The position numbers and the translations under genes are program-made. A stretch of 64,000 nt of DNA from Spirochaetes bacterium GWB1_60_80. GTDB taxonomy: Bacteria > Spirochaetota > Spirochaetia > Treponematales > UBA12059. Shown here piece by piece: positions 1 to 64,000 of the stretch (position 1 is its first letter; every line of letters begins with the position of its first letter). The notes below the pieces were generated by a model. It saw nothing but the letters and a program-made list of their open reading frames with translations. It was not told the DNA's origin and made no database searches. Location of the stretch: positions 62,001 to 126,000 of the forward strand of contig MIAR01000004.1 of the NCBI GenBank assembly GCA_001829185.1, given 5' to 3'.

Positions 1-1081
1 TGGCCAATTCGCCGGTTCCGCCTGAAAAAGCCTCGAACTCAAAGACTCCGAGCGGACCGTTCCAGACAATGCTTTTAGCACTGGACAATACGTCTTGATA
101 GGTGGCAAGGGTCCTGGAACCGACATCCATACCCATAAGATGGGCCGGAATATCAATGGCATCAACCTTAATAGCCGCAGCATTGGCTTCAAAACGGTCC
201 GCACAAAGATGGTCAACCGGCAAGATGATTTTAACACCCAGTTTGGAGGCCGTAGCCAAAATGGCCTGGGCCGTTTCCAGTTGGTCATCCTCAACCAAGG
301 ATAAGCCGACCGTGTGTCCTTGGGCTTTCAAGAAAGTATAGGCCATGCCGCCACCAATTATCAACGCCGACGCATTCTTTAGTAAAGACTCCAGCACTGC
401 CAGCTTGGAACTGACCTTGGCGCCGCCGATAATAGCCACCATCGGCTTGGGTGGTGCTTTAACCATCGGCTCAAGGTAGGCGACTTCTTTCTCCATCAAA
501 AAACCACCAACGGCGGCTGGCATGAATTTGGCGATTGAGGCTGTCGATGCATGGTCGCGATGCGCAGTTCCAAAAGCGTCATTGACGAAGACATCGCCAT
601 AACTAGCCAATTCTTTTGCCAGACGATCACGCTGCAGGGGTTCACTGCTCGTTTCCTCGGCATGAAAACGCGTATTTTCCAGCATGATGATAGTTCCGTC
701 GGCTTGGGCCTCGATGAAGCCTTTCTTGCCAAAACAGCCATCCTCGCCGGCAAATACTACCGGCCGACCAAGCTTAGCGGCCAAGTAGGTGCAGACTGGT
801 TGCAGGCGATGTTTGGCGTTTATATACGCCGACTCATTCCAGGGTAAACTCTGTTTTTCAGCCTTTTCTCTGGCCTTCTTGCTATCCTTAGCAGGATCGC
901 CTAGATGGCTCATCAAAACAAGCGTCCTAGCACCTTGCTCCATGATGAACTCGATGGTTGGAATAGCGGCGGTAATGCGGGTATCATCCTGGACTTGGCC
1001 ATCCTTCATGGGTACGTTAAAATCGACCCTCATCACTACCCGTTGGCCTTTCAGCGAGACATCGCGAACGGTCTTAATCAT
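1..1081 (-). CDS. pgk: Phosphoglycerate kinase (partial, runs off left edge)
   Basis: Converts 1,3-bisphosphoglycerate and ADP to 3-phosphoglycerate and ATP in glycolysis. I translated the minus strand by hand: it begins MIKTVRDVSLKG and is open without a stop for 360 codons to the window edge. Visible family motifs are RVDFNVPM near residue 18, MSHLGDP, LENTRFH, DVFVNDAFGTAHR, the IIGGGMAYTF segment, and VWNGPLGVFE near the edge. The start is chosen because GGAG lies 7 nt upstream. About 35 residues of the C-terminus, with the nucleotide-binding glycine-rich loop, are outside the window. It follows gap on the same strand, separated by an apparent terminator, so it probably also has its own promoter or receives read-through. 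Confidence 0.96.
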   Translation of the reverse strand, partial: MIKTVRDVSLKGQRVVMRVDFNVPMKDGQVQDDTRITAAIPTIEFIMEQGARTLVLMSHLGDPAKDSKKAREKAEKQSLPWNESAYINAKHRLQPVCTYLAAKLGRPVVFAGEDGCFGKKGFIEAQADGTIIMLENTRFHAEETSSEPLQRDRLAKELASYGDVFVNDAFGTAHRDHASTASIAKFMPAAVGGFLMEKEVAYLEPMVKAPPKPMVAIIGGAKVSSKLAVLESLLKNASALIIGGGMAYTFLKAQGHTVGLSLVEDDQLETAQAILATASKLGVKIILPVDHLCADRFEANAAAIKVDAIDIPAHLMGMDVGSRTLATYQDVLSSAKSIVWNGPLGVFEFEAFSGGTGELA

Positions 1082-1151
1082 GATCTGACTCCGAATTGTT
1101 TGATCAATACACGATGAAGCGTCACCGTCGGCTGATCGGTCAGGCTTCCCA

Positions 1152-1180
1152 TAAAAAGCCCGCCAGAGAACTGGCGGGCT
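1152..1180 (-). terminator. Rho-independent terminator after gap
   Basis: On the minus strand a perfect 10-bp stem AGCCCGCCAG / CTGGCGGGCT with a 4-nt loop is followed by a short T run. It starts 6 nt past the gap stop codon, between gap and pgk. It may partly uncouple the two glycolytic genes. Confidence 0.85.
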
Positions 1181-1185
1181 TAGGA

Positions 1186-2286
<1,101 letters not shown>

Positions 2287-2338
2287 TTATTCTGCCCGCC
2301 GATTGGCCGCAGATCTGTATCCGAGCGAATACCGGCTA

Positions 2339-2367
2339 AGCATCATGAAAAAACCGGAAAATGTCAA
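2339..2367 (-). promoter_or_regulatory. Possible gap promoter
   Basis: On the minus strand a perfect -35 TTGACA (2362-2367) is followed after 17 nt by GATGCT (2339-2344), a poor -10 with 3 of 6 matches. It would give a leader of about 70 nt before gap. Only the -35 box is convincing. Confidence 0.3.
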
Positions 2368-2492
2368 TGTAAATGCCGGCAGACTTGATGTAAAATAACA
2401 CACAGCCCAAGACCGGGAAAATTAGCCGCTCTGTTGGTGGGTAACTTAAATACCGGTAAACCTTACTTGACAGCCAACCGATATAGTGGGTG

Positions 2493-2580
2493 TCGGGTTC
2501 GATGCAGTTCCCCTCCCAGTTTGCTGCATCAAATCCGATTGCCTGTCAGGGCGGCCGGTTGCAAAACCGGCCTTTTTATT
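2493..2580 (+). ncRNA. Candidate small RNA with C-rich apical loop
   Basis: The 313-nt gap between gap and the NHL-repeat gene has no open frame of interest but holds a compact structured unit. A 15-bp stem (TCGGGTTCGATGCAG at 2493-2507 with CTGCATCAAATCCGA at 2524-2538) has 13 Watson-Crick pairs, one G-U and one mismatch. It presents a 16-nt loop that contains CCCCTCCC. A linker follows, then a perfect 8-bp terminator hairpin and T run. A -10-like TATAGT at 2482-2487 would start transcription at the base of the stem, but no good -35 is seen at 17 nt. The C-rich loop could pair with Shine-Dalgarno sequences, as in known C-rich-loop sRNAs. It resembles neither SRP RNA, tmRNA nor a tRNA. Confidence 0.5.
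2553..2578 (+). terminator. Plus-strand intrinsic terminator of the candidate sRNA
   Basis: GGCCGGTT and AACCGGCC form a perfect 8-bp stem around GCAA, followed by TTTTTATT on the plus strand. Read on the minus strand it has no T run, so it does not serve the flanking minus-strand genes. It implies a plus-strand transcript arising in the 2263-2550 region. Confidence 0.75.
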
Positions 2581-4645
2581 GGAGAGGCGTAAAATAACCC
2601 GTTTCAACCTTACCGGATTTGGCCCGAAAATAAACCTCGACGCGCAAAGGCAAAAAACTGCGGCCGAATCCGGGGTCCGCCATTGATGAAAAGGCCAATC
2701 GATACACACCGCTGGGGCGACCCGTAATGCGGGCAGCCAAACCAACCAGCGATTCCGGATCATTGTCCCGCATGATGCTGCCGCCGGTTTTCTCGACCAA
2801 AAACTGCAGAGCATCGGTGATCGGCTTCATCCCAATATGCAAAACATGTAAAGAAATACGGTTGGCGACCAGCAGAGAGGCCAAGTCAATCAAAGTGAGG
2901 TCAGTGAGTAGATCCTCGTTAATTGAGCCCGATGAGATATAGATAATGGATCGATGGTTGGCGCTGCCGGTGAGCTCATTGGCAGCCAAACGCAATCCAG
3001 AGTCAAAACGCCACGTGGTATCGGGTTGCATAGCCAGAATGGCGGCTGTCATAGCCTGCAAGGTACCGGCCGTGGCCGGCTGCGGAGTGGCCTTGGCGAT
3101 GACCAGGCGATTGGTAGTCGTGGCACCACCCAAACTAGCCTGCAGATTTACCAACTGATTCCGGATCAATACCCGATTCGCTTGCATTTCGCCAGAACCT
3201 TCTAGCAAAAAGACATTGTCAATGGCAGTGGTTTCGTCTAGCGAACCAGACAGCCGGAACCCGCTGATGGAACGGATCGACTCCCTGACAAACCTGATTC
3301 CGGAAGAGTCAGGGCGATTGGTCTCGGTAGTACGGACAATTTCGGATAAATAAAAATTTAATTCGGACAAGCCGATAACTGGACGGCCATACGTATCAAG
3401 AACCTGAACATCGATTTGCAAATCCGGGAAGTTATTGGCATACACATTCTGCACGTCCAGATATAGCCCAGCGTAGATGGTAACCGGGTCGGCCAGTAGC
3501 ATGATCTGGGATGAATTATAGTCTACTACTACCAGATCTCCATTGGCGTCGATATTAGCACAGATTAAGCGAGGATTGCTTTCCGCAGTTCGATAGAGCT
3601 CACGCAAGGAACCACTAGCCGGGTCAAACAGGAGTATTCGACTGGTGTCTGCAATCAGCAATTGGCCGGCAACCACATTCAAGCCTTCGGGTCGTACCAA
3701 TTGACCGGGAAGGACCTGGTCAAGCAAATTTCCGTACAGGTCAAAAACCAGTATGGAATGCAATCCGGCGTCAGCCACGTAGAGTTGGTCGCGCAGAATG
3801 GCTACCCCAGTAGGCAAGCGCAATCCCTGAAAATCGCTGGACTGCCCATTGAAGGCCTGGATAAAATTGCCTTGCGCATCCAGCTTCACCACCCGGGCGC
3901 GCCCGACATCGCTGACATAAATAAAATCCGCGTTATCGGTAGTCAAATATTGAGGGCCGATGATCCGTTCAGTTGGTCGCGCGATCGGCGCATAATTGGC
4001 AATTTGACCGCTTTCGGATAGGAACGTTATCCGGTTGGGTGTGAATTCCGAAATAACCATCCGACCGTCAGCCATAAAGGACAAACCAAAGGGTCGGTCG
4101 AATCCGGATACCCCTCCATTGAATTTCTCAACAATCAGGCCATTTGCATTGATACGCAGGATCTCGTTACTGCCATTGGCAACAAGCAGCATCGATCCAT
4201 TCGGCAACGTACTGATCCAGGATGGGCGTAAGAAAAGCGGCGCTTGCCGAGAATCATTAGCGATGGCACGGCTCTCTACATAGCGCCCAGCCACCGGCCG
4301 CTGGTTGGCCCGAGTGATGGCGGAGTATAATTCCAGGCGCGCTTCAAGGTAGCTGCTTGGCTGGTCACCAGCCAAGGCATCACTCCATAATTCCATGGTC
4401 GTCGTAGACAAGCCAGATTTATTGTAGGCCTGCCCAAGCCAGTACAGCGTCAGGGGATCCCCCGGGATCGTCGCCAATACCGATTCCAAGAGCATGATGG
4501 CCTCGCCATACCTACCACGGTGGTAAGCCTCGACGGCGATACGGAAATTAGCCGTAGCCGCAGGATCAGTAACTCGATAGGCGAACTGTCCAAAGACTGA
4601 GGCGCAAGAAATGATTAAGGATAGTAAAATGACCGACCGTTTCAT
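2576..4645 (-). CDS. Secreted TPR / NHL-propeller / VWA-like protein
   Basis: A predicted exported protein of 689 residues with a signal peptide (residues 1-19, cut near VFG-Q). Residues ~30-100 look like two TPR units. Residues ~135-390 contain NHL-type propeller blades with repeating patterns such as PFGLSFMADGRMVISE, FIYVSDVGRARVVKLDAQG and QLYVADAGLHSILVFD. Residues ~400-660 resemble a von Willebrand A fold (IIYISSG, LHVLHIG), but the metal-site motif DxSxS reads EGSG at 482-485, so metal binding is doubtful. The gene overlaps the upstream TPR gene by 4 nt, so the two are translationally coupled. Function is unknown. NHL plus TPR secreted proteins are common in spirochaetes, where a surface or periplasmic binding role is usually assumed. 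Confidence 0.75.
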   Translation of the reverse strand: MKRSVILLSLIISCASVFGQFAYRVTDPAATANFRIAVEAYHRGRYGEAIMLLESVLATIPGDPLTLYWLGQAYNKSGLSTTTMELWSDALAGDQPSSYLEARLELYSAITRANQRPVAGRYVESRAIANDSRQAPLFLRPSWISTLPNGSMLLVANGSNEILRINANGLIVEKFNGGVSGFDRPFGLSFMADGRMVISEFTPNRITFLSESGQIANYAPIARPTERIIGPQYLTTDNADFIYVSDVGRARVVKLDAQGNFIQAFNGQSSDFQGLRLPTGVAILRDQLYVADAGLHSILVFDLYGNLLDQVLPGQLVRPEGLNVVAGQLLIADTSRILLFDPASGSLRELYRTAESNPRLICANIDANGDLVVVDYNSSQIMLLADPVTIYAGLYLDVQNVYANNFPDLQIDVQVLDTYGRPVIGLSELNFYLSEIVRTTETNRPDSSGIRFVRESIRSISGFRLSGSLDETTAIDNVFLLEGSGEMQANRVLIRNQLVNLQASLGGATTTNRLVIAKATPQPATAGTLQAMTAAILAMQPDTTWRFDSGLRLAANELTGSANHRSIIYISSGSINEDLLTDLTLIDLASLLVANRISLHVLHIGMKPITDALQFLVEKTGGSIMRDNDPESLVGLAARITGRPSGVYRLAFSSMADPGFGRSFLPLRVEVYFRAKSGKVETGYFTPLQ

Positions 4646-5334
4646 GTGCGGGCTTTCTTCCTTATAGCATCGACATGGCTGACGATTTCGGGGTGGCCCT
4701 TAAACTTGCGCGCTGCTTTGCCGACGAAGCGGGCGGCCGATTCAATCTTGCCCATCTTGTAATGTACCCAGCCCAGTGAATCAGCGTAGGCCGGATTCTC
4801 AGGGTCGGCTGCCATAGCCTTCTCGCAGTAGCGTAATGCTTTCGGAAGCTCGGTATCGAGGCACGCCATGACATAGCCACAACCGTTGAGAGCGCTCTTA
4901 TTGTTCGGCTCGAGGGACAGCGCCTTTTTATAGGCCTCCAAGGCTTCCTGTTTGCGGCCCTGAGCCCAGAAAGCATAACCGAGCACCGAAAAGGTACGGG
5001 CACTTTCACCGAATTCCTCAAGCAACCTTTTTAATTCCAGCTCAGCCAACTTGCTGCGGCCAGTTACCGAATAGATGTAAGCCAATGAAAACCGGCATTG
5101 GGCGATCCTGGCATCCTCTACACCGGAAGTAACGAGTTGCTCTAAGTATAACAAAGCTTCATCATATTTTTGCATTCGGGTGTAGCAGAGTCCAAGCAGG
5201 TAGGCAAGATCGAGGTAATCATCCTCGTCCACGGTTGCGCCGGCGAGCGTTACCAGGGCAGCCTCATAATCGCCGGCTTTATACTCGGCCACGGCCTTGT
5301 CTATGGCTTTCTGGCCTGGACTATTCCTGTTCAT
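4642..5334 (-). CDS. TPR-repeat protein
   Basis: A cytoplasmic protein of 230 residues made almost entirely of tetratricopeptide repeats (for example LDLAYLLGLCYTRMQKYDEAL, continued by similar units with GYAFWAQGRKQEALEAYKKAL and SLGWVHYKMGKIESAARF). TPRs form protein-binding solenoids; the partner is not evident. I chose the ATG at 5334 over one 18 nt upstream because the upstream codons themselves spell the Shine-Dalgarno AGGAGAGG, 7 nt before this ATG. It overlaps the end of surE by 14 nt and the following NHL gene by 4 nt, so surE-TPR-NHL form one operon. Confidence 0.8.
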   Translation of the reverse strand: MNRNSPGQKAIDKAVAEYKAGDYEAALVTLAGATVDEDDYLDLAYLLGLCYTRMQKYDEALLYLEQLVTSGVEDARIAQCRFSLAYIYSVTGRSKLAELELKRLLEEFGESARTFSVLGYAFWAQGRKQEALEAYKKALSLEPNNKSALNGCGYVMACLDTELPKALRYCEKAMAADPENPAYADSLGWVHYKMGKIESAARFVGKAARKFKGHPEIVSHVDAIRKKART

Positions 5335-6064
5335 GCCTATTCCTCTCCTCATTAACGTGGCAAGAGCGCGGATAGACCTCTACTGCCGATACAGCAACCA
5401 ATCCGTTGCGCACTGCATGCTCATCACTGCCGGAATCCTCCACCGAGATAACATCGCCATCGGTATAAAAGCAAAAAGTTAGGTTGCGCGAGCCCTTGGC
5501 AGTATGCAAGGTATCTTTGTAAATCCGTCGGCAGGGAAACGTCCAGGCCAGTTGATCCAGGTTTTTCCCCGTCATGCCAGAGGCGTTAATATTGAGAAAG
5601 GCATCAGTTGGACGGCGATCCAATAATCCATCCAGATTCACCGCTACGAAAGTAGCCAGAGCGGTGAACTGGAAGGGCGGATAAAAATCGGCCAATGAAA
5701 CCGCGATTCCAGGTATACCGCCCATAATCGCTTGTCTGGCTGCGGCCGCGGTTCCAGAATAGATCAGGTCAGTTCCAAGATTCGGTCCCTGGTTAATGCC
5801 GGATACTACGAGTTCGGGAATAAATGGAATAGCCCCATGCAGAACCATCAATACGCAATCGACTGGCGTACCAGAACAACTGTAGTAGCCAGGAGTGTGC
5901 TCTTTCAGAACCAAAGGATCCCGGAGTGTCATGGCATGACTCTGGGCAGACCGTTCGCGATCTGGCGCGACTATGCATATATCATGTTGGCTGGAAAGTG
6001 CCTTGGCCATGGCCAGCAAACCTTCCGCGGCATAGCCATCGTCGTTAGTCAACAAAATCCGCAT
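5321..6064 (-). CDS. surE: 5'/3'-nucleotidase SurE
   Basis: Metal-dependent phosphatase that removes phosphate from nucleoside 5'- and 3'-monophosphates. The 247-residue length fits the family. Signature elements are MRILLTNDDGY at the N-terminus (acidic pair D8-D9 for the metal), SAQSHAMTL, CSGTPVDCV, and VSGINQGPNLGTDLIYSGT leading into AAARQA. A Shine-Dalgarno GGAG lies 5 nt before the ATG. It is the first gene of a minus-strand operon with a TPR protein and an NHL-repeat protein. Confidence 0.95.
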   Translation of the reverse strand: MRILLTNDDGYAAEGLLAMAKALSSQHDICIVAPDRERSAQSHAMTLRDPLVLKEHTPGYYSCSGTPVDCVLMVLHGAIPFIPELVVSGINQGPNLGTDLIYSGTAAAARQAIMGGIPGIAVSLADFYPPFQFTALATFVAVNLDGLLDRRPTDAFLNINASGMTGKNLDQLAWTFPCRRIYKDTLHTAKGSRNLTFCFYTDGDVISVEDSGSDEHAVRNGLVAVSAVEVYPRSCHVNEERNRHEQE

Positions 6065-6138
6065 ATTTCTCCAGTATTGCAGTTGTAGTATGCTCGTGGA
6101 TCAAGGCTCAGACTACCAATGAAGCCTCGACGATGGCC

Positions 6139-7320
6139 CTATAAGTGGGCTAATATGGAAGGAACATAGGTACTCAAACCGGAACCACATTGCGCCTCCC
6201 AATATTGGGGCTTGAATCCAAAGATTCGTTCATACTCATCCAGACGTTTGAGGTATTCGCTTTTGGTATCGGGGCGCATAATGGTTAGAGTACAGCCGCC
6301 AAATCCCTTGCCGATCATACGACTAGCCAGGACGCCGTCGATTTCCAAGGCCCGTTTAACCAGCCAGTCAATTTCTGGGCAGGACACTTCATAGTAATTG
6401 CGCAAACCAGCTTGAGATTTGTTGATCAGACGCGAAAAGGCGAGCAAGTCCTTATTAGCGGCCGCGTCACGGGCTTCTCGAATCCGCTGTATTTCTTCGA
6501 TCATGAATATGGAATGTCGGCGGGCACTCTCAGGAATCAAGCCCGTGTATTCATCAAATTCCTCAAGATCAATATCGCGCAGCCGCCGCTTTTCTTTGCC
6601 CAGGAGTTGGACAATATTATGGGAATCATTGGAGCGTTTGGCAATTTCTTTATCGATAGGAACCCGGGGTACTCGCGAATCGGTAAACACCATCAGGCAA
6701 TCGGCAAAAAGAAACGGCAAAGGCTCCACCCAATCCTTGCCACCATCAACATACAACATCGATGAGGGGCGCGCTTGAACCAGTGCCGTATAATCGGCTT
6801 GCGGTGCATCCTTCTCAAAATACTCAATTTCAAGTTTGGATGCCATGCGCACGACATCTTCAGGCGAGCGAACCTGACCCGTTACATTGGCGACAGCCCA
6901 GATAGCTGCACATACCAACGATTCGGATGATCCAAAGCCCAGCCCATGGGGAATATTGCCAAGAATGGTAACATTATACCCATGGTCTGGCGTGGCGGCG
7001 CTGAAAAAAGCGTAAAAAGCCGCTTTTACATGATTGGCCCAGCGATCCTCGCGTTTGAATCTCAAATTTGTAATATTTGTCCGCTTTCTTTCATTAATAT
7101 CAGCTGCAAAAAATCTGATCGACGTATCTTTGCGTGCCGAAACCGCAATAACCGTTTTCATGTCCAAGGGCAAGGCGATATACATGCCCTCAATCTCGAC
7201 CAACTGCTCACCTAACAGGCGGATGATCGCCGGTGCAGATACAATTACATCAGGTGCATCATCATACTCCTGAATGTGCAAGGAGGAAATTTGCTCAACA
7301 TAATTATCTATGGGGTTCAT
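6139..7320 (-). CDS. GHMP-family sugar kinase, galactokinase-like
   Basis: A 393-residue kinase of the GHMP superfamily. The ATP-binding motif 2 reads GNIPHGLGFGSSESL and the C-terminal motif 3 reads GKGFGGCTLTIM, both close to galactokinase. The galactokinase signature GRVNLIGEHTDY is not conserved: the segment reads IIRLLGEQLVEIEG, so the sugar-binding His and Asp are replaced while the Glu is kept. Galactose may therefore not be the substrate. I chose the ATG at 7320, not an upstream one at 7437, because a TTGCTG-17-TATTAT promoter lies just before it and the upstream codons run through a hairpin. No Shine-Dalgarno is present; the predicted leader is only ~5 nt. Confidence 0.8.
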   Translation of the reverse strand: MNPIDNYVEQISSLHIQEYDDAPDVIVSAPAIIRLLGEQLVEIEGMYIALPLDMKTVIAVSARKDTSIRFFAADINERKRTNITNLRFKREDRWANHVKAAFYAFFSAATPDHGYNVTILGNIPHGLGFGSSESLVCAAIWAVANVTGQVRSPEDVVRMASKLEIEYFEKDAPQADYTALVQARPSSMLYVDGGKDWVEPLPFLFADCLMVFTDSRVPRVPIDKEIAKRSNDSHNIVQLLGKEKRRLRDIDLEEFDEYTGLIPESARRHSIFMIEEIQRIREARDAAANKDLLAFSRLINKSQAGLRNYYEVSCPEIDWLVKRALEIDGVLASRMIGKGFGGCTLTIMRPDTKSEYLKRLDEYERIFGFKPQYWEAQCGSGLSTYVPSILAHL

Positions 7321-7332
7321 ACTATCAGAGCA

Positions 7333-7361
7333 ATAATACAGCAAAAAATGGTGAGCAGCAA
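7333..7361 (-). promoter_or_regulatory. Promoter of the GHMP kinase gene
   Basis: On the minus strand TTGCTG (7356-7361), a 17-nt spacer and TATTAT (7333-7338). The -10 ends 12 nt before the ATG, so the mRNA would carry a leader of about 5 nt with no ribosome-binding site. Confidence 0.6.
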
Positions 7362-7397
7362 TCGTTTTTTTGGCATTATCCGTACTATTTGTGAGAC

Positions 7398-7430
7398 GCG
7401 CCCCACCATAAAAAGAGGGGCGCTTATTTT
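7398..7430 (+). terminator. Plus-strand terminator-like hairpin in divergent region
   Basis: GCGCCCC and GGGGCGC pair around a 12-nt loop and are followed by TTATTTTTG on the plus strand. No plus-strand gene precedes it within the window; upstream is the antisense of the GHMP kinase. It may block antisense transcripts or end a small RNA. Confidence 0.45.
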
Positions 7431-7452
7431 TGTGCAAAACAGGTTATTTTTT

Positions 7453-7481
7453 TTGACATTTAATCACCTGGAGTATATAAT
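7453..7481 (+). promoter_or_regulatory. Perfect-consensus sigma-70 promoter, leaderless
   Basis: TTGACA (7453-7458), exactly 17 nt, TATAAT (7476-7481). Only 6 nt separate the -10 box from the ATG at 7488, so transcription should begin at or next to the A of the start codon. Confidence 0.9.
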
Positions 7482-7487
7482 TCCCCT

Positions 7488-8096
7488 ATGACGCGGCTGC
7501 CAACGAAAGTACTACTTTTTTCAACCTGGATGTTGGGAAATTTACTGTTTTTTTCGTGTATCACCCCGCCAGCTGATACTACAGAACCAGATTCCGCTAT
7601 CTTGACAGTGCCCGAGGGTACAGACGGTACCACTATAACTGAACATGGAACGGCGACTGAATCGGTTGAACCCGTCGATACCACACCTGATACCCCATCT
7701 TTTGACCCAGGATCGGTCAGTGAAGAAATCCGGGAAGCAACCCTGTTCGATATCAAGGGTTTTATTGAAGATTTGAATAGTATCATCCAACGTCAGGATT
7801 ACAGTACTTGGTATGACTACCTGACCACTGCATATATCGAATTCTATTCCAATCCCCAAACCTTAGCCGAGCTTTCTGAGCTCTTCGTGATTAGGCGTCA
7901 GGGAATTGTGCTGCGCTCCTTGCGAGATTATTTTTTGTATGTTGTCTACCCGTCAAGGCAAAATGACAAGGTGGACGAGATCGAATTCTTGGCACAGGAT
8001 ATCGTCCGCGCTTACACCCTTGATGGACGCGGCAACCGGCTTGTGCTATATACGTTGCAGAGAATTGACAATGCATGGAAAATTACCAGGCTATGA
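7488..8096 (+). CDS. Putative lipoprotein, unknown function
   Basis: A 202-residue protein with a lipoprotein signal peptide: MTRLPTK, a hydrophobic stretch, then LLFFSC with Cys at residue 24 as lipidation site (a loose, spirochaete-style lipobox). A Thr/Pro/Glu-rich linker follows (residues ~27-70). The folded part begins around IREATLFDIKGFIEDLNSII and ends in a beta-rich segment (RLVLYTLQRIDNAWKITRL). The downstream half resembles small domains of the NTF2-like or DUF4440 type in length and strand pattern, but I do not recognise a family. There is no Shine-Dalgarno; the mRNA is predicted to be leaderless. The next gene follows after 14 nt, so they are probably co-transcribed. Confidence 0.75.
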   Translation: MTRLPTKVLLFSTWMLGNLLFFSCITPPADTTEPDSAILTVPEGTDGTTITEHGTATESVEPVDTTPDTPSFDPGSVSEEIREATLFDIKGFIEDLNSIIQRQDYSTWYDYLTTAYIEFYSNPQTLAELSELFVIRRQGIVLRSLRDYFLYVVYPSRQNDKVDEIEFLAQDIVRAYTLDGRGNRLVLYTLQRIDNAWKITRL

Positions 8097-8110
8097 ATCG
8101 GGAGGTTATA

Positions 8111-8854
8111 ATGCGCTCTTCAAGAGTACCACTTCTAATTGCACTGATGATCGTTATCATGGTGCCACAAGTCGCTGCCCAGTCTACCGGCAGCGAACAA
8201 ACCGTTGAGGAAGCTTACCTGCAGCAATCGCTGGAAGGCATGATCATCCGTGAACAGGCGTATGCCGCAAGCAAGGACATGAAACTGATTGCCCTTGAAT
8301 ACATCCGCGAAGCTATCGAAGGCAACCGCATTACCGCCGAGATCGCTGAAACGCTTCAGTTCTTGTCAACTGAAGGCATTCTCGATATTACCCGGTCGGC
8401 AGGCTTGGGCCGGGCGCTCAATAATTTCCCGGATGTCCGCCGTGAAGCCGCCATACTGCTCGGTAATATCCAGACCGTGGAAGCGAAAGATACGCTCATC
8501 AAACTAGCCCTGGCGGACAACGAGCCGATGGTCATCGCGGCGGCATTGCGCTCCTTAGGCAGAATTGGCATTGTCGAGAACGATGACGTAACCCAGGTGA
8601 TTGCCTTCATCATCAGCCGCTGGGATGTATTAGCGCCCGATAACATCTTGGCTTATGAAAGCTTAGCCGCGCTAGAGGCACTGGCCGATGCAAACGACGG
8701 CTTGCGTGATCCTGCGGCCATACGCGCCATCATCCGCATTTCCGAAGGGAATTATATCGCGGTGGTCAAGCAGAAGGCTCGGGAATTGTTAGCCAAACTC
8801 CGCCAACTATCAGCCGCGGCTACAAATGGTTCGACAACCACAACCAACCCGTAA
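8111..8854 (+). CDS. Exported HEAT-repeat protein
   Basis: A 247-residue protein with a signal peptide (MRSSRVPLLIALMIVIMV, cut near VAAQ) and helical HEAT/PBS-lyase-type repeats (VRREAAILLGNIQTVEAKDTL, then ALADNEPMVIAAALRSLGRIG and AYESLAALEALADAN). Such repeats make a protein-binding scaffold in the periplasm; the partner is unknown. I chose the ATG at 8111 because GGGAGG stands 6 nt upstream and the signal peptide starts there; an in-frame ATG 36 nt upstream overlaps the previous gene. It is the second gene of the unit driven from 7453 and is followed by a strong terminator. Confidence 0.82.
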   Translation: MRSSRVPLLIALMIVIMVPQVAAQSTGSEQTVEEAYLQQSLEGMIIREQAYAASKDMKLIALEYIREAIEGNRITAEIAETLQFLSTEGILDITRSAGLGRALNNFPDVRREAAILLGNIQTVEAKDTLIKLALADNEPMVIAAALRSLGRIGIVENDDVTQVIAFIISRWDVLAPDNILAYESLAALEALADANDGLRDPAAIRAIIRISEGNYIAVVKQKARELLAKLRQLSAAATNGSTTTTNP

Positions 8855-8876
8855 CGTTTTTCTTGTTGCCGGCTTA

Positions 8877-8906
8877 GGCACTGCTCCCCTCGGGGCAGTG
8901 CCTTTT
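8877..8906 (+). terminator. Intrinsic terminator after HEAT gene
   Basis: GGCACTGC and GCAGTGCC pair (8 bp, with further inner C-G pairs) and are followed by TTTTGCTTTT. The T run doubles as the -35 region of the next promoter. Confidence 0.85.
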
Positions 8907-8933
8907 GCTTTTCTGACTGAATAACACTATATT
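8905..8933 (+). promoter_or_regulatory. Promoter of the small proline-rich gene
   Basis: TTGCTT (8905-8910), 17 nt, TATATT (8928-8933). The predicted transcription start is near 8940, immediately before AAGGAGG. Confidence 0.6.
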
Positions 8934-8952
8934 ATATGCAAAGGAGGCTACC

Positions 8953-9111
8953 ATGAGCAGTCTAGAAATTGACACTCGAATTTCACCACCGCTGGAAGTG
9001 CCAATAGCACCACCTCCGCCAGCGGAACCGCTACCCTCCGCGGAAGACATCCCCCCGCCACCGCCTCCGGTAGACGACATTTACGGCCATACTATCGATA
9101 TTAGAGCCTAA
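8953..9111 (+). CDS. Small proline-rich acidic protein (52 aa)
   Basis: A short gene that length cut-offs would miss. It has a near-perfect AAGGAGG Shine-Dalgarno 5 nt before the ATG, a fitting promoter, and a stop at 9109-9111. The product of 52 residues is rich in Pro and acidic residues. It has two proline runs (PIAPPPPAEPLP and DIPPPPPPVDD) between a short N-terminus (MSSLEIDTRI) and the C-terminus DDIYGHTIDIRA. There is no signal peptide or membrane segment. Polyproline runs of this kind need EF-P for efficient translation. I do not recognise a family. It may be a single-gene unit; the convergent TetR gene ends 18 nt downstream. Confidence 0.65.
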   Translation: MSSLEIDTRISPPLEVPIAPPPPAEPLPSAEDIPPPPPPVDDIYGHTIDIRA

Positions 9112-9129
9112 TACTGGCACGGTAAAAAG

Positions 9130-9729
9130 CTAAGATACAGTCACGGGGACGATCAGGTTTTTGACCAATTGCCTTATTGTTTGCTTTTCAAGTATCAAGT
9201 GTGAAATTTGGCCGTTGATTAGCAGGGATGCAAAGCCGTGCAGACAGCTCCAGAGCCGGGTTGAGGCAAGCTCGATGGGTTCAGGTGGTAGCAGTTTTGC
9301 AGCCTGACAGAATCGCACTGAGTCGGACAGCAATCGGTAACACTGATGGGTCATTTCGTTATATTCCGGAAAATCCTGTTCATTATCTAGTATTCCCGAA
9401 AAAAGAATTGAAAACAACTCCTTCTCAGCTACAGCGAAATCGACATAGGCCCAGGCGGCTTCGAGCAAGCGCTTCTGAGCATCGGCGCCACAACCAGCCA
9501 ATACGCTCGACATCCGATCGTAGAGCCGACAAAATCCTTCTGTCATGATGGCCGCAATCAAAGCCCGCTTATCCTTGAAATGCGCATAGGGCGCGGTATG
9601 GCTGACCCCGGCCTTAATAGCGACCTTACGCAATGAAAAGCCGCCGACGCCACTTTGGGTCAGAATCTCAATCCCGGCTGTAATCAAGGCCCGTTTCAAA
9701 TCACCATGGTGATAGTTATCTCGATCCAT
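9130..9729 (-). CDS. TetR/AcrR-family transcriptional regulator
   Basis: A 199-residue repressor-type protein. The N-terminal helix-turn-helix is typical: LKRALITAGIEILTQSG, then FSLRKVAIKAGVSHTAPYAHF (recognition helix) and DKRALIAAI. The C-terminal half is the variable ligand-binding and dimerisation domain. The gene is divergent from the aldolase-aminotransferase-kinase-MFS operon, and the 83-nt space between them holds two matching palindromes over the promoters. It therefore most likely represses both itself and the operon until a pathway metabolite binds. The inducer cannot be told from the sequence. Confidence 0.9.
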   Translation of the reverse strand: MDRDNYHHGDLKRALITAGIEILTQSGVGGFSLRKVAIKAGVSHTAPYAHFKDKRALIAAIMTEGFCRLYDRMSSVLAGCGADAQKRLLEAAWAYVDFAVAEKELFSILFSGILDNEQDFPEYNEMTHQCYRLLSDSVRFCQAAKLLPPEPIELASTRLWSCLHGFASLLINGQISHLILEKQTIRQLVKNLIVPVTVS

Positions 9730-9747
9730 GGCTAGTCCTACACCTTT

Positions 9748-9796
9748 ATCTTGACAATGTCAAGATGATGAACTATCCTATCTTTACAATGTAAAG
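9748..9796. promoter_or_regulatory. Two TetR operator palindromes
   Basis: Operator 1 is ATCTTGACA-A-TGTCAAGAT (9748-9766, 9+1+9, perfect). Operator 2 is CTTTACA-A-TGTAAAG (9782-9796, 7+1+7, perfect). They share the core CTTkACAaTGTmAAG and their centres are 32 bp apart, about three helical turns, so two dimers would bind the same DNA face. Confidence 0.85.
9751..9779 (+). promoter_or_regulatory. Promoter of the catabolic operon
   Basis: TTGACA (9751-9756) lies inside operator 1; after 17 nt comes TATCCT (9774-9779). Transcription would start near 9786, inside operator 2. By symmetry of operator 1 there is also a TTGACA on the minus strand that may serve the tetR gene, though its -10 (TAGGAC) is weak. 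Confidence 0.7.
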
Positions 9797-9812
9797 TTCA
9801 TGGAGGAGCAAC

Positions 9813-10499
9813 GTGCAATACTATGAAGTGGTACGGGAATCTTTGGTCTCCACCGCCCGCAACCTGACAACCAAAGGGTATCTGATGGCAACGGGAGGTA
9901 ATCTATCCGTTCGCGTACCTGACGGGCACGACATGCTCATAACTCCATCGAATAGCGATTATATGACGATGCAGCCAAAGGACATCTGCCAGCTCGATCA
10001 AGAGTTACGGCAACGGGAAGGCCCGTTGCCGCCATCGGTTGAAAGCGCCATGCATTCCGCGATCTACCGCATGCGGCCGGATGTAATGGCCATCATCCAT
10101 ACTCACCAAGTTTATGCCAGCGCCGTTAGCCTGACCGGGAAAGGTATCCCTGCCCTCTTCGACGAGCAAGCCAGATTTCTAGGGCGTACGATTGAATTGA
10201 TTCCTTACGCGCCCTCTGGCACAGCCAGCCTAGCCCGACTGGTCGCCCGCCGAGTCCGCAGCCGCAACAATGCGTATCTCATGCAAAATCATGGCGCCAT
10301 CTGCTTCGGCCTTACTTTGGAACGGGCGGTGCATAATGTCGAGATACTCGAAAAATGCGCCTTGGCCTGGTTGTTGAGCTTATGCACTAGCCAGACAACT
10401 ACCAGAATTCCTCTTGTAGTCCGCGAGGTAGCCTTTGCGAAGCTCAAGGCGGATTACGAAAAACACAATACAGAGCCAAGCTTTATTGCCCAAGAATAA
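9813..10499 (+). CDS. Class II aldolase/adducin family protein (fuculose-P aldolase-like)
   Basis: A 228-residue zinc-dependent aldolase or epimerase of the AraD/FucA fold. Metal and catalytic positions are visible: SVESAMHSAIY (Glu), IIHTHQVYAS (H-x-H) and MQNHGAICFG (third His). The N-terminal ATGGNLSVRV and ITPSNSDY are substrate-phosphate-binding elements of the family. The start is GTG, preceded by GGAGGAG at proper spacing. Family members cleave a phosphorylated ketose into DHAP and an aldehyde, or epimerise pentulose phosphates. In this operon it would act after the FGGY kinase. The true substrate is not determined. Confidence 0.85.
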   Translation: MQYYEVVRESLVSTARNLTTKGYLMATGGNLSVRVPDGHDMLITPSNSDYMTMQPKDICQLDQELRQREGPLPPSVESAMHSAIYRMRPDVMAIIHTHQVYASAVSLTGKGIPALFDEQARFLGRTIELIPYAPSGTASLARLVARRVRSRNNAYLMQNHGAICFGLTLERAVHNVEILEKCALAWLLSLCTSQTTTRIPLVVREVAFAKLKADYEKHNTEPSFIAQE

Positions 10500-10521
10500 G
10501 CTGAACGAAAGGAGGCTTACC

Positions 10522-11973
10522 ATGAACCCAAACATCGACTATGGCATAGCCGAGTACCCAGACAGCCACGAAGTCTATAGCAAATTAAAGACACTACTTA
10601 GCCAGCCGCCGCGCCCCTTGCGCCAGGAAAAACTGACGGAGTACCTGGCCTACTTTGACAACCAGTGCACTAGATCCAAAAACCTCAACGTAGCGGCGCG
10701 GCGCATCATTCCGGGTGGTGTGCAACACAACCTGGCATTTAATTACCCCTTCCCGCTGGCTATGGAAAAAGCCAGTGGCGCATATCTGCTTGATATTGAT
10801 GGCAACCGCTATATTGACTTCTTGCAAGCCGGTGGACCCACCATCTTGGGCAGCAATTATGAACCGGTACGAGACAAGGTGTGCGAGCTTTTACAGACTT
10901 GCGGGCCTGTCACCGGCTTGTTTAGCGAATTTGAGTTGAAACTGGCCACGCTAATTCAACGGTTCATGCCTTCTATTGAAATGTTCAGGATGCTTGGCTC
11001 AGGGACAGAAGGTGTGATGGCAGCCATCCGCGCCGCCCGCGCCTATACCGGCCGGAAACGGGTGGTCAAGGCCGGCGGGGCTTATCACGGCTGGTCGGAT
11101 CAGATGGTCTATGGCCTGCATATTCCCGGAACTGGTCGCCTGGAAGCCAAGGGTATTCCTGGCAGCGCCAGTGCGGCCACGGATGAATTCTGGCCAGATA
11201 GCCTGGCCTCGCTGCGCCGAGTTCTACGTCGGAATCGCTGGCGCGGCGGCACAGCTGCCGTCATTCTTGAGCCCTTGGGACCGGAAAGCGGCACCCGCCC
11301 GGTGCCTTTCGATTTTGCGACACAGGTACGCGCCTTGTGCGACGAGTTTGGGACGCTACTTATTTTCGACGAAGTGGTGACCGGTTTCCGGGTCGGACTG
11401 GGTGGAGCCCAGGGGTATTTCGGGGTAAAGCCGGACCTGACCGTCTTCGGCAAATGCATTACTGGCGGCTATCCGATGGCTGGCGGCGTCGGTGGTAAAG
11501 CCGAGATTATTGAACGCTTCGCCTCGGGCCTCGGCGGAAAAACCGGTGAACGGGCCTATATTGGCGGCACGTTGTCCGCCAACCCACTGTCCTGCGCGGC
11601 TGGCTATTACGCCTTGCTGGAAATGGAGCGCACGAATGCCCCGGTGCTAGCAGGGAGAGCGGGAGACCGTTTACGAAAAGGGCTCCAGACTATAATTGAT
11701 CGACATGACCTTCCGTTCGTGACCTATAATCAAGGATCGATCGTCCACCTAGAAACCACCGCGGTCATGCTGCTAGATTTCCATGACCCTCTTAAACTGG
11801 CTCGTGAGCTAAAACCGCGTAAACACATCATGGAACAGATGGGGGCAGCCTATACGGCCACTGGACTGGTAACCTTAGCCGGCAGCCGCATGTATACCTC
11901 GATGGCCGACAGCGACGAGGTAATCGATGATGCACTGGCTCGCTTCGAAACGGTACTCGCCGCTTGCCGGTAG
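10522..11973 (+). CDS. Class III aminotransferase (glutamate-1-semialdehyde aminomutase-like)
   Basis: A 483-residue PLP enzyme. Landmarks are PGGVQHNLAF (N-terminal region as in GSA aminomutases), GSGTEGVMAAIRAARAYTGR (PLP phosphate site), GAYHGWSD, ILEPLGPESG, FDEVVTGFRVG (PLP ring Asp) and VFGKCITGGYPMAG with the Schiff-base lysine. Glutamate-1-semialdehyde aminomutase itself works in haem synthesis, but the catabolic operon context points to an amino-group transfer on a sugar-derived aldehyde or an amino sugar. The start at 10522 is set by AAAGGAGG; the reading frame upstream overlaps the aldolase gene. It lies 22 nt after the aldolase and 30 nt before the kinase. Confidence 0.88.
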   Translation: MNPNIDYGIAEYPDSHEVYSKLKTLLSQPPRPLRQEKLTEYLAYFDNQCTRSKNLNVAARRIIPGGVQHNLAFNYPFPLAMEKASGAYLLDIDGNRYIDFLQAGGPTILGSNYEPVRDKVCELLQTCGPVTGLFSEFELKLATLIQRFMPSIEMFRMLGSGTEGVMAAIRAARAYTGRKRVVKAGGAYHGWSDQMVYGLHIPGTGRLEAKGIPGSASAATDEFWPDSLASLRRVLRRNRWRGGTAAVILEPLGPESGTRPVPFDFATQVRALCDEFGTLLIFDEVVTGFRVGLGGAQGYFGVKPDLTVFGKCITGGYPMAGGVGGKAEIIERFASGLGGKTGERAYIGGTLSANPLSCAAGYYALLEMERTNAPVLAGRAGDRLRKGLQTIIDRHDLPFVTYNQGSIVHLETTAVMLLDFHDPLKLARELKPRKHIMEQMGAAYTATGLVTLAGSRMYTSMADSDEVIDDALARFETVLAACR

Positions 11974-12003
11974 GCAGGATGATTTTAGGCAATAGGGACG
12001 AGC

Positions 12004-13599
12004 ATGACTGAAGAAAAAACGATTATGGCCCTCGACTTGGGCACCTCAGGTATGAAAGTTGCGCTGGTTACGGAACGCGGCCGCATCCTGGCCTGGGAAG
12101 CCGAGTCGCTGGAGCTAATTCTCGGCCCGCACGGTTTGGCCGAGCAGGCGCCAGACTCGTGGTGGGCGGCTTTTTTAACCGCGGCCAAACGCCTGCTTTC
12201 CCGAGCGGTGGTCCCGGCACATACCATCTGCGCCATTTGCTGCTCCACGCAAGGCGAAGGTACGGTAGCGATCAATCAGGACGGAAAACCGCTGATGAAC
12301 TGCATCCTCTGGATGGACATGCGCGGCGCTGCCGCCCTCAAGCGTCAGTTTGGCGGCCCGCTGTCTGTCAACGGCGCCAGCCTGGCACGTATTGCCCGCT
12401 GGATACATCTGACTGGCGGCATGCCTTCCATGACCGGGAAAGACCCGGCTGGCCATATGCTCTATATCCGTGACCACCGACCGGAAATATATGAGAAAAC
12501 CTGGAAGTTCCTCAATGTTCTCGATTACCTCAACCTGCGTCTGTCCGGCCGTTGCGTAGCCACCGTCGATTCGATTCTGACCTCATGGGTAAGCGACAAC
12601 CGCGACCCGCGATGCATCAAATACCATGACGGCTTGGTGCGGGCCAGCGGTATTGAGGCCGATAAACTGCCCGATATCGTGCCGTGCACCGAAATCCTGG
12701 GACCGATCGTACCGGAGCTGGTGACCGAGCTGAGCCTATCGCCGGGGACGCTGGTTGTGGCTGGCGCCATCGACACTAGCGCCGCCGCCATCGGTTCGGG
12801 AGCGGTTCAGAACTATGCCGCTCACTTGTACATCGGCACGTCCTCCTGGATGGCGGCGCACGTCCCTGCCAAAAAAACCGATATCGGCTGCGCTTTGGCA
12901 TCGGTTCCCTGCGCCTTGCCTGACCGCTATTTGCTCACCGCACTCCAAGCCACGGCCGGCGGCAATTTGACCTTCCTGCGCGACAACATCCTCTACCATC
13001 AAGACGAACTCCTGCAAGAGGCGGCTGTCCCGGATATTTTCAAGGTAATCGATCAAATCGCCGCCCGGGTACCAGCCGGGGCCAATGGGCTCCTGTACAC
13101 CCCCTGGATTTGGGGAGAGCGCGCTCCGGTTGAGGATCGGCTATTGCGCGCCGGCCTGCATAACCTATCCTTGCGCAATACCCGCGAGGATATCATCCGC
13201 GCCTTCCTGGAAGGAATTGCCCTGAACACGCGCTGGTTGCTGCAGCCAGTGCAACGCTTTACCGGCCAGCCTATCGGTCCAATCAATATCGTCGGCGGCG
13301 GCGCCCAGTCCGACGTCTGGTGCCAGATATTCGCCGATGTCTTGGGAACGGAAATACGGCAACTGGCCGATCCCGTGTACGCCAATGCCCGCGGGGCGGC
13401 CTGGATCGCAGCCGTCGCCTTGGGGGCTCTACGCTTCCAGGATCTGCCAAGTCTGACGATCTTCAAGAGGTCTTACCAACCGGCCGCCCGAGCAGCAAGC
13501 CGTTACAACGAAAAATTCGCTGTTTTCAAGGATATTCATCGTCGCATGAGGGGAATCTATCATCGCCTGAATCGCGACCAGGAAGCGAGGCAACAATGA
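12004..13599 (+). CDS. FGGY-family carbohydrate kinase
   Basis: A 531-residue ATP-dependent sugar kinase of the xylulokinase/gluconokinase group. The N-terminal phosphate-binding motif is ALDLGTSGMKVAL (residues ~9-21); ICCSTQGEG and NCILWMDMRG follow. The C-terminal FGGY signature region is NIVGGGAQSDVWCQIFADVL with ARGAAWIAAVALG. It would phosphorylate the imported sugar or polyol so that the class II aldolase can cleave it. The sequence does not tell which sugar. The last codons overlap the MFS gene (ATGA), giving tight coupling of uptake and phosphorylation. Confidence 0.92.
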   Translation: MTEEKTIMALDLGTSGMKVALVTERGRILAWEAESLELILGPHGLAEQAPDSWWAAFLTAAKRLLSRAVVPAHTICAICCSTQGEGTVAINQDGKPLMNCILWMDMRGAAALKRQFGGPLSVNGASLARIARWIHLTGGMPSMTGKDPAGHMLYIRDHRPEIYEKTWKFLNVLDYLNLRLSGRCVATVDSILTSWVSDNRDPRCIKYHDGLVRASGIEADKLPDIVPCTEILGPIVPELVTELSLSPGTLVVAGAIDTSAAAIGSGAVQNYAAHLYIGTSSWMAAHVPAKKTDIGCALASVPCALPDRYLLTALQATAGGNLTFLRDNILYHQDELLQEAAVPDIFKVIDQIAARVPAGANGLLYTPWIWGERAPVEDRLLRAGLHNLSLRNTREDIIRAFLEGIALNTRWLLQPVQRFTGQPIGPINIVGGGAQSDVWCQIFADVLGTEIRQLADPVYANARGAAWIAAVALGALRFQDLPSLTIFKRSYQPAARAASRYNEKFAVFKDIHRRMRGIYHRLNRDQEARQQ

Positions 13600-14801
13600 A
13601 CCCCCATTTCAAGGTCTACCGCTACCGCTGGGTAGTCTTGGCGCTTTTTATGTTCATCAACCTGACTATCCAAGTGCTCTGGATCAGCTATGCTCCGATC
13701 ACCGGCTTAGCCGCCCGCTTTCACGGCGTATCCGATCTGGCCATCGGCTTCCTGGCGATGAGCTTCATGATTGCCTTCATACCCTTGTCCATTCCGGTAT
13801 CCTGGGCGATCGACAGCTTCGGCTTCCGGAACACCGTCGGGGTTGGCGCGATCCTGATGGGGCTATTCGGCATATTGCGGGGGCTAGCGGGATCGAACTT
13901 TACGCTGGTGTTGCTGGCGACCATAGGAATAGCCATCTCGCAACCCTTCTTGTTGAATGCCTGGACAAAACTGCCAGCCTTATGGTTTGCCGCCGGCGAG
14001 CGGGCTACCGTGGTCGGCTTGATAACGCTGGCTAACTTGATCGGTACCGCGATTGGCATGGTCGCGACACCGTTACTGACAGAAACCATGGCCATTCCGG
14101 ATATTCAACTGGCCTACGGCTGCATGGCCGCCCTCTCGGCACTGCTGTTCATTTTCTTGGCCCGCGAAAAACCGGCCAGTCCACCCTGCCCCGACGGAGA
14201 AAATGCCCGAGCCTTGATGCTCGATGGTCTCAAACATGCCTTTACTGTACCATCGTTCAGGCTCTATCTCATCATTTCCTTTATCGGCTTGGGAATTTTC
14301 AATGGTATTACCACCTGGACGGAGAGCATGATTCGACCGCGCGGCTTTTCACCTCAGGATGCTGGTACGGTGGGAGCCCTGCTCTTGGCTGGCGGCGTTC
14401 TAGGCGCCGTTATCATACCGATGCTTTCCGACCGGACCGGCCGGCGCAAACCCTTCCTGATAGGTGGCTTTCTGCTAGGCATCCCTGGTCTACTGGGCCT
14501 GACGTTTGCCACCAGCCCTTGGCTCTTGTTCAGTTCAGCCTTTTTCACTGGCGTCTTCCTGGTTAGCGTCAATCCGATTGGCATGCAGTATGCCTCAGAA
14601 ATCGCCAAGCCGACGCCAGAGGGAACCTCAAATGGATTGATTCAGCTGTGCGGACAGGCTTCGGTGGTATTCGTGTACTTGATGGCTGCCTTGCGCACGG
14701 CCAACGGCTCTTTTACGATCAGCCTCCTTTTCGCGGCCGGGATGCTGGTACTTGGCGCACTTCTAATGAGTCTGCTCAAGGATGTGCGCCTGAAGAATTA
14801 G
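13596..14801 (+). CDS. MFS transporter
   Basis: A 401-residue integral membrane carrier with about 12 hydrophobic segments (first: WVVLALFMFINLTIQVLW; others around LAIGFLAMSFMIAFIPLSIP and LIGTAIGMVATPLL). The loop motif DRTGRRKPFL between helices 8 and 9 resembles the MFS D-R-x-G-R-R signature, and PVSWAIDSFGFRN sits at the equivalent place in the first half. It most likely imports the substrate of this TetR-controlled operon. The start overlaps the kinase stop (ATGA). An open frame continues upstream but is antisense-like to the kinase, so the internal ATG is right. Confidence 0.88.
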   Translation: MNPHFKVYRYRWVVLALFMFINLTIQVLWISYAPITGLAARFHGVSDLAIGFLAMSFMIAFIPLSIPVSWAIDSFGFRNTVGVGAILMGLFGILRGLAGSNFTLVLLATIGIAISQPFLLNAWTKLPALWFAAGERATVVGLITLANLIGTAIGMVATPLLTETMAIPDIQLAYGCMAALSALLFIFLAREKPASPPCPDGENARALMLDGLKHAFTVPSFRLYLIISFIGLGIFNGITTWTESMIRPRGFSPQDAGTVGALLLAGGVLGAVIIPMLSDRTGRRKPFLIGGFLLGIPGLLGLTFATSPWLLFSSAFFTGVFLVSVNPIGMQYASEIAKPTPEGTSNGLIQLCGQASVVFVYLMAALRTANGSFTISLLFAAGMLVLGALLMSLLKDVRLKN

Positions 14802-14997
14802 AAATGCCAAGCCTAAAACACTCGGCATGCCTACTAATAAAGACAGACTAATAGCAAATTCAGGGAAGCAGTTAGCAATATACAAAATTAAATACATACC
14901 AAGGTTAATTTTTCGTAGGTGTTTTATTTTATAAAACAAGTGATTTGCTAGCCAAAACGCCGCTGTTTATGCAACTCTCATCAAGCACCCGCCTGAC
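14802..14997. other. AT-rich spacer without genes
   Basis: About 200 nt of AT-rich sequence between the MFS gene and the repeat element. It contains only a weak ATGCC...GGCAT hairpin just after the MFS stop and a 7-bp AT hairpin (14921-14937). No open frame or promoter stands out. Confidence 0.6.
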
Positions 14998-14999
14998 TA

Positions 15000-15130
15000 A
15001 CAGGTTGTTGAAAAAGCCGGTTGCTTTCTCAACAACCTTAACAATTCCTCGCATAGCTTGCGCTATGCTGCGTAATTGTACCGGCTTTTGAAGTGTTGAA
15101 AAGCCGCATCCGCGTTTTTCAACACCCTGC
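15000..15130 (+). repeat. 131-bp MITE-like element, copy A
   Basis: Non-coding element flanked by TA on both sides (14998-14999 and 15131-15132) and present again at 40243-40373 (inverted) and 54432-54562. Its ends are imperfect inverted repeats (rCAGGkTGTTGAAAAA). Inside are three hairpins: a 16-bp stem at the left end (one mismatch), a GCATAGC/GCTATGC stem in the middle and a GTGTTGAAAA/TTTTCAACAC stem at the right end. Equal length, TA flanks and terminal inverted repeats fit a non-autonomous transposon mobilised by an IS630/mariner-type transposase, which is not in this window. Confidence 0.85.
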
Positions 15131-15176
15131 TAAGGCACGCTGTGATGAATTACGTAAGCCAAGCCCGATTAATTGG

Positions 15177-15205
15177 TTGACTGCGCAATACAATTTTCGT
15201 ACTTT
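15177..15205 (+). promoter_or_regulatory. Possible promoter of DUF697 gene
   Basis: TTGACT (15177-15182), 17 nt, TACTTT (15200-15205). The -10 is weak. It would leave a leader of about 85 nt. Confidence 0.35.
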
Positions 15206-15246
15206 AGCCTTCAAGACGGCGTTGCCGGATCAAATTCGCGGACCCC

Positions 15247-15262
15247 CAGGACAGCTGTCCTG
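15247..15262. promoter_or_regulatory. 16-bp perfect palindrome in leader
   Basis: CAGGACAGCTGTCCTG is a perfect palindrome located between the possible promoter and the start of the DUF697 gene. It could be a repressor operator or an RNA hairpin; no matching second site was seen. Confidence 0.4.
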
Positions 15263-15296
15263 CTCTGGGCTGTACGGTATTTTCCAGGAGAATAAT

Positions 15297-15908
15297 ATGT
15301 CTGATGCGCAGAATAACAGCGATAAGGCTGCCAACGCCAAAACGCCGGAACAATTGATCGGTGAACATGTGGGTTTGGCCATGATAGCCGGCGCCATCCC
15401 TATCCCCTTCGTCGACCTGGCGGTAGTCACCACTATACAAGTTGAGCTCTTGAATCGGCTGGCCCAGCACTACCAAGTTGATTTCAACCTCGAACGCGGG
15501 AAGTCGATGATATCGTCCCTGATCGCTTCGTCGGCCGGTATTATGGCCGGGAAAATCGGCGCTAGTCTTGTCAAGGGTATTCCTGGAATCGGCAGCCTAC
15601 TGGGGGTCGGGTCGCAAGTCATCTTCTCCGGCGCCAGTACCTATGCTATCGGCCATATTTTTGATGATCATTTCCGCAAACAGGGCAGCCTGTTCAGCTT
15701 CGATTTCGAAAGGGTCAAACGGGATTTTCAAGCCTTCTTCGAAGAAGGCACCATCTTCGCCCAAAAGAAACAAAAGCAGCCGCCGACTGGACAATCAAAG
15801 GACGACATCCTCAGCACCATTGCCAAGTTGAATAATCTGATGCAGTCCGGAGCTATCAACAAAGATGAATTCGAAAAAGCCAAGGCGGACCTGCTGACGC
15901 GCCTATAG
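15297..15908 (+). CDS. DUF697/YcjF-like membrane protein with SHOCT tail
   Basis: A 203-residue protein. The central region (residues ~20-115) has Gly/Ala-rich hydrophobic helices typical of DUF697 (GLAMIAGAIPIPFVDLAVV, QVELLNRLAQHYQVD, then ASSAGIMAGKIGASLVKGIPG), usually found next to GTPases or as stress-associated membrane proteins. The C-terminal ~30 residues (ILSTIAKLNNLMQSGAINKD followed by EFEKAKADLL) match the SHOCT motif, a short oligomerisation-type helix pair. The ATG at 15297 follows CAGGAGAATA. An open frame reaches upstream into the repeat, but no ribosome-binding site supports it. Function unknown. Confidence 0.72.
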   Translation: MSDAQNNSDKAANAKTPEQLIGEHVGLAMIAGAIPIPFVDLAVVTTIQVELLNRLAQHYQVDFNLERGKSMISSLIASSAGIMAGKIGASLVKGIPGIGSLLGVGSQVIFSGASTYAIGHIFDDHFRKQGSLFSFDFERVKRDFQAFFEEGTIFAQKKQKQPPTGQSKDDILSTIAKLNNLMQSGAINKDEFEKAKADLLTRL

Positions 15909-15945
15909 CCAAGCGCCGGCGTTCTGCTTGCCATAGTATAATGAC

Positions 15946-15978
15946 GAAAGGGCCGACCTATTATTGGCCGGCCCTTTC
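15946..15978. terminator. Bidirectional terminator between DUF697 gene and tRNA
   Basis: GAAAGGGCCG and CGGCCCTTTC pair (10 bp, then a mismatch and two more pairs) around a short loop. It lies between convergent transcription units and has A/T ends on both sides. Confidence 0.7.
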
Positions 15979-16001
15979 GCTACATAGTCGCCATTTTTTT
16001 T

Positions 16002-16075
16002 TGAGCGATGCGGGAATCGAACCCACCACCTACAGCTCCGGAGGCTGTCGCTCTATCCATATGAGCTAATCGCTC
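16002..16075 (-). tRNA. tRNA-Arg (anticodon CCG)
   Basis: A 74-nt cloverleaf on the minus strand. The acceptor stem is GAGCGAT with ATCGCTC and discriminator A. The D-arm region reads TTAGCTCA...GGATAGAGC. The anticodon stem ACAGC/GCTGT closes the loop CTCCGGA with anticodon CCG, and the T-arm carries GGTTCGATTCC. CCA is not encoded. A very good promoter lies directly upstream. Confidence 0.95.
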
Positions 16076-16085
16076 GCTCACTGCT

Positions 16086-16114
16086 ATACTAGTAGTTAGC
16101 TCGATTGATGTCAA
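16086..16114 (-). promoter_or_regulatory. Promoter of tRNA-Arg
   Basis: On the minus strand TTGACA (16109-16114), 17 nt, TAGTAT (16086-16091), ending 10 nt before the mature tRNA 5' end. This supports TTGACA-17-TAnnAT as the house-keeping consensus here. Confidence 0.85.
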
Positions 16115-16205
16115 GTCAAAATGATGGAAGCACGCAAACCGCCAGGGATTGTCGTTAATCCCCCGACTCAATCGCCAAAGCCTCTAGGCTGAGGTTTTGT
16201 CACCA

Positions 16206-16214
16206 TGTTAGTAT
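16206..16214 (+). promoter_or_regulatory. Extended -10 promoter of maf, leaderless
   Basis: TG-T-TAGTAT forms an extended -10 element; 7 nt later comes the maf ATG. No Shine-Dalgarno is present and no clear -35 is seen, which extended -10 promoters tolerate. Confidence 0.5.
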
Positions 16215-16221
16215 CACTCCT

Positions 16222-16860
16222 ATGGATAGAATCGCTTTAGCCAGCGCTTCGCCGCGTCGGCTGGATATTCTTTTACGGCTGGGTTTTGCGACCCAGCCAT
16301 TCCCAGCCGATATCGACGAATCAGTTTATGCCGCCCTCCCGGCCGCGCGCCAAGTCAAAAAACTGGCCCAGGATAAGGCGGAAAAAGCACTGCCCCTCGC
16401 CCCTCCAGAGTATCGCTGGATACTGGCCGCCGATACGCTCATCGAATTACCGGCTCCGCCTAGCCAATCAACTAATGGCAGTGAGCCCGCGCTGGTACTG
16501 GGCAAGGCCGCTGATCGTGCCAGCGCGGCGGCTATGCTGCAACAATTGGCCGGTCGAGAGCACCTGGTGCACACCGGATTAGCCTTGCTTGATCGCCAGA
16601 AGGGTCGCACCGCACTGATAGTGAACACCAGCAGCGTCCGCTTTGCAAAACTGACCGCCGCGGAAATGGACTGGTACCTCAATTCCGCCGAGTGGCGCGG
16701 TGTAGCCGGCGCCTACCGTATTCAAGGAATGGGAGGCTTATTTATCAGCGCCATCCACGGTTCTTACTCCGGCATCATGGGCTTGCCAATCCATGAGTTT
16801 TATGTCATTCTGGGCGAACTTGGTTTTGATCTGTCCGGGTTAAAACCGACGGCATTTTAA
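16222..16860 (+). CDS. maf: Maf family nucleotide pyrophosphatase
   Basis: A 212-residue house-cleaning enzyme that hydrolyses non-canonical or canonical nucleoside triphosphates to monophosphates. Signatures: [12 protein letters not shown] at residues 6-17, AADT with the catalytic Asp, [14 protein letters not shown] and [10 protein letters not shown]. The segment between AADTLIELP and LGKA is longer than usual (a Ser/Pro-rich insert around [13 protein letters not shown]). The mRNA appears leaderless. A GC hairpin at 16879-16893 after the stop may be its terminator. The gene stands alone between the tRNA and the rpsB leader. Confidence 0.93.
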
Positions 16861-16874
16861 ATGCCAATCTTCCG

Positions 16875-16938
16875 TCTGCCGCACCTGGTGCGGCTTTAGA
16901 CGAGAACAAGCGAAGGAGACCCGTCCAACAGACGGGTC
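16875..16938 (+). promoter_or_regulatory. rpsB leader with two hairpins
   Basis: The 91 nt before rpsB contain CCGCAC/GTGCGG (16879-16893, outer GTCT/AGAC pairing) and a perfect 8-bp hairpin GACCCGTC/GACGGGTC (16918-16938), which ends 3 nt before the GGGAGG ribosome-binding site. Ribosomal protein S2 often regulates its own leader in other bacteria; that is only a suggestion here. Confidence 0.5.
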
Positions 16939-16951
16939 ACGGGAGGAATAC

Positions 16952-17818
16952 GTGGCAGTAGTCACCATGAAGAGCCTGCTCGAATCAGGCGTCCATTTCG
17001 GTCACCAGGTCAAGCGCTGGGATCCGCGTATGAAGAAATTCATATTCGCCGAGCGCAATGGTATCCACATCATCGACCTGCAGAAGACAATCAATTCCAT
17101 TAAGGAAGCTTACGAGGCGGTGCGCAAGACCGTCGTGGCCGGCAAACCGGTTCTGTTCGTCGGCACTAAAAAGCAAGCCCAGCTGGCCATCCAAAAAGAG
17201 GCAGAACGCTGCGAGCAGTATTTCGTGAACAATCGCTGGTTGGGCGGCATGCTCACCAATTTCTCGACGGTTCGTAAGTCGATCGAACGGCTCATCAAAC
17301 TCGAAAAAGAAGACTTCACCAGCCTCACCAAGAAAGAGCAAGCCCAGCTGATGAAGGAAAAGACCAAGCTGGAAAAGAACCTCGGGGGCATTAAGGGCAT
17401 GAATAAATTGCCCGGCATTATCTTCATAATCGACACCCGCAAGGAAGCCATCGCCGTTGCCGAAGCCCAGCGCCTCGGAATTCCGATCGTCGCCGTAGTC
17501 GACACTAATTGCAATCCAGAGGGCATCACCTTCCCCATCCCGGGCAACGATGACGCTATACGCTCCATCTCTCTCTTCACCCAGATCATCGCTAACGCCG
17601 TGGTTGAGGCCGAGAGTGAAAACGGCCTGAAGATCATCGAGACCCTGCAGGATGACGATGCCGCCCCGGCCCAGGCTAGCGGCACAGCCGCTGCTCCGGC
17701 CGCTGAAGAAGAAGTGGAAGTTGATCCGTCTACCTATGTGGCTCCGGACACCAAGGTCGAAGCTGCGGCTCCAGCCGAAGAGCCGGTTATTGAAGACGAT
17801 AAATACTACGCCAAATAA
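16952..17818 (+). CDS. rpsB: 30S ribosomal protein S2
   Basis: Part of the small ribosomal subunit, needed for S1 attachment. The product begins [19 protein letters not shown] and contains [32 protein letters not shown] and [14 protein letters not shown], all typical of S2. At 288 residues it is longer than the usual ~240-250 because of an acidic, Ala/Pro/Glu-rich C-terminal tail after residue ~238. The start is GTG with GGGAGG 5 nt upstream. tsf follows after 11 nt. Confidence 0.97.
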
Positions 17819-17829
17819 GGAATACTGTC

Positions 17830-18684
17830 ATGGAAATCAAGGCAAACGATATAAAAGCCCTGCGTGAAAAAACCGGCGCAGGCATGATGGATTGCAAAAA
17901 AGCCCTGGTGGAAGCGGCCGGCGATATGGGCAAGGCTGAAAAAACCCTCAAGGAATGGGGTTTGGCTGGTGTCGAGAAGCGCGCGGGACGCGCCACCAAT
18001 GAAGGCCGCATTTTCATGGCCGGCAACGACCAGAAACTAGTCGCACTCGAGATTGCCTGCGAAACCGATTTTGTGGCCCGCAATGAAGACTTCATTAAAT
18101 TCGGGCAGAAGGCGGCCCAAACCTGCCTCGATAAAGGCTGGAGCACTGTTACACCGGAACTCGAGACCATGGTCAAGGATGTCGCCAGCGTCATCAAGGA
18201 AAATATCTCCCCCAAGCGCGTCGTCATGCAAACCGCGGCTGCCAATGAGCACCTCCACAGCTACATGCACGGCGAAGGCCGGATCTGCGTCGTGGTCAAG
18301 GCCAAGGCGGACAAGGCTGAAGCCTTCAGCAACCCTGAAATCAAAGGCTTTATTCATGACGTCGCCCTCCATATCGCGGCCTTCAATCCTACGTTCCTCG
18401 ACCAGAGCCGCGTCAGTGATGCCTGGCTCAAGGAGCAGCAGGAAATCTTCGCCAAGCAGGTTGAAGGCGATGAAAAAATTAAAGGCAAGCCGGCTACTGT
18501 CATTCAGGGAATCCTCAAGGGCAAAGTCAACAAGCTGATGTCAGACATGTGCCTGATGGATCAGGGATTCGTCAAAGACGAGAAGCAAAAGGTATCCGCT
18601 TTCGCCCAAGCCCTGCAAAAATCAAGCGGTCTGAATTTTACCATCGCCGATTTCGCGTATGTCCGCGTCGGCGAGGCTCTGTAA
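17830..18684 (+). CDS. tsf: Elongation factor Ts
   Basis: Guanine-nucleotide exchange factor for EF-Tu, 284 residues. The N-terminal UBA-like domain carries IKALREKTGAGMMDCKKAL, followed by the core domains with EIACETDFVARNEDF and HVALHIAAFNP-type segment (HDVALHIAAFNPTFLD). The gene sits between rpsB and frr. The usual pyrH between tsf and frr in many bacteria is absent, as in spirochaetes. Confidence 0.97.
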   Translation: MEIKANDIKALREKTGAGMMDCKKALVEAAGDMGKAEKTLKEWGLAGVEKRAGRATNEGRIFMAGNDQKLVALEIACETDFVARNEDFIKFGQKAAQTCLDKGWSTVTPELETMVKDVASVIKENISPKRVVMQTAAANEHLHSYMHGEGRICVVVKAKADKAEAFSNPEIKGFIHDVALHIAAFNPTFLDQSRVSDAWLKEQQEIFAKQVEGDEKIKGKPATVIQGILKGKVNKLMSDMCLMDQGFVKDEKQKVSAFAQALQKSSGLNFTIADFAYVRVGEAL

Positions 18685-18769
18685 GCCGAAACGTTTCAAG
18701 CAAACAGACCTGGCCGGCAATGCGCAACTCGAACGAGCGTATTGTCGGCCCGGCCAACGGGAGAGCAGC

Positions 18770-19318
18770 ATGGATACCATAAAACACAATTGCGAAGAGC
18801 GAATGAAGAAGAGTCTCGGCGCGCTCAAGGATGAGTTCGCCTCAATCCGGACTGGCCGGGCTTCTCCAGCGATCCTCGATAAAGTCCGTGTCGATTACTA
18901 TGGTGAAAAATCACCGCTCGGCCAGGTCGCAACCGTCTCGGTTCCGGAAGCGCGCCTGATCGTCATCCAACCCTGGGATAAAGCCCTGATCATCGAGATC
19001 GAGAAGGCGCTCCTGAAGTCGGATCTGGGGCTCAACCCCTCCAACGACGGTAAGGTCATCCGCATTGCCATTCCGCCGCTCACCGAGCAACGACGCAAGG
19101 AACTGGTCAAAGCGGCCAAAGCGACGGCCGAGACGTACCGCGTCGCGCTACGCAACATCCGCCGCGATGCCAACGAGGATATCAAAAAGCACAAGGGCAG
19201 CATTCCGGAGGACGAGGTCAAAAAGACCGAGGATGATCTCCAAAAGCTGACCGACTCCTATGTCGCCCTCGTTAACAAGGCCTTCGACGAAAAAGAAAAA
19301 GAGATACTGGAAGTCTGA
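18770..19318 (+). CDS. frr: Ribosome recycling factor
   Basis: Splits post-termination ribosomes together with EF-G. The 182-residue product shows the family segments RTGRASPAILDKVRVDYYG, TPLxQVA-like SPLGQVATVSVPEARL, IQPWDK, LNPSNDGKVIRI and PPLTEQRRKELVK. The ATG at 18770 follows GGGAGAGCAGC; the frame upstream overlaps tsf and lacks a ribosome-binding site. uppS begins 3 nt after the stop. Confidence 0.97.
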   Translation: MDTIKHNCEERMKKSLGALKDEFASIRTGRASPAILDKVRVDYYGEKSPLGQVATVSVPEARLIVIQPWDKALIIEIEKALLKSDLGLNPSNDGKVIRIAIPPLTEQRRKELVKAAKATAETYRVALRNIRRDANEDIKKHKGSIPEDEVKKTEDDLQKLTDSYVALVNKAFDEKEKEILEV

Positions 19319-19321
19319 GCA

Positions 19322-20020
19322 ATGGCCCAGCACGGTACTATTCTGCCCCGACATGTCGGCATTATTATGGACGGCAACGGCCGCTGGGCACAGGGGCGCG
19401 GCCTGCCTCGTACCGAGGGCCATAAGCAAGGCTTGCTGACCGCTAAGAAAATTGTCCTGGCTGCCAGCGAGTTAGGCATTACCTATTTATCACTGTATAC
19501 CTTCAGCACTGAAAACTGGAAACGAGCCGCCGAAGAAGTCGGTTTCTTGATGAATTTAATTCCTGGCAGCCTGATCAGGGAATTGCCCTTTTATAGGGAA
19601 CACGACATTCGGGTGGTGCACGCCGGCGACCGCGCCCGTCTACCGGAAAACGTGGTTGCGGCCCTCAGCCAAATCGCCGAGGCAACGGCTGGTCATCGTG
19701 GCCTGACGGTCAATCTGGCCATCAATTACGGTGGCCGCGACGAGATCGTACGAGCGGCTAATCGCCTAATTACCCTCGGTGTCAAGGAAGCAACTCCGGA
19801 AAATTTTTCGGCGGCTCTCGATATTCCAGATTTACCCGACCTCGACCTGATAATCCGTACCGGTGGCGAGAGGCGTCTATCCAATTTCTTTCTGTGGCAT
19901 AGCGCCTATGCAGAATTACACTTTTCAGATACTCTTTGGCCGGACTGGGATGAAGCGCACTTCCAGGTGGCTCTGGCTGATTTTGGCAGCCGTCAACGCA
20001 GATATGGGGGCCTGTCTTGA
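19322..20020 (+). CDS. uppS: Isoprenyl (undecaprenyl-diphosphate) synthase
   Basis: cis-Prenyltransferase that makes the C55 lipid carrier for peptidoglycan and other envelope polymers. The 232-residue enzyme has HVGIIMDGNGRWAQGRG (catalytic Asp), HKQG, LSLYTFSTENWKR, and the C-terminal DLIIRTGGERRLSNFFLW and AYAELHFSDTLWPDW. It is translationally coupled to cdsA by a 4-nt overlap. Confidence 0.96.
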   Translation: MAQHGTILPRHVGIIMDGNGRWAQGRGLPRTEGHKQGLLTAKKIVLAASELGITYLSLYTFSTENWKRAAEEVGFLMNLIPGSLIRELPFYREHDIRVVHAGDRARLPENVVAALSQIAEATAGHRGLTVNLAINYGGRDEIVRAANRLITLGVKEATPENFSAALDIPDLPDLDLIIRTGGERRLSNFFLWHSAYAELHFSDTLWPDWDEAHFQVALADFGSRQRRYGGLS

Positions 20021-20877
20021 AAAATATCCTGTTTCGCATCCTGTTGGTACTTATCGCCCTGCCCATTCTGATAATTGCGGCGCTATTTTTTCCGCAACAC
20101 CATTTCAGCCTCATTGCGGCCTTCGTGTTACTGTTTTCTTTGGGGGCCGGCATTGAGTTGGCAAAAATTCTCGATCCTCGACTATCGGCGCCCCAAGCGG
20201 CAAGCATCGCCATCCTAGCGATCCTGCCCGGATTATGCATTCATGGTATTGGCCTGTTCCTCCCCGCTTCAGCCCTGGAATTACTCGGTATTGCCAGCCT
20301 GATTATAGCGGTACTTATCGGTTATTATCTTATCTCATTTACCTTCCCCCGAAGCCTCGAAGAGCTTCCCGTGAATTTTTTAACCTTTAAGACACGGCTT
20401 TTCTCGCTGGTCTACCTGAGTTTTCCATCCGCGATCATCTTAACTTTCCTGACCATCCCACTCCATGCCGGCCAAGTAATCCTCTGGTTCTGCATGATAG
20501 TCTTCGCGAATGACAGCGCAGCCTGGCTATTCGGCATTACCATGGGCAAGCATCGGGGCTTCATCAAGGTGTCGCCTAACAAGAGTCTTGAAGGCTTTAT
20601 AGCCGGCCTCCTGGGCAGCACCGCCGCCGCCCTACTCGGCCCGGTGATATTTTCCTTCATACCGGCCAATTGGCCTGTCCTTGCCGGCCTCGGTCTCGTC
20701 TGTGGTTTCACCGGCATCGTGGGTGACCTCTTCGAGTCGGCCTTGAAGCGGACAGCAGGAGTCAAGGATTCCGGGAAAATCATCCCCGGCAGAGGTGGCT
20801 TTCTTGATTCCTTCGATAGTATTTTATTTTCCGCCTTACCCTTCCTGATTGCCCTATTGCTCCTGAAGATTCTTTAA
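20017..20877 (+). CDS. cdsA: Phosphatidate cytidylyltransferase
   Basis: Makes CDP-diacylglycerol for phospholipid synthesis in the inner membrane. The 286-residue protein has about 7-8 hydrophobic segments. The CdsA signature is near the C-terminus: ESALKRTAGVKDSGKIIPG followed by RGGFLDSFDSI (the common GHGGxxDRxDS reads GRGGFLDSFDS). NDSAAWLFG and SPNKSLEGF are also family motifs. Only 9 nt separate it from rseP; dxr, found between these genes in Treponema pallidum, is missing here. Confidence 0.94.
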   Translation: MKNILFRILLVLIALPILIIAALFFPQHHFSLIAAFVLLFSLGAGIELAKILDPRLSAPQAASIAILAILPGLCIHGIGLFLPASALELLGIASLIIAVLIGYYLISFTFPRSLEELPVNFLTFKTRLFSLVYLSFPSAIILTFLTIPLHAGQVILWFCMIVFANDSAAWLFGITMGKHRGFIKVSPNKSLEGFIAGLLGSTAAALLGPVIFSFIPANWPVLAGLGLVCGFTGIVGDLFESALKRTAGVKDSGKIIPGRGGFLDSFDSILFSALPFLIALLLLKIL

Positions 20878-20886
20878 GGATTTTAC

Positions 20887-22245
20887 ATGACTATCCTGAC
20901 CATATTGTTCGGCTTGATCGGCCTAGGCATCGTCGTCTTTGTGCATGAACTCGGCCATTTTACCTTCGCCCGGCTGTGTGGCGTCGAGGTAGAAGAATTC
21001 TCGCTCGGGTGGGGGCCAAAGCTATGGGGTTTTCGCCGCGGCAAAACGACCTACCGTCTTTCGATGCTTCCGATTGGCGGTTATTGCAAGATGAAGGGCG
21101 ACGAAGCTTACCGCAAGGCTATTGAACAGAATCTCGACGCCTTTCCGCTCGAGCCTGGCAGTTACCATTCTGCCCATCCACTAAAGCGCATTATCATTTC
21201 CATCGGCGGGCCTTTGTTCAACGTTATCTTCGCCATGCTGGTTTTTATCACCATTGCCCTGGTTGGACAAACGATTCATACCTTTCCCAACCGTATCATA
21301 GTCGCCGACGATTACCTATCGACGCCGACTGTCCTACCGGCCCGCGCCGCTGGCTTACAGACTGGCGATTTTATCACAACCATCAATGGTCGCGCGACTG
21401 CCAGCTTCGGCGATATCCAGAAAGTGGTTTCCATGTCCGCTGGGCAGGATCTCGTTCTCTCGGTCCGACGTGGCGAGACCGACCTCACGCTCCGCCTGAA
21501 ACCAAGTCTTGATACCGATACTGGCGCCGGCCGCATCGGCATCTATCCTTGGGTCGACCCGGTCGTCGGCAGCGTAAGCCCGGATGGCCCGGCCTATATC
21601 GCTGGAATCAAGCCCGGCGACAGGATCATTGCAGTCGCTGGTATAGCGATAAACCACTACATTGGCCTGACGGCCTTTTTACAGGAACAGACGCCGGCCG
21701 GCCTGGATTGCGAAATCCTGCGCTCCGGCGAACGACTGACTGTACGAATCGTTCCAGGCTACAGCGAAGCTGGCATCGATCTGGGCATCGGCTGGCAAAC
21801 CCTGGATCTGCTGATCCGCTCCGACAACTTCATCATGGCTATCGGGAATGGCATCAAGGAAACCTTCAGCAACATCGGCGGCACCTTGCACGGGCTGGCA
21901 ACGCTTTTCAAGGGAGTCAACCCGCTTAAGGCCTTGTCAGGCCCGGCCAGGATTACTTGGCTGGTTGGCCAGGTTGCCACCGACGGATTTGAGAGCGGCC
22001 TGCAAAGCGGCTTGACCTCATCCTTCAATTTCCTGGCTATCTTGTCCATCGGCCTGTTCATCATGAATCTGCTGCCGATCCCTGTTCTGGATGGTGGCTG
22101 GATAGTGCTATTCCTGCTTGAGTTAGTCAGAGGCCGACCAGTAAAAGTCAAAACCGTATTTCGCTATCAGCTTATAGGGGTATTCGCGCTGCTGGCCCTG
22201 TTCCTTCTCACCACCATCGGTGATATTTTGTTTTTCGGAAAGTAG
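20887..22245 (+). CDS. rseP: Site-2 protease RseP
   Basis: Intramembrane zinc metalloprotease that cleaves anti-sigma factors or remnant signal peptides. The first membrane helix carries VHELGHF (HExxH zinc site). Two PDZ-like regions are seen (AAGLQTGDFITTINGRA, residues ~155-170, and PAYIAGIKPGDRIIAVAG, ~240-257). The C-terminal helix has NLLPIPVLDGGWI (the LDGG motif that completes the zinc site). The 452-residue length is normal. It ends the rpsB-rseP run, with a CpXC-domain gene 9 nt downstream. Confidence 0.95.
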   Translation: MTILTILFGLIGLGIVVFVHELGHFTFARLCGVEVEEFSLGWGPKLWGFRRGKTTYRLSMLPIGGYCKMKGDEAYRKAIEQNLDAFPLEPGSYHSAHPLKRIIISIGGPLFNVIFAMLVFITIALVGQTIHTFPNRIIVADDYLSTPTVLPARAAGLQTGDFITTINGRATASFGDIQKVVSMSAGQDLVLSVRRGETDLTLRLKPSLDTDTGAGRIGIYPWVDPVVGSVSPDGPAYIAGIKPGDRIIAVAGIAINHYIGLTAFLQEQTPAGLDCEILRSGERLTVRIVPGYSEAGIDLGIGWQTLDLLIRSDNFIMAIGNGIKETFSNIGGTLHGLATLFKGVNPLKALSGPARITWLVGQVATDGFESGLQSGLTSSFNFLAILSIGLFIMNLLPIPVLDGGWIVLFLLELVRGRPVKVKTVFRYQLIGVFALLALFLLTTIGDILFFGK

Positions 22246-22254
22246 GAGACCGCC

Positions 22255-22866
22255 ATGATCCAGAAAGTTAAATGCCATTGTGACAAGGAACTTGAGTTGG
22301 ACATTCCGGAAATGATCGACCTTGATTCGAAAGCCGACCTAGTCTCAACTATAACCAGTGGTCAATTTCTGGCCAGCATCTGCGGCTTCTGCGGCGCGAC
22401 AGTCCGGCCGGAATGCCAGCTGGAATTGCGCTGGAGCCGCTTTGAGCGCCCGATCTGGCTGGTACCGGAAATGGACCGGGCTTTGGTGCTGCATGGAAAA
22501 GCCGACGCTCCGAAAAGCCATGAGATACTAGTTGGATACGCGGAATTGATTGAACGTGTCAATGTGCTGCGCAGCGATTTGGATCCCAAAACGATTGAGG
22601 TCATCAAATATTATCTGCAGAGCAAAGCAGAGGAAACGGACACCGACGGTGAGATTACGGTGCTCTTCGGCGGTCTTGATACCAACCGCTTGCAGTTCCG
22701 GGTCAGCGGTTACAAATCTGGCGAAACCGGGCTCCTGCATATTACTATGGAAAAGTACCTGGAGATCAAGGCAGACTTTAAACGCCTCAGCCTTACCGAG
22801 CCGTTTAAAATGATTTTTTCAGGCGGCTATCAATCGATTCGAAAAGCGGCCGTTCTGGAAACCTGA
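22255..22866 (+). CDS. CpXC-domain protein
   Basis: A 203-residue protein whose N-terminal half resembles the CpXC domain: a CHC pair at residues 7-9 and CGFCG near residue 42 would bind a zinc ion, with VRPECQLELRWSRFERPIWLV between. The rest is an alpha/beta region without recognised motif. A Shine-Dalgarno GTAGGAGA precedes the ATG. It probably belongs to the rseP transcription unit and is followed by a terminator shared with the convergent comFB-like gene. Function unknown. Confidence 0.7.
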   Translation: MIQKVKCHCDKELELDIPEMIDLDSKADLVSTITSGQFLASICGFCGATVRPECQLELRWSRFERPIWLVPEMDRALVLHGKADAPKSHEILVGYAELIERVNVLRSDLDPKTIEVIKYYLQSKAEETDTDGEITVLFGGLDTNRLQFRVSGYKSGETGLLHITMEKYLEIKADFKRLSLTEPFKMIFSGGYQSIRKAAVLET

Positions 22867-22891
22867 GTAGCCAACTTCGCGCTCCTCAGAA

Positions 22892-22926
22892 GGCCGACCA
22901 CTCAACTGTGGGCCGGGTTGTTTTTC
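22892..22926 (+). terminator. Terminator between convergent genes
   Basis: GGC(C)GA-CCAC and GTGG-GCC pair with a small bulge around TCAACT and are followed by GGGTTGTTTTT on the plus strand. It overlaps the end of the comFB-like gene. Confidence 0.45.
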
Positions 22927-23198
22927 ACTTTGCTGATGGCCACGGCGACTGCCTGCCTAACCGATTCAGCATACTCACCTTCTTCGGCGGCATGCGCATA
23001 AAGGGTTCCCATCAACGAGGCATGATAGCGCGGCTTAAGACGATTCAAAGCCAAGGCCGCAATATCAAGTACGCAATCCTGACAATCGCATAAGCCGTCG
23101 GCAATCTCGTCATCCAGGCGTCGGCCCAATTCTTCGAGGACCATGCGTTCGGTATCACTGACCAAAAAAGATAAATCGTAATTTTTTTCAACATCCAT
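22902..23198 (-). CDS. ComFB-like (late competence / cyclic-dinucleotide receptor family) protein
   Basis: A 98-residue protein with the ComFB pattern: acidic N-terminus, MVLEELGRRLDDE, the cysteine motif CDCQDC, DIAALALNRLKPRYH and a C-terminal helix. The four cysteine-spaced residues suggest zinc binding. ComFB proteins of cyanobacteria and Bacillus have been reported as cyclic-dinucleotide receptors; for this protein that is inference. I chose the ATG at 23198 (MDVEKNYD) because AAAGGA lies upstream, while the ATG 24 nt further upstream has none. It lies downstream of dnaB on the same strand, 87 nt after it. Confidence 0.75.
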   Translation of the reverse strand: MDVEKNYDLSFLVSDTERMVLEELGRRLDDEIADGLCDCQDCVLDIAALALNRLKPRYHASLMGTLYAHAAEEGEYAESVRQAVAVAISKVKNNPAHS

Positions 23199-23284
23199 GC
23201 TGGCAATCCTTTCCAGGCGCATCGAACTGAAGAATCCAGTTCGGGAACGGACAACTCCGCTACAATTAAGCGCTCATGGCAAGT

Positions 23285-24631
23285 CTAGTGTATAGAGTTC
23301 TCTTTTTCAAGGTTTTCGAAACGGGTTATGCTCGAGAAGAATAAGAGCGAAAATTTACCGACCGGTCCATTGCGCTGTTTGGAAATGTAAATGTCGGTCG
23401 GAATATAGGGAGAACGTTCGTCTTGCTTTTTATCGATCTCGCGTTCGCGATGCAGGAATAGAATGACATCGGCATCTTGTTCAATTGAACCGGAATCGCG
23501 CAGGTCAGCCAGCGAAGGTTGTTTACCTTCCGCCTCGCGTTTCAGCTGGGCCAACGCCACAATCGGAATATTCAACTCCCGCGACAAAGCTTTCAAGGAA
23601 CGTGAAATGCTTGAAATCTGCTCCCAGCGCGGCAATTCGGGATTCTCGTGACTGATGAGACCCAAATAATCGATGAACAGAATTTTGATATTTTGCTCGG
23701 TCTTCATACGCCGAGCCAGGGAACGCAGATCGAGCAGCTTGATGTTCGGGACGTCGACCAGATAGAGCGGCGCTTCATAGATCCGGCTGGCGGCTTCCAT
23801 AAGTTTCTGGATATCGCTATTCTTAATCAGTCCGCTCTTGATTTTCTCGGAATGGACCCGAGCCTCGCTGGCCAGCATGCGGTACATGAGGGACATGTCG
23901 GACATTTCGGCCGAGAAAAAGCCGACTGGCACATTATCCCGTAAAGCCATGTTGGCGGCAATATTGAGGCCGAAAGCCGTCTTGCCGACGCTAGGCCGGG
24001 CGCCAATGATGATGAGCTCGGAATTCTGCAACCCACTGGTCATGGAGTCGAGATCGGTGTACCCGGTCGGAATACCGGTATAGGGCGACTTGCTTTTGGC
24101 AAATTTCTCGATTTGCAGCATGGTATCAGGGATAATTTCTTTTACCGAGCGGTAGTTGATAGTCTGCTTACTCTGGGTAATCCGAAAAATACTTTCCTGG
24201 ATCTCGTCGAGCATCAGGGACGTTTCGATTGAATCATTATGGGCAGACTGCTTGATGACGGCCGCCAGCTTGATTAACGATCTGCGAACCGAACCATCGG
24301 ATACTATTTTAGCATAGTATTCAATATTGGCGCTGGATGGCACCGTATCGGTCAGGTGGGCGATGTAGGCCACGCCACCGGAGTTATCCAGCGTACCGAG
24401 CAACCGCATCTCATCGGCCAAGGTTATCAAGTCGGCCTTCTGGCCCTTCTCAAACAAGGACAGTATAGCGGCGAATACATGGCGGTTGGCATTGATGTAG
24501 TAGTCATCCGGACGCAAATAACGCAGAATCTGCGGTACGGCGTCCGGATCGAGAAGCAAGGCCCCCAGCGAGGCCTGTTCCGCCTCACTGTTGTGGGGCG
24601 GTACTTTATCCTTGAGTTCGCTGGGGATCAT
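23285..24631 (-). CDS. dnaB: Replicative DNA helicase DnaB
   Basis: Hexameric 5'-3' helicase of the replication fork. The N-terminal domain begins PPHNSEAEQASLGALLLDPD. The RecA-like domain has Walker A GARPSVGKTAFGLN, FSAEMS, Walker B ILFIDYLGLI, the ALSRELNIPIVALAQL segment and DLRDSGSIEQDADVILFLHR. At 448 residues it has normal length; no intein is present. It is the last gene of the rpsF-ssb-rpsR-DUF2232-rplI-dnaB operon, 7 nt after rplI. Confidence 0.97.
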   Translation of the reverse strand: MIPSELKDKVPPHNSEAEQASLGALLLDPDAVPQILRYLRPDDYYINANRHVFAAILSLFEKGQKADLITLADEMRLLGTLDNSGGVAYIAHLTDTVPSSANIEYYAKIVSDGSVRRSLIKLAAVIKQSAHNDSIETSLMLDEIQESIFRITQSKQTINYRSVKEIIPDTMLQIEKFAKSKSPYTGIPTGYTDLDSMTSGLQNSELIIIGARPSVGKTAFGLNIAANMALRDNVPVGFFSAEMSDMSLMYRMLASEARVHSEKIKSGLIKNSDIQKLMEAASRIYEAPLYLVDVPNIKLLDLRSLARRMKTEQNIKILFIDYLGLISHENPELPRWEQISSISRSLKALSRELNIPIVALAQLKREAEGKQPSLADLRDSGSIEQDADVILFLHREREIDKKQDERSPYIPTDIYISKQRNGPVGKFSLLFFSSITRFENLEKENSIH

Positions 24632-24638
24632 CTACCGT

Positions 24639-25223
24639 TCAAACTTCGGCCGGGGAATTTTTTTCATGGCTGGAAACCGGGCTTTCGACGCCGACAGTCT
24701 CATTGGCGGCAGGCTCCTGGAACTCGGGACGGCGCTTGCGAGCTGGCGGAGCGTTGGGTGCAGCCTTCGCCTTTTCCTCATGCCCTTTGACGACCAGGCG
24801 AAGGGTGGCTTCGTCCTTCTCGTACAGGCGAATCATGATCTTGTAATTGCCGACGCTCTTAATGATGCGGCCGGGCACTTCGATACGCTTGCGATCGATA
24901 TCATAGCCCTTTTTAACGAGTTCATCGGCGATGCTGGCATTGGTGACAGCGCCATACAGCTTGCCACTATGGCCGGCTGGCATGTCGAGATTAACTTCGT
25001 CGGCTTCCAGACGAGTCTTAAGATCCAGACTGGTCTGACGTTTCTCAGCCTTGCGGGACTCAATCTCAGCCTTGCGTTTTTCGAAAACGCCGATAGCAGC
25101 GGGACTGTAGGCATAGACCAGGCCTCGAGGCAACAGATAGTTGCGGGCATAACCGGCGGCGACGTCCTTCACGTCTCCGAGTTCGCCCAAGCCAGGTACA
25201 TCGTGGTTCAGAATAACCTTCAT
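24639..25223 (-). CDS. rplI: 50S ribosomal protein L9
   Basis: Large-subunit protein with the signature MKVILNHDVPGLGELGDVKD and GYARNYLLPRGLVY in the N-terminal domain, a connecting helix, and the C-terminal domain to about residue 150. The 194-residue length exceeds the typical ~148: the last ~45 residues are a Lys/Pro/Glu-rich, probably disordered tail (from about KGHEEKAKAAPN). The ATG overlaps the end of the DUF2232 gene by 4 nt. Confidence 0.96.
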   Translation of the reverse strand: MKVILNHDVPGLGELGDVKDVAAGYARNYLLPRGLVYAYSPAAIGVFEKRKAEIESRKAEKRQTSLDLKTRLEADEVNLDMPAGHSGKLYGAVTNASIADELVKKGYDIDRKRIEVPGRIIKSVGNYKIMIRLYEKDEATLRLVVKGHEEKAKAAPNAPPARKRRPEFQEPAANETVGVESPVSSHEKNSPAEV

Positions 25224-26239
25224 GGTTGTTCTCCTTTGGATTGTATTCGAAACGGTATCCAGGTCTCGAGGGTACCAACCAGTGCCAATCCAACCCCGAT
25301 CACCAAGCCGCTGGTGCCGCCAACGGCGGTTATAACGAGCAAGACGATCAGGATGACACCGGCGGCAGGCGCCATGCGGGTACGCGAAATTTTCACGAAC
25401 AGCACGGCGAGACCTTGGACAGCGTAACAGACAGATAAAGCGAAGGCCAGATTGGTAGCCAGCGCATCGAGAGGGCCAATCGCCGTAAAGCGGGTAGCCA
25501 GCAACAGTGACCAGGATCCCAGCAACGGCCAGACCAGATAGGTCGGTACCCGATATAAATGCAACAATGGCGACAGCCCAGTACCGATCAACTGGCGTCC
25601 CAGCCCTTCAAGCAGGGTTGGCGACATCACTTGCCCAGGAATGAGGGAAGCCCGTACCACACGGTTGCGCAGCCAGCGCGAACTCATCCAGACACTGACA
25701 AACAGCCATAGGAAAACGATGGCCGGCCAAAATCCTATCAGAAAATCTCGAAAAAAGACGATAAAATCGGCCACCGGCATCTCACCGGTATTAAGATAGC
25801 TATTCATTTGTTGCAGCATAGCATCCAACAAAACCGCGAATTCCGGCCAGGCCGCGAACTGGAGCAAAACGGGTAGACTAGCCAATCCGGCCAGCAACCC
25901 AAGCACCATGATGCGCGGCGTAAAATCCAGTCGGCGAAGAGCCGGATGCGCAAAAACGGTAATGCCGATGATCATGGCGATGGCCGGCAGAAAGAGCCAG
26001 AAACCATGCCATAGGCTGACGCTGCCTTCACCGAAGGAAAACACCAAGGCCAGGATCAGGAAAACCGCCAGCGCGGCGGCGGCGGCGCTTACCATGGCCT
26101 TATAGCCACACCTTCCTTCCACTACCAGGAGCGGTAACAGGAACAAAAACGAGGCCAATCCGCTCGTGTACAAGACGGCAGCCAACAGCCCCATACCGAG
26201 GCTATACAACGGAAAAGCTTTGACTGCCGTCGTATTCAT
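25220..26239 (-). CDS. DUF2232/YybS-like membrane protein
   Basis: A 339-residue integral membrane protein with about eight hydrophobic segments and no soluble domain of note. In many Firmicutes and spirochaetes a DUF2232 (YybS-like) gene lies exactly here, between rpsR and rplI, so the call rests mainly on position and topology. Function is unknown. It overlaps rplI by 4 nt and begins 11 nt after rpsR ends. Confidence 0.65.
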   Translation of the reverse strand: MNTTAVKAFPLYSLGMGLLAAVLYTSGLASFLFLLPLLVVEGRCGYKAMVSAAAAALAVFLILALVFSFGEGSVSLWHGFWLFLPAIAMIIGITVFAHPALRRLDFTPRIMVLGLLAGLASLPVLLQFAAWPEFAVLLDAMLQQMNSYLNTGEMPVADFIVFFRDFLIGFWPAIVFLWLFVSVWMSSRWLRNRVVRASLIPGQVMSPTLLEGLGRQLIGTGLSPLLHLYRVPTYLVWPLLGSWSLLLATRFTAIGPLDALATNLAFALSVCYAVQGLAVLFVKISRTRMAPAAGVILIVLLVITAVGGTSGLVIGVGLALVGTLETWIPFRIQSKGEQP

Positions 26240-26250
26240 GGTAGGACTAA

Positions 26251-26535
26251 TCAGTTGGCCACGAAGGGCAACATGGCCAGCGAGCGGGAGCGCTTGATGG
26301 CCAGGGCCAGAACGCGCTGGTGCTTGGAACAGGTGCCGGTAATGCGGCGCGGCAGGATCTTGCCGCGCTCGGTGATGAAGCGACGCAGAACCTCGGCATC
26401 CTTATAATCGATCTTCAGCTTCTGGCCGCAGAACTTGCAGACCTTCTTCCTGAAAAAACCTTTGCGGCCACCGCGGCCGCCTCGCTCTTCGTCTCTCCGG
26501 CCATCGTCATCGCGGCCACTGCGCATATCGGACAT
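26251..26535 (-). CDS. rpsR: 30S ribosomal protein S18
   Basis: Small-subunit protein of 94 residues. The N-terminus is an Arg/Gly/Asp-rich extension ([20 protein letters not shown]). The conserved core has [39 protein letters not shown] and [12 protein letters not shown]. The cysteine pair CKFC is typical of zinc-type S18. Lies between ssb and the DUF2232 gene. Confidence 0.97.
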
Positions 26536-26559
26536 AGGGTTCTCCTTAATAGTATGGAA

Positions 26560-27072
26560 TCAGAACGGGATGTCATCCGAAAAGGTATCGGATGAAGCCG
26601 AGTTGGGCGCGGCTGGCTGGGCGGGGTTGCGGCCCTGCCATTCGCGGGCGCTAGCCTGGCCACCGGCAGCAGCGTTAGGGCTTGCTCCAGAATTGCCATC
26701 AGCACCTGCGCCAGAGGAAGCATAGCCACCGCCGGCGCTGTTTCCCTGGCCACTGCCGAGCAATTGCACGGAATTGGCAGAGACAACGACTTTCATTCTG
26801 GGTTGGCCGTCTTGCTCCCAGCGATCCTGTCGCATCGATCCTTCAACGGCTACCAGCTTACCCTTGGTCAAGTATTGATTAAGGGTTTCGCCTTGCTTGC
26901 CCCACAGGTCGATGTCCCAAAAACTGGCCTCATCGACCCATTGGTCGCCTTTCTTGCGCCGGCTGGAAGTAGCCACCGAAAAATGGCATATCGCCTGCCC
27001 ACCGTTGGTATATTTCAGTTCAGCGTCCCGGGTCAGGCGACCAACCAGGACCGCAATGCTTAAATCGGCCAT
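26560..27072 (-). CDS. ssb: Single-stranded DNA-binding protein
   Basis: Tetrameric ssDNA-binding protein, 170 residues. The OB-fold domain (residues 1-~108) includes VLVGRLTRDAELKYTNGGQA, FSVATSS and GSMRQDRWEQDGQ. A Gly/Ala/Asn-rich linker follows, ending in the acidic tip DDIPF that binds partner proteins. Located between rpsF and rpsR as in most bacteria. Confidence 0.96.
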   Translation of the reverse strand: MADLSIAVLVGRLTRDAELKYTNGGQAICHFSVATSSRRKKGDQWVDEASFWDIDLWGKQGETLNQYLTKGKLVAVEGSMRQDRWEQDGQPRMKVVVSANSVQLLGSGQGNSAGGGYASSGAGADGNSGASPNAAAGGQASAREWQGRNPAQPAAPNSASSDTFSDDIPF

Positions 27073-27081
27073 GGATTTTCC

Positions 27082-27369
27082 TTACTTTTTCTCGTCCACC
27101 CGGACAAACAGGTACTTGAGCACGTTGGTATTCAGCTTGTATACCTTTTCGGCGGCTATCAGACGGTCCGGCGCCAACTTGATGTTGAACAGGACATAAC
27201 GGCCGCGCTCGCGATTCTTGACCGGATAGGTCAAGGCGCGATCGCCCATTTCTTCTTCACTGACAACTTCGCCTGCCAGTGTCCTGATTTCGGCTGCGAC
27301 AGCCTCTTTTCCCGCCCGGTAGAATTCTTCTTCCGTCGGAAAAATCACAATAAGTTCGTAGGGTCTCAT
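27082..27369 (-). CDS. rpsF: 30S ribosomal protein S6
   Basis: Small-subunit protein of 95 residues, which binds S18. The typical start MRPYELIVIFPTEEE and the GDRALTYPVKNRERGRYVLF segment are present. The operon has a GGGAGG ribosome-binding site and a leader of about 60 nt with a strong hairpin. Confidence 0.96.
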   Translation of the reverse strand: MRPYELIVIFPTEEEFYRAGKEAVAAEIRTLAGEVVSEEEMGDRALTYPVKNRERGRYVLFNIKLAPDRLIAAEKVYKLNTNVLKYLFVRVDEKK

Positions 27370-27390
27370 GAGTCCTCCCTGTGGTCTATG

Positions 27391-27410
27391 ATCCAGCCAT
27401 ACGGCTGGAT
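27391..27410 (-). promoter_or_regulatory. Hairpin in rpsF leader (possible S6:S18 site)
   Basis: ATCCAGCC and GGCTGGAT pair perfectly around a 4-nt loop, 20 nt before the rpsF ATG. On the RNA the loop end reads CCGTATGG. S6:S18 is known to bind a CCG-containing hairpin in rpsF leaders of several phyla, so autoregulation is plausible but unproven. Confidence 0.45.
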
Positions 27411-27435
27411 AAGGAGCATTTACAATGCCCGTAAC

Positions 27436-27463
27436 AGTATCACGAAAGAAAGGCCGATATCAA
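27436..27463 (-). promoter_or_regulatory. Promoter of the rpsF-dnaB operon
   Basis: On the minus strand TTGATA (27458-27463), 16 nt, GATACT (27436-27441). It leaves a ~60-nt leader with the hairpin and the ribosome-binding site. Confidence 0.5.
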
Positions 27464-27504
27464 GCAGCAAAAAGGCGGCGCCCGGCCGAAAAGCCCGTGA
27501 GCTC

Positions 27505-27533
27505 TTTACCGCCACTGGCACTCTGTGTACAAT
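27505..27533 (+). promoter_or_regulatory. Leaderless promoter of the 27540 gene
   Basis: TTTACC (27505-27510), 17 nt, TACAAT (27528-27533), then 6 nt to the ATG. Confidence 0.65.
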
Positions 27534-27539
27534 AGGGCA

Positions 27540-27983
27540 ATGGGCCAAGTAATACATTATCAAGATGATATTTTCCTGATCGACAGCCTGATTGGCTTTG
27601 TGGCGGATGCCGCCAATCTGGAAGCCGATGCCGACATCCTGGGCGAGACGGTACTGTCCGTCATCCAGCAAGCTGATCGGGCCTTCCGGACCATCCGTGA
27701 GTTGGTTCTGGCCAACAGCCACCTCGTCGACCGGAACGAATACTTGATGCTCCTGGGTAGAGCGGCCGCCACCATGGCCGACGCCCTGCCCAAGCTGTTG
27801 GCCGCCGACTCGGCCTTCAGCGGCCTCCTGCAATCCAAGGCCGATGATCTGCGGGCCGTTTCGCGCGCCCACCGCGGCTTTGTCCAGGAAATCCAGGCGC
27901 TGCTCGATACCACCAGTCCGGACACGGCCAACCTGGACGACCATGTTTCCGGCGACGAGCTTTCCGAGCTGCTGCGCGAATAA
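27540..27983 (+). CDS. Helical protein of unknown function
   Basis: A 147-residue protein without signal peptide or membrane segment, predicted almost wholly alpha-helical (LGETVLSVIQQADRAFRTIR, AATMADALPKLLAAD) with an acidic C-terminus. I do not recognise a family. An in-frame ATG 15 nt upstream lies within the -10 box, so the start at 27540 is preferred; there is no Shine-Dalgarno and the mRNA is predicted leaderless. It is followed 45 nt later by hisS, which has its own ribosome-binding site, so the two may be co-transcribed. Confidence 0.65.
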   Translation: MGQVIHYQDDIFLIDSLIGFVADAANLEADADILGETVLSVIQQADRAFRTIRELVLANSHLVDRNEYLMLLGRAAATMADALPKLLAADSAFSGLLQSKADDLRAVSRAHRGFVQEIQALLDTTSPDTANLDDHVSGDELSELLRE

Positions 27984-28028
27984 GCGACTGCGCCACCGAC
28001 CCGTTTCCAGCCATGAGGAGGAACTTAT

Positions 28029-29339
28029 ATGTCTGACATCATCACGCCCCGAGTGCTGAAAGGCTTCCGCGACTTCTTGCCGGAAGCCGAAAGCCAGCGC
28101 CAGCGCCTGAGCGCTACCCTAGCGACTACCTTTGGTCTGTTTGGCTTTGTGCCGATCGACACGCCCATCCTGGAATACGCCGAAATCCTCCTAGGTAAAA
28201 GCGGTGGCGAGACCGAAAAACAAGTCTATCATTTTAAGGACAACGGCGGACGCGAGGTCGCCATGCGCTTCGACCTGACCGTTCCCTTCGCCCGCTTCAT
28301 GGCCGAGCACAGCCACGAACTCTACCTTCCCTTCAAGCGCTACCATATCGCCAAGGTCTGGCGCGGTGAAAACACCCAACGTGGCCGATACCGTGAATTC
28401 GTTCAAGCCGATTTCGACACCGTCGGCGTAGACTCGGCGGCGGCCGATTTTGAGATCATTGCCCTCATCCGCCAAGCCATGATTGACCTGGGAACGCCTG
28501 ACTCGAAAATTCTCATTAATAACCGCGGTATATTTAACCGTTTTCTGGCTAGCATTGGCTTGGCAGCCAAATCAGTTGAAATTCTACGCACGGTTGACAA
28601 ACTGGCCAAGCTAGGTCGCGACGAGACCAGCCGCCAATTGGCCGAATTATCCGATGGGCGGACAGCCGGCTTGATCCTCGATTTTATCGCCGCCGGCACT
28701 AGCTTCAACGACACCCTCGACAACCTGACCCGCCTATGCGGCGGCGACAATCCAGACTGCGACCGGTTGCGTGAAATTCAGTCGATGGCCGAGGCCTACG
28801 CGCTAGGCGACTCGATGGTTTTGGCGCCATGGATCACCCGCGGACTGGATTACTACACCGGGGTGGTCTTCGAGACCATGCTGGACGCCATCCCGGATAT
28901 CGGCTCGGTCTGTTCCGGCGGCCGCTACAATGATTTAGCCGGCCTGTATACCAAGCAACGGCTACCGGGCGTCGGGGCGGCGATTGGACTCGATCGCCTA
29001 GTCGCCGCGCTTGAAGCCATCGATCGACTCAAGCCGGTCGGCAATCCAGCCATCGTGTTGATTTTAAACCTCGATGCCGACCAGCAAGCCGAATATCAAG
29101 GCTTGGCGGCCCGGCTGCGCCAGGCTGGCCAAGCCTGTGAAGTGTTCAGTGACACGCGCAAGATGGCCCAACAGTACGGGTATGCCGAAAAAAAGGGCAT
29201 CGAGTGGGTTGTTTTCCGTAACGAAAGCGACAAGGCGAACGGCACCTGGAAACTGAAGAACCTGCGCACCCAGGCTATCGAGGAGTTGGCGGGAGCGGAA
29301 TCCGTCGTGGCCAGCTGCCGTAACCTGGCCGCCGGCTGA
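28029..29339 (+). CDS. hisS: Histidyl-tRNA synthetase
   Basis: Class II aminoacyl-tRNA synthetase, 436 residues. Motif 1 region GFRDFLPEA, motif 2 with RYHIAKVWRGENTQRGRYREF, the histidine-specific region LDYYTGVVFE and motif 3 GVGAAIGLDRLVAAL are all present; the C-terminal anticodon-binding domain includes CEVFSDTRKMAQQYGYAEKK. ATG preceded by GAGGAGGAAC. Followed after 10 nt by a lipoprotein gene and trmB. Confidence 0.96.
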   Translation: MSDIITPRVLKGFRDFLPEAESQRQRLSATLATTFGLFGFVPIDTPILEYAEILLGKSGGETEKQVYHFKDNGGREVAMRFDLTVPFARFMAEHSHELYLPFKRYHIAKVWRGENTQRGRYREFVQADFDTVGVDSAAADFEIIALIRQAMIDLGTPDSKILINNRGIFNRFLASIGLAAKSVEILRTVDKLAKLGRDETSRQLAELSDGRTAGLILDFIAAGTSFNDTLDNLTRLCGGDNPDCDRLREIQSMAEAYALGDSMVLAPWITRGLDYYTGVVFETMLDAIPDIGSVCSGGRYNDLAGLYTKQRLPGVGAAIGLDRLVAALEAIDRLKPVGNPAIVLILNLDADQQAEYQGLAARLRQAGQACEVFSDTRKMAQQYGYAEKKGIEWVVFRNESDKANGTWKLKNLRTQAIEELAGAESVVASCRNLAAG

Positions 29340-29349
29340 TCAATCGGGC

Positions 29350-30033
29350 ATGAAAAAACGCCTAGCAACTTTTCGACTGGCGCTGGCCTTGACGCTATCA
29401 GCCTGGCTGGCTAGCGCCTGCGCGGCCAGCGCGCCGGAGATACTAGCCATCGACAGCCGCCTAATCGCCTATCAGGTAGAAGGCAGCCCCGGCTTCGTGG
29501 AGCGGCTCACCGTTTTCGCCAATATCCGCGATGCCGACGGCAGTGACGACCTCGATGCGCTATTTATTGAACACGCCAGCCAGGAATTATTTTGGCAACT
29601 CACGGCCGAGAATTGGAACTACCGCGAGGAAGGCGACCAACTATGGTTAGGCCAAAATGGTTTAGCCTCGGGTCAAGCGGTTCTGCCGCGGGGCGAGTAC
29701 CGACTGACCTTGATCGATCTGGCCGGCCAGCGTACCGAACAAGACTTCACGCTGGCGGCGCCAGTCAAGCCGCTGTACGAGTTCCCGACGCTGCAGCATG
29801 AGGCGGTGAACCAGTTGGAGATTCAGAGCGGCTATCAACTGAACACCTTATTCTTCCTTGATGCCGGCGGCAATGTGGTCAAGACGGTCAATACCGCCTC
29901 CGGCTCGCATACCCTCGACAACCTGTGGGGAGACAGCATGTGGCGAAACCAGGCCCACGCCCTGACGCTATATGCCTTTGATATCGCGGCAGAAACCGGT
30001 CTGTTTACGCGGCAAATCAGGATCAGAAAATGA
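29350..30033 (+). CDS. Putative lipoprotein, unknown function
   Basis: A 227-residue exported protein. The signal peptide MKKRLATFRLALALTLSAWL ends in a lipobox LASAC (Cys at residue 24). The mature part is beta-rich, with segments such as VERLTVFANIRDADGSDDLD, EYRLTLIDLAGQRTEQDF and HALTLYAFDIAAET, compatible with Ig-like domains. No family recognised. It overlaps trmB by 4 nt (ATGA), so the hisS-lipoprotein-trmB genes form one unit. Confidence 0.75.
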   Translation: MKKRLATFRLALALTLSAWLASACAASAPEILAIDSRLIAYQVEGSPGFVERLTVFANIRDADGSDDLDALFIEHASQELFWQLTAENWNYREEGDQLWLGQNGLASGQAVLPRGEYRLTLIDLAGQRTEQDFTLAAPVKPLYEFPTLQHEAVNQLEIQSGYQLNTLFFLDAGGNVVKTVNTASGSHTLDNLWGDSMWRNQAHALTLYAFDIAAETGLFTRQIRIRK

Positions 30034-30758
30034 CCCTCGACACCAAAGCGCATAACACTAACCCACTCGACGTGCGCCTGAGCGAAGACGACCGCAGCCT
30101 GCGCAGTTATGTCGTCCGCAATGGCCGGCTATCAGAACACCAGAAGGCGGCCTTGCTGGCCTTGTATCCCCGGTTCGGCTGCACCTACCATCCCGGCCAC
30201 AACCTGGACTCGGTCAGCCTAGCTGGGCGCGAAGCCCCTTTTGTGGTGGAAATCGGCTTTGGCATGGGGACGGCTACCGCCGCCATCGCCGCCAGTTTAC
30301 CTGAAACGGTCTTCCTGGGGCTGGAAGTGCATGCCCCCGGCGTCGGCAAACTGCTGTCGCTGATCGGCGAACAGGGTCTCGAAAATTTGTGGCTGTGCCG
30401 GCACGACGCCATGGAAGTAGTCGAGACGATGCTAGCGCCAGGCAGCGTCGACGGCTTTCATATTTTCTTCCCCGACCCCTGGCCCAAAAAGCGCCACCAC
30501 AAGCGGCGGATCATCCGTCCGGCTTTCGTGGCGCTGCTAGCCTCACGACTTAAGCCGGATGGTTATATTTACTTTGTGACCGACTGGGAGGAATACGCCG
30601 AATCGGTTCTCGAAGTGTTCCGAACCGAACCGTTGCTGACTAACCGTCATGAACTCTGGGCCAAGCGCGAAAGTTGGCGGCCGGTGACCAAATTCGAACA
30701 ACGGGCCATCAACGATGGCCGCGTCATCCGGGAGCTGCTGTTCGTCCGTCAGAATTGA
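30030..30758 (+). CDS. trmB: tRNA (guanine-N7-)-methyltransferase
   Basis: SAM-dependent enzyme that forms m7G46 in tRNAs; 242 residues. Motifs: VVEIGFGMGTATAAIAA (SAM loop), FLGLEVHAPGVG, LWLCRHDAMEVVE, FHIFFPDPWPKKRHHKRR (catalytic/substrate signature) and IYFVTDWEEYAE. Translationally coupled to the lipoprotein gene upstream. Confidence 0.96.
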   Translation: MTLDTKAHNTNPLDVRLSEDDRSLRSYVVRNGRLSEHQKAALLALYPRFGCTYHPGHNLDSVSLAGREAPFVVEIGFGMGTATAAIAASLPETVFLGLEVHAPGVGKLLSLIGEQGLENLWLCRHDAMEVVETMLAPGSVDGFHIFFPDPWPKKRHHKRRIIRPAFVALLASRLKPDGYIYFVTDWEEYAESVLEVFRTEPLLTNRHELWAKRESWRPVTKFEQRAINDGRVIRELLFVRQN

Positions 30759-30769
30759 GGCTTCAGCCT

Positions 30770-30815
30770 GTCGCCGCGGCTTTCCGGCCAGCCGCCGGCC
30801 GGCCGCCGGCCGAAA
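30770..30815. terminator. GC-rich palindromic region between convergent genes
   Basis: The 62 nt between trmB and the HrpA-like gene hold interlocking CCGGCC/GGCCGG palindromes bracketed by TTTC and GAAA. A bidirectional terminator is likely, though no long T run is present. Confidence 0.4.
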
Positions 30816-30820
30816 CCAGT

Positions 30821-33373
30821 TCAATCGCCGAAGAACGATGACAGCTTGCGGTACAGAGCGCTGACTTTCTCTTTCTGGGCCGGCGTGGCGCTATCGGCCA
30901 CCTCGTCGATCAGGCCTTCCAGGCTGGCCAGGCTCTCGTTGAGCGCCGTATGGAAGCCGCGCGACAGGCGGAACTGATAAAGACCCTCGCCATCGTTGAA
31001 CAAGGCGACGAAGCCAAGCTCCGGTTGCTTCGCCTTCCAGATCGAGACCTGCAGCACATGATCGAGGGCATCGACCAAGGCGGCCAGGTTCTCGTGGATG
31101 CTGAATTGCTTTTTCTGGGGCCAGCCTCGTTCCATATCGTCGAGCGGTTCCAGCCAGTGGGCGATGCGAATAATCGTTTCCAGCTTCTCGCCATCCAGCA
31201 ACTTCTTGTGCCCCACCATAACCACGCCGATCATGCCCTTGTAGGCCAAGGCCGTCTCGGTGGTGAATGATTCGCGAATCTTGGAGAAGTTCTCCCAAAC
31301 CAGAATCGCCTTCTTGCGTTTCTTCTCCGGTACGATTTCGAATATCTCGGAGCCGATCTTGACATGGTTGGTAAAATCGCGCGGCTTGGTGGCCGGCTTG
31401 GCCTTCTCGGCGGCTGGCCGGGGAGCGCTGCCCGGCTTACCGCGACGACTCTCGGCCGCTTCGGCGCGCGGCGCCTGACTGCCAGCGGCAGCGTAAGCAC
31501 CGCCCAGCCGTTCTGCCACCAACGGCGAGATGCGGTTCAGCATGCGCTTCTGGAGCGGCGAGACGCTCATGGCGTACATGCGGGTGGTGCGGACGATCTC
31601 GCCGGCCACCAGGTACTCCGGGTTTTCCTTGAACATGACCGAGCCGGGATGGATCTGCACCCGCTCGCCCATCAGGGTGCGGAACACGCCCCGCTCCGCC
31701 CTAGCGCAGACAAACTGGATCAGGCCCCGGCTGACGGCGCACAGATAATTCTCGGTGGAGCCGCCATGGCCGATCGGCACGCCCAGGCTGTTGACGATCA
31801 ACTCCAGCTGCTCTTTGATGCGGACGATTTCCAGCATGGTACGCTCGTCGAGATAGCTCTGCTCGGCAAACTTGGCCTTGTGCTTGGCGGCCAGGAAGGC
31901 CTTGAACATCCGCAGGTAAGACAGAAAATCACCGGCCGGGTCGCGGAAGGCATGGTGGGCGCGGCGGGCTTCGAGTTCCTCGCCCTGTGGCAGGACATAG
32001 GGACTCTGGGTGGACAGGAAGGAAGCGGCAATCAGCACTTCCTCGAGCACATCCGGGTACTGCAGGACGGCCTCGACGATCATGCGCGACAGGCGGGGCA
32101 GCAGGGGAAAGGCGCACATCATCTGGCCGACTTTGGTCAGGCTGCGGTCGGTATGGAGCGAGCCCAACAGGTCGAGGATCTCGACGGCGCCGTGGATGCC
32201 GGAACGGTTGGGCCGCGAGATGAAGTCGAAATTTTCAAAATCGCTGATGCCGAGTTCCGCCATGCGCAACACTACCTCCGACAGGTCGGTGCGGTAAATT
32301 TCCTCCATGGTAAACAGGGGCCGGTTCTCGAAGTCGTCGCGCGTGAAGAGGCGGTAACAATAACCGGGGGCGGTACGCCCGGCCCGGCCCTTGCGCTGGT
32401 TGCAGGAAGCCTTACTGATGGGGACCTCGACCAGGCTGGCGGTGAAGGTCTTGGGGTTGTAGAAGTTGAGTTTAGCCTGACCGGAATCGATGACGCTGGT
32501 GACGCCGTCGATGGTCACCGAAGTTTCGGCGATGTTGGTGGACACGATGACCTTGTGTTTGCCTTCCGGCGCCTTTTCGAAGACCCGCTGCTGTTCGTCC
32601 TTGCCGAGGCGCGAATACAGAGGTATCAGGTGCAGCTTTTCGTTTACCGGGCAGGCGGCCAAAACCTGCATGACCGTCTTGATGGCCTTCTCGCCGGGCA
32701 GGAAAATCAACAGGTCGCCGGGCCGCTCCGAAGCGACGATGCGGTTGACGATATCCTCGATCTTGGCGACCAGCGATTCCAAGTTGGCCTCCAGCGCCGG
32801 CGGATCGATGACGATGGTGACCGGATAGATCTGGGTGTCGATCTTGACCAGCGGGCAATCGCTGAAGTAGGCGCGAAAGATATCGGCGTTGATGGTGGCG
32901 CTGGAGACGATAACCTTGAACTCGGGGCGGGCTTCGAGCACCCGCTTGAGCAAGCCGAGGATGAAGTCGATGTTCAGGCTGCGCTCGTGGGCTTCGTCGA
33001 CCATGATGACCGAGTAGCGGCTAAGCAGCGGGTCGAGCTTCATCTCCTGGAGCAGGATGCCGTCGGTCATGATCTTGATCTTGGTATTGTGGTCGGTCTT
33101 ATCCTCGAAACGCATCTTGTAGCCGACCAGGCCCGGCATGGGCGTGGCCAGCTGCCAACTGATGAATTCAGAGACCGAAATGGCGGCGATGCGGCGGGGC
33201 TGGGTGACGCCGATGATACCATGGTCGGCATAGCCGGCCTCATGGAGAATGACCGGCAGCTGGGTGGTCTTGCCGGAACCGGTCGGACTCTCGACGACGA
33301 TGACCTGATTCTTGGCCAAGGCGTCGAGGATGGATTGTTTCTGTTGGTAGACTGGTAGTTGAGTCGGATTCAT
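30821..33373 (-). CDS. hrpA: DEAH-box ATP-dependent helicase, HrpA-like
   Basis: An RNA helicase of 850 residues. Walker A is ESPTGSGKTTQL (residues ~28-39), motif Ia TQPRRIAA, motif II MVDEAHERS, motif III SATIN, then the C-terminal RecA domain with STNIAETSVTIDGV and QRKGRAGRTAPGYCYRL. A helicase-associated (HA2) region follows (~390-500). E. coli HrpA is much longer, and the end here (after a low-complexity Ala/Pro/Arg linker at ~620-660) is a ~190-residue region I cannot assign. The exact subfamily (HrpA or HrpB) is therefore open. GGAGTC lies before the ATG. A long antisense open frame on the plus strand is a shadow. Confidence 0.85.
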   Translation of the reverse strand: MNPTQLPVYQQKQSILDALAKNQVIVVESPTGSGKTTQLPVILHEAGYADHGIIGVTQPRRIAAISVSEFISWQLATPMPGLVGYKMRFEDKTDHNTKIKIMTDGILLQEMKLDPLLSRYSVIMVDEAHERSLNIDFILGLLKRVLEARPEFKVIVSSATINADIFRAYFSDCPLVKIDTQIYPVTIVIDPPALEANLESLVAKIEDIVNRIVASERPGDLLIFLPGEKAIKTVMQVLAACPVNEKLHLIPLYSRLGKDEQQRVFEKAPEGKHKVIVSTNIAETSVTIDGVTSVIDSGQAKLNFYNPKTFTASLVEVPISKASCNQRKGRAGRTAPGYCYRLFTRDDFENRPLFTMEEIYRTDLSEVVLRMAELGISDFENFDFISRPNRSGIHGAVEILDLLGSLHTDRSLTKVGQMMCAFPLLPRLSRMIVEAVLQYPDVLEEVLIAASFLSTQSPYVLPQGEELEARRAHHAFRDPAGDFLSYLRMFKAFLAAKHKAKFAEQSYLDERTMLEIVRIKEQLELIVNSLGVPIGHGGSTENYLCAVSRGLIQFVCARAERGVFRTLMGERVQIHPGSVMFKENPEYLVAGEIVRTTRMYAMSVSPLQKRMLNRISPLVAERLGGAYAAAGSQAPRAEAAESRRGKPGSAPRPAAEKAKPATKPRDFTNHVKIGSEIFEIVPEKKRKKAILVWENFSKIRESFTTETALAYKGMIGVVMVGHKKLLDGEKLETIIRIAHWLEPLDDMERGWPQKKQFSIHENLAALVDALDHVLQVSIWKAKQPELGFVALFNDGEGLYQFRLSRGFHTALNESLASLEGLIDEVADSATPAQKEKVSALYRKLSSFFGD

Positions 33374-33433
33374 GACTCCAGTATGCTGCCAAATGCGTTA
33401 GGGCGCAAGGGTCGGTCCGAATTTTGCCTGGAC

Positions 33434-33462
33434 TTGACCTTGGCTGGCTATCAGTCTATTAT
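33434..33462 (+). promoter_or_regulatory. Promoter of the thiamine transport operon
   Basis: TTGACC (33434-33439), 17 nt, TATTAT (33457-33462). The start of transcription would be near 33469, just before the riboswitch. Confidence 0.8.
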
Positions 33463-33465
33463 GCG

Positions 33466-33556
33466 CCTGCCGGGGTGGTGTCCATACTTCGTTGAAGTGG
33501 ATATCTGAGAACAAACCCGTACAACCTGATCCGGATAATACCGGCGGAGGGAGACG
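33466..33556 (+). promoter_or_regulatory. TPP riboswitch (THI element)
   Basis: Conserved THI-box segments appear in order: CCGGGGTGGTGTCC (5' part of P1/P2), GATATCTGAGAACAAACCC (the CTGAGA pyrimidine-sensing core), ACAACCTGATCCGGATAATA, and CCGGCGGAGGGAGAC. The last block contains GGAGGGA, which is both the 3' side of the closing helix and the Shine-Dalgarno of thiB. Ligand binding would therefore hide the ribosome-binding site and stop translation when thiamine pyrophosphate is plentiful. No separate terminator hairpin is seen before thiB. Confidence 0.92.
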
Positions 33557-33557
33557 A

Positions 33558-34592
33558 ATGAACACTCGTCGCATTTTTTCCCAAACCATGTCGATTCCTG
33601 CTCTGATCATCGCCGGCTGGCTGGCCGCCAGCCTGGTGGGCTGCGCCAAAGCCAGTGATGACCAGCCACTGCGCATCTACACCTACGATTCCTTCGTCAG
33701 CGAATGGGGACCGGGCGCGGCCATCGCCGCCGCCTTCGAGGCCGAAACGGGCCTTAAGGTCGAGATGGTCGATACCGGCGACGCCGGCCAGACCCTGGCC
33801 CGCCTGATGAGCGAGAGCGCCAATCCGCAAGCCGATATCGTCATCGGCCTCGACAATCACCTCTTGCCAAAGGCCTTGGCGGCGGATGTGCTCCTGCCCT
33901 ATAAGCCGAAAAACGCCGACCTGGTGGCCGAACGCTTGCGGCTCGACGCCGACTGGCACCTCACCCCCTTCGATTATGGCACCTTCGCCATCATCTGGGA
34001 TTCCGAGGCCTTGGCCGTCCCACCCCGCTCCCTGGAAGACCTGACACGGCCCGAATATGCCAAGCAGCTGATCTTGATGGATCCGCGCAGCAGCACCCCC
34101 GGCCTGGGCTTCCTGGCCTGGATCCATCAGATTTACGGCGATGGCCTGGCCGATTACTGGCAGCGCCTATCCCCGTCGGTCCTGGTCATGGCGCCGGGCT
34201 GGAGTGCCGGCTACAGCCTGTTTGAGAACGGCGAGGCGCCACTGGTTCTGTCGTACACCACCAGCGCGGCCTATCATGCCGAATACGGGACGGCCGGCCG
34301 CTATCAAGCGCTGGAATTCGCCGAAGGCCATCCGCTGCAGATTGAAGGCGTCGGTATCGTCCGTGGCACCAAGCGCTTGTCCGCGGCTCGCCGTTTCCTG
34401 GATTTCGTGCTGACCAGCGGCTTCCAGGAACATATTCCGCTTAACAACTGGATGTATCCGGTCAATCAGGAAATTCCGCTACCGGCCAGTTTCAGCCAGG
34501 CGCCAGAACCGCAGCGCAGTTTCATGGTAGCGGCCGAGGCCCTAGAGGGCCTTGACCGGATCGCCCTGGACGCCCTGCAAGCGGGGCAATGA
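33558..34592 (+). CDS. thiB: Thiamine ABC transporter, substrate-binding lipoprotein
   Basis: A 344-residue periplasmic binding protein. The signal peptide ends at LVGC (lipidated Cys near residue 29), so it is anchored to the membrane. IYTYDSFVSEWGPGAAI and QADIVIGLDNHLLPKAL match ThiB, as does NNWMYPVNQEIPLP near the end. The TPP riboswitch upstream confirms the substrate class. Overlaps thiP by 4 nt (ATGA). Confidence 0.94.
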   Translation: MNTRRIFSQTMSIPALIIAGWLAASLVGCAKASDDQPLRIYTYDSFVSEWGPGAAIAAAFEAETGLKVEMVDTGDAGQTLARLMSESANPQADIVIGLDNHLLPKALAADVLLPYKPKNADLVAERLRLDADWHLTPFDYGTFAIIWDSEALAVPPRSLEDLTRPEYAKQLILMDPRSSTPGLGFLAWIHQIYGDGLADYWQRLSPSVLVMAPGWSAGYSLFENGEAPLVLSYTTSAAYHAEYGTAGRYQALEFAEGHPLQIEGVGIVRGTKRLSAARRFLDFVLTSGFQEHIPLNNWMYPVNQEIPLPASFSQAPEPQRSFMVAAEALEGLDRIALDALQAGQ

Positions 34593-36298
34593 AATCGGCC
34601 CACCGGCCGACTCTGCTGACAACTCCGTCTGCCGGCTCCGCCCGGCTGACGGCACAGTCAGCCGGGATTCAAGGCTGGCGCTGGGCGAGCCGGTTCAGTA
34701 GCGGCCTGCTGCTGCCGCTACTGGGCGGGCTGATCCTCCTGCCGCTGCTATTCGCTTTCAAGCCCTTGCTCGATGGCGGGCTGCTGGCCAACTTGGGCCG
34801 GGCTGTCCGTGATACCCGCTTCGTCAACTCCTTCGCTTTCGGCATCAAGCAAGCCCTGGCCAGCTGTCTGTTGTCGTTGGCGCTAGGCTTGCCGGCGGCC
34901 TTCCTGTTGGCCAGGCGGCGTTTCCCGGGCAAGCGCCTGCTGGCCGCCCTGGCGGCCGTGCCCTTCACCGTGCCGGCCTTGATCGTCGGCATCGGCTTCG
35001 TGCTGTATTACGGCCGCAATGGCTACCTGAACCGCCTGCTGATGGACTGGCTGTCGCTGGACCAGCCCCCCTTGACCTTCCTCTACTCATTCGGCGGCGT
35101 CATCCTAGCGCACGGCTTCTACAATTTCCCGCTGGTCATGCGCTTCGTGGCCGATGCCTGGGAGCGAGTCCCCCTCAGCCAGGCCGAAGCGGCCCGCTTG
35201 CTCGGGGCCAGCGAATTCCGGATATTCAGGACCATAACCCTGCCGTCGATCGGACCGGCTATCGGTTCGGCCGCCTCCTTAACCTTCCTGCTCTGCTTTT
35301 TCAGCTTCGTCATCGTCATGCTGTTTGCCGGACCGGGCGTGGCGACGCCGGAGGTCGAATTGTACCGGGCGGCCCGCTTCGACTTTGACTTACCGCTGGC
35401 CAGCGCCTTTGCCCTGGCTGAAACCATCCTGGCCTTGAGCTTACTAGCGCTGTATGCCTGGTTTGAAAACAAGCATGCCCCCTTGCGCCTGGAAACCGCG
35501 CCACGACAGCCGGCCAGCGCCTTCCGCACCCGGGCTGGTCGCTGGGCCGCCCTGGCCTTCGCCCTCGTAATGGTGGTATTCCTGGGTGGGCCGCTACTGG
35601 CCATCGGCCTGGAATCATTCGATACCAGCGGCCGAAGGAACGCGACCGTGGCCGGTACGGGCCACAGCGAATTTGGTGTGGCTAATTACCGGCGACTACT
35701 GAGCACCCCGCACTTTGGTCAGGCGGCACTCAACACGCTCTTGTTGGGTTTGCTATGCGCCACCCTGGCCGGTCTGGTCGGGTTTGGCCTCCATCTGGCC
35801 GTGCGCCGAAGTCGTGCCACTACCCTGACTAAGGTCCTGCCGATGCTACCGCTAGCCATTTCCGGCGTTGTCCTCAGTTATGGCTGGACCAGCCTACTGC
35901 AGGGCTCGTCGCTCCTGGTCATCGCCTTGGTCCAGACGGTTTCCGTCTATCCCTTCATCTTCAAGGCCATCCAGTCCAGCCTGGGCAAGGCCGACGAACG
36001 CTATTCGCAGGCGGCCCAAACCCTGGGCAGCAGTCGCTGGACGGCCGCGCTGCGGGTTAGCCTGCCTTTGGCTCTGCCAGCCCTGTTGTCGGGCATGGCC
36101 TTTGCCTTCGCTATCAGCGCCGGCGACGCCACCGCCCAAATCGTGGCGCCGGTCAGTGGCTTCGAGACGATGGCCTCCTACCTGTACCGGCTGGCCGGGT
36201 CGTATCGTTTCAGTACGGCCTGTGCGGTGGCCGTCTTACTGTCCATCCTGACTGGGCTGATCTTCCTCATCAAGGATTATTCACATGATGCAACTTGA
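34589..36298 (+). CDS. thiP: Thiamine ABC transporter, permease
   Basis: A 569-residue double-length permease with two homologous halves of about six membrane helices each. Each half has an EAA-type loop that contacts the ATPase: AEAARLLGASEFRIFRTITL in the first half and SQAAQTLGSSRWTAALRVSL in the second. The fused arrangement is standard for ThiP and iron (FbpB-type) permeases. Located between thiB and thiQ with overlaps on both sides. Confidence 0.93.
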   Translation: MKSAHRPTLLTTPSAGSARLTAQSAGIQGWRWASRFSSGLLLPLLGGLILLPLLFAFKPLLDGGLLANLGRAVRDTRFVNSFAFGIKQALASCLLSLALGLPAAFLLARRRFPGKRLLAALAAVPFTVPALIVGIGFVLYYGRNGYLNRLLMDWLSLDQPPLTFLYSFGGVILAHGFYNFPLVMRFVADAWERVPLSQAEAARLLGASEFRIFRTITLPSIGPAIGSAASLTFLLCFFSFVIVMLFAGPGVATPEVELYRAARFDFDLPLASAFALAETILALSLLALYAWFENKHAPLRLETAPRQPASAFRTRAGRWAALAFALVMVVFLGGPLLAIGLESFDTSGRRNATVAGTGHSEFGVANYRRLLSTPHFGQAALNTLLLGLLCATLAGLVGFGLHLAVRRSRATTLTKVLPMLPLAISGVVLSYGWTSLLQGSSLLVIALVQTVSVYPFIFKAIQSSLGKADERYSQAAQTLGSSRWTAALRVSLPLALPALLSGMAFAFAISAGDATAQIVAPVSGFETMASYLYRLAGSYRFSTACAVAVLLSILTGLIFLIKDYSHDAT

Positions 36299-37352
36299 GG
36301 TTCGAAACCTGCGCAAGCGCTGGCCAGAACTGACCATCGACGCCGCTTTCACCGTCGAGGCCGGCTCGCTGTTGGCCATCGTCGGCCCGTCCGGTTGCGG
36401 TAAAAGCACCATCCTCAGGATGATAGCCGGCTTGTTGCCGGCCGACAGTGGCCAACTGATCGTCAACGGACGCGATATCTCCGCTGCCCTGCCGCGGGAA
36501 CGCAGCGTCGGCATGGTTTTCCAGGATTATGCCCTGTTCCCGCATCTCGATGTCGGTGCTAATGTCGGGTACAGTCTGGCCGGCCTGGGCCGGCTGGAGA
36601 GAGCCCGGCAGGTGCAACACTGGCTGGACTTGGTGGATCTGAACGGGTATGCCAAGCGAAAAATCCACGAGCTTTCCGGCGGCGAAAAACAACGGGTCGC
36701 CCTGGCGCGCACCTTGGCGGCCAAGCCGGCGGTAATTCTGTTCGACGAGCCGTTATCTTCGCTGGACGCCGGCCTGCGCCAACGCCTGCGCCAGGAATTG
36801 CGCGAAGAGCAGCTGCGTCTGGGCTTCACCGCCATTTACGTTACCCATGACCTAGAAGAAGCGATGGCCCTGGCCGACCAGGTAGCCATCATGGTGGATG
36901 GCCGCATCCTCCAGGTGGGGAGCCCCGAGCTGGTCTGGCGCAATCCGACCAGCGTCCAAGCCGCCACCTTCCTTGGCAACATGGTCGTCGTCCCTGTACT
37001 GGCGGTCTACCCTCAAGCCGAGGGCGGAGTACACCTTGATACCGGCTTGGGCAAGGTAGCCTGCTCCCAGCCGCCTCAGCCGCCGGATGGCTTGCCCAGC
37101 GATGCCACTCCGCTGGCCTTGGCCTTTGACCGCGGCAAGGCCCTGCCTGACGTGCCGGAACCGGCGGCCGGCGACCTGGTCTTTCCCGGCCGCTGCCTGC
37201 GCTCGGACTTTCTGGGCGACTTCCGCGATTATGCGATACAGAGCCATGAGTCCAACCTGATGCTGCGCGGTCCCGCCGAAACAAGCATCCAGGTCGGAAC
37301 CGATCATGACTTTACGATACCGTCCGGTCAGCTGGTGTGGCTATACCGTTAA
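36285..37352 (+). CDS. thiQ: Thiamine ABC transporter, ATP-binding protein
   Basis: A 355-residue ABC ATPase. Walker A GPSGCGKSTI, Q-loop VFQDYALFPH, signature LSGGEKQRVALARTL, Walker B VILFDEPLSSLD and H-loop VTHDLEEA are intact. E. coli ThiQ is much shorter (~230 residues); here a C-terminal TOBE-like domain (residues ~240-355) is present, as in iron or spermidine transporters. It overlaps thiP by 14 nt and ends the riboswitch-controlled operon. Confidence 0.92.
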   Translation: MMQLEVRNLRKRWPELTIDAAFTVEAGSLLAIVGPSGCGKSTILRMIAGLLPADSGQLIVNGRDISAALPRERSVGMVFQDYALFPHLDVGANVGYSLAGLGRLERARQVQHWLDLVDLNGYAKRKIHELSGGEKQRVALARTLAAKPAVILFDEPLSSLDAGLRQRLRQELREEQLRLGFTAIYVTHDLEEAMALADQVAIMVDGRILQVGSPELVWRNPTSVQAATFLGNMVVVPVLAVYPQAEGGVHLDTGLGKVACSQPPQPPDGLPSDATPLALAFDRGKALPDVPEPAAGDLVFPGRCLRSDFLGDFRDYAIQSHESNLMLRGPAETSIQVGTDHDFTIPSGQLVWLYR

Positions 37353-37372
37353 AAACTGGCGCAAGCTGGCTC

Positions 37373-37400
37373 TTGTAAAGAAGTTTGAATGAATTATACT
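37373..37400 (+). promoter_or_regulatory. Promoter of the memo-ammecr1 pair
   Basis: TTGTAA (37373-37378), 16 nt, TATACT (37395-37400), 13 nt before the ATG. The leader would be only ~7 nt and has no Shine-Dalgarno. Confidence 0.5.
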
Positions 37401-37413
37401 TTCACGATAACAG

Positions 37414-38241
37414 ATGAATACGACCAGCAAGCACCGGGAGCCGATATTCGCCGGCATTTTTTACCCGGACGATGCCCAATTCCTCGACGACCTGATTGCC
37501 ATGGCAGTGCAGTCCGCCCAGCCGGGCCGCTTCGGAGCCAAGGCTTTATTGATTCCTCATGCCTGTTTTGATTATATCCATGGTCTGCAGGCTATTGCCT
37601 GGAAATCGGCTACCGGCAACCGCCACCCCATCGATACCATATTCATCCTGGCCGATACCACCCACTACGACAAGCCGGCTATTATTTTACCGGAATCGGA
37701 TTTTTTCGATACGCCGATCGGTTCTATCCGGATAAATCAGAACAGTTGCGCCGAAATATTAGCCAGCAGCACTATTGTGCATATCGACGATATCGCCCAC
37801 ATGAAGGAACACAGCATCGAAGTGCAGCTACCCTTCATGAAAAAACTGTTCCCGGAGGCCAGCCTGGTGCCTATTTTACTGGCTGGCAAGGGCGATGCCA
37901 TCGCCCGCATCGTCAGCAATATCCTAGACATCCTGCTGCTGGAAGGCTCGACCGGCCGGCTTATGGTCAGCAGCAGCAACATCGCCTCGTCAGTCTTGCC
38001 ACAGAAGGCCAGCCAACTGGCGGCGAAAATGCTCGAGAACATCAGCCGTTTCAACCGGGATGGCTTGTACCGGGATACGGTCGATTATGCCCACGTCGCG
38101 GTAGGCAGCATCGCGGCCGTGCTTGGCTTGAGCCATCTAGCCGGCAGCGAATTCTGCCTGCTCGGCCAGGCTGATTCCGGTATCCTGCGGGATAATAATG
38201 TCGAATCGATTGTGCAGTACGCGGCGGCAGGATGGTATTAA
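37414..38241 (+). CDS. amrB: MEMO1-family protein (AmmeMemoRadiSam system protein B)
   Basis: A 275-residue homologue of human MEMO1 and bacterial AmmeMemoRadiSam protein B. Conserved parts are IFAGIFYPDDA, LIPHACFDYIHG (first metal His), ADTTHYDKPAI (second His) and HSIEVQLPFMKKLFP. In the family the next metal segment is SSDxxHY with Asp and His, and a Cys follows in CGxxP; here these read SSSNIASS and HVAVGSIA. The third metal ligand and the cysteine therefore appear to be lost. It is followed 1 nt later by the AMMECR1 gene. The radical-SAM partner of the trio is not in the window. Confidence 0.85.
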   Translation: MNTTSKHREPIFAGIFYPDDAQFLDDLIAMAVQSAQPGRFGAKALLIPHACFDYIHGLQAIAWKSATGNRHPIDTIFILADTTHYDKPAIILPESDFFDTPIGSIRINQNSCAEILASSTIVHIDDIAHMKEHSIEVQLPFMKKLFPEASLVPILLAGKGDAIARIVSNILDILLLEGSTGRLMVSSSNIASSVLPQKASQLAAKMLENISRFNRDGLYRDTVDYAHVAVGSIAAVLGLSHLAGSEFCLLGQADSGILRDNNVESIVQYAAAGWY

Positions 38242-38242
38242 G

Positions 38243-38797
38243 ATGACTATGGCACTGAACGAGGCTGACCGAACAAGTTTGCTGGCCACGGCCAGGGAAA
38301 CCATCGCTGCCAAGCTCCAGAACAGACCGCCGATCTACCCGCCTTACAGCGAGGCCGTGCTCCAAACGGGAGGGGCTTTCGTAACCTTGCATCAAGCGGG
38401 CCGCTTACGGGGTTGTATCGGCCGGATGAGCGCCGAACTTTCCATCCTGGAAACCGTTCAGACCATGGCTCAGGCCGCCGCTTTCGAGGATCCACGCTTC
38501 CCGCCCCTCGACTCCAGCGAATTGCCAACGGTGAAGCTGGAAATTTCCGTACTCAGCCCGCTGGAACCGATTAGCCTCTCCGCCATTCAGATTGGAGTCC
38601 ACGGCGTCTACCTGCGCTATCGGGGCCGCAGCGCCGTCTTTCTGCCTCAAGTCGCGCCTGAGCAAGGCTGGGACATCGACAGTCTTTTAGAAAACTTGTG
38701 CTACAAGGCTGGTTTGGCGGCCGGTTCACAGCAGCAGCCAGGCGCCGAATTGCTGGGCTTCACCGCCCTGGTTTTTAGCGAACCGCAAGATCGGTAA
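38243..38797 (+). CDS. amrA: AMMECR1-domain protein (AmmeMemoRadiSam system protein A)
   Basis: A 184-residue AMMECR1 protein. The hallmark LRGCIG motif is present (residues ~51-56), followed by AAFEDPRFPPLDSSELPTVK and LEISVLSPLEPI, and FLPQVAPEQGWD with LLENLCYKAGL near the C-terminus. Molecular function in bacteria is unknown; co-occurrence with MEMO1 and a radical-SAM protein suggests a modification pathway. The ATG follows the previous stop by one nucleotide and has AGGATGG upstream. Confidence 0.88.
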   Translation: MTMALNEADRTSLLATARETIAAKLQNRPPIYPPYSEAVLQTGGAFVTLHQAGRLRGCIGRMSAELSILETVQTMAQAAAFEDPRFPPLDSSELPTVKLEISVLSPLEPISLSAIQIGVHGVYLRYRGRSAVFLPQVAPEQGWDIDSLLENLCYKAGLAAGSQQQPGAELLGFTALVFSEPQDR

Positions 38798-38871
38798 GCA
38801 GCCCGACACACACCGTACCCGAGAGGACAGACCAGAAAGGTCAGGCTATGGAGTTTTACTATACAATCCGA

Positions 38872-38877
38872 TAGTAT
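38872..38877 (+). promoter_or_regulatory. -10 box 7 nt before the 38885 gene
   Basis: TAGTAT stands 7 nt before the ATG and no Shine-Dalgarno is visible. The -35 at 17 nt (TGGAGT) is weak. This matches the leaderless layout of other genes in the window. Confidence 0.4.
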
Positions 38878-38884
38878 AGATACC

Positions 38885-40243
38885 ATGAAAGCAGACTTTC
38901 CCTTCGCCGTTCGCCTCATCCTTGGGTTGGTCCTTTGCGGCTGCCTGACCTTCCCGCTCAGAGGCCAATCCACTGAAGACCCCAGCGGCGCCTCCGATCA
39001 ACCAACTGGGCAGACGACGAGTCAACCGGCTGACCAAACGGCAACCGAAACCGCGGCTGACAACGAGGCCGAAGCGGTCTTTGCCCCTTTTGCCGACCGA
39101 ATCCGGGTTGGCAGCCGCGGTGCCCAGGTGGTCATCACGTGGCAAGACAGCGTCGATGTCACCAATGGCTACAGCATCTATCGCCACACCGCCTTGCCAA
39201 GCCTGGAAAACTACCAGGGAGCCATCAAGATCGGCGAGATCGGACAAGGCGTCCAGTCCTTCACCGCCACGATCCCGGACGAAACGCCTTATTACTACTT
39301 TCTGTTGGCCAAGACTGACAATGGCACGCTCTATGAAATCTTCATTCCGCTGCGCAATGTGACGCTGATGCCGGTTCAGGTGGTGGTCGAGATCAGCGAA
39401 GCGACGGCGGTTTCCGCTCAGCCCCAAATTACCAGCCTGCAAGCCGAGCTTGCCCAGGATGCCGTCAGGCTGAACCTCACCAGTAGCGGCGCCAGCGGGC
39501 GCGTCGTCCTCTACCGGTCAACCGACCAGATCGAATCGGCGGTGGACTTGCTGAATACCGTAGTCATCGCCATTCTTGACGCGAGCGAGACTAGGTTTCT
39601 GGATTATCCAATTCCCGGCATCGCCTATTATTATGCGGCCATCCCTGAAAGCCAGCTTAAAAGCGGCACCATCACTTTCAAGGCCGGCCAGAATACTACC
39701 AACCAGCCTATTTCCATCCAGGCCGGTTTGTACCGGATCGGCCTGCCGGAAGCGAACCCGGTATCGCGTTCCATGCCACTCCCCTTCCTGGTGCTCAACC
39801 GGGGGGTCAGCCAGGATATCGCCTTGGCCGGTCCCGGCCAGACCGAGCTCAGGAGCGTTAGTCCACCGACCGAAAAGGTAATCAGCGAACTACTAGCCAG
39901 GCTTGGACCAGCCGCCGCGCCAGTCCGCCCGGAGTTACTGTATCCTGGCGACCTGGCCCAGGCCAGCCGTTCGGCCGGCGAAGACTACTTGCTGCACCAG
40001 ATAATCAGCGGCGATTTCCAGAGCGGTAATTACGACAGCGCCGTTAGGAACCTGACGCTGTTCCTGTCCTTACCGCGCAGCGAAACCAACGCCACGTTGG
40101 CGCGCTTCTATCGTGGCCAGGCTTACGTGATGCTCGGTCTTTGGCGGGAAGCTTTTTTTGAGTTCTTGCAGACCCAGCAGGGCTATTACCTGGAAAGCTC
40201 CGGCTGGATCGACTACTTGCTGACCATTCTGCAATCACTCTAA
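38885..40243 (+). CDS. Exported fibronectin III-like / TPR-tail protein
   Basis: A 452-residue protein with a signal peptide (MKADFPFAVRLILGLVLCGC). Whether Cys18 or Cys20 is lipidated is uncertain. A Thr/Gln-rich spacer follows (residues ~30-60). Two FN3-like regions come next: RVGSRGAQVVITWQDSVDVT with NGYSIYRH, and QDAVRLNLTSSGASGRVVLY. The C-terminal ~90 residues look like TPR-type helices (GNYDSAVRNLTLFL, RFYRGQAYVMLGLWREAFFE). No specific family recognised. Its stop codon TAA is formed at the junction with repeat copy B: T and A come from the target site and the last A is the first base of the element. Confidence 0.7.
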   Translation: MKADFPFAVRLILGLVLCGCLTFPLRGQSTEDPSGASDQPTGQTTSQPADQTATETAADNEAEAVFAPFADRIRVGSRGAQVVITWQDSVDVTNGYSIYRHTALPSLENYQGAIKIGEIGQGVQSFTATIPDETPYYYFLLAKTDNGTLYEIFIPLRNVTLMPVQVVVEISEATAVSAQPQITSLQAELAQDAVRLNLTSSGASGRVVLYRSTDQIESAVDLLNTVVIAILDASETRFLDYPIPGIAYYYAAIPESQLKSGTITFKAGQNTTNQPISIQAGLYRIGLPEANPVSRSMPLPFLVLNRGVSQDIALAGPGQTELRSVSPPTEKVISELLARLGPAAAPVRPELLYPGDLAQASRSAGEDYLLHQIISGDFQSGNYDSAVRNLTLFLSLPRSETNATLARFYRGQAYVMLGLWREAFFEFLQTQQGYYLESSGWIDYLLTILQSL

Positions 40244-40373
40244 CAGGGTGTTGAAAAACGCGGATGCGGCTTTTCAACACTTCAAAAGCCGGTACAATTA
40301 CGCAGCATAGCGCAAGCTATGCGAGGAATTGTTAAGGTTGTTGAGAAAGCAACCGGCTTTTTCAACAACCTGC
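40243..40373 (-). repeat. 131-bp MITE-like element, copy B (inverted)
   Basis: Same element as at 15000-15130, in opposite orientation, near-identical in sequence and of equal length, flanked by TA (40241-40242 and 40374-40375). It sits between two convergent genes. It completes the TAA stop of the plus-strand gene and supplies the last residues (AGC) and TGA stop of the minus-strand cmk-like gene. Confidence 0.88.
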
Positions 40374-40910
40374 TAAAGTGCTATTGGCCAACGGTAATGC
40401 GCCTATAATGGCGCGCACGATACACGGCGGATCCAGCCGGGTGGCATTGATAACCAGATCGGCGAAGCCGTATTCATTATTGTCCAGGCCGTAGATTGCT
40501 CGATAGCGTTCGGTATCCATCTCGTCGCGCCGGTGGGTAAACGCCATAATCGCCGCCAAATCGCCGCCTTCCCGCTGATGCACGCGCCGAGCCCGAACCT
40601 CGGGGTCGGCCGTCAGGAAAACGCGTAGCTCGGCCTGGGGGAGCAACCAGATAGCCAGCCGCGAGCCGATAACACAATCCACGGCCTTGGTCATGGCAAC
40701 CTGGCGGGTATCGAGCATCCGGTCGAAGGAAAAATCGTTCTTGGCGGTTTCCAGCAAGGTGGTGAAGGGAAGCCCCAGCTCATCGGCCAGGTTATGGAAG
40801 GTATAATTGATCAGGCGCCGGTGCAAGACCTCAGCCAGCAGGCGCGACACCGTGGTATTCCCGCAGCCGCTCTTGCCGGAAATGGCGATGACCCGGGTTG
40901 GTTCGCTCAT
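40362..40910 (-). CDS. Cytidylate kinase-like protein
   Basis: A 182-residue P-loop kinase. The N-terminus VIAISGKSGCGNTTVSRLLA is a Walker A variant (GKSGCGNT, with Asn where Lys is usual, as in the cytidylate kinase 2/AAA_26 group of short CMP kinases). RVFLTADPEVRARRVHQRE and DRYRxxYGLD-like ERYRAIYGLDNNEYGFADLVI also fit. The role would be CMP/dCMP phosphorylation, but the Lys to Asn change should be checked. Its last three residues (AGC) and stop codon lie within repeat copy B; removing the element gives a predicted end NSTLE. It overlaps yicC by 4 nt. Confidence 0.72.
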   Translation of the reverse strand: MSEPTRVIAISGKSGCGNTTVSRLLAEVLHRRLINYTFHNLADELGLPFTTLLETAKNDFSFDRMLDTRQVAMTKAVDCVIGSRLAIWLLPQAELRVFLTADPEVRARRVHQREGGDLAAIMAFTHRRDEMDTERYRAIYGLDNNEYGFADLVINATRLDPPCIVRAIIGALPLANSTLAGC

Positions 40911-41770
40911 TCGATATTCCTTATCTGTTCACGGATATTCTCGACGGCTTCCTTGATAACGATCACCAGTAGGGCCATCTCCGACAGGCAATTCTTGGAA
41001 CCGATGGTATTGGCCTCGCGGTTGAGTTCCTGGCTGATGAAGTCCAGTTTCTTGCCGCAAGCCACCTCGTCCATGGCCGCCTGAAAGGCCGCCAGATGGG
41101 CTTTGAAGCGAACCAGCTCCTCATTGATGGTATGCTTGGCCAGATAGGCCGCAATCTCAGCCAGGATGCGGTTTTCATCGACCAGGGAACCCATGACTTC
41201 CTCGAAGCGCGAGCGGAGCCCGTTTTTAATGGCGGCATCCATTACCGGAACCTGCTGGCCGATAGCCTGAATGGCGGAGCTTAAAATTTCCAGTTTGGCC
41301 TGAATATCCAACCGGGTGGCAGCCCCTTCCCGGCGGCGGTCGGCGTCAAAATCCTGGATGCACTGAACCAAGGCCGGCTGGAAAGCCAGCCAGAATTCAT
41401 CGCCATCGATAGCCTTGTCAAACTGCAGGATATTTTCGAAAGCCAGGAGGTTAGCCAGGGTAAGGGGCTCCTCGATACCGGCCAAGTCGCGCATGCTGCG
41501 CAAGGCCACGAGCGCGTTAGCCAGATTCTCGCGGTTGACAAGCACGCCGCTGGTGGCCAAGTTGCCATCGGAGCGCACCGAGCATTCCACCTTGCCGCGA
41601 TGGATACGCTGCTCGATAGCCTCGCGGCAATTTCGCTCGATGGCTTGGAGGCTACCAGGCAATTGCAGCGAGACATCCAGGAAGCGGTTGTTCCATGACT
41701 TGATGGTAATGGTATAATTGACACCGGCAATAGAAACACGGTGACTGGCGTAGCCCGTCATGCTGATCAC
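40907..41770 (-). CDS. yicC: YicC-family endoribonuclease
   Basis: A 287-residue protein of the YicC family (YicC_N plus DUF1732). It begins MISMTGYASHRVSI, the typical SMTGFG-type start, then SWNNRFLDVSLQLPGSL. The C-terminal domain has LDFISQELNREANTIGSKN, almost identical to the family consensus LDFLxQExxREANTxxSK. E. coli YicC is reported as an endoribonuclease. It overlaps murC and the cmk-like gene by 4 nt, so the three genes form one operon. Confidence 0.94.
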   Translation of the reverse strand: MISMTGYASHRVSIAGVNYTITIKSWNNRFLDVSLQLPGSLQAIERNCREAIEQRIHRGKVECSVRSDGNLATSGVLVNRENLANALVALRSMRDLAGIEEPLTLANLLAFENILQFDKAIDGDEFWLAFQPALVQCIQDFDADRRREGAATRLDIQAKLEILSSAIQAIGQQVPVMDAAIKNGLRSRFEEVMGSLVDENRILAEIAAYLAKHTINEELVRFKAHLAAFQAAMDEVACGKKLDFISQELNREANTIGSKNCLSEMALLVIVIKEAVENIREQIRNIE

Positions 41771-43242
41771 GCGCCGCTCCCTTCAACACCAAGCCGGTAC
41801 AGCTCGTGCGACAGCTGCCAATTATCGCCAGCGCCCATACTGATAAAAAGATCACCGGACTGCAGAACGCCGCGCAGGTGCTCCACCGCCTCCAAGGGCT
41901 GCGAGAAGAATACGGCCGACACGCCGCGCTTCTGAATAGCCTCAAACAACATAAAGCCGTTTACCGGGTAGCTGTCCGGCGCGTTCTCGCGGGCCGATGG
42001 ATAGATATCGTGCAGTACCAGATAGTCGGCGTCGGCAAAGGCCTGGCTGAATTCGGTAAACAGGCTGGTAGTCCGAGAATAGGTATGGGACATGAAATCG
42101 ACCACCAAGCGACGGCCGGGATGGAATTGCCGCAGGCCTTGCAGTGTCAGACGAACGGCCGTGGGATGATGGGCATAATCATCCATGTAAACGATGCCGT
42201 TGGCCTCGCCGATTAGTTCGACGCGCCGACGCGAGCCCTTGAAAGCGGCGATGCCGGCGGCCAGGGCGGCAAACAGCCCGTTGTCCAGAACCCGCCCCGC
42301 CAGGTCGTGGATCAGCGTGCAATGGAGGGCGATGGCGCCAGCGGCATCGAGCACCAGGTGACGTCCCGGAAGATGCAGGGAATACGCCTGGCTGCCACTG
42401 GCCTGCAAGCAAAAATCGTTACTCGACAGACGCAGTCCGGCCGCATTCAGGCGCAACGATGTGATGCGGAAAGGCCCAGACGCTTCAAAGCCATAGGGAA
42501 TCTGGATCAGATCGGAACGTTGTGCCGCCATGATGGTAGCCAGTTCGGCCGCTCCCGGGTCGTCGGCGCAATAGACCAAGCGCCCGCCCTGGGGCAACAA
42601 AAGGCAAAACTCGACGAAGGCGGCCAGCATGGCCTGATAATCGGGATAATAATCCTGATGGTCCGGCTCGATACTGGTGACCAGTATGATGGCCGGCCGA
42701 AAATGGAGGAAATGCCGGCGGTACTCGCAGGTTTCGGCGATAAAATAATCACTACCCTGAACCAGCGTCGAGCGGTCGCCAAAAGAGCTGACCGCGCTAC
42801 CGGCCAGCACCGTGGCCGCTAACCCGGTGGCTTGCACCAGACTGCCGGCCAAGGCCGTTGTCGTGGTCTTGCCATGAACGCCGGCGATGGCGCACGAGAC
42901 CTGCAGGCCAGAGATGAGCCCCAAGGCCGTCGGGTAATTGATGACGAGGATGCCACGCTCAGCGGCGGCCAGCAACTCTTCGTGGCTGTCCGGTTTGTAG
43001 GCCGCGGAGTGCACAACCAGCTCGATGCCGTCGACTATATTTGAAGCCGAAAAAACTTTGACCGGTATGGACAAGCGGGCCAGGATGGCATCAGTATAGA
43101 AGGTCTCGCTGACATCGGACCCACTTAACGTGGCGCCATGCGCCTGGCACAACTCAGCCAAGGCGCACAGACCGGTGCCTTTGATGCCGACGAGATGAAT
43201 CCGTTTCCCTTTTAAGGAAGCCATTGACCGTAAATCAAGCAT
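41767..43242 (-). CDS. murC: UDP-N-acetylmuramate--L-alanine ligase
   Basis: Mur ligase that adds the first amino acid to the peptidoglycan stem. The 491-residue enzyme shows RIHLVGIKGTGLCALAELC at the N-terminus, HGKTTTTAL (ATP loop: VHGKTTTTALAGSLVQATG), ETCEYRRHFLHFRP, and VYMDDYAHHPTAVRLTLQGL. A related tripeptide ligase (Mpl) is possible. The ETCEYRR segment and SGSDVSETFYTDA fit MurC better. The predicted mRNA is leaderless: TATTAT ends 7 nt before the ATG and no Shine-Dalgarno is seen. Confidence 0.87.
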   Translation of the reverse strand: MLDLRSMASLKGKRIHLVGIKGTGLCALAELCQAHGATLSGSDVSETFYTDAILARLSIPVKVFSASNIVDGIELVVHSAAYKPDSHEELLAAAERGILVINYPTALGLISGLQVSCAIAGVHGKTTTTALAGSLVQATGLAATVLAGSAVSSFGDRSTLVQGSDYFIAETCEYRRHFLHFRPAIILVTSIEPDHQDYYPDYQAMLAAFVEFCLLLPQGGRLVYCADDPGAAELATIMAAQRSDLIQIPYGFEASGPFRITSLRLNAAGLRLSSNDFCLQASGSQAYSLHLPGRHLVLDAAGAIALHCTLIHDLAGRVLDNGLFAALAAGIAAFKGSRRRVELIGEANGIVYMDDYAHHPTAVRLTLQGLRQFHPGRRLVVDFMSHTYSRTTSLFTEFSQAFADADYLVLHDIYPSARENAPDSYPVNGFMLFEAIQKRGVSAVFFSQPLEAVEHLRGVLQSGDLFISMGAGDNWQLSHELYRLGVEGSGA

Positions 43243-43249
43243 GGATTGA

Positions 43250-43278
43250 ATAATAGCCGCTCCGCCTATTTATTGCAA
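43250..43278 (-). promoter_or_regulatory. Leaderless promoter of murC-yicC-cmk operon
   Basis: On the minus strand TTGCAA (43273-43278), 17 nt, TATTAT (43250-43255), then 7 nt to the ATG. Confidence 0.65.
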
Positions 43279-43295
43279 GAATCAGGCTATCCGCA

Positions 43296-45200
43296 TCAGG
43301 GATTAAGCTGAAGTTCCACATGGACTTCGCCACTGCCATCGACCGGCAAGTGCAATTCCCAGGTCAGGGAAACCGGTATACCCTGCACCGGATTCGTCTG
43401 GTCGGACGGTAAGGGCAAGGTAATCCTGGCCTGCGCGTCGGGCCGGCAGTTCAATCGCGTAGACAGACAACTCTCCAGCCCCAAAAAAGACACGGCATGG
43501 GCCGTAACGGCCGGCTGCGGCAATTGGGCTAGGCCAGGCCGGGTGGCCTCCCCCGGACTGGCAAAATAGCTAGTGGCGTCAATGGCGATGGCTTGCAATT
43601 CCTCCACCAGGTAGGCCAAATTAACCGCCGTCCGGAAAGTAAACTGGCTGGCTTGGCTCCCGGTGTTCCGGAACTGATAATCAATTGCGATCTTTTTACG
43701 GGCAAAGGTATAGGTCTTGGTTATCTGAACCGACGGGAATTCCGAAAGCCCCCACAGCCGACTGTCGGCTTGAAACACCAGGCTGTCGGTCGATTTTTCG
43801 GTTGGTATCAACTGGTAAATGGTAACAGGGCGAGCCGCCGGCGAAGCCTGGCCCTCAGCCAGCGCTTGCAGGTAATCGAGGCCGATACCGGTCAGGCTGG
43901 CCGTCGCGGCCGGATCGGGGTGGTACATGTCGCACAGGTTGCGGCGAGCCTTGAGCAACTCCAGGATAAAAATCGCGGCATCGGCGCCTCGAATATAGGC
44001 ATTCAGGTCAACGCCTTGGTAGATGAATTCTTTCTCGCCATCAAAATCGATATCGGCGTTGATGATGCCGGGCTTGAAATTGGCTTTGGGCCTGGTGCTT
44101 TGTTCAGCATCCAGCAGCCCTTTCCAGGCCGCCTGGCGGATAGCCGGCACGGCGATGCCGCCCGATGGGGCATGCCAGAAGGCGTCTGCCGCCTGGCCAA
44201 TCCATAGATCCTCGGAGGCCGTCTTCTTGCGGGCCTTGTCACCGCGCAATTGGCCAATCAGGATATGGACATAGGCCATTTTCGAGTACAATAGATGGGC
44301 GCAAGGATGCGCCACTAAGGCTCTACGCAGGCTACCATGATGCTTGTCATAGTCAAAATGGCCATCATTGACCGAAATCATAAACCGTTTGGTGGCGGTC
44401 CCCGGCAGATAGGCCCGATCAATGGCATGCCGGGCTTTCAATAGGCGGCTGGGCGTAACCGTCTCCAGCGCCAGGGCGTTGCGCCGGAACCAGGCAAAGG
44501 TCTTTTCCATCAACAAGTCGGGTGACTCCAGACCAGACTGCCGCCAGAGCCGGGCGATCAGCTCACCTGGCATCATAATTGTGGCTAGCTCAGTTTGATT
44601 ATCCGCCAGCAGCCCTTCGGCGACCTGCTCAAGGCCCCGGGGTTCGGACCACGACAAGAGGCAATCATGAACCGGGAAGATGCTGACAAAGCGGCCTTGA
44701 TCTTCCGAAATGACCGGTCGGCCGGTTGTGACCGGAATGGCCGCCTTGTCAAATTGATTAGCCAACAAAAAGGTATAGTCGATACCGCAGGTTTGCATGG
44801 TAGTAGCCAGCCAAGGCTCCCAGGCGTACTCGTTGAGCCAACAACCACGGGAACGCTTGCCGAATTTCTTGCGTAAATAAGTGGTTAGCAATTCGATCTG
44901 CCCCAGGCGGTCTGAATGGGGAATCAAGGGCAAGATGGGTTCGTGGAAGGCACCACCCAATAATTCAATCTGGCGCTTGCCAATCAGTTCTTCCAGCAGC
45001 ATGAAAAATTCCGGATGCCTAACCTCCAGGCGCTGTAGAAGGCTGCCTGAAAAATGCAGGGTTACGGAAATTTCAGGAAAGCGGTTGAGCGTGGACAGAA
45101 AGGGACGGTAGCAGGACTGGTATACTTCCTCGACTACTGAATCACTAATTCCGGCGGGAAGATGATTATACATACCCAGTATCAACATTTTTCGATGCAT
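43296..45200 (-). CDS. GH57-like alpha-glucanotransferase/amylase family protein
   Basis: A 634-residue protein with the layout of GH57 4-alpha-glucanotransferases: N-terminal barrel (MYNHLPAGISDSVVEEVYQ, ISVTLHFSGSLLQRLE, ELLGGAFHEPILPLIPHSDR) and C-terminal beta-sandwich (DUF1925/1926-type). The nucleophile motif WLNEYAWEPWL keeps Glu124. The general-acid motif DDGEKFG of characterised enzymes reads IMMPGELIA at ~208-216, so the acid appears lost. Some other activity, or a binding role, is possible. The ATG at 45200 is preferred because AAAAGGTGGGG precedes it and a promoter fits; a TTG further upstream would be the only alternative. Confidence 0.75.
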   Translation of the reverse strand: MHRKMLILGMYNHLPAGISDSVVEEVYQSCYRPFLSTLNRFPEISVTLHFSGSLLQRLEVRHPEFFMLLEELIGKRQIELLGGAFHEPILPLIPHSDRLGQIELLTTYLRKKFGKRSRGCWLNEYAWEPWLATTMQTCGIDYTFLLANQFDKAAIPVTTGRPVISEDQGRFVSIFPVHDCLLSWSEPRGLEQVAEGLLADNQTELATIMMPGELIARLWRQSGLESPDLLMEKTFAWFRRNALALETVTPSRLLKARHAIDRAYLPGTATKRFMISVNDGHFDYDKHHGSLRRALVAHPCAHLLYSKMAYVHILIGQLRGDKARKKTASEDLWIGQAADAFWHAPSGGIAVPAIRQAAWKGLLDAEQSTRPKANFKPGIINADIDFDGEKEFIYQGVDLNAYIRGADAAIFILELLKARRNLCDMYHPDPAATASLTGIGLDYLQALAEGQASPAARPVTIYQLIPTEKSTDSLVFQADSRLWGLSEFPSVQITKTYTFARKKIAIDYQFRNTGSQASQFTFRTAVNLAYLVEELQAIAIDATSYFASPGEATRPGLAQLPQPAVTAHAVSFLGLESCLSTRLNCRPDAQARITLPLPSDQTNPVQGIPVSLTWELHLPVDGSGEVHVELQLNP

Positions 45201-45223
45201 GCCCCACCTTTTCCCGTCACGCC

Positions 45224-45252
45224 AGCATAAACACAATTCCAAAAATCCGCAA
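45224..45252 (-). promoter_or_regulatory. Promoter of the GH57-like gene
   Basis: On the minus strand TTGCGG (45247-45252), 17 nt, TATGCT (45224-45229), leaving a ~17-nt leader with a Shine-Dalgarno. Confidence 0.45.
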
Positions 45253-45317
45253 TAGAAAAACCGGCATTCTCCTTGAAAACGCTCGGCTCTTTGCCCTGAA
45301 CAAACCAGCGCCTACCG

Positions 45318-45902
45318 TTACTGGATACCCGAAATAAGACCATACGCCAGAAGTCCATTCAGGCCGGAGAAGGCCATGGCAACCAGACCGATGGTCATCA
45401 AGAGGACGGGCCGGCCACGCACCGCGGCGGGTAAGGCATTCAACTCCATTCGCTCCATAATATCGAATATCAGGACCGAGGCCGCAAAATAACCCAGTAC
45501 GGCCATTACCGCGCTCAGCGCCACGGCCCAGGCCGCTGTCGCATGGTATGAAACCAGGCTGGCTAGATAGATCAACAGCGAAAGCGGTAAATCCGCTGGC
45601 TGCACCCGGAATGGTTGGCTGCTTTTCTTGATTTTTTTGAGGTAGACATAATGCAGTGCATAAGCGCTTGCGATTAAGACTCCCAGTAACAACGGCGTTA
45701 AGGTGAGTAATCCGGCTGGCTCAAGCAATAAACGGCCGCTTAACAGAAATACAAGAGAAAGGGCGGCCGTCAGAAGCGCCAGTACCAGACAGCTTTTGAG
45801 GCTATGCTGCGGGCGGCGGCTTTTTGAAGAGAGGGCTCCCCAATTCAGGAAAATATTAAGCGCAAAAACTGCGTAAAAAACAGTACTTGTCAGCTGGAGC
45901 AT
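45318..45902 (-). CDS. RnfA-like membrane protein lacking cluster cysteines
   Basis: A 194-residue six-helix membrane protein homologous to RnfA/RsxA. The C-terminal part is clear: ERMELNALPAAVRGRPVLLM then AMAFSGLNGLL parallels the E. coli block ERLAVADVPAPFRGNA...SLAFMGFSGL. In RnfA one [2Fe-2S] ligand lies in FLGxCPFxGVSKK; here the segment reads FLNWGALSSKSRR (residues 18-30) without Cys. The second ligand region (TTNCAxLG) lies in LLIYLASLVSYHA (residues 108-120), also without Cys. The only cysteine is residue 38. It is the last gene of the operon; no RnfB follows. Confidence 0.8.
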   Translation of the reverse strand: MLQLTSTVFYAVFALNIFLNWGALSSKSRRPQHSLKSCLVLALLTAALSLVFLLSGRLLLEPAGLLTLTPLLLGVLIASAYALHYVYLKKIKKSSQPFRVQPADLPLSLLIYLASLVSYHATAAWAVALSAVMAVLGYFAASVLIFDIMERMELNALPAAVRGRPVLLMTIGLVAMAFSGLNGLLAYGLISGIQ

Positions 45903-46492
45903 TAGTCTCTCCCCATTTTTCTGGAAATAAAACTGAGCAGAGCCAAAATAATGGCCATGAGTATAAAGGCTCCGGCCGGCTGGAGCATGAAGGGCAACCA
46001 GATGGCTGACAACCCACTAGCCTGACCGAAGGAGGCAATGCCGCCGCCAGCCAGGAATTCGCGGATCAAACCAAAACCAGCCAACAATAAGCCCGAAACG
46101 GCGCCATCCCGAAGGCCCTGCCAAAGAGCATCGGGGTCTGTCGGGGCCACTCCCTCCAGCCAGGCCGACAAGACCGGCGGCAGAACCATGAACATGAAAA
46201 CCGACGGGTAGATCGACTCAAATAAAAAAGGCGAGATAATTCTCAATAATGACAGAATCAAAGACAACAGTAGCGCCGCCGCCAGGCATTCGAGCGTAAA
46301 AAAAAGCAGTCGCTTCTGGAAGAAAACCGCCACCCGGGCGAAAAATATGACGAAACCATAGAAAACCAAGTACATCAGTCCTAACACCAAGCCAGTCTGC
46401 AAGGAATTAGCCGCGACCAGCAAAGGCATCAGGGCGGCAACCAGGATAAATCGCTCCCGGCCAGGCGCCTGGCCCAGCGCTTCAGTTACCAT
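45902..46492 (-). CDS. RnfE-like membrane protein lacking cluster cysteines
   Basis: A 196-residue membrane protein homologous to RnfE/RsxE. GLRDGAVSGLLLAGFGLIRE (compare DGFSIGMGATxxxxxLGSLRE) and WLPFMLQPAGAFILMAIILA (compare PGAFIGLGLMLA) identify it. The first cluster motif, LLGLCPLLAVT in E. coli, reads LVAALMPLLVAAN (residues 17-29), with Met in place of Cys. The second, PLIVTNCIVVGRAE, reads FMFMVLPPVLSAWLE, with Pro in place of Cys. Shine-Dalgarno GGAGG precedes the ATG. It overlaps rnfG by 11 nt. Confidence 0.8.
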   Translation of the reverse strand: MVTEALGQAPGRERFILVAALMPLLVAANSLQTGLVLGLMYLVFYGFVIFFARVAVFFQKRLLFFTLECLAAALLLSLILSLLRIISPFLFESIYPSVFMFMVLPPVLSAWLEGVAPTDPDALWQGLRDGAVSGLLLAGFGLIREFLAGGGIASFGQASGLSAIWLPFMLQPAGAFILMAIILALLSFISRKMGRD

Positions 46493-47018
46493 CGCTAACC
46501 TCCATCAATCCCAAGGTGGCTTGTTTAGCCGCGGACGCCAAGTCGAGCCAAATACGGCCAGCGTATCCAGTCAGGACGGACCCGGTGATGGTGTCCCCGG
46601 TAAGGGCGGTGACACCATCACCGGCACTGGATACAGCCACTCGTTGGTTGAAGGCTTGACGTAATTGATTGTCACCGCGGGCATACAAAGGCAGGCCGCT
46701 GATTACTTTTCCGTTAGCGTCGCAACGCAATACATACACGGTATAGGTTCCTTCTAACGCCAAGGCGCTGAAAACCAGAGACTCCTCGCCGCTAACCAGA
46801 TAAGCCAAGATCGGTCCTTGCCTGATAAAGCTGAATCGGCCTGGTGCAGCCAGACTGGCCGGTTCGTCGCCGTCGCCCGCTCCGGCCAACCTGGCGCGCT
46901 CCGTGATAAACGCGCTGGCGTAGCCGTTCGAGTACAAGGCAAAGAGCGTGGCCAGCGCCAGGAATCCCAATAAAGCGATACTGGTAGTACCCGCGATTAG
47001 CCAGTCACGTTTGGTCAT
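46482..47018 (-). CDS. RnfG-like protein lacking flavinylation threonine
   Basis: A 178-residue protein with one N-terminal membrane helix and an extracytoplasmic FMN-binding-type domain (YTVYVLRCDANGKVISGLPL). In RnfG and NqrC, FMN is attached to the last Thr/Ser of D-x-x-[ST]-G-A-[TS]. Here that segment is DTITGSVLT (residues 142-150): the FMN-carrying residue is Val. The ETPGLG loop of the family is also missing. The identification rests on size, topology, operon position and the remaining D-x-I-T-G pattern. Overlaps rnfD by 4 nt. Confidence 0.75.
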   Translation of the reverse strand: MTKRDWLIAGTTSIALLGFLALATLFALYSNGYASAFITERARLAGAGDGDEPASLAAPGRFSFIRQGPILAYLVSGEESLVFSALALEGTYTVYVLRCDANGKVISGLPLYARGDNQLRQAFNQRVAVSSAGDGVTALTGDTITGSVLTGYAGRIWLDLASAAKQATLGLMEVSDGN

Positions 47019-48082
47019 CGGTTGCCAACCTTCTTGAAAACACTCGGCATTGCCAATCGATCAATCGTGGAAACCAGGGTATTGGCGATTATAATGGCGA
47101 AAGCCGCGCCTTCGATGTACGTTTTCCAGCGGGCGAAGACAAAAAACAAGCCACCGATGATTAAGCCGTACAGGATCATCCCGGATCGTCGGACTGGTGA
47201 AGTTACGGGATCGGTGGCGTAATAGAAACCGGTCAGCAAAAGACCGCCACTGGTCAAACCCAGCAGGATGTTGTTATCGAGTAAGAACACATCGACCAGA
47301 CCAGCGCCGATCAAGCGCATCAGCAGGCCATATACCAGCAGCATAGCCAGTGGTATTTCCAGCTTAACCGAGCGGCGCGCTATCATGATGATCGAACCGA
47401 TAATAATGAACAGGGTGCCGCTGCCGCCAATACTGGCGGCGTTAAAACCAAGCAAGGAATCAATATAGCCTTCGGGTAGCTTGGCATTCAGCAAGTTAAA
47501 TAATCCATCGTTCAGAAACCCCGTCACCAAACGGTCGATGGAGCTGACGCTTAACCCGCCGGCACTGGCTACCACGCTGCTATTCGCCAGGATGTTTTGG
47601 AGGAAGGGCGTCGCCCGGGTGGCGAAACCAGAACTAGTCAACCCCAACTGGTTCAAGTTGACCAGCATGAAAGCTGGCCAGTTGAGAAAAGCGAAAGCGA
47701 CCCCAGCCATGGCCGGATTCATCCAGTTGGCGCCGGTACCGCCAAAAAAATGCTTTACGACTGCCAGGGCGAAGACCGTAGCCATGGCCGGGACATACCA
47801 GGGGACTTCCGGCGGCATGGCCAAGGCAATGAGGCAGCCCGTTAAAATGGCCGATTCATGCAGCTTGAAACGTCTGGTGAGCGCGTAATTGGCAGCCACC
47901 TCGGTTACCGCCGCCGCCAGTATCGAAATTAGCCAGACTTGAGCAGCCGGCCAGCCAAACAACAGCACCGACCAGACTGCAGCCGGCAACAAGGTAAGGA
48001 GGCAGACCCGGATAGTCTGGAGGCTGGTTTGGCTGCGATGGACGTGCGGAGGTACTTTTTCCGGCAGAACTTCAGTTTTCAT
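47015..48082 (-). CDS. RnfD-like membrane protein lacking flavinylation site
   Basis: A 355-residue multi-pass protein homologous to RnfD/NqrB. Conserved blocks are PPHVHRSQTS, LTGCLIALAMPPEVPWYVP, VVKHFFGGTGANWMNPAMAG, YYATDPVTSPVRRSGMILYG and EGAAFAIIIANTLVSTIDR. The flavinylation motif [ST]GAT of RnfD, expected in the middle loop, reads IDRLVTGFLND (residues 182-192), so the acceptor Thr is Leu. The ATG at 48082 has GGAG at 7 nt and overlaps rnfC by 11 nt; the frame continues upstream but overlaps rnfC more. Confidence 0.85.
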   Translation of the reverse strand: MKTEVLPEKVPPHVHRSQTSLQTIRVCLLTLLPAAVWSVLLFGWPAAQVWLISILAAAVTEVAANYALTRRFKLHESAILTGCLIALAMPPEVPWYVPAMATVFALAVVKHFFGGTGANWMNPAMAGVAFAFLNWPAFMLVNLNQLGLTSSGFATRATPFLQNILANSSVVASAGGLSVSSIDRLVTGFLNDGLFNLLNAKLPEGYIDSLLGFNAASIGGSGTLFIIIGSIIMIARRSVKLEIPLAMLLVYGLLMRLIGAGLVDVFLLDNNILLGLTSGGLLLTGFYYATDPVTSPVRRSGMILYGLIIGGLFFVFARWKTYIEGAAFAIIIANTLVSTIDRLAMPSVFKKVGNR

Positions 48083-49361
48083 GGGTCGCTCCAGCTTTCT
48101 GCTGCTGTTTAAAATGAACAGACAAGGGAATTCGCGATGAACAGACATAAGAACAGGCTGCGCAGCCGGAACAGCGCTCTAATTGCGCCGTTACCAAACT
48201 GGCTTGTCCGGCCATGATGAAGGTGTTCATGAAGTAAGGATTCAGCCGCTCCGGGCAGGCCTTGATGCAGTTACCGCAGCGCATGCAGACTTCCTGCTGG
48301 CTCTGTCGCGTTTCCGGCCGCGTTAATAACCACAGCGCTCGGGTCGTTTTCGTGACCGGCATATCAAGGTCCTCGATATATCCATTCACTAGCGGATTGT
48401 TGACGGCAATAGTGTCTGGCGTGCCAACAAAACCACCGCATTCCTCAATCAGCTTGCCAATGGGCGTACCCAGACGAACCTTGAGCAAGGAGGGCTGCTT
48501 GAGCGCATTGCCGCCCAAAAACACGAATTGATTGAGGTATGGAATATTGGAATTGATGGCCTGATAGGTCGCCACCAGAGTACTCGGCTCAACAAACAGG
48601 GCTGAAAGGCCAGACTTGTGTCCGGTGAGGGCTTCGGCCACCTGATTGGGGAAAAAATGCGGATAGCGGGGACTAAAGTACTCGATCCGGTAGGGCAACT
48701 TGTTGGCCTGCGCCTCGGCATGCAAGCGACGGCAGTCGCCGGCCTGGGCATTCACGGCAAAGATGACTTCGGTCATGGTGCTGGCCTGCAGGAGCATGGC
48801 GCAGGCCTTGACGACCTCAGCGGTGTACTGGTTGAGAATGCTCGCCTCAAAACCGGAAAAGACCTCCATATCCAGCACGTTGACCAACAAACTGGCCGCT
48901 TGTTGATGATCGGCCACCAGGCGATGCAAAGCCTGGCCGGTGGCAGTCCGGATAATTCCGCGGTCTTGGAGGATATACAGAATCTCGTTGCGATTCAGCG
49001 TACGCCAGAATTTGTTTTCGGCCGGATAGCCGGCCAGGTTAAATTTGCCGACCAGGCTGATAACGATGGCCCGGCTGACGAAGCCATTGGTGGACTGGAC
49101 GGACAGTTGCTTGCGGATGATGCCAGGGACCGGCGCATGAACGTTGACCGCATTGCGGCCAAGAGCCTTGGCCAGTAGTTGCCCCTCGCAGACTTCCTGT
49201 CCTTCGTGGACGATAATTTCAGTTTCAGCCTCGAATTCATGCTCCCGAAGCGCCACTAAGGCATGATTGGGGAGAAAGGCATTGCTGATCTCGGGCAGCT
49301 CTCGCCCTGTTTGACCGGACAGGCTTATTCCGCCGTGTTTAAATGATCTTATATGTTTCAT
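48072..49361 (-). CDS. RnfC-like iron-sulfur protein lacking NADH/FMN loop
   Basis: A 429-residue protein homologous to RnfC. The N-terminal part keeps HEGQEVCEGQLLAKA and VNVHAPVPGII. At the C-terminus two 4Fe-4S motifs are intact: CMRCGNCIKACP (from residue 359) and CSGCAACSYVC (from 397). The Gly-rich NADH/FMN loop of RnfC (GxGGxGFP) is absent; the region reads DRGIIRTATGQALH (133-146), and the usual N-x-x-E-C-E-P segment reads NVLDMEVFSG (161-170). The protein therefore probably cannot oxidise NADH. ATG at 49361 preferred over an upstream GTG because GAGGGCGGTAAGG precedes it. Confidence 0.87.
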   Translation of the reverse strand: MKHIRSFKHGGISLSGQTGRELPEISNAFLPNHALVALREHEFEAETEIIVHEGQEVCEGQLLAKALGRNAVNVHAPVPGIIRKQLSVQSTNGFVSRAIVISLVGKFNLAGYPAENKFWRTLNRNEILYILQDRGIIRTATGQALHRLVADHQQAASLLVNVLDMEVFSGFEASILNQYTAEVVKACAMLLQASTMTEVIFAVNAQAGDCRRLHAEAQANKLPYRIEYFSPRYPHFFPNQVAEALTGHKSGLSALFVEPSTLVATYQAINSNIPYLNQFVFLGGNALKQPSLLKVRLGTPIGKLIEECGGFVGTPDTIAVNNPLVNGYIEDLDMPVTKTTRALWLLTRPETRQSQQEVCMRCGNCIKACPERLNPYFMNTFIMAGQASLVTAQLERCSGCAACSYVCSSRIPLSVHFKQQQKAGATHEN

Positions 49362-49365
49362 ACCC

Positions 49366-50886
49366 TTACCGCCCTCGATCACTGGACTGCCTGATGGCGC
49401 GACTGGCCGTCAAGACCTCGAAGGCCACCAACAGCACGAGCCCTAGTATACAGATATAATAGGGTATTGCATCAAGCCCGAATCGACTCATTTGCGCTGA
49501 CTGGGGTTGGCTTTCCTGGCTTGGTGACCAGGCTGGGCCGGTTTCAGGCAGCAAGAGTCGCAGGTTACCTTGTCTGATAAGGACACCGAGCTGGTCACGT
49601 ACCTCAGCCAGGTGCACATCCTGGAACGCGATTGAGCTAGAGCCATTCTCGGCTAGGGTGCTCGCGTAACGACGATAACGACCGGCTGCCAGGTCAAGAC
49701 TGCCCAGGATACCGTCTTGTAATGCCAGCTGCAGAAAAGCGTGTTCCAGCAAACCACGTTCCAGTTGCTGGCTTTCCAGGGCGTCGCCCAGCTCCAGCGC
49801 ATAATTAGCCTGATAGACAGGCGCAGTGCCCACTAGGCTCAGGACCAACACCAAGAGTCCGGCTACCAAGCTCGGCCAGAAGGCTGTATGCCGCCTAACC
49901 CGGCTAGCCGTCGGCAGGATACGGTGAAACAGCGGCGGCTTATGGATGACGCGCCAGTGGTCGACCTGGTACAAGCCCGTGCCGAAACGGACCAGCAGCC
50001 CCGTAACCAGAGCGGCTAGCAGAAACCAGATCACTAGCCGCGGCACCGCAATCAACAAGCCAAGACTGAGCGCCGCATAGGGCCATAACAAAAAGAGAAC
50101 CGGCTTGAGGCCGGCACCATGAAAGGTCAAACGCCCCCGGCCATTGAGCGTCGGCGGAAAGGCGGTACAGAAACCGGCCTGGCCGGCCAAGACGATCAGG
50201 GAAAGAACCGCCCCCGGCAGGCCACCATCGATCACCGCTCCGGCCAGCCAGGGCAAGGCTAAGCCGACCCGGAACAAACTGTCCCGGGCACGCCTAGTCG
50301 ACAGGAGCACCAAGATTTGAAACAGGACAAGCGCCAGCCAGACCGGCCAGACCGTGGCCGAAAAATCGATGTTATGGCGCCACTCCAGGTTCACCGCGCT
50401 GAAAGCGTCAGTCAGGTTCCGCAGCTCAGGCAGGGCTGCCGCCGGGAGGTAGACCAGTCGCCAGGACCGGCCATCGAAATTTCGCCGGAAAAAATCGGGC
50501 CAAGCGCCAAGCAGCGCCGAGGCACGCGGATCCTCGGCTATCAGGCGGCCGGATAGTTCCCGGTATGGAACCAGGTCGGTGGTCACGAAATCAGTCAGTG
50601 GAATTTCGGCGGACTCGAGGGTTACGAGGCCAGCCGGCACCAGGGACTGCAGAATGGCCCGGCCGGGTAGCGGTATGGCGCCAGGCGCGGCCGCTGGATT
50701 ACCAAGGTCAACGGGTGACTCGGGTATGGCCAAGCAAATCATCCTTGGCAAATGGGCCATGCTGGCCATTGGCGGATGAAAGGCCAACAAAAGCCCGACC
50801 AGCCCGACCAATAAGGCAATCGAGCCAGTTAGCAGCAAGCGTTGCGGCCAGTGAGCGCGCCGCTCTACCTTGCTTAGAGCGTGCAT
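49366..50886 (-). CDS. Multi-pass membrane protein of the Rnf-like operon, unknown
   Basis: About 506 residues. A first helix (LLLTGSIALLVGLVGLLLAF) is followed by an extracytoplasmic region of ~160 residues, then five or six helices (for example WPVWLALVLFQILVLLST, LVIWFLLAALVTGLLV), a second soluble region of ~100 residues and a last helix (YYICILGLVLLVAFEVLTA). No motif or family recognised. It overlaps the DUF212 gene by 13 nt at its start and ends 4 nt before the rnfC ATG, so it is made together with the Rnf-like proteins and may be a subunit. The start at 50886 is uncertain, as no ribosome-binding site is evident. Confidence 0.65.
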   Translation of the reverse strand: MHALSKVERRAHWPQRLLLTGSIALLVGLVGLLLAFHPPMASMAHLPRMICLAIPESPVDLGNPAAAPGAIPLPGRAILQSLVPAGLVTLESAEIPLTDFVTTDLVPYRELSGRLIAEDPRASALLGAWPDFFRRNFDGRSWRLVYLPAAALPELRNLTDAFSAVNLEWRHNIDFSATVWPVWLALVLFQILVLLSTRRARDSLFRVGLALPWLAGAVIDGGLPGAVLSLIVLAGQAGFCTAFPPTLNGRGRLTFHGAGLKPVLFLLWPYAALSLGLLIAVPRLVIWFLLAALVTGLLVRFGTGLYQVDHWRVIHKPPLFHRILPTASRVRRHTAFWPSLVAGLLVLVLSLVGTAPVYQANYALELGDALESQQLERGLLEHAFLQLALQDGILGSLDLAAGRYRRYASTLAENGSSSIAFQDVHLAEVRDQLGVLIRQGNLRLLLPETGPAWSPSQESQPQSAQMSRFGLDAIPYYICILGLVLLVAFEVLTASRAIRQSSDRGR

Positions 50887-51356
50887 ACGGCAAGCGCGAT
50901 GAAGAATCCCATCAAGCCGCCGACGATGATTTGCGGCATGGTGTGCCCATGCACTTCCTTGACCGGCGTGAAGGGCGTGCTGCAATGCTTGGCCAGCTCG
51001 GTGCCCAGTTGATTGATAGCCCGCGCCTGGAGTCCGGCAGCACGACGGACGCCGACAGCGTCGCGAATAACCACCATGGTAAAGAAGAAAGACAAGACAA
51101 AAATATCACTCAACATGCCGCTGGTATAGGCGATGGAGGTGGTGATGGCCACCGACAGGGCGCTGTGGCTGGAGGGCATGCCGCCGGTTTTCCAGAATAG
51201 GGTAACGAGCACTTCCTTGAAACTGCCGGAAGGGTGCCGCAGCAAGCTAATCAGCGCCTTGGCGAATTGGGCGACAAACCAACTAGTAATGGCTGATAAA
51301 AACACCGGCTGCCTAAGCAAATTGACAAGCCCGAAAAGACTGATACCGTTATTCAT
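50874..51356 (-). CDS. Divergent PAP2 (DUF212/YuiD) family membrane protein
   Basis: A 160-residue membrane protein of the divergent PAP2 family. Signatures: WFVAQFAKALISLLRH, WKTGGMPSSHSALSVAITTS, FTMVVIRDAVGVRRAAG and VKEVHGHTMPQIIVGGLMG. The family is related to acid phosphatases or haloperoxidases; substrates are unknown, perhaps a lipid phosphate. First gene of the Rnf-like operon. The ATG at 51356 was chosen; an upstream in-frame GTG (51371) also exists. It is divergent from the pseudouridine synthase gene. Confidence 0.85.
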   Translation of the reverse strand: MNNGISLFGLVNLLRQPVFLSAITSWFVAQFAKALISLLRHPSGSFKEVLVTLFWKTGGMPSSHSALSVAITTSIAYTSGMLSDIFVLSFFFTMVVIRDAVGVRRAAGLQARAINQLGTELAKHCSTPFTPVKEVHGHTMPQIIVGGLMGFFIALAVCTL

Positions 51357-51401
51357 TGTCCCAGTTTCCACCGTTCATCATTTTGGGATGAGGCCAGCCA
51401 C

Positions 51402-51430
51402 TTGACCTCGCTGGAGCATAAACCTAGACT
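51402..51430 (+). promoter_or_regulatory. Leaderless promoter of pseudouridine synthase gene
   Basis: TTGACC (51402-51407), 17 nt, TAGACT (51425-51430), then 6 nt to the ATG at 51437. No Shine-Dalgarno. Confidence 0.7.
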
Positions 51431-51436
51431 GACATA

Positions 51437-52438
51437 ATGCACCAGAGTGGACAGGAATTTCTAGTAGGAACGGAGGATAACGGCCGGCGGGTGGACAAAA
51501 TACTCCGCATCGCCTTGCCGGAACTGTCCCTGTCGCTGATTCACCGCTTGTTGCGGACCGGGAAAATCCGCCTCAACGACCAAAAAACAAGCGCCGCCGA
51601 GCGGGTGGCACCGGGTGACCGTCTGTTGGTCAACTGCCGGGCGGCGAGCGCCAGCCAGCTGGCTGCGGCGGGCAAGCACTGGCAGGCACGCCGCCAACCC
51701 GAGTCACTGCCCCCAGCCGCGGCCGGCCAAGCCGGCGCCAACGCCCTGACCGACCTCATCCTGTACGAAAACGACGACCTGGTCTTCGTGAACAAACCAA
51801 AGGGCTTGCTTACCCACGGGCCAGACGGGCTGGACAACCTGGCAGCGGCCTATCTGGCAACCAAGGTCAGCCAGTCGCTGGCCTTCCGGCCAGCCCCCCT
51901 CCACCGGCTGGACCGCAACACCAGCGGCCTCTTGGCCATCTCGGCCAGCCTGCGCGGCGCCCAGCTATTCAGCGCCGCCCTGGCGGCCGGGCAACTCCGC
52001 AAATCCTACCTGGCCCTGCTCGACGGCCAGCTGGACGGCGAGGCCACCTGGTCGAACCGGCTAGCCCGGGACAGCCAATCCCGCCAGACCAGGGTGACAA
52101 GCGATGGCCATGGCCAACTCGCCACCAGCCGGGTGACCAGCCTGGCCAGCACGGCCACCCATACCCTGGCGCACGTAGTAATCGAAAGCGGGCGCACCCA
52201 CCAGATTCGAGTCCAGTGCGCCGCCCATGGCCACCCGCTGAGCGGCGACTGCAAATACGGCGGCTCAGCCCTGCCGGGTGGCTACCTACTGCATGCCTGG
52301 AAACTGCAATTCCCGGCAGGGCTGGAATTGGCCCTTCCCGCCACACTGGTGGCCCCACTGCCACTGGCTTTTCGCCAGGCGCTGGCCCAGCAGTTTGACT
52401 GCATAATCGAGCAAAATTGTCCTTTTTTGCTTGATTAG
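51437..52438 (+). CDS. RluA/RluD-family pseudouridine synthase
   Basis: A 333-residue RNA-modifying enzyme. The N-terminal S4-type RNA-binding domain (residues ~15-65: GRRVDKILRIALPELSLSLI then LRTGKIRLNDQK) is followed by the catalytic domain with VFVNKPKGLLTHG, the active-site motif HRLDRNTSGLL (catalytic Asp), and ESGRTHQIRVQCAAHGHPLS near the end. Which rRNA or tRNA uridine it targets (RluC- or RluD-type) is open. A leaderless mRNA is predicted. Confidence 0.92.
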   Translation: MHQSGQEFLVGTEDNGRRVDKILRIALPELSLSLIHRLLRTGKIRLNDQKTSAAERVAPGDRLLVNCRAASASQLAAAGKHWQARRQPESLPPAAAGQAGANALTDLILYENDDLVFVNKPKGLLTHGPDGLDNLAAAYLATKVSQSLAFRPAPLHRLDRNTSGLLAISASLRGAQLFSAALAAGQLRKSYLALLDGQLDGEATWSNRLARDSQSRQTRVTSDGHGQLATSRVTSLASTATHTLAHVVIESGRTHQIRVQCAAHGHPLSGDCKYGGSALPGGYLLHAWKLQFPAGLELALPATLVAPLPLAFRQALAQQFDCIIEQNCPFLLD

Positions 52439-52477
52439 GAACCGCCCAGTCGATACCATTGTAAGCTGGAGGAAGAT

Positions 52478-53455
52478 ATGGCAGATCGTAATGTTACGCC
52501 GGCACGCTTCGCCCTTACTCCAGGACTGGTCATCCTGGTTATCGGCCTGGTTCTGGTCGGCGGTTTATTGCTGAGCAGTTTTTACGTGGTAGACCAGACG
52601 GAGCAAGCCGTCATCACCACCTTCGGGCGCTATACCGCCACCGAAGGTCCAGGTTTACACTTCAAGTTGCCTTTCGGCATCCAGAAGAATTTTAACGTCA
52701 AGACTACCCTGGTCCAGTCGGAGGAGTTCGGCTTCCGCACCGAGGAGCTGGGCATCGCCACCCGCTACTCCGACCAGCGCTACCCGGAAGAATCCAGCAT
52801 GCTGACCGGCGACCTCAATATCGTCGACGTCGAATGGACCATCGAATATCGCATCAACGACCCCAAAGCCTGGATGTTCCACGCCGACGACAGGCATAAA
52901 ACCATCCGCGACATCAGCCAGTCGGTCATCAACCTGCTGGTCGGCGACCGCGCCATACTCGACGTCATCGCTTCGCAACGCTCGGCCATCGAATACGAAG
53001 GCATGAGTATGATGAACGAAATCCTCGGCGGCTACGACATGGGCGTCGAGATCGTGGCTGTTCAGCTGCAGAACACCATCCCGCCGGCCGGCGTCCAGAC
53101 CGCCTTCGAGGACGTCAACATGGCCATCCAGGACATGAACCGCCTCATCAATGAAGGCAAGGAAGCCTACAACCGCGAAATCCCGCGGGCCCGCGGCCAG
53201 GCCGACGCCATCGTCCAGGTGGCCCGCGGCTATGCCAGCGAGCGCGTCAACCGCGCCAATGGCGACGTGGCCCGCTTCAATTCGGTCTTTGAAGAATACC
53301 GACGCGCCCCGGCCATCACCCGCGAGCGCCTCTATTACGAGATGATCGAAGCCATCTTCGTCAACGAAAGCAACATCGAACTAATCGACGACAATCTCGG
53401 CAATGTGCTGCCCCTTCTTAATTTGGGCGGCGGCGCCACGGGGGTAAGGCCATGA
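52478..53455 (+). CDS. hflK: HflK, SPFH-domain membrane protease modulator
   Basis: A 325-residue inner-membrane protein with one N-terminal helix (LVILVIGLVLVGGLLLSSFY) and a large SPFH/band-7 domain (VVDQTEQAVITTFGRYTATE, GLHFKLPFGIQKNF, LNIVDVEWTIEYRI). With HflC it forms a cage around the FtsH protease. The C-terminal helices (RARGQADAIVQVARGYASER) are typical. A good GGAGGA ribosome-binding site is present. It overlaps hflC by 4 nt. Confidence 0.94.
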   Translation: MADRNVTPARFALTPGLVILVIGLVLVGGLLLSSFYVVDQTEQAVITTFGRYTATEGPGLHFKLPFGIQKNFNVKTTLVQSEEFGFRTEELGIATRYSDQRYPEESSMLTGDLNIVDVEWTIEYRINDPKAWMFHADDRHKTIRDISQSVINLLVGDRAILDVIASQRSAIEYEGMSMMNEILGGYDMGVEIVAVQLQNTIPPAGVQTAFEDVNMAIQDMNRLINEGKEAYNREIPRARGQADAIVQVARGYASERVNRANGDVARFNSVFEEYRRAPAITRERLYYEMIEAIFVNESNIELIDDNLGNVLPLLNLGGGATGVRP

Positions 53456-54432
53456 AGAAACTGATTACAATTTTGGTCATACTGGCCGTACTGTTGATAC
53501 TGTTCCTGATGATGGGGCCATTCTACGTCGTCGAGGAAGGCACCTTTGCCCTGGTGGTCCGTTTCGGCCGCATCCAGGAGGAAGTGACCCAAGCCGGCCT
53601 CCATTTCAAGGCGCCGTTCATCGATAACGTGGTGGTCTACAGCAAGAAGATCCGCTCCTGGGATGGCGAGCCGCAACGCATCCAGACCAAGGAAAACCAG
53701 TTCATTTATGTCGACGCCACCGCCCGTTGGCGCATCGTCAACCCGAAGCTGTTCTACGAAACGCTCACCACCATGCCGGAAGCCTACAACAAGCTGAACA
53801 ACTTCATCGACAGCTCGGTACGCACCGTCATCTCGGGCAACTTCCTGCGCGAGGCCGTCCGCAACAGCAACATGATTAACACCTCCACCACCCGCGAATC
53901 CTTCGAGACCGGCGACGTGGAAGGCTCCGATTCGCTGCGCCAGTTGACCCAGACCGAAACCAACCAGGAACTGGTGGCCAAAGGCCGTCGCCAACTGTTC
54001 ATGAATATCCTGGGCCTGTCCCAGCAGCAGTTAGGACAATTCGGGATCGAGGTCATCGACGTCATCCCGCGCCAGATCCGCTACAGCGAGGAACTGACGG
54101 CCAGCGTCTACGAGCGCATGATAAAGGAACGTAACCAGATCGCCCAGGCCTTCCGCTCCTTCGGCGAAGGCCGCAAGGAAGAATGGATCGGCCGTCAGGA
54201 CAACGATATGCGGGCTATCTTGTCAGAAGCTTATCGCGAAGCCGAGACCATCAAAGGCGTGGCCGACGCTTCCGCCTCCCGGATTTACGCTGATTCCTAC
54301 TCGCGCGACCCGGACTTCTTTGCCTTCTGGCGGGCCATCGAGTCCTACCGGCAGACCATGCCGCGTTTCACCAAGACGCTCAGCACCAGTGCCGAGTACT
54401 TCGACTTCCTGTTCAGCCCGAACGGCCGCTAG
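53452..54432 (+). CDS. hflC: HflC, SPFH-domain membrane protease modulator
   Basis: A 326-residue partner of HflK with an N-terminal membrane helix (LITILVILAVLLILFLMMGP) and SPFH domain (VVEEGTFALVVRFGRIQEEV, AGLHFKAPFIDNVV). The C-terminal DPDFFAFWRAIESYRQ and STSAEYFDFL are typical of HflC. Its stop codon TAG lies at the left border of repeat copy C: TA is the target dinucleotide and G is the first base of the element. Confidence 0.94.
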   Translation: MKKLITILVILAVLLILFLMMGPFYVVEEGTFALVVRFGRIQEEVTQAGLHFKAPFIDNVVVYSKKIRSWDGEPQRIQTKENQFIYVDATARWRIVNPKLFYETLTTMPEAYNKLNNFIDSSVRTVISGNFLREAVRNSNMINTSTTRESFETGDVEGSDSLRQLTQTETNQELVAKGRRQLFMNILGLSQQQLGQFGIEVIDVIPRQIRYSEELTASVYERMIKERNQIAQAFRSFGEGRKEEWIGRQDNDMRAILSEAYREAETIKGVADASASRIYADSYSRDPDFFAFWRAIESYRQTMPRFTKTLSTSAEYFDFLFSPNGR

Positions 54433-54562
54433 CAGGTTGTTGAAAAAGCCGGTTGCTTTTCCAACAACCTTAACAATTTCTCGCATAGCTTGTGCTATGC
54501 TGCGTAATTGTAAAGGTTTTTGAAGTGTTGAAAAGCCGCATTCGCGTTTTTCAACACCCTGC
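54432..54562 (+). repeat. 131-bp MITE-like element, copy C
   Basis: Third copy of the element seen at 15000 and 40243, same orientation as copy A, with a handful of substitutions, flanked by TA (54430-54431 and 54563-54564). It is inserted between the hflC stop codon and the hflC terminator hairpin. Confidence 0.87.
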
Positions 54563-54593
54563 TAGAGCGACCTAGCTGGAAGCTGAACCATTG

Positions 54594-54628
54594 CCGCCAG
54601 CCCGGGACGACCAGGCTGGCGGTTTTCT
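54594..54628 (+). terminator. hflKC terminator
   Basis: CCGCCAGCC and GGCTGGCGG form a perfect 9-bp stem followed by TTTTCTT. It is now separated from the hflC stop by the 131-bp element. Confidence 0.88.
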
Positions 54629-54643
54629 TACCTGGAGCGATTC

Positions 54644-55132
54644 ATGAGAACTATAATTAACCCTTGGATTGGGCAAGCCGGCTACAATTGCTTCGGCTGC
54701 GCGCCGCACAACGCCATCGGCCTGGGCATGCAATTCTCCGAAGACGGCGACGACATCGTCAGCCTGTGGCCAGTCGACGAACGCTACGCTGGTTTCAAGG
54801 GCGTGCTACACGGCGGCATCCAGGCCACCCTACACGACGAGATCGCCAGCTGGGTAGTCTTCATCAAGCTGAAAACCGCCGGCTACACCGAGGAACTGAA
54901 TGTGCGCTACCTGTCGCCGGTCTACGTTAAAAACAGCCCGCTGACGCTGCGCGCCAGGCTGGCCGCCTCAACCGACAAGCGGGCGACGCTGGCCACGGTT
55001 TTGTACGACGCTAGCGGCAAGGCTTGCAGCGAGTCGACCGCCAGCTATGCCGTCGTGCCGGCCCATATCGCCGGCCGGATGTTCGCCTACCCCGGTATTG
55101 AGGCCTTTTTCGCCGCCGCTCCGGCGGACTGA
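54644..55132 (+). CDS. PaaI-type thioesterase (hotdog fold)
   Basis: A 162-residue hotdog-fold protein of the 4HBT/PaaI family. YNCFGCAPHNAIGLGMQF at residues ~14-31 matches the N-terminal segment of this family; FKGVLHGGIQATLHDEIASW contains the HGG-x-x-x-x-x-x-D/E active-site pattern, and ELNVRYLSPVYV is the second core strand. Such enzymes hydrolyse acyl-CoA or aryl-CoA thioesters. GGAG stands 7 nt before the ATG. Monocistronic, between two terminators. Confidence 0.87.
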   Translation: MRTIINPWIGQAGYNCFGCAPHNAIGLGMQFSEDGDDIVSLWPVDERYAGFKGVLHGGIQATLHDEIASWVVFIKLKTAGYTEELNVRYLSPVYVKNSPLTLRARLAASTDKRATLATVLYDASGKACSESTASYAVVPAHIAGRMFAYPGIEAFFAAAPAD

Positions 55133-55150
55133 GCGCCTTGCCCGGGCATC

Positions 55151-55194
55151 AAAAAGACGGGCCGCGCCACCCTGAGCAGGTGGCGCGGCCCGTC
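55151..55194 (-). terminator. Strong terminator of the decarboxylase operon
   Basis: On the minus strand a perfect 16-bp GC-rich stem (55156-55171 with 55179-55194) is followed by TTTTTGATG. It lies 38 nt after the oadB-like stop. It may also end the convergent thioesterase transcript. Confidence 0.9.
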
Positions 55195-55232
55195 ATGCCA
55201 GCAGTGCTGGCAAAAATGGGTAGAGCGTGGGA

Positions 55233-56414
55233 TCAGTTCAGGAAGGCCAACATGACGCCGGCCGCGATGGCGCTGCCGATGACGCCGGCCACGTTGGGAC
55301 CCATGGCGTGCATCAACAGGAAGTTGCCGGGGTTTTCCTTCTGGCCGACCACCTGCGAGACGCGGGCGGCCATCGGCACCGCCGAGACGCCGGCCGAGCC
55401 GATCAGCGGGTTGATCTTGCCGCCGGAAATGACGTTCATCAGCTTACCGAGCAACACGCCGGAAGCGGTACCGCAACTGAAGGCAAACAGCCCGAGCACG
55501 ATGATCAGCAGGGTGCGCGGCTGCAGGAACTGGGCCGCGTTGGCGGTAGCGCCGACGGCAATGCCCAGGAAAATGGTCAGGATATTGATGAGGGCATTCT
55601 GAGCGGTATCGGACAAGCGGCCGGTGACGCCGGTCTCCCGGAAAAGGTTGCCGAGCATCAGGGAGCCTAAGAGCGGCACGGCCGAAGGCAGCAGCAAGCC
55701 GCAGAAAATGGTGACCGCGATCGGGAAGATAATGCGCTCGGTCTTGGAAACCTCACGCAACTGCTGCATGACGATCATGCGTTCCTTCCGGGTGGTCAGG
55801 GCGCGCATGATGGGCGGCTGGATGATCGGCACCAAAGCCATATAAGAATAGGCGGCGATAGCGATCGGGCCGAGCAGTTCCGGCTTGAGTCGGCTGGTCA
55901 GGTAAATGGCAGTCGGACCATCGGCGCCGCCGATGATGCCGATGGAGGCGGCGGCCTTCATGTCAAAGCCGAGCGACGGGAAGGCCACGCCGAGATAGTA
56001 GGCGATGATGAACGGAATGAAGATGCCGATCTGGGCGGCCGCGCCGAGCAGCATGCTCTTGGGATTGGCGATCATCGGCCCAAAATCAGTCATGGCGCCG
56101 ACGCCTAGGAAAATGAGCGGCGGATAGATGCCGAACTTGACGCCGTAATACAGGTAATAAATCAAGCCGCCCGGCATGCCGTCGACCGGAGGCGAAAAAA
56201 TGCCGCCCAGCGGCAGGTTAACCAGCAGCATGCCGAAGGCGATCGGTACCATCAGCAGCGGCTCGAATTTCTTGCCGATGCCCAGATAGAGAAGAATGCA
56301 CGCGATAACGAGCATGATGATTTCGCCCGGAATAACTCCGAAGACCATCATCTCGCTCCGGGCGAAACCCGCCCAGCCGGTTTCCTGGAAAAATTCCAGA
56401 ATGTTCTGCCACAT
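55233..56414 (-). CDS. oadB: Na+-translocating decarboxylase, beta subunit
   Basis: The 393-residue membrane subunit that couples carboxybiotin decarboxylation to Na+ export. Signature regions: [20 protein letters not shown] (with the ion-binding Asp in GGADGPT), [19 protein letters not shown], and [20 protein letters not shown]. About nine or ten membrane helices. By gene neighbourhood it belongs to a methylmalonyl-CoA decarboxylase. It is the last gene of the minus-strand run that ends in the terminator at 55151. Confidence 0.95.
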
Positions 56415-56471
56415 AATATTATCCTATTCTGGCGCGTTCCGGAGGCCTCGGCCGCCGGAACGGCGCGATAA

Positions 56472-56849
56472 TCACTGCAGGTCGATCATCGGATCACCGG
56501 TATTGACGGTGGTGCCGGCCTGAACCCTGATCTGGGAAACGCTGCCGTCGGCGGGAGCGCAGATCTCGTTCTCCATTTTCATGGCCTCGAGGATCAGCAA
56601 GACATCGCCGCGCTTGACGGCCTGGCCATTGGCCACCTTAATGGCCAGGATGGTACCCGGCATCGGCGCCTTGATGGAGCCGGCAGTGCCACCAGCCACC
56701 GGAACGGCTACCGGCTGGGCGACAGGCGCCGGTGCGGCATGGCTTACGGCGGCTACCGGAGCGCTGGCCACGGCCGGGCCACCGGCTAATTCCTCGACGC
56801 TGACATCATAGGACTGGCCATTGACGGAAACACGATATTTCTTGAGCAT
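56472..56849 (-). CDS. mmdC: Biotin carboxyl carrier subunit of the decarboxylase
   Basis: A 125-residue biotin protein: N-terminal MLKKYRVSVNGQSYDVSVEE, an Ala/Pro-rich hinge (~residues 28-55), and the biotinyl domain with the biotinylated lysine in LEAMKMENEI. It carries CO2 between the carboxyltransferase (57213-58757) and the membrane subunit. The ATG at 56849 follows AGGAGAATCTT; an ATG 18 nt upstream lacks a ribosome-binding site. Confidence 0.93.
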   Translation of the reverse strand: MLKKYRVSVNGQSYDVSVEELAGGPAVASAPVAAVSHAAPAPVAQPVAVPVAGGTAGSIKAPMPGTILAIKVANGQAVKRGDVLLILEAMKMENEICAPADGSVSQIRVQAGTTVNTGDPMIDLQ

Positions 56850-56873
56850 AAGATTCTCCTTTGACAATGCGTA

Positions 56874-57200
56874 TCAGAATGAGCGACCGCGCGGAGCGCG
56901 GGCCAGACGATCGACGTGACCCCAGGCCGGCGTGCTGAGACCCGTTTTCTGGATGGCCGCGATGCGGAAGCTGCCGACCGCCTGGCCAGTCGCCGCCGCG
57001 ATGGCCGCGGCGATGACCGCCACCAACGGTCCGTTGATGCCCGGGCTTGAGGTGGCTTGGCCGCCGGCGGCGGCAACATGGGGGACGGGCGTGGTTTTTT
57101 TCGTGAAAATGACCCGCATCAGGCTGATTCCCAGCGCGATCAGTATCAAAGACGCGAAAACCGTACTTATACCTATCAGAAGCAAAGTCCATGGCGACAT
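56874..57200 (-). CDS. oadG: Na+-translocating decarboxylase, gamma/delta (OadG-type) subunit
   Basis: A 108-residue small subunit with one N-terminal membrane helix (WTLLLIGISTVFASLILIAL) and a short charged/Ala-rich tail. IAAAIAAATGQAVGSFRIAA matches the conserved C-terminal segment of OadG/MmdD subunits, which hold the complex together. Lies between the biotin carrier and carboxyltransferase genes. Confidence 0.88.
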   Translation of the reverse strand: MSPWTLLLIGISTVFASLILIALGISLMRVIFTKKTTPVPHVAAAGGQATSSPGINGPLVAVIAAAIAAATGQAVGSFRIAAIQKTGLSTPAWGHVDRLARAPRGRSF

Positions 57201-57212
57201 ACCGTTCTCCTG

Positions 57213-58757
57213 TCAGACTGGGAAATTGCCATGTTTCTTGGCAGGCCTGGTCTCGCGCTTGCCGGCCAGCATGGTCAGGGCGGTGGCCAGGCGGATCCGG
57301 GTATCGGCCGGATCGATGACGTCGTCGACGTAGCCGCGCACCGCCGCCTTGTAGGGATTGGCGAAGCTGCGTTTGTACTCTTCGATCATTTCCTTGCGAG
57401 TGGCGTCCGGATTAGCGGCCTCGTCGATCTCCTTCTTGAAGATGATGTTGGCGGCGCCGTCCGGTCCCATGACGGCGATCTCGGCGCTGGGCCAGGCGAA
57501 GACCTGGTCGGCGCCTAGGTGGCGCGAGCACATGGCGATGTAGGCCCCGCCGTAGGCCTTGCGCACGATGACGGTGATCTTGGGCACGGTGGCCTCGGAA
57601 TAGGCGTACAGCAGCTTGGCGCCGTGGCGGATGACGCCGGCGTGTTCCTGGCCGACGCCAGGCAGGTAGCCGGCCGTATCGGTCAGGGTAACCAGCGGGA
57701 TGTTAAAGGCATCGCAGAAGCGGATAAAGCGGCTGGCCTTGTCCGAAGCGTTGATGTCCAACACGCCGGCCATGATCTTGGGCTGGTTGGCGACGATACC
57801 GACCGGCTTGCCGCCGAGGCGGGCGAAACAGGTGACGATATTCTGGGCGTACAGCGGCTGGATCTCGAAGAAATCGCCGTCGTCGAAGACCTGGCGAATG
57901 ACGTCCCGGGTATCATAGGGTTTGTTCGGGGCATCCGGGATGACGGCGGCCAAGGCCGGCAAGGAGCGCTTAACATCGTCGCTAGTCACGGCCACCGGCG
58001 GATCCTCAACGTTGTTCTGCGGCAGGTAGGACAGCAGCTTGCGGATTCCGTCCAGCGTCTCCTGCTCGTTTGAGAACATCAGGCTGGCGCAACCGGAGGT
58101 CTGGCTGTGCACCAGAGCGCCGCCGAGGGCCTCGGCGGTCACGTCCTCGCGGGTGACGGCCTTGATGACCTGCGGCCCGGTGATGAACATGTTGGCCGTC
58201 TTGTCGACCATGATAGTGAAGTCGGTCAGGGCCGGCGAATAAACGGCGCCGCCGGCGCAAGGGCCCATGATGACCGATATCTGCGGGATGACGCCGGAGG
58301 CCAGCGTGTTGCGGTAGAAGATATCGCCGTAACCGGACAGGGCGTCGACGCCTTCCTGGATGCGGGCGCCGCCGGAATCGTTGATGCCGACGCAGGGGCA
58401 GCCGATCTTCATGGCCAAGTCCATGGCCTTGCAGATCTTGGCGGCGTGCATCTCGCCCAACGAGCCGCCGACGACCGTGAAATCCTGAGCGAAGACCGTC
58501 ACTATCCGCCCGCTGACGGTGCCATAGCCGATGACCACGCCCTCGCCGGGAGCCTCGGTTTTATCCATACCCAAATCGACGGCGCGGTGCTCGACAAAGG
58601 CGTCAACCTCGGTAAAGCTGCCGGCATCGAGCAGACTCTCGATGCGCTCGCGGGCCGTCATCTTGCCCTTGGCGTGCTGCGCCTCGACGCGCTTCGGCCC
58701 GCCGCCGGCGCTGATCTTATCGCGCCGGAGCTTCAATTCTTTCAGTTTCTCGTTCAT
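57213..58757 (-). CDS. mmdA: Methylmalonyl-CoA decarboxylase, carboxyltransferase (alpha) subunit
   Basis: A 514-residue acyl-CoA carboxyltransferase of the MmdA/PccB type, which transfers CO2 from methylmalonyl-CoA to biotin. Landmarks: KMTARERIESLLDAGSF, GGSLGEMHAAKICKAMDLA, GINDSGGARIQEGVDALSGY, MGPCAGGAVYSPALTDF, and C-terminal AYGGAYIAMCSRHLGADQVF then WPSAEIAVMGPDGAANIIF. The start at 58757 (MNEKLKELKLRRDK) with GGGAG upstream fits homologues; the open frame runs further upstream through a degenerate repeat remnant. Confidence 0.95.
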   Translation of the reverse strand: MNEKLKELKLRRDKISAGGGPKRVEAQHAKGKMTARERIESLLDAGSFTEVDAFVEHRAVDLGMDKTEAPGEGVVIGYGTVSGRIVTVFAQDFTVVGGSLGEMHAAKICKAMDLAMKIGCPCVGINDSGGARIQEGVDALSGYGDIFYRNTLASGVIPQISVIMGPCAGGAVYSPALTDFTIMVDKTANMFITGPQVIKAVTREDVTAEALGGALVHSQTSGCASLMFSNEQETLDGIRKLLSYLPQNNVEDPPVAVTSDDVKRSLPALAAVIPDAPNKPYDTRDVIRQVFDDGDFFEIQPLYAQNIVTCFARLGGKPVGIVANQPKIMAGVLDINASDKASRFIRFCDAFNIPLVTLTDTAGYLPGVGQEHAGVIRHGAKLLYAYSEATVPKITVIVRKAYGGAYIAMCSRHLGADQVFAWPSAEIAVMGPDGAANIIFKKEIDEAANPDATRKEMIEEYKRSFANPYKAAVRGYVDDVIDPADTRIRLATALTMLAGKRETRPAKKHGNFPV

Positions 58758-58788
58758 ATTGAGGGTACTCCCGTTCAAAAAACGTCTA

Positions 58789-58840
58789 TCTGGCTGTTGA
58801 AAAACCGCAGGCGATTCTTCAGCGCTTCCAAAACTGCTAC
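58789..58840 (-). repeat. Degenerate end of a MITE-like element
   Basis: Reading plus, the segment starts just after a TA (58787-58788) with TCTGGCTGTTGAAAA, which matches 12 of 15 bases of the element end GCAGGGTGTTGAAAA. It continues with a diverged hairpin region (GCGATTC, CGCTTCCAAAAC). The rest of the 131-bp element is not recognisable. It lies about 30 nt upstream of the mmdA start. Confidence 0.5.
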
Positions 58841-58946
58841 GTCCCGCCATTGACAAGCGCGCAGCAGACACATGCCTCAACTCGGATGTCTCACACCGTC
58901 AAACCACTCTACCACGGCTGGACTGGCTTGGTAAGGGCTAGCCCGA

Positions 58947-59348
58947 TCAATCACGCTGGCTAAGCTCAATGAGCACGCCGTTGGTCGACTTGGGATGCAG
59001 GAAGGCGATCTTGGCGCCGCCGGCGCCGTAACGCGGCTTCTCGTCGATCAAGCGCACGCCCTTGGCCTTCAGTTCCGCCAACGCCGCCTCGATGTCGTCC
59101 ACCCGGAAGGCGATATGCTGCAGGCCCTGGCCCTTGGCCTCGATGAACTTGGCGATCGGACCATCCGGCTCGGTCGATTCCAGCAACTCGATTTCGGTAT
59201 CGCCCACCGGCAGGAAGGCCACCCGGACCTTCTGGTCGGCGACAGTTTCGGTGCCGTGCAGTGTCAGGCCGAGAATATCGGTGTATACCTTGAGGGTCTC
59301 GTCGAGATTGGCGACAGCGATGCCGATATGGTCAATTCTTCCCGTCAT
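58947..59348 (-). CDS. mce: Methylmalonyl-CoA epimerase
   Basis: A 133-residue glyoxalase/VOC-fold metalloenzyme that interconverts (R)- and (S)-methylmalonyl-CoA, linking mutase and decarboxylase. It starts [20 protein letters not shown] (metal His), with [32 protein letters not shown] (metal His) and [17 protein letters not shown] (metal Glu). Positioned between mmdA and meaB. Confidence 0.96.
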
Positions 59349-59359
59349 GCGTTTCCTCC

Positions 59360-60478
59360 TCAGGAATTGAAATGAGCGGATTTTGATACCGCCAGGACAG
59401 TGCCGAACAATTCGTCGAGCGCTTGATAAAAATCCCGCTCCCGGCGCACCACGCCGCCGGCTAGGCGGGCTAAGGCCGCTTCCACAATATCGGCGTCGAG
59501 GAAGGCCAGCAGCCGGTCGGAAACGGTATTGCGCAATTCCCAGGCGGTATTGTCGCAGCGATGCTGTTCCAGCAAGCCGGTGGCCAGCAGCAGCCCATAA
59601 TGACTTTTTATTTCGTCAACCAGGGCGGCGACGCCTTCTCCCTGCTCGGCCACGGTCAGCAGCACCGCCGGGATGCGCAGGTGGGCATGGTGTGGATCGT
59701 CGAGCAATTTGGCGACGTGATGGGTGCCGCTTACGGCGGCCCGGTCCGTGGCCGGCGCCGTTGCGGTTTCAGCCTGGCCGGCGGCCCGGTAGAGGTCGGA
59801 AAAGCGGGTGGCCGCGCCGTTCAGGACGGCGGCCTCCAGCATGGCCTTGGTCTCGCGCACCACCCGCTCGGCGCCGTCGCGGTCGGCCTTATTGACGCAG
59901 AAGACGTCGCCGATTTCCATGACGCCGGCCTTGATGGCCTGGATGTCGTCGCCCAGCCCAGGCACGGCTACCAGCACCACCGTATCGGCGCAGCGCACGA
60001 TATCGACCTCGCTCTGGCCGACGCCGACCGTCTCGACGATGATATCGTCGAAGCCGGCGGCATCGACCGCCCGAATAGTCTCGGCCACGGCCCGCGACAG
60101 GCCTCCCAGATGGCCGCGGCTGGCCAAGCTGCGGATGAAGACGCCCTCGTCGGTAGCGTGCCGCATCATGCGGATGCGGTCGCCCAGGATGGCGCCGCCG
60201 GTGAAGGGGCTGGAGGGGTCGATGGCCAGCACCGCCACCCGCCGACCGCGGCCGCGTAACTGGCCGATGATCTTGTCTGTCAGGGTGCTCTTGCCGGAAC
60301 CGGGCGGTCCGGTGATGCCGATGATGTGCGCCCGACCGGTACGCTGGTGCAGCACCGACAGCAGGCCGAGTCGCGCTATATCCTGGCGCTCGATCTGGCT
60401 AATCAGGCGGGCCAACTGGCGGGTATCGAGTCTGTCGCTCTGGTCGGACGGTGAGTCGGGCATGATAGTCGTGGACAA
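59360..60478 (-). CDS. meaB: Methylmalonyl-CoA mutase-associated GTPase MeaB
   Basis: A 372-residue G3E-family GTPase that loads and protects adenosylcobalamin in methylmalonyl-CoA mutase. Walker [15 protein letters not shown], switch regions [20 protein letters not shown] and [27 protein letters not shown], and the guanine motif [10 protein letters not shown]. The C-terminal dimerisation region follows. It lies 4 nt after the small mutase subunit gene. Confidence 0.95.
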
Positions 60479-60482
60479 CCCC

Positions 60483-60878
60483 TCAGCGTTTCAGGTTGTT
60501 GCGGATGAACTCGATGGTGGTGGCCGTGGTGGTGCCGGGGGTAAAAATCTCGGCAATGCCGGCGGCCTTGAGGCCGGCGATATCCTCGTCCGGGATGACG
60601 CCGCCACCGATGACCAGCACGTCGTCCAGCTTCTGCTCGTGCATCAATTCCATGACGCGCGGGAACAGGTGATTATGGGCGCCGGACAGGATGCTCATGG
60701 CGACGACATCGACGTCTTCCTGCAGGGCGGCGCTGACGATCTGCTCCGGGGTCTGGCGCAGTCCGGTATAGATGACTTCCATGCCGGCGTCGCGGAGGGC
60801 GCGGGCGATAACTTTGGCGCCGCGGTCATGGCCATCGAGGCCGGGCTTGGCGACCAATACTCGTATCTTCTGTTCCAT
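60483..60878 (-). CDS. mcmA2: Methylmalonyl-CoA mutase, cobalamin-binding subunit
   Basis: A 131-residue separate B12-binding domain. [20 protein letters not shown] holds the DxHxxG base-off His; [17 protein letters not shown] and [19 protein letters not shown] are the other cobalamin-contact loops. Together with the 555-residue subunit upstream it forms a split mutase of the kind common in archaea and some bacteria. The ATG at 60878 follows GGGAGAAGAACG; the open frame upstream overlaps the large subunit. Confidence 0.95.
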
Positions 60879-60891
60879 CGTTCTTCTCCCG

Positions 60892-62559
<1,668 letters not shown>

Positions 62560-62727
62560 GCTTGCTCCCTGCATTGAATTGGATAAACCCGCTGGCTGTC
62601 AGCCCTTTCTGATGGCCCCCGGCCCGCAGTCTGCCGCCGCCGGCCCGGGGGCGGCGACGGTGGGCTCAGCGCGGTGGCCAGCCCGCAACTGCCCGGAAGT
62701 AGCCCGGAACAGCGCGGGTCGCCTCGC

Positions 62728-63267
62728 TCAGGTGGCTACCTTGGCCGCGGCCGCCAGCTCGAAGCCCTGGCGCAGCGCCTGTAGATTCAAGTCTTCGGTG
62801 CCCTGCGGAACCCGGTTGCGCACTGCCAGCTCCAGGGTCGCCGGCTTAACGATGCCGGACAGGCCGGCCAGGACGCCGAGGGCGACGATATTGGCCACCA
62901 CCTTCTTGCCGATGACCGTGGCGGCGGTATCCAGGATGGGCACCCGGACGGTGCGGGCCGCGATGTCGGCAGTAGCCTCGACCGAGGAATCCAGGATGAT
63001 GAGGCCCTTGCCCATCAGCTTGCCGTAGGTCCGGTAAGCCTCGGCCGTCAAGGCCAGCAGGTAATCCGGATCGGTGGCCTTGGGATAGTCGATATCGGAC
63101 TCGGAGATGACCACTTCGGCCTTGCTGGCGCCGCCGCGGGCCTCGGGGCCGTAGCTCTGGGTCTGGACAGCGTTCTTGCCGTCAAGGATGGCGGCTTCCG
63201 CCAACACGATGCCGGCCAGCAGCAAGCCCTGGCCGCCGGAACCGCTTAGTCTGAATTCTGTGCGCAT
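62728..63267 (-). CDS. korC: 2-oxoacid:ferredoxin oxidoreductase, gamma subunit
   Basis: A 179-residue gamma-type subunit (KorC/PorC-like). It starts MRTEFRLSGSGGQGLLLAGI, with QSYGPEARGGASKAEVVIS and DYPKATDPDYLLAL, all typical. The ATG at 63267 follows GGGAGGAAC and overlaps the beta subunit by 22 nt; the longer frame upstream is an artefact of that overlap. With the beta subunit it would oxidise a 2-oxoacid (2-oxoglutarate is likely given the mutase genes) to acyl-CoA and reduce ferredoxin. Confidence 0.93.
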   Translation of the reverse strand: MRTEFRLSGSGGQGLLLAGIVLAEAAILDGKNAVQTQSYGPEARGGASKAEVVISESDIDYPKATDPDYLLALTAEAYRTYGKLMGKGLIILDSSVEATADIAARTVRVPILDTAATVIGKKVVANIVALGVLAGLSGIVKPATLELAVRNRVPQGTEDLNLQALRQGFELAAAAKVAT

Positions 63268-64000
63268 TCGCGTGTTCCTCCCTTGAAGCTGTCGAATTTG
63301 CGTTGCACCTGGGCGACCAACTGGTCGTAGGCGGCGGTAAATTCCTGGTCGGGCTTGTTGTAGAGCTCGCCCACCAGGAACTTGCCGGCCAACTTGTCCG
63401 GGGTCATGACCGCGGCAGCCTTGACGTTGACGGCGCTGTCCTTGAACCAGTTGAGCATATCCACCACGGTGCCGAACTTGTTGCGCCGGCCAAGGTAGGT
63501 TGGGCACTGGGTAACGGCTTCGACCACCGAGAAGCCCTTGTTCTGGAGCGCCTGAAAGATCAGGTCTTCCAGCAGCTTGGCGTGGTAGGCGGTGCCGCGG
63601 CCGACGTACGTGGCGCCAGCCGCGATGGCCAGATTGGCCAGATCGAAGCTGCGCTCGGTATTGCCGTAGGGCGCGGTGGTGCCGATCATGCCCTTGGGCG
63701 TCATCGGCGAGAACTGGCCGGAGGTCATGCCGTAGATATTGTTGTTCATGACGATAGTGGTGATATCGATATTACGGCGGGCGGCGTGAATAAAGTGGTT
63801 GCCGCCGATGGCCGTACAGTCGCCGTCGCCGGTCATGACGATGACCTTGAGCTCGGGTCGCGACAGCTTGACGCCGGTGGCGAAGGCCAAGGCGCGGCCG
63901 TGGGTGGTGTGCAGGGTGTCAAAATCCAGGTAGCCCGGGGCGCGGCTGGAGCAGCCGATGCCGGACACCACTACCACCTTGTTCTTGTCGAGGTTCAGCC
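63246..64000 (-). CDS. korB: 2-oxoacid:ferredoxin oxidoreductase, beta subunit (partial)
   Basis: C-terminal ~244 codons plus a few more that run off the right edge. LDKNKVVVVSGIGCSSRAPG at the edge continues an open frame into the next window, so the apparent GTG start inside is not the true start. The TPP-binding motif is MTGDGDCTAIGG with NNNIYGMTSGQ; TTAPYGNTERSFDLA follows and TQCPTYLGRRN is near residue 165 of the visible part. The family N-terminus with the CxxC cluster residues (WCPGCG) lies outside. The alpha subunit is presumably upstream. Confidence 0.94.
   Translation of the reverse strand, partial: LNLDKNKVVVVSGIGCSSRAPGYLDFDTLHTTHGRALAFATGVKLSRPELKVIVMTGDGDCTAIGGNHFIHAARRNIDITTIVMNNNIYGMTSGQFSPMTPKGMIGTTAPYGNTERSFDLANLAIAAGATYVGRGTAYHAKLLEDLIFQALQNKGFSVVEAVTQCPTYLGRRNKFGTVVDMLNWFKDSAVNVKAAAVMTPDKLAGKFLVGELYNKPDQEFTAAYDQLVAQVQRKFDSFKGGTRECAQNSD

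Follow-up and report, generated by a model that had tools for sequence, protein, structure and literature searches.

A candidate small RNA gene was found on the plus strand between gap and a gene for an NHL-repeat protein in the window, that is, the whole stretch of 64,000 nucleotides that was analysed. Its stem covaries in relatives, the loop is C-rich and almost invariant, and the predicted ribosome-binding sites (RBSs) of ftsZ and fliF are complementary to this loop. We consider it likely that this is a FliA-dependent sRNA that would block translation of ftsZ and fliF. The gene, its structure and conservation, the promoter motif, the co-occurrence with FliA and the complementarity and rank of the targets were established computationally; transcription, dependence on FliA, repression and physiology are inferred. 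Few sRNAs are, to our knowledge, kept across a large part of a phylum, and riboregulation in spirochaetes is poorly understood beyond Borrelia and Leptospira. No report of this RNA was found in the literature, most subscription journals and bioRxiv not being covered. The features of the locus are as follows.

1186..2262, minus strand: gap (type I GAPDH), divergent neighbour; no match between its RBS and the loop (-8.8 kcal/mol)
2457..2460, plus strand: sigma-28-type -35 box TAAA, at the modal position among relatives
2477..2484, plus strand: sigma-28-type -10 box ACCGATAT (consensus GCCGATAA); CCGATA is conserved in relatives
2490..2577, plus strand: predicted sRNA of about 88 nt, starting near 2490 and ending in the T tract, both ends inferred and not mapped
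2492..2508, plus strand: 5' arm of the main stem, from the fold, with compensatory changes at every modelled pair
2508..2518, plus strand: loop core UUCCCCUCCCA, near-invariant in the alignment; proposed pairing site for the ftsZ and fliF RBSs, from target scans
2523..2539, plus strand: 3' arm of the main stem, from the fold and covariation
2541..2552, plus strand: small 4-bp hairpin GCCUGUCAGGGC, from the fold
2553..2577, plus strand: intrinsic terminator GGCCGGTT-GCAA-AACCGGCC-TTTTT, from the fold; all seven modelled pairs covary
2576..4645, minus strand: convergent gene of an NHL-repeat/vWA-like protein; the NHL repeats are assigned by Pfam, the vWA part is inferred from the sequence

The first-pass annotation had described a self-contained plus-strand unit here. 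The unit is present, and the finding reaches further than first stated. The fold of 2470-2600 (plus strand) is four standard deviations better than that of dinucleotide shuffles, none of 200 shuffles being as good. The main stem consists of 8+8 pairs with one mismatch between them, and the 14-nt loop at 2509-2522 carries CCCCTCCC at 2510-2517; the stem-loop had been recognized earlier, and only its dimensions (15 bp and 16 nt) are replaced by the 16 bp and 14 nt obtained on folding. The terminator, also noticed at that stage, has an 8-bp stem (2553-2572) followed by five T. The small hairpin recurs with other sequences in most relatives, as judged by eye from the alignment and without separate statistics. 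A minus-strand RNA was rejected, as its fold is ordinary (z -1.65) and it has no T tract. A small protein was rejected as well, since the in-frame ATG of the window copy is missing from other copies, which agrees with the initial view that the locus has no protein-coding explanation. Loop GGA motifs, as in CsrB-type, CsrA-sequestering sRNAs, are missing from the transcribed strand of the window's copy; the loop is C-rich. In Rfam 15 no family exceeded the gathering score at this locus, all matches there being at chance level. Elsewhere in the window there are an Rfam-assigned tRNA gene (16002-16075, minus strand) and a TPP riboswitch (RF00059, 56.2 bits; 33461-33569, plus strand), the latter just upstream of an open reading frame starting at 33558.

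Conservation of the stem and loop, whose absence in relatives had been named beforehand as grounds for refutation, is strong in BLASTN, pattern and covariance searches alike. BLASTN with 181 nt of the locus produced strong matches in most genomes of the same family and several of the same order. Searching a collection of named genomes with a pattern derived from the first alignments yielded 119 loci, almost all of them in Treponema, Spirochaetaceae or Spirochaetales. Among 44 diverse aligned copies, compensatory changes occur at 17 of 20 pairs. The covariance model, which scores 66 bits over 2491-2577 (plus strand) of the window, detected the RNA in 78 of 247 genomes of the phylum, almost always as one copy (it is single-copy in the genome of the window). 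The RNA extends over the whole order, most of the families in the class are represented, and its occurrence in the phylum at large is sporadic. The positive genomes include a single-contig one of 1,139,633 bases resembling Treponema pallidum and 2.8-Mb ones resembling T. denticola, both identities being inferred from size and sequence. In 93 relatives double compensatory changes affect all 20 modelled pairs and the loop hardly varies; 94.2% of the alignment cells are paired, compared to 73.1% in shuffles (0 of 500 reaching this value). This alignment had been fitted to the structure, and sliding the partners by one to three columns leaves 24-41% paired. In genomes beyond the class the stem drifts, but the loop TTCCCCTCCCA, a CGAT-type -10 box and a terminator persist in several families; the reversed pattern, used as a control, gives about a dozen matches in the 247 genomes. 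Six loci (L188, L066, L095, L128, L143, L152) were dismissed as false matches. Two copies carry additional structures. At L149 another perfect inverted repeat, GGGGAGGGGAACCTTTGG...CAAAGGTTCCCCTCCCC, again holding TTCCCCTCCC, lies just 3' of the terminator and is possibly a duplicated or competing element; in the distant copy at L202 (3324-3420) the loop region contains, after UUCCCCUCCCA, an inserted second hairpin (GGGAGCACGAAAGTGCTCCT).

The -10 box of the initial call, TATAGT, lacks a sigma-70 -35 partner and overlaps the sigma-28-type -10 box ACCGATAT, with TAAA lying 16 nt before it. A sigma-70 promoter for the RNA was not found on the plus strand, and the predicted promoter is of the sigma-28 and not the sigma-70 type. 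CCGATA was part of the pattern used to collect loci, and it was also recovered independently in the loci derived from BLAST and the covariance model. Upstream columns of the alignment contain T[T/A]AA[A/G] at -22..-18 from CGATA; among 108 distinct sites, 85 have TTAA, TAAA or TAAG between -25 and -17, compared to 15.6 in shuffles (maximum 25). The RACE-mapped flaB2 promoter of T. denticola, assigned to sigma-28, has the -10 box CCGATAA and the -35 box TTAA (PMC9481697). The putative promoter of the RNA is better read as the same motif, which fits sigma-28; dependence on FliA remains an inference.

Most FliA-bearing spirochaetes keep the RNA. Within the class, 67 genomes have both, two have FliA only, none has the RNA only, and 40 have neither, FliA being counted as present when its profile score exceeded the curated cut-off. 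In G245 and G275 FliA is present and the RNA was not detected, which counts against the reading. The genomes are related and the counts do not represent independent events. The families without FliA are f7, with small genomes in many contigs (Borrelia-like), and f13, possibly a non-flagellate group, both names being inferred; as these are at most two losses, the co-occurrence is consistent with the reading but not strong on its own. Borrelia is known to lack sigma-28 (PMC11607428).

Candidate targets were predicted from the duplex energy of UUCCCCUCCCA with the region -35..+12 of predicted open reading frames, using simple gene calls. In the T. pallidum-like genome (1085 frames) ftsZ ranks first (UGGGAGGGGAAUG-AUG, 11 bp), followed by a thyX-like gene and then fliF. 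The ftsZ gene also ranks first among 384 frames of the window's own genome and among 362 of G161; these samples, about a tenth of each genome, were not random, the ftsZ contig being included on purpose. In each of the three genomes scanned fliF is within the top three, with the sites CTGGGAGGGGGAACGAACATG (-21.7 kcal/mol) in the genome of the window and CTGGGAGGGGATATG (-21.3 kcal/mol) in G161; the former was scored apart from the 384-frame ranking because an antisense frame had masked fliF there. Identity of FtsZ, FliF and FliO was confirmed by family searches. The loop is, as predicted from these sites, an almost perfect match to the RBSs of ftsZ and fliF. The order of the loop letters matters: at eight of nine sites at most 3 of 1267 permuted loop cores do as well, and the best-scoring permutations contain CCCCUCCC.

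The ftsZ sites were then compared between genomes with and without the RNA: after the T. pallidum-like genome, 28 further RNA-positive genomes were examined, followed by a test set of five RNA-positive genomes from outside the class and 25 RNA-negative ones, with the RNA status assigned beforehand. The median site energy is -20.7 in the 34 RNA-positive genomes and -9.3 in the 25 RNA-negative ones, and the difference holds for family medians (18 versus 11 families, p = 7e-6). RNA-positive genomes have GGGAGGGG-like sites; those in RNA-negative genomes are mostly of the plain GGAGG type or weaker. All five predictions outside the class have GGGAGGGG or a run of seven G. Exact TGGGAGGGGA followed within zero to eight nucleotides by ATG occurs, sRNA loci excluded, at about 46 sites in 25 genomes, of which 11, as placed by coordinates, are at ftsZ or fliF: at the fliF start in G014, G161, G172, G219 and G255, and at ftsZ in six genomes. 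Some observations count against the reading: the ftsZ site of g22/g33-type treponemes is only UGGGAGGAA (7 bp), and the ftsZ sites of some RNA-negative genomes are themselves fairly rich in G (G077, -16.6). When five T. denticola-like genomes were searched for targets with the full 10-mer, only nine non-self sites came up, none of them at ftsZ, which there has the shorter site CGGGAGGG. Counting GGGRGGGG over 42 genomes revealed no general excess compared with the reversed pattern, and thus the signal resides in specific genes and is not genome-wide.

Several other genes have loop-complementary sites. In the genome of the window, the predicted RBS of pfk (L423:9471-10643) is GUGGGAGGGGACUAUG (-21.3 kcal/mol), as good as that of fliF, and a site with the same letters exists in G014; phosphofructokinase is a possible extra target that would provide a link to glycolysis. 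In the same genome UGGGGGAGGGGCA precedes the TTG start of fliO (L416:3817-4452; -18.8 kcal/mol). In the T. pallidum-like genome G032, long G runs ahead of tpr-like frames likewise come out as loop-complementary; in appearance they are closer to homopolymeric promoter tracts than to RBSs.

The genes around the RNA bear on whether it is a unit of its own. A class A PBP gene (PBP1A family) lies directly downstream on the same strand in 77 of 168 loci, at a median distance of 74 nt; gap is upstream and divergent in 22 of 168. The arrangement with the PBP gene is what a cis-acting leader or attenuator of that gene would produce. However, in 52 of the 77 loci a separate promoter (TTGAC-N15-18-TANNNT; 2.9 expected from shuffles) lies between the terminator of the RNA and the start of the PBP gene, and thus the RNA is an independent unit, not a PBP leader. 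Moreover, no PBP gene follows the RNA in the window lineage, at L009 or at the ABC-F loci, where the RNA is retained, and we regard a leader function as very improbable. Only in the genus of the window is the PBP gene replaced behind the RNA by the NHL-repeat gene (2576-4645 in the window, and L009), which, as read from gene order, is a lineage-specific rearrangement leaving the RNA in place. Terminator hairpins are common, and one could suppose that nothing here is real except a terminator and chance complementarity; this is virtually excluded, being already refuted by stem covariation, along with the invariant loop and the promoter over more than 100 genomes. Those marks of a trans-acting sRNA that can be read from sequence are present: a promoter motif and a terminator away from the targets (ftsZ and fliF are on another contig than the RNA gene), and a conserved, unpaired, complementary seed.

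It remains to consider what the loop binds. Near-invariance across a phylum exceeds the usual need of one target, and C-rich loops are typical ligands of KH domains, so a FliA-dependent sRNA might instead present its loop to a protein (a KH-domain or other C-rich-RNA binder), the G-rich sites of ftsZ and fliF being just strong Shine-Dalgarno sequences. This seems unlikely to us, as the ftsZ sites follow the loop exactly (UGGGAGGGGAA) past the reach of anti-Shine-Dalgarno pairing, rank first in three genomes and track the presence of the RNA across families. A little less doubtful, though still improbable, is a broad dampening of many mRNAs with GGGAGG sites, ftsZ and fliF merely being the strongest; other strong sites do exist at fliO and pfk of the window's genome, the thyX-like gene of G032 and an ABC permease gene of G161. 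Each genome has few exact sites, however, and in the data examined no genes other than ftsZ and fliF recur between deeply diverged genomes. The first-pass annotation had proposed a trans-acting sRNA with an anti-Shine-Dalgarno loop, which the conserved stem-loop and the target scans leave as the best reading, no transcript or repression having been demonstrated; target prediction from the loop, which it had suggested as a check, puts ftsZ in first place and fliF in the top three. Binding to G-rich RBSs is retained as a prediction, whereas generic Shine-Dalgarno sequences as targets give way to, above all, ftsZ and fliF, singled out by an unbiased scan.

The preferred reading, a FliA-dependent sRNA acting on ftsZ and fliF, suggests that the RNA may link the building of flagella to cell division. 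In flagellar systems generally, FliA becomes active once hook construction is complete and FlgM has left. RNA polymerase with FliA (sigma-28) would then transcribe the independent sRNA gene, and the RNA, ending at its intrinsic terminator, would keep UUCCCCUCCCA open in the loop of the 5'-terminal stem. By pairing with UGGGAGGGGAA-type RBSs of ftsZ and fliF the loop would cover the Shine-Dalgarno sequence and block 30S binding, as DinR does on Klebsiella ftsZ; the direction of this effect and its physiology are inferred. Division and new basal-body starts would be held back while filaments are completed. A wider version, a spirochaete-wide checkpoint coupling completion of periplasmic flagella to division and new basal-body assembly, probably without Hfq, is one that we favour only slightly, no Hfq search standing behind it; a published survey reports Hfq in Leptospiraceae and not in Borrelia. 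If true, one RNA ties flagellar assembly to the level of FtsZ, which bears on the question of how bipolar periplasmic flagella and division are kept in step in spirochaetes; the circuit would be testable in treponemes, and its loss is predicted in lineages without FliA.

Parts of this scheme have precedents. RsaE/RoxS, LhrC, the alphaproteobacterial cuckoo RNAs and RepG of Helicobacter likewise use an unpaired C-rich loop to pair with G-rich Shine-Dalgarno sequences or G tracts, but they belong to different phyla, with different architectures and promoters, and several have more than one such loop. The sigma-28-made MotR, FliX, UhpU and FlgO of E. coli (PMC10578931) and the FliA-dependent CJnc170/FlmR of Campylobacter jejuni (PMC11187230) regulate flagellar synthesis; their sequences are unrelated, the E. 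coli ones are UTR-derived, and no ftsZ target was seen for them. In C. jejuni, the connection between flagella and FtsZ runs through other mechanisms (PMC3228812). DicF of Escherichia coli (PMC5069750) also acts on division through ftsZ, but it is prophage-encoded, narrowly distributed and without a flagellar link, and no likeness in sequence or structure was seen. DinR of Klebsiella pneumoniae (PMC10907235) likewise occupies the ftsZ RBS and represses translation. However, DinR is SOS/LexA-controlled, processed from the dinI mRNA, Hfq-dependent and restricted to one lineage, whereas the spirochaete RNA has an independent gene, a sigma-28-type promoter and a phylum-wide distribution.
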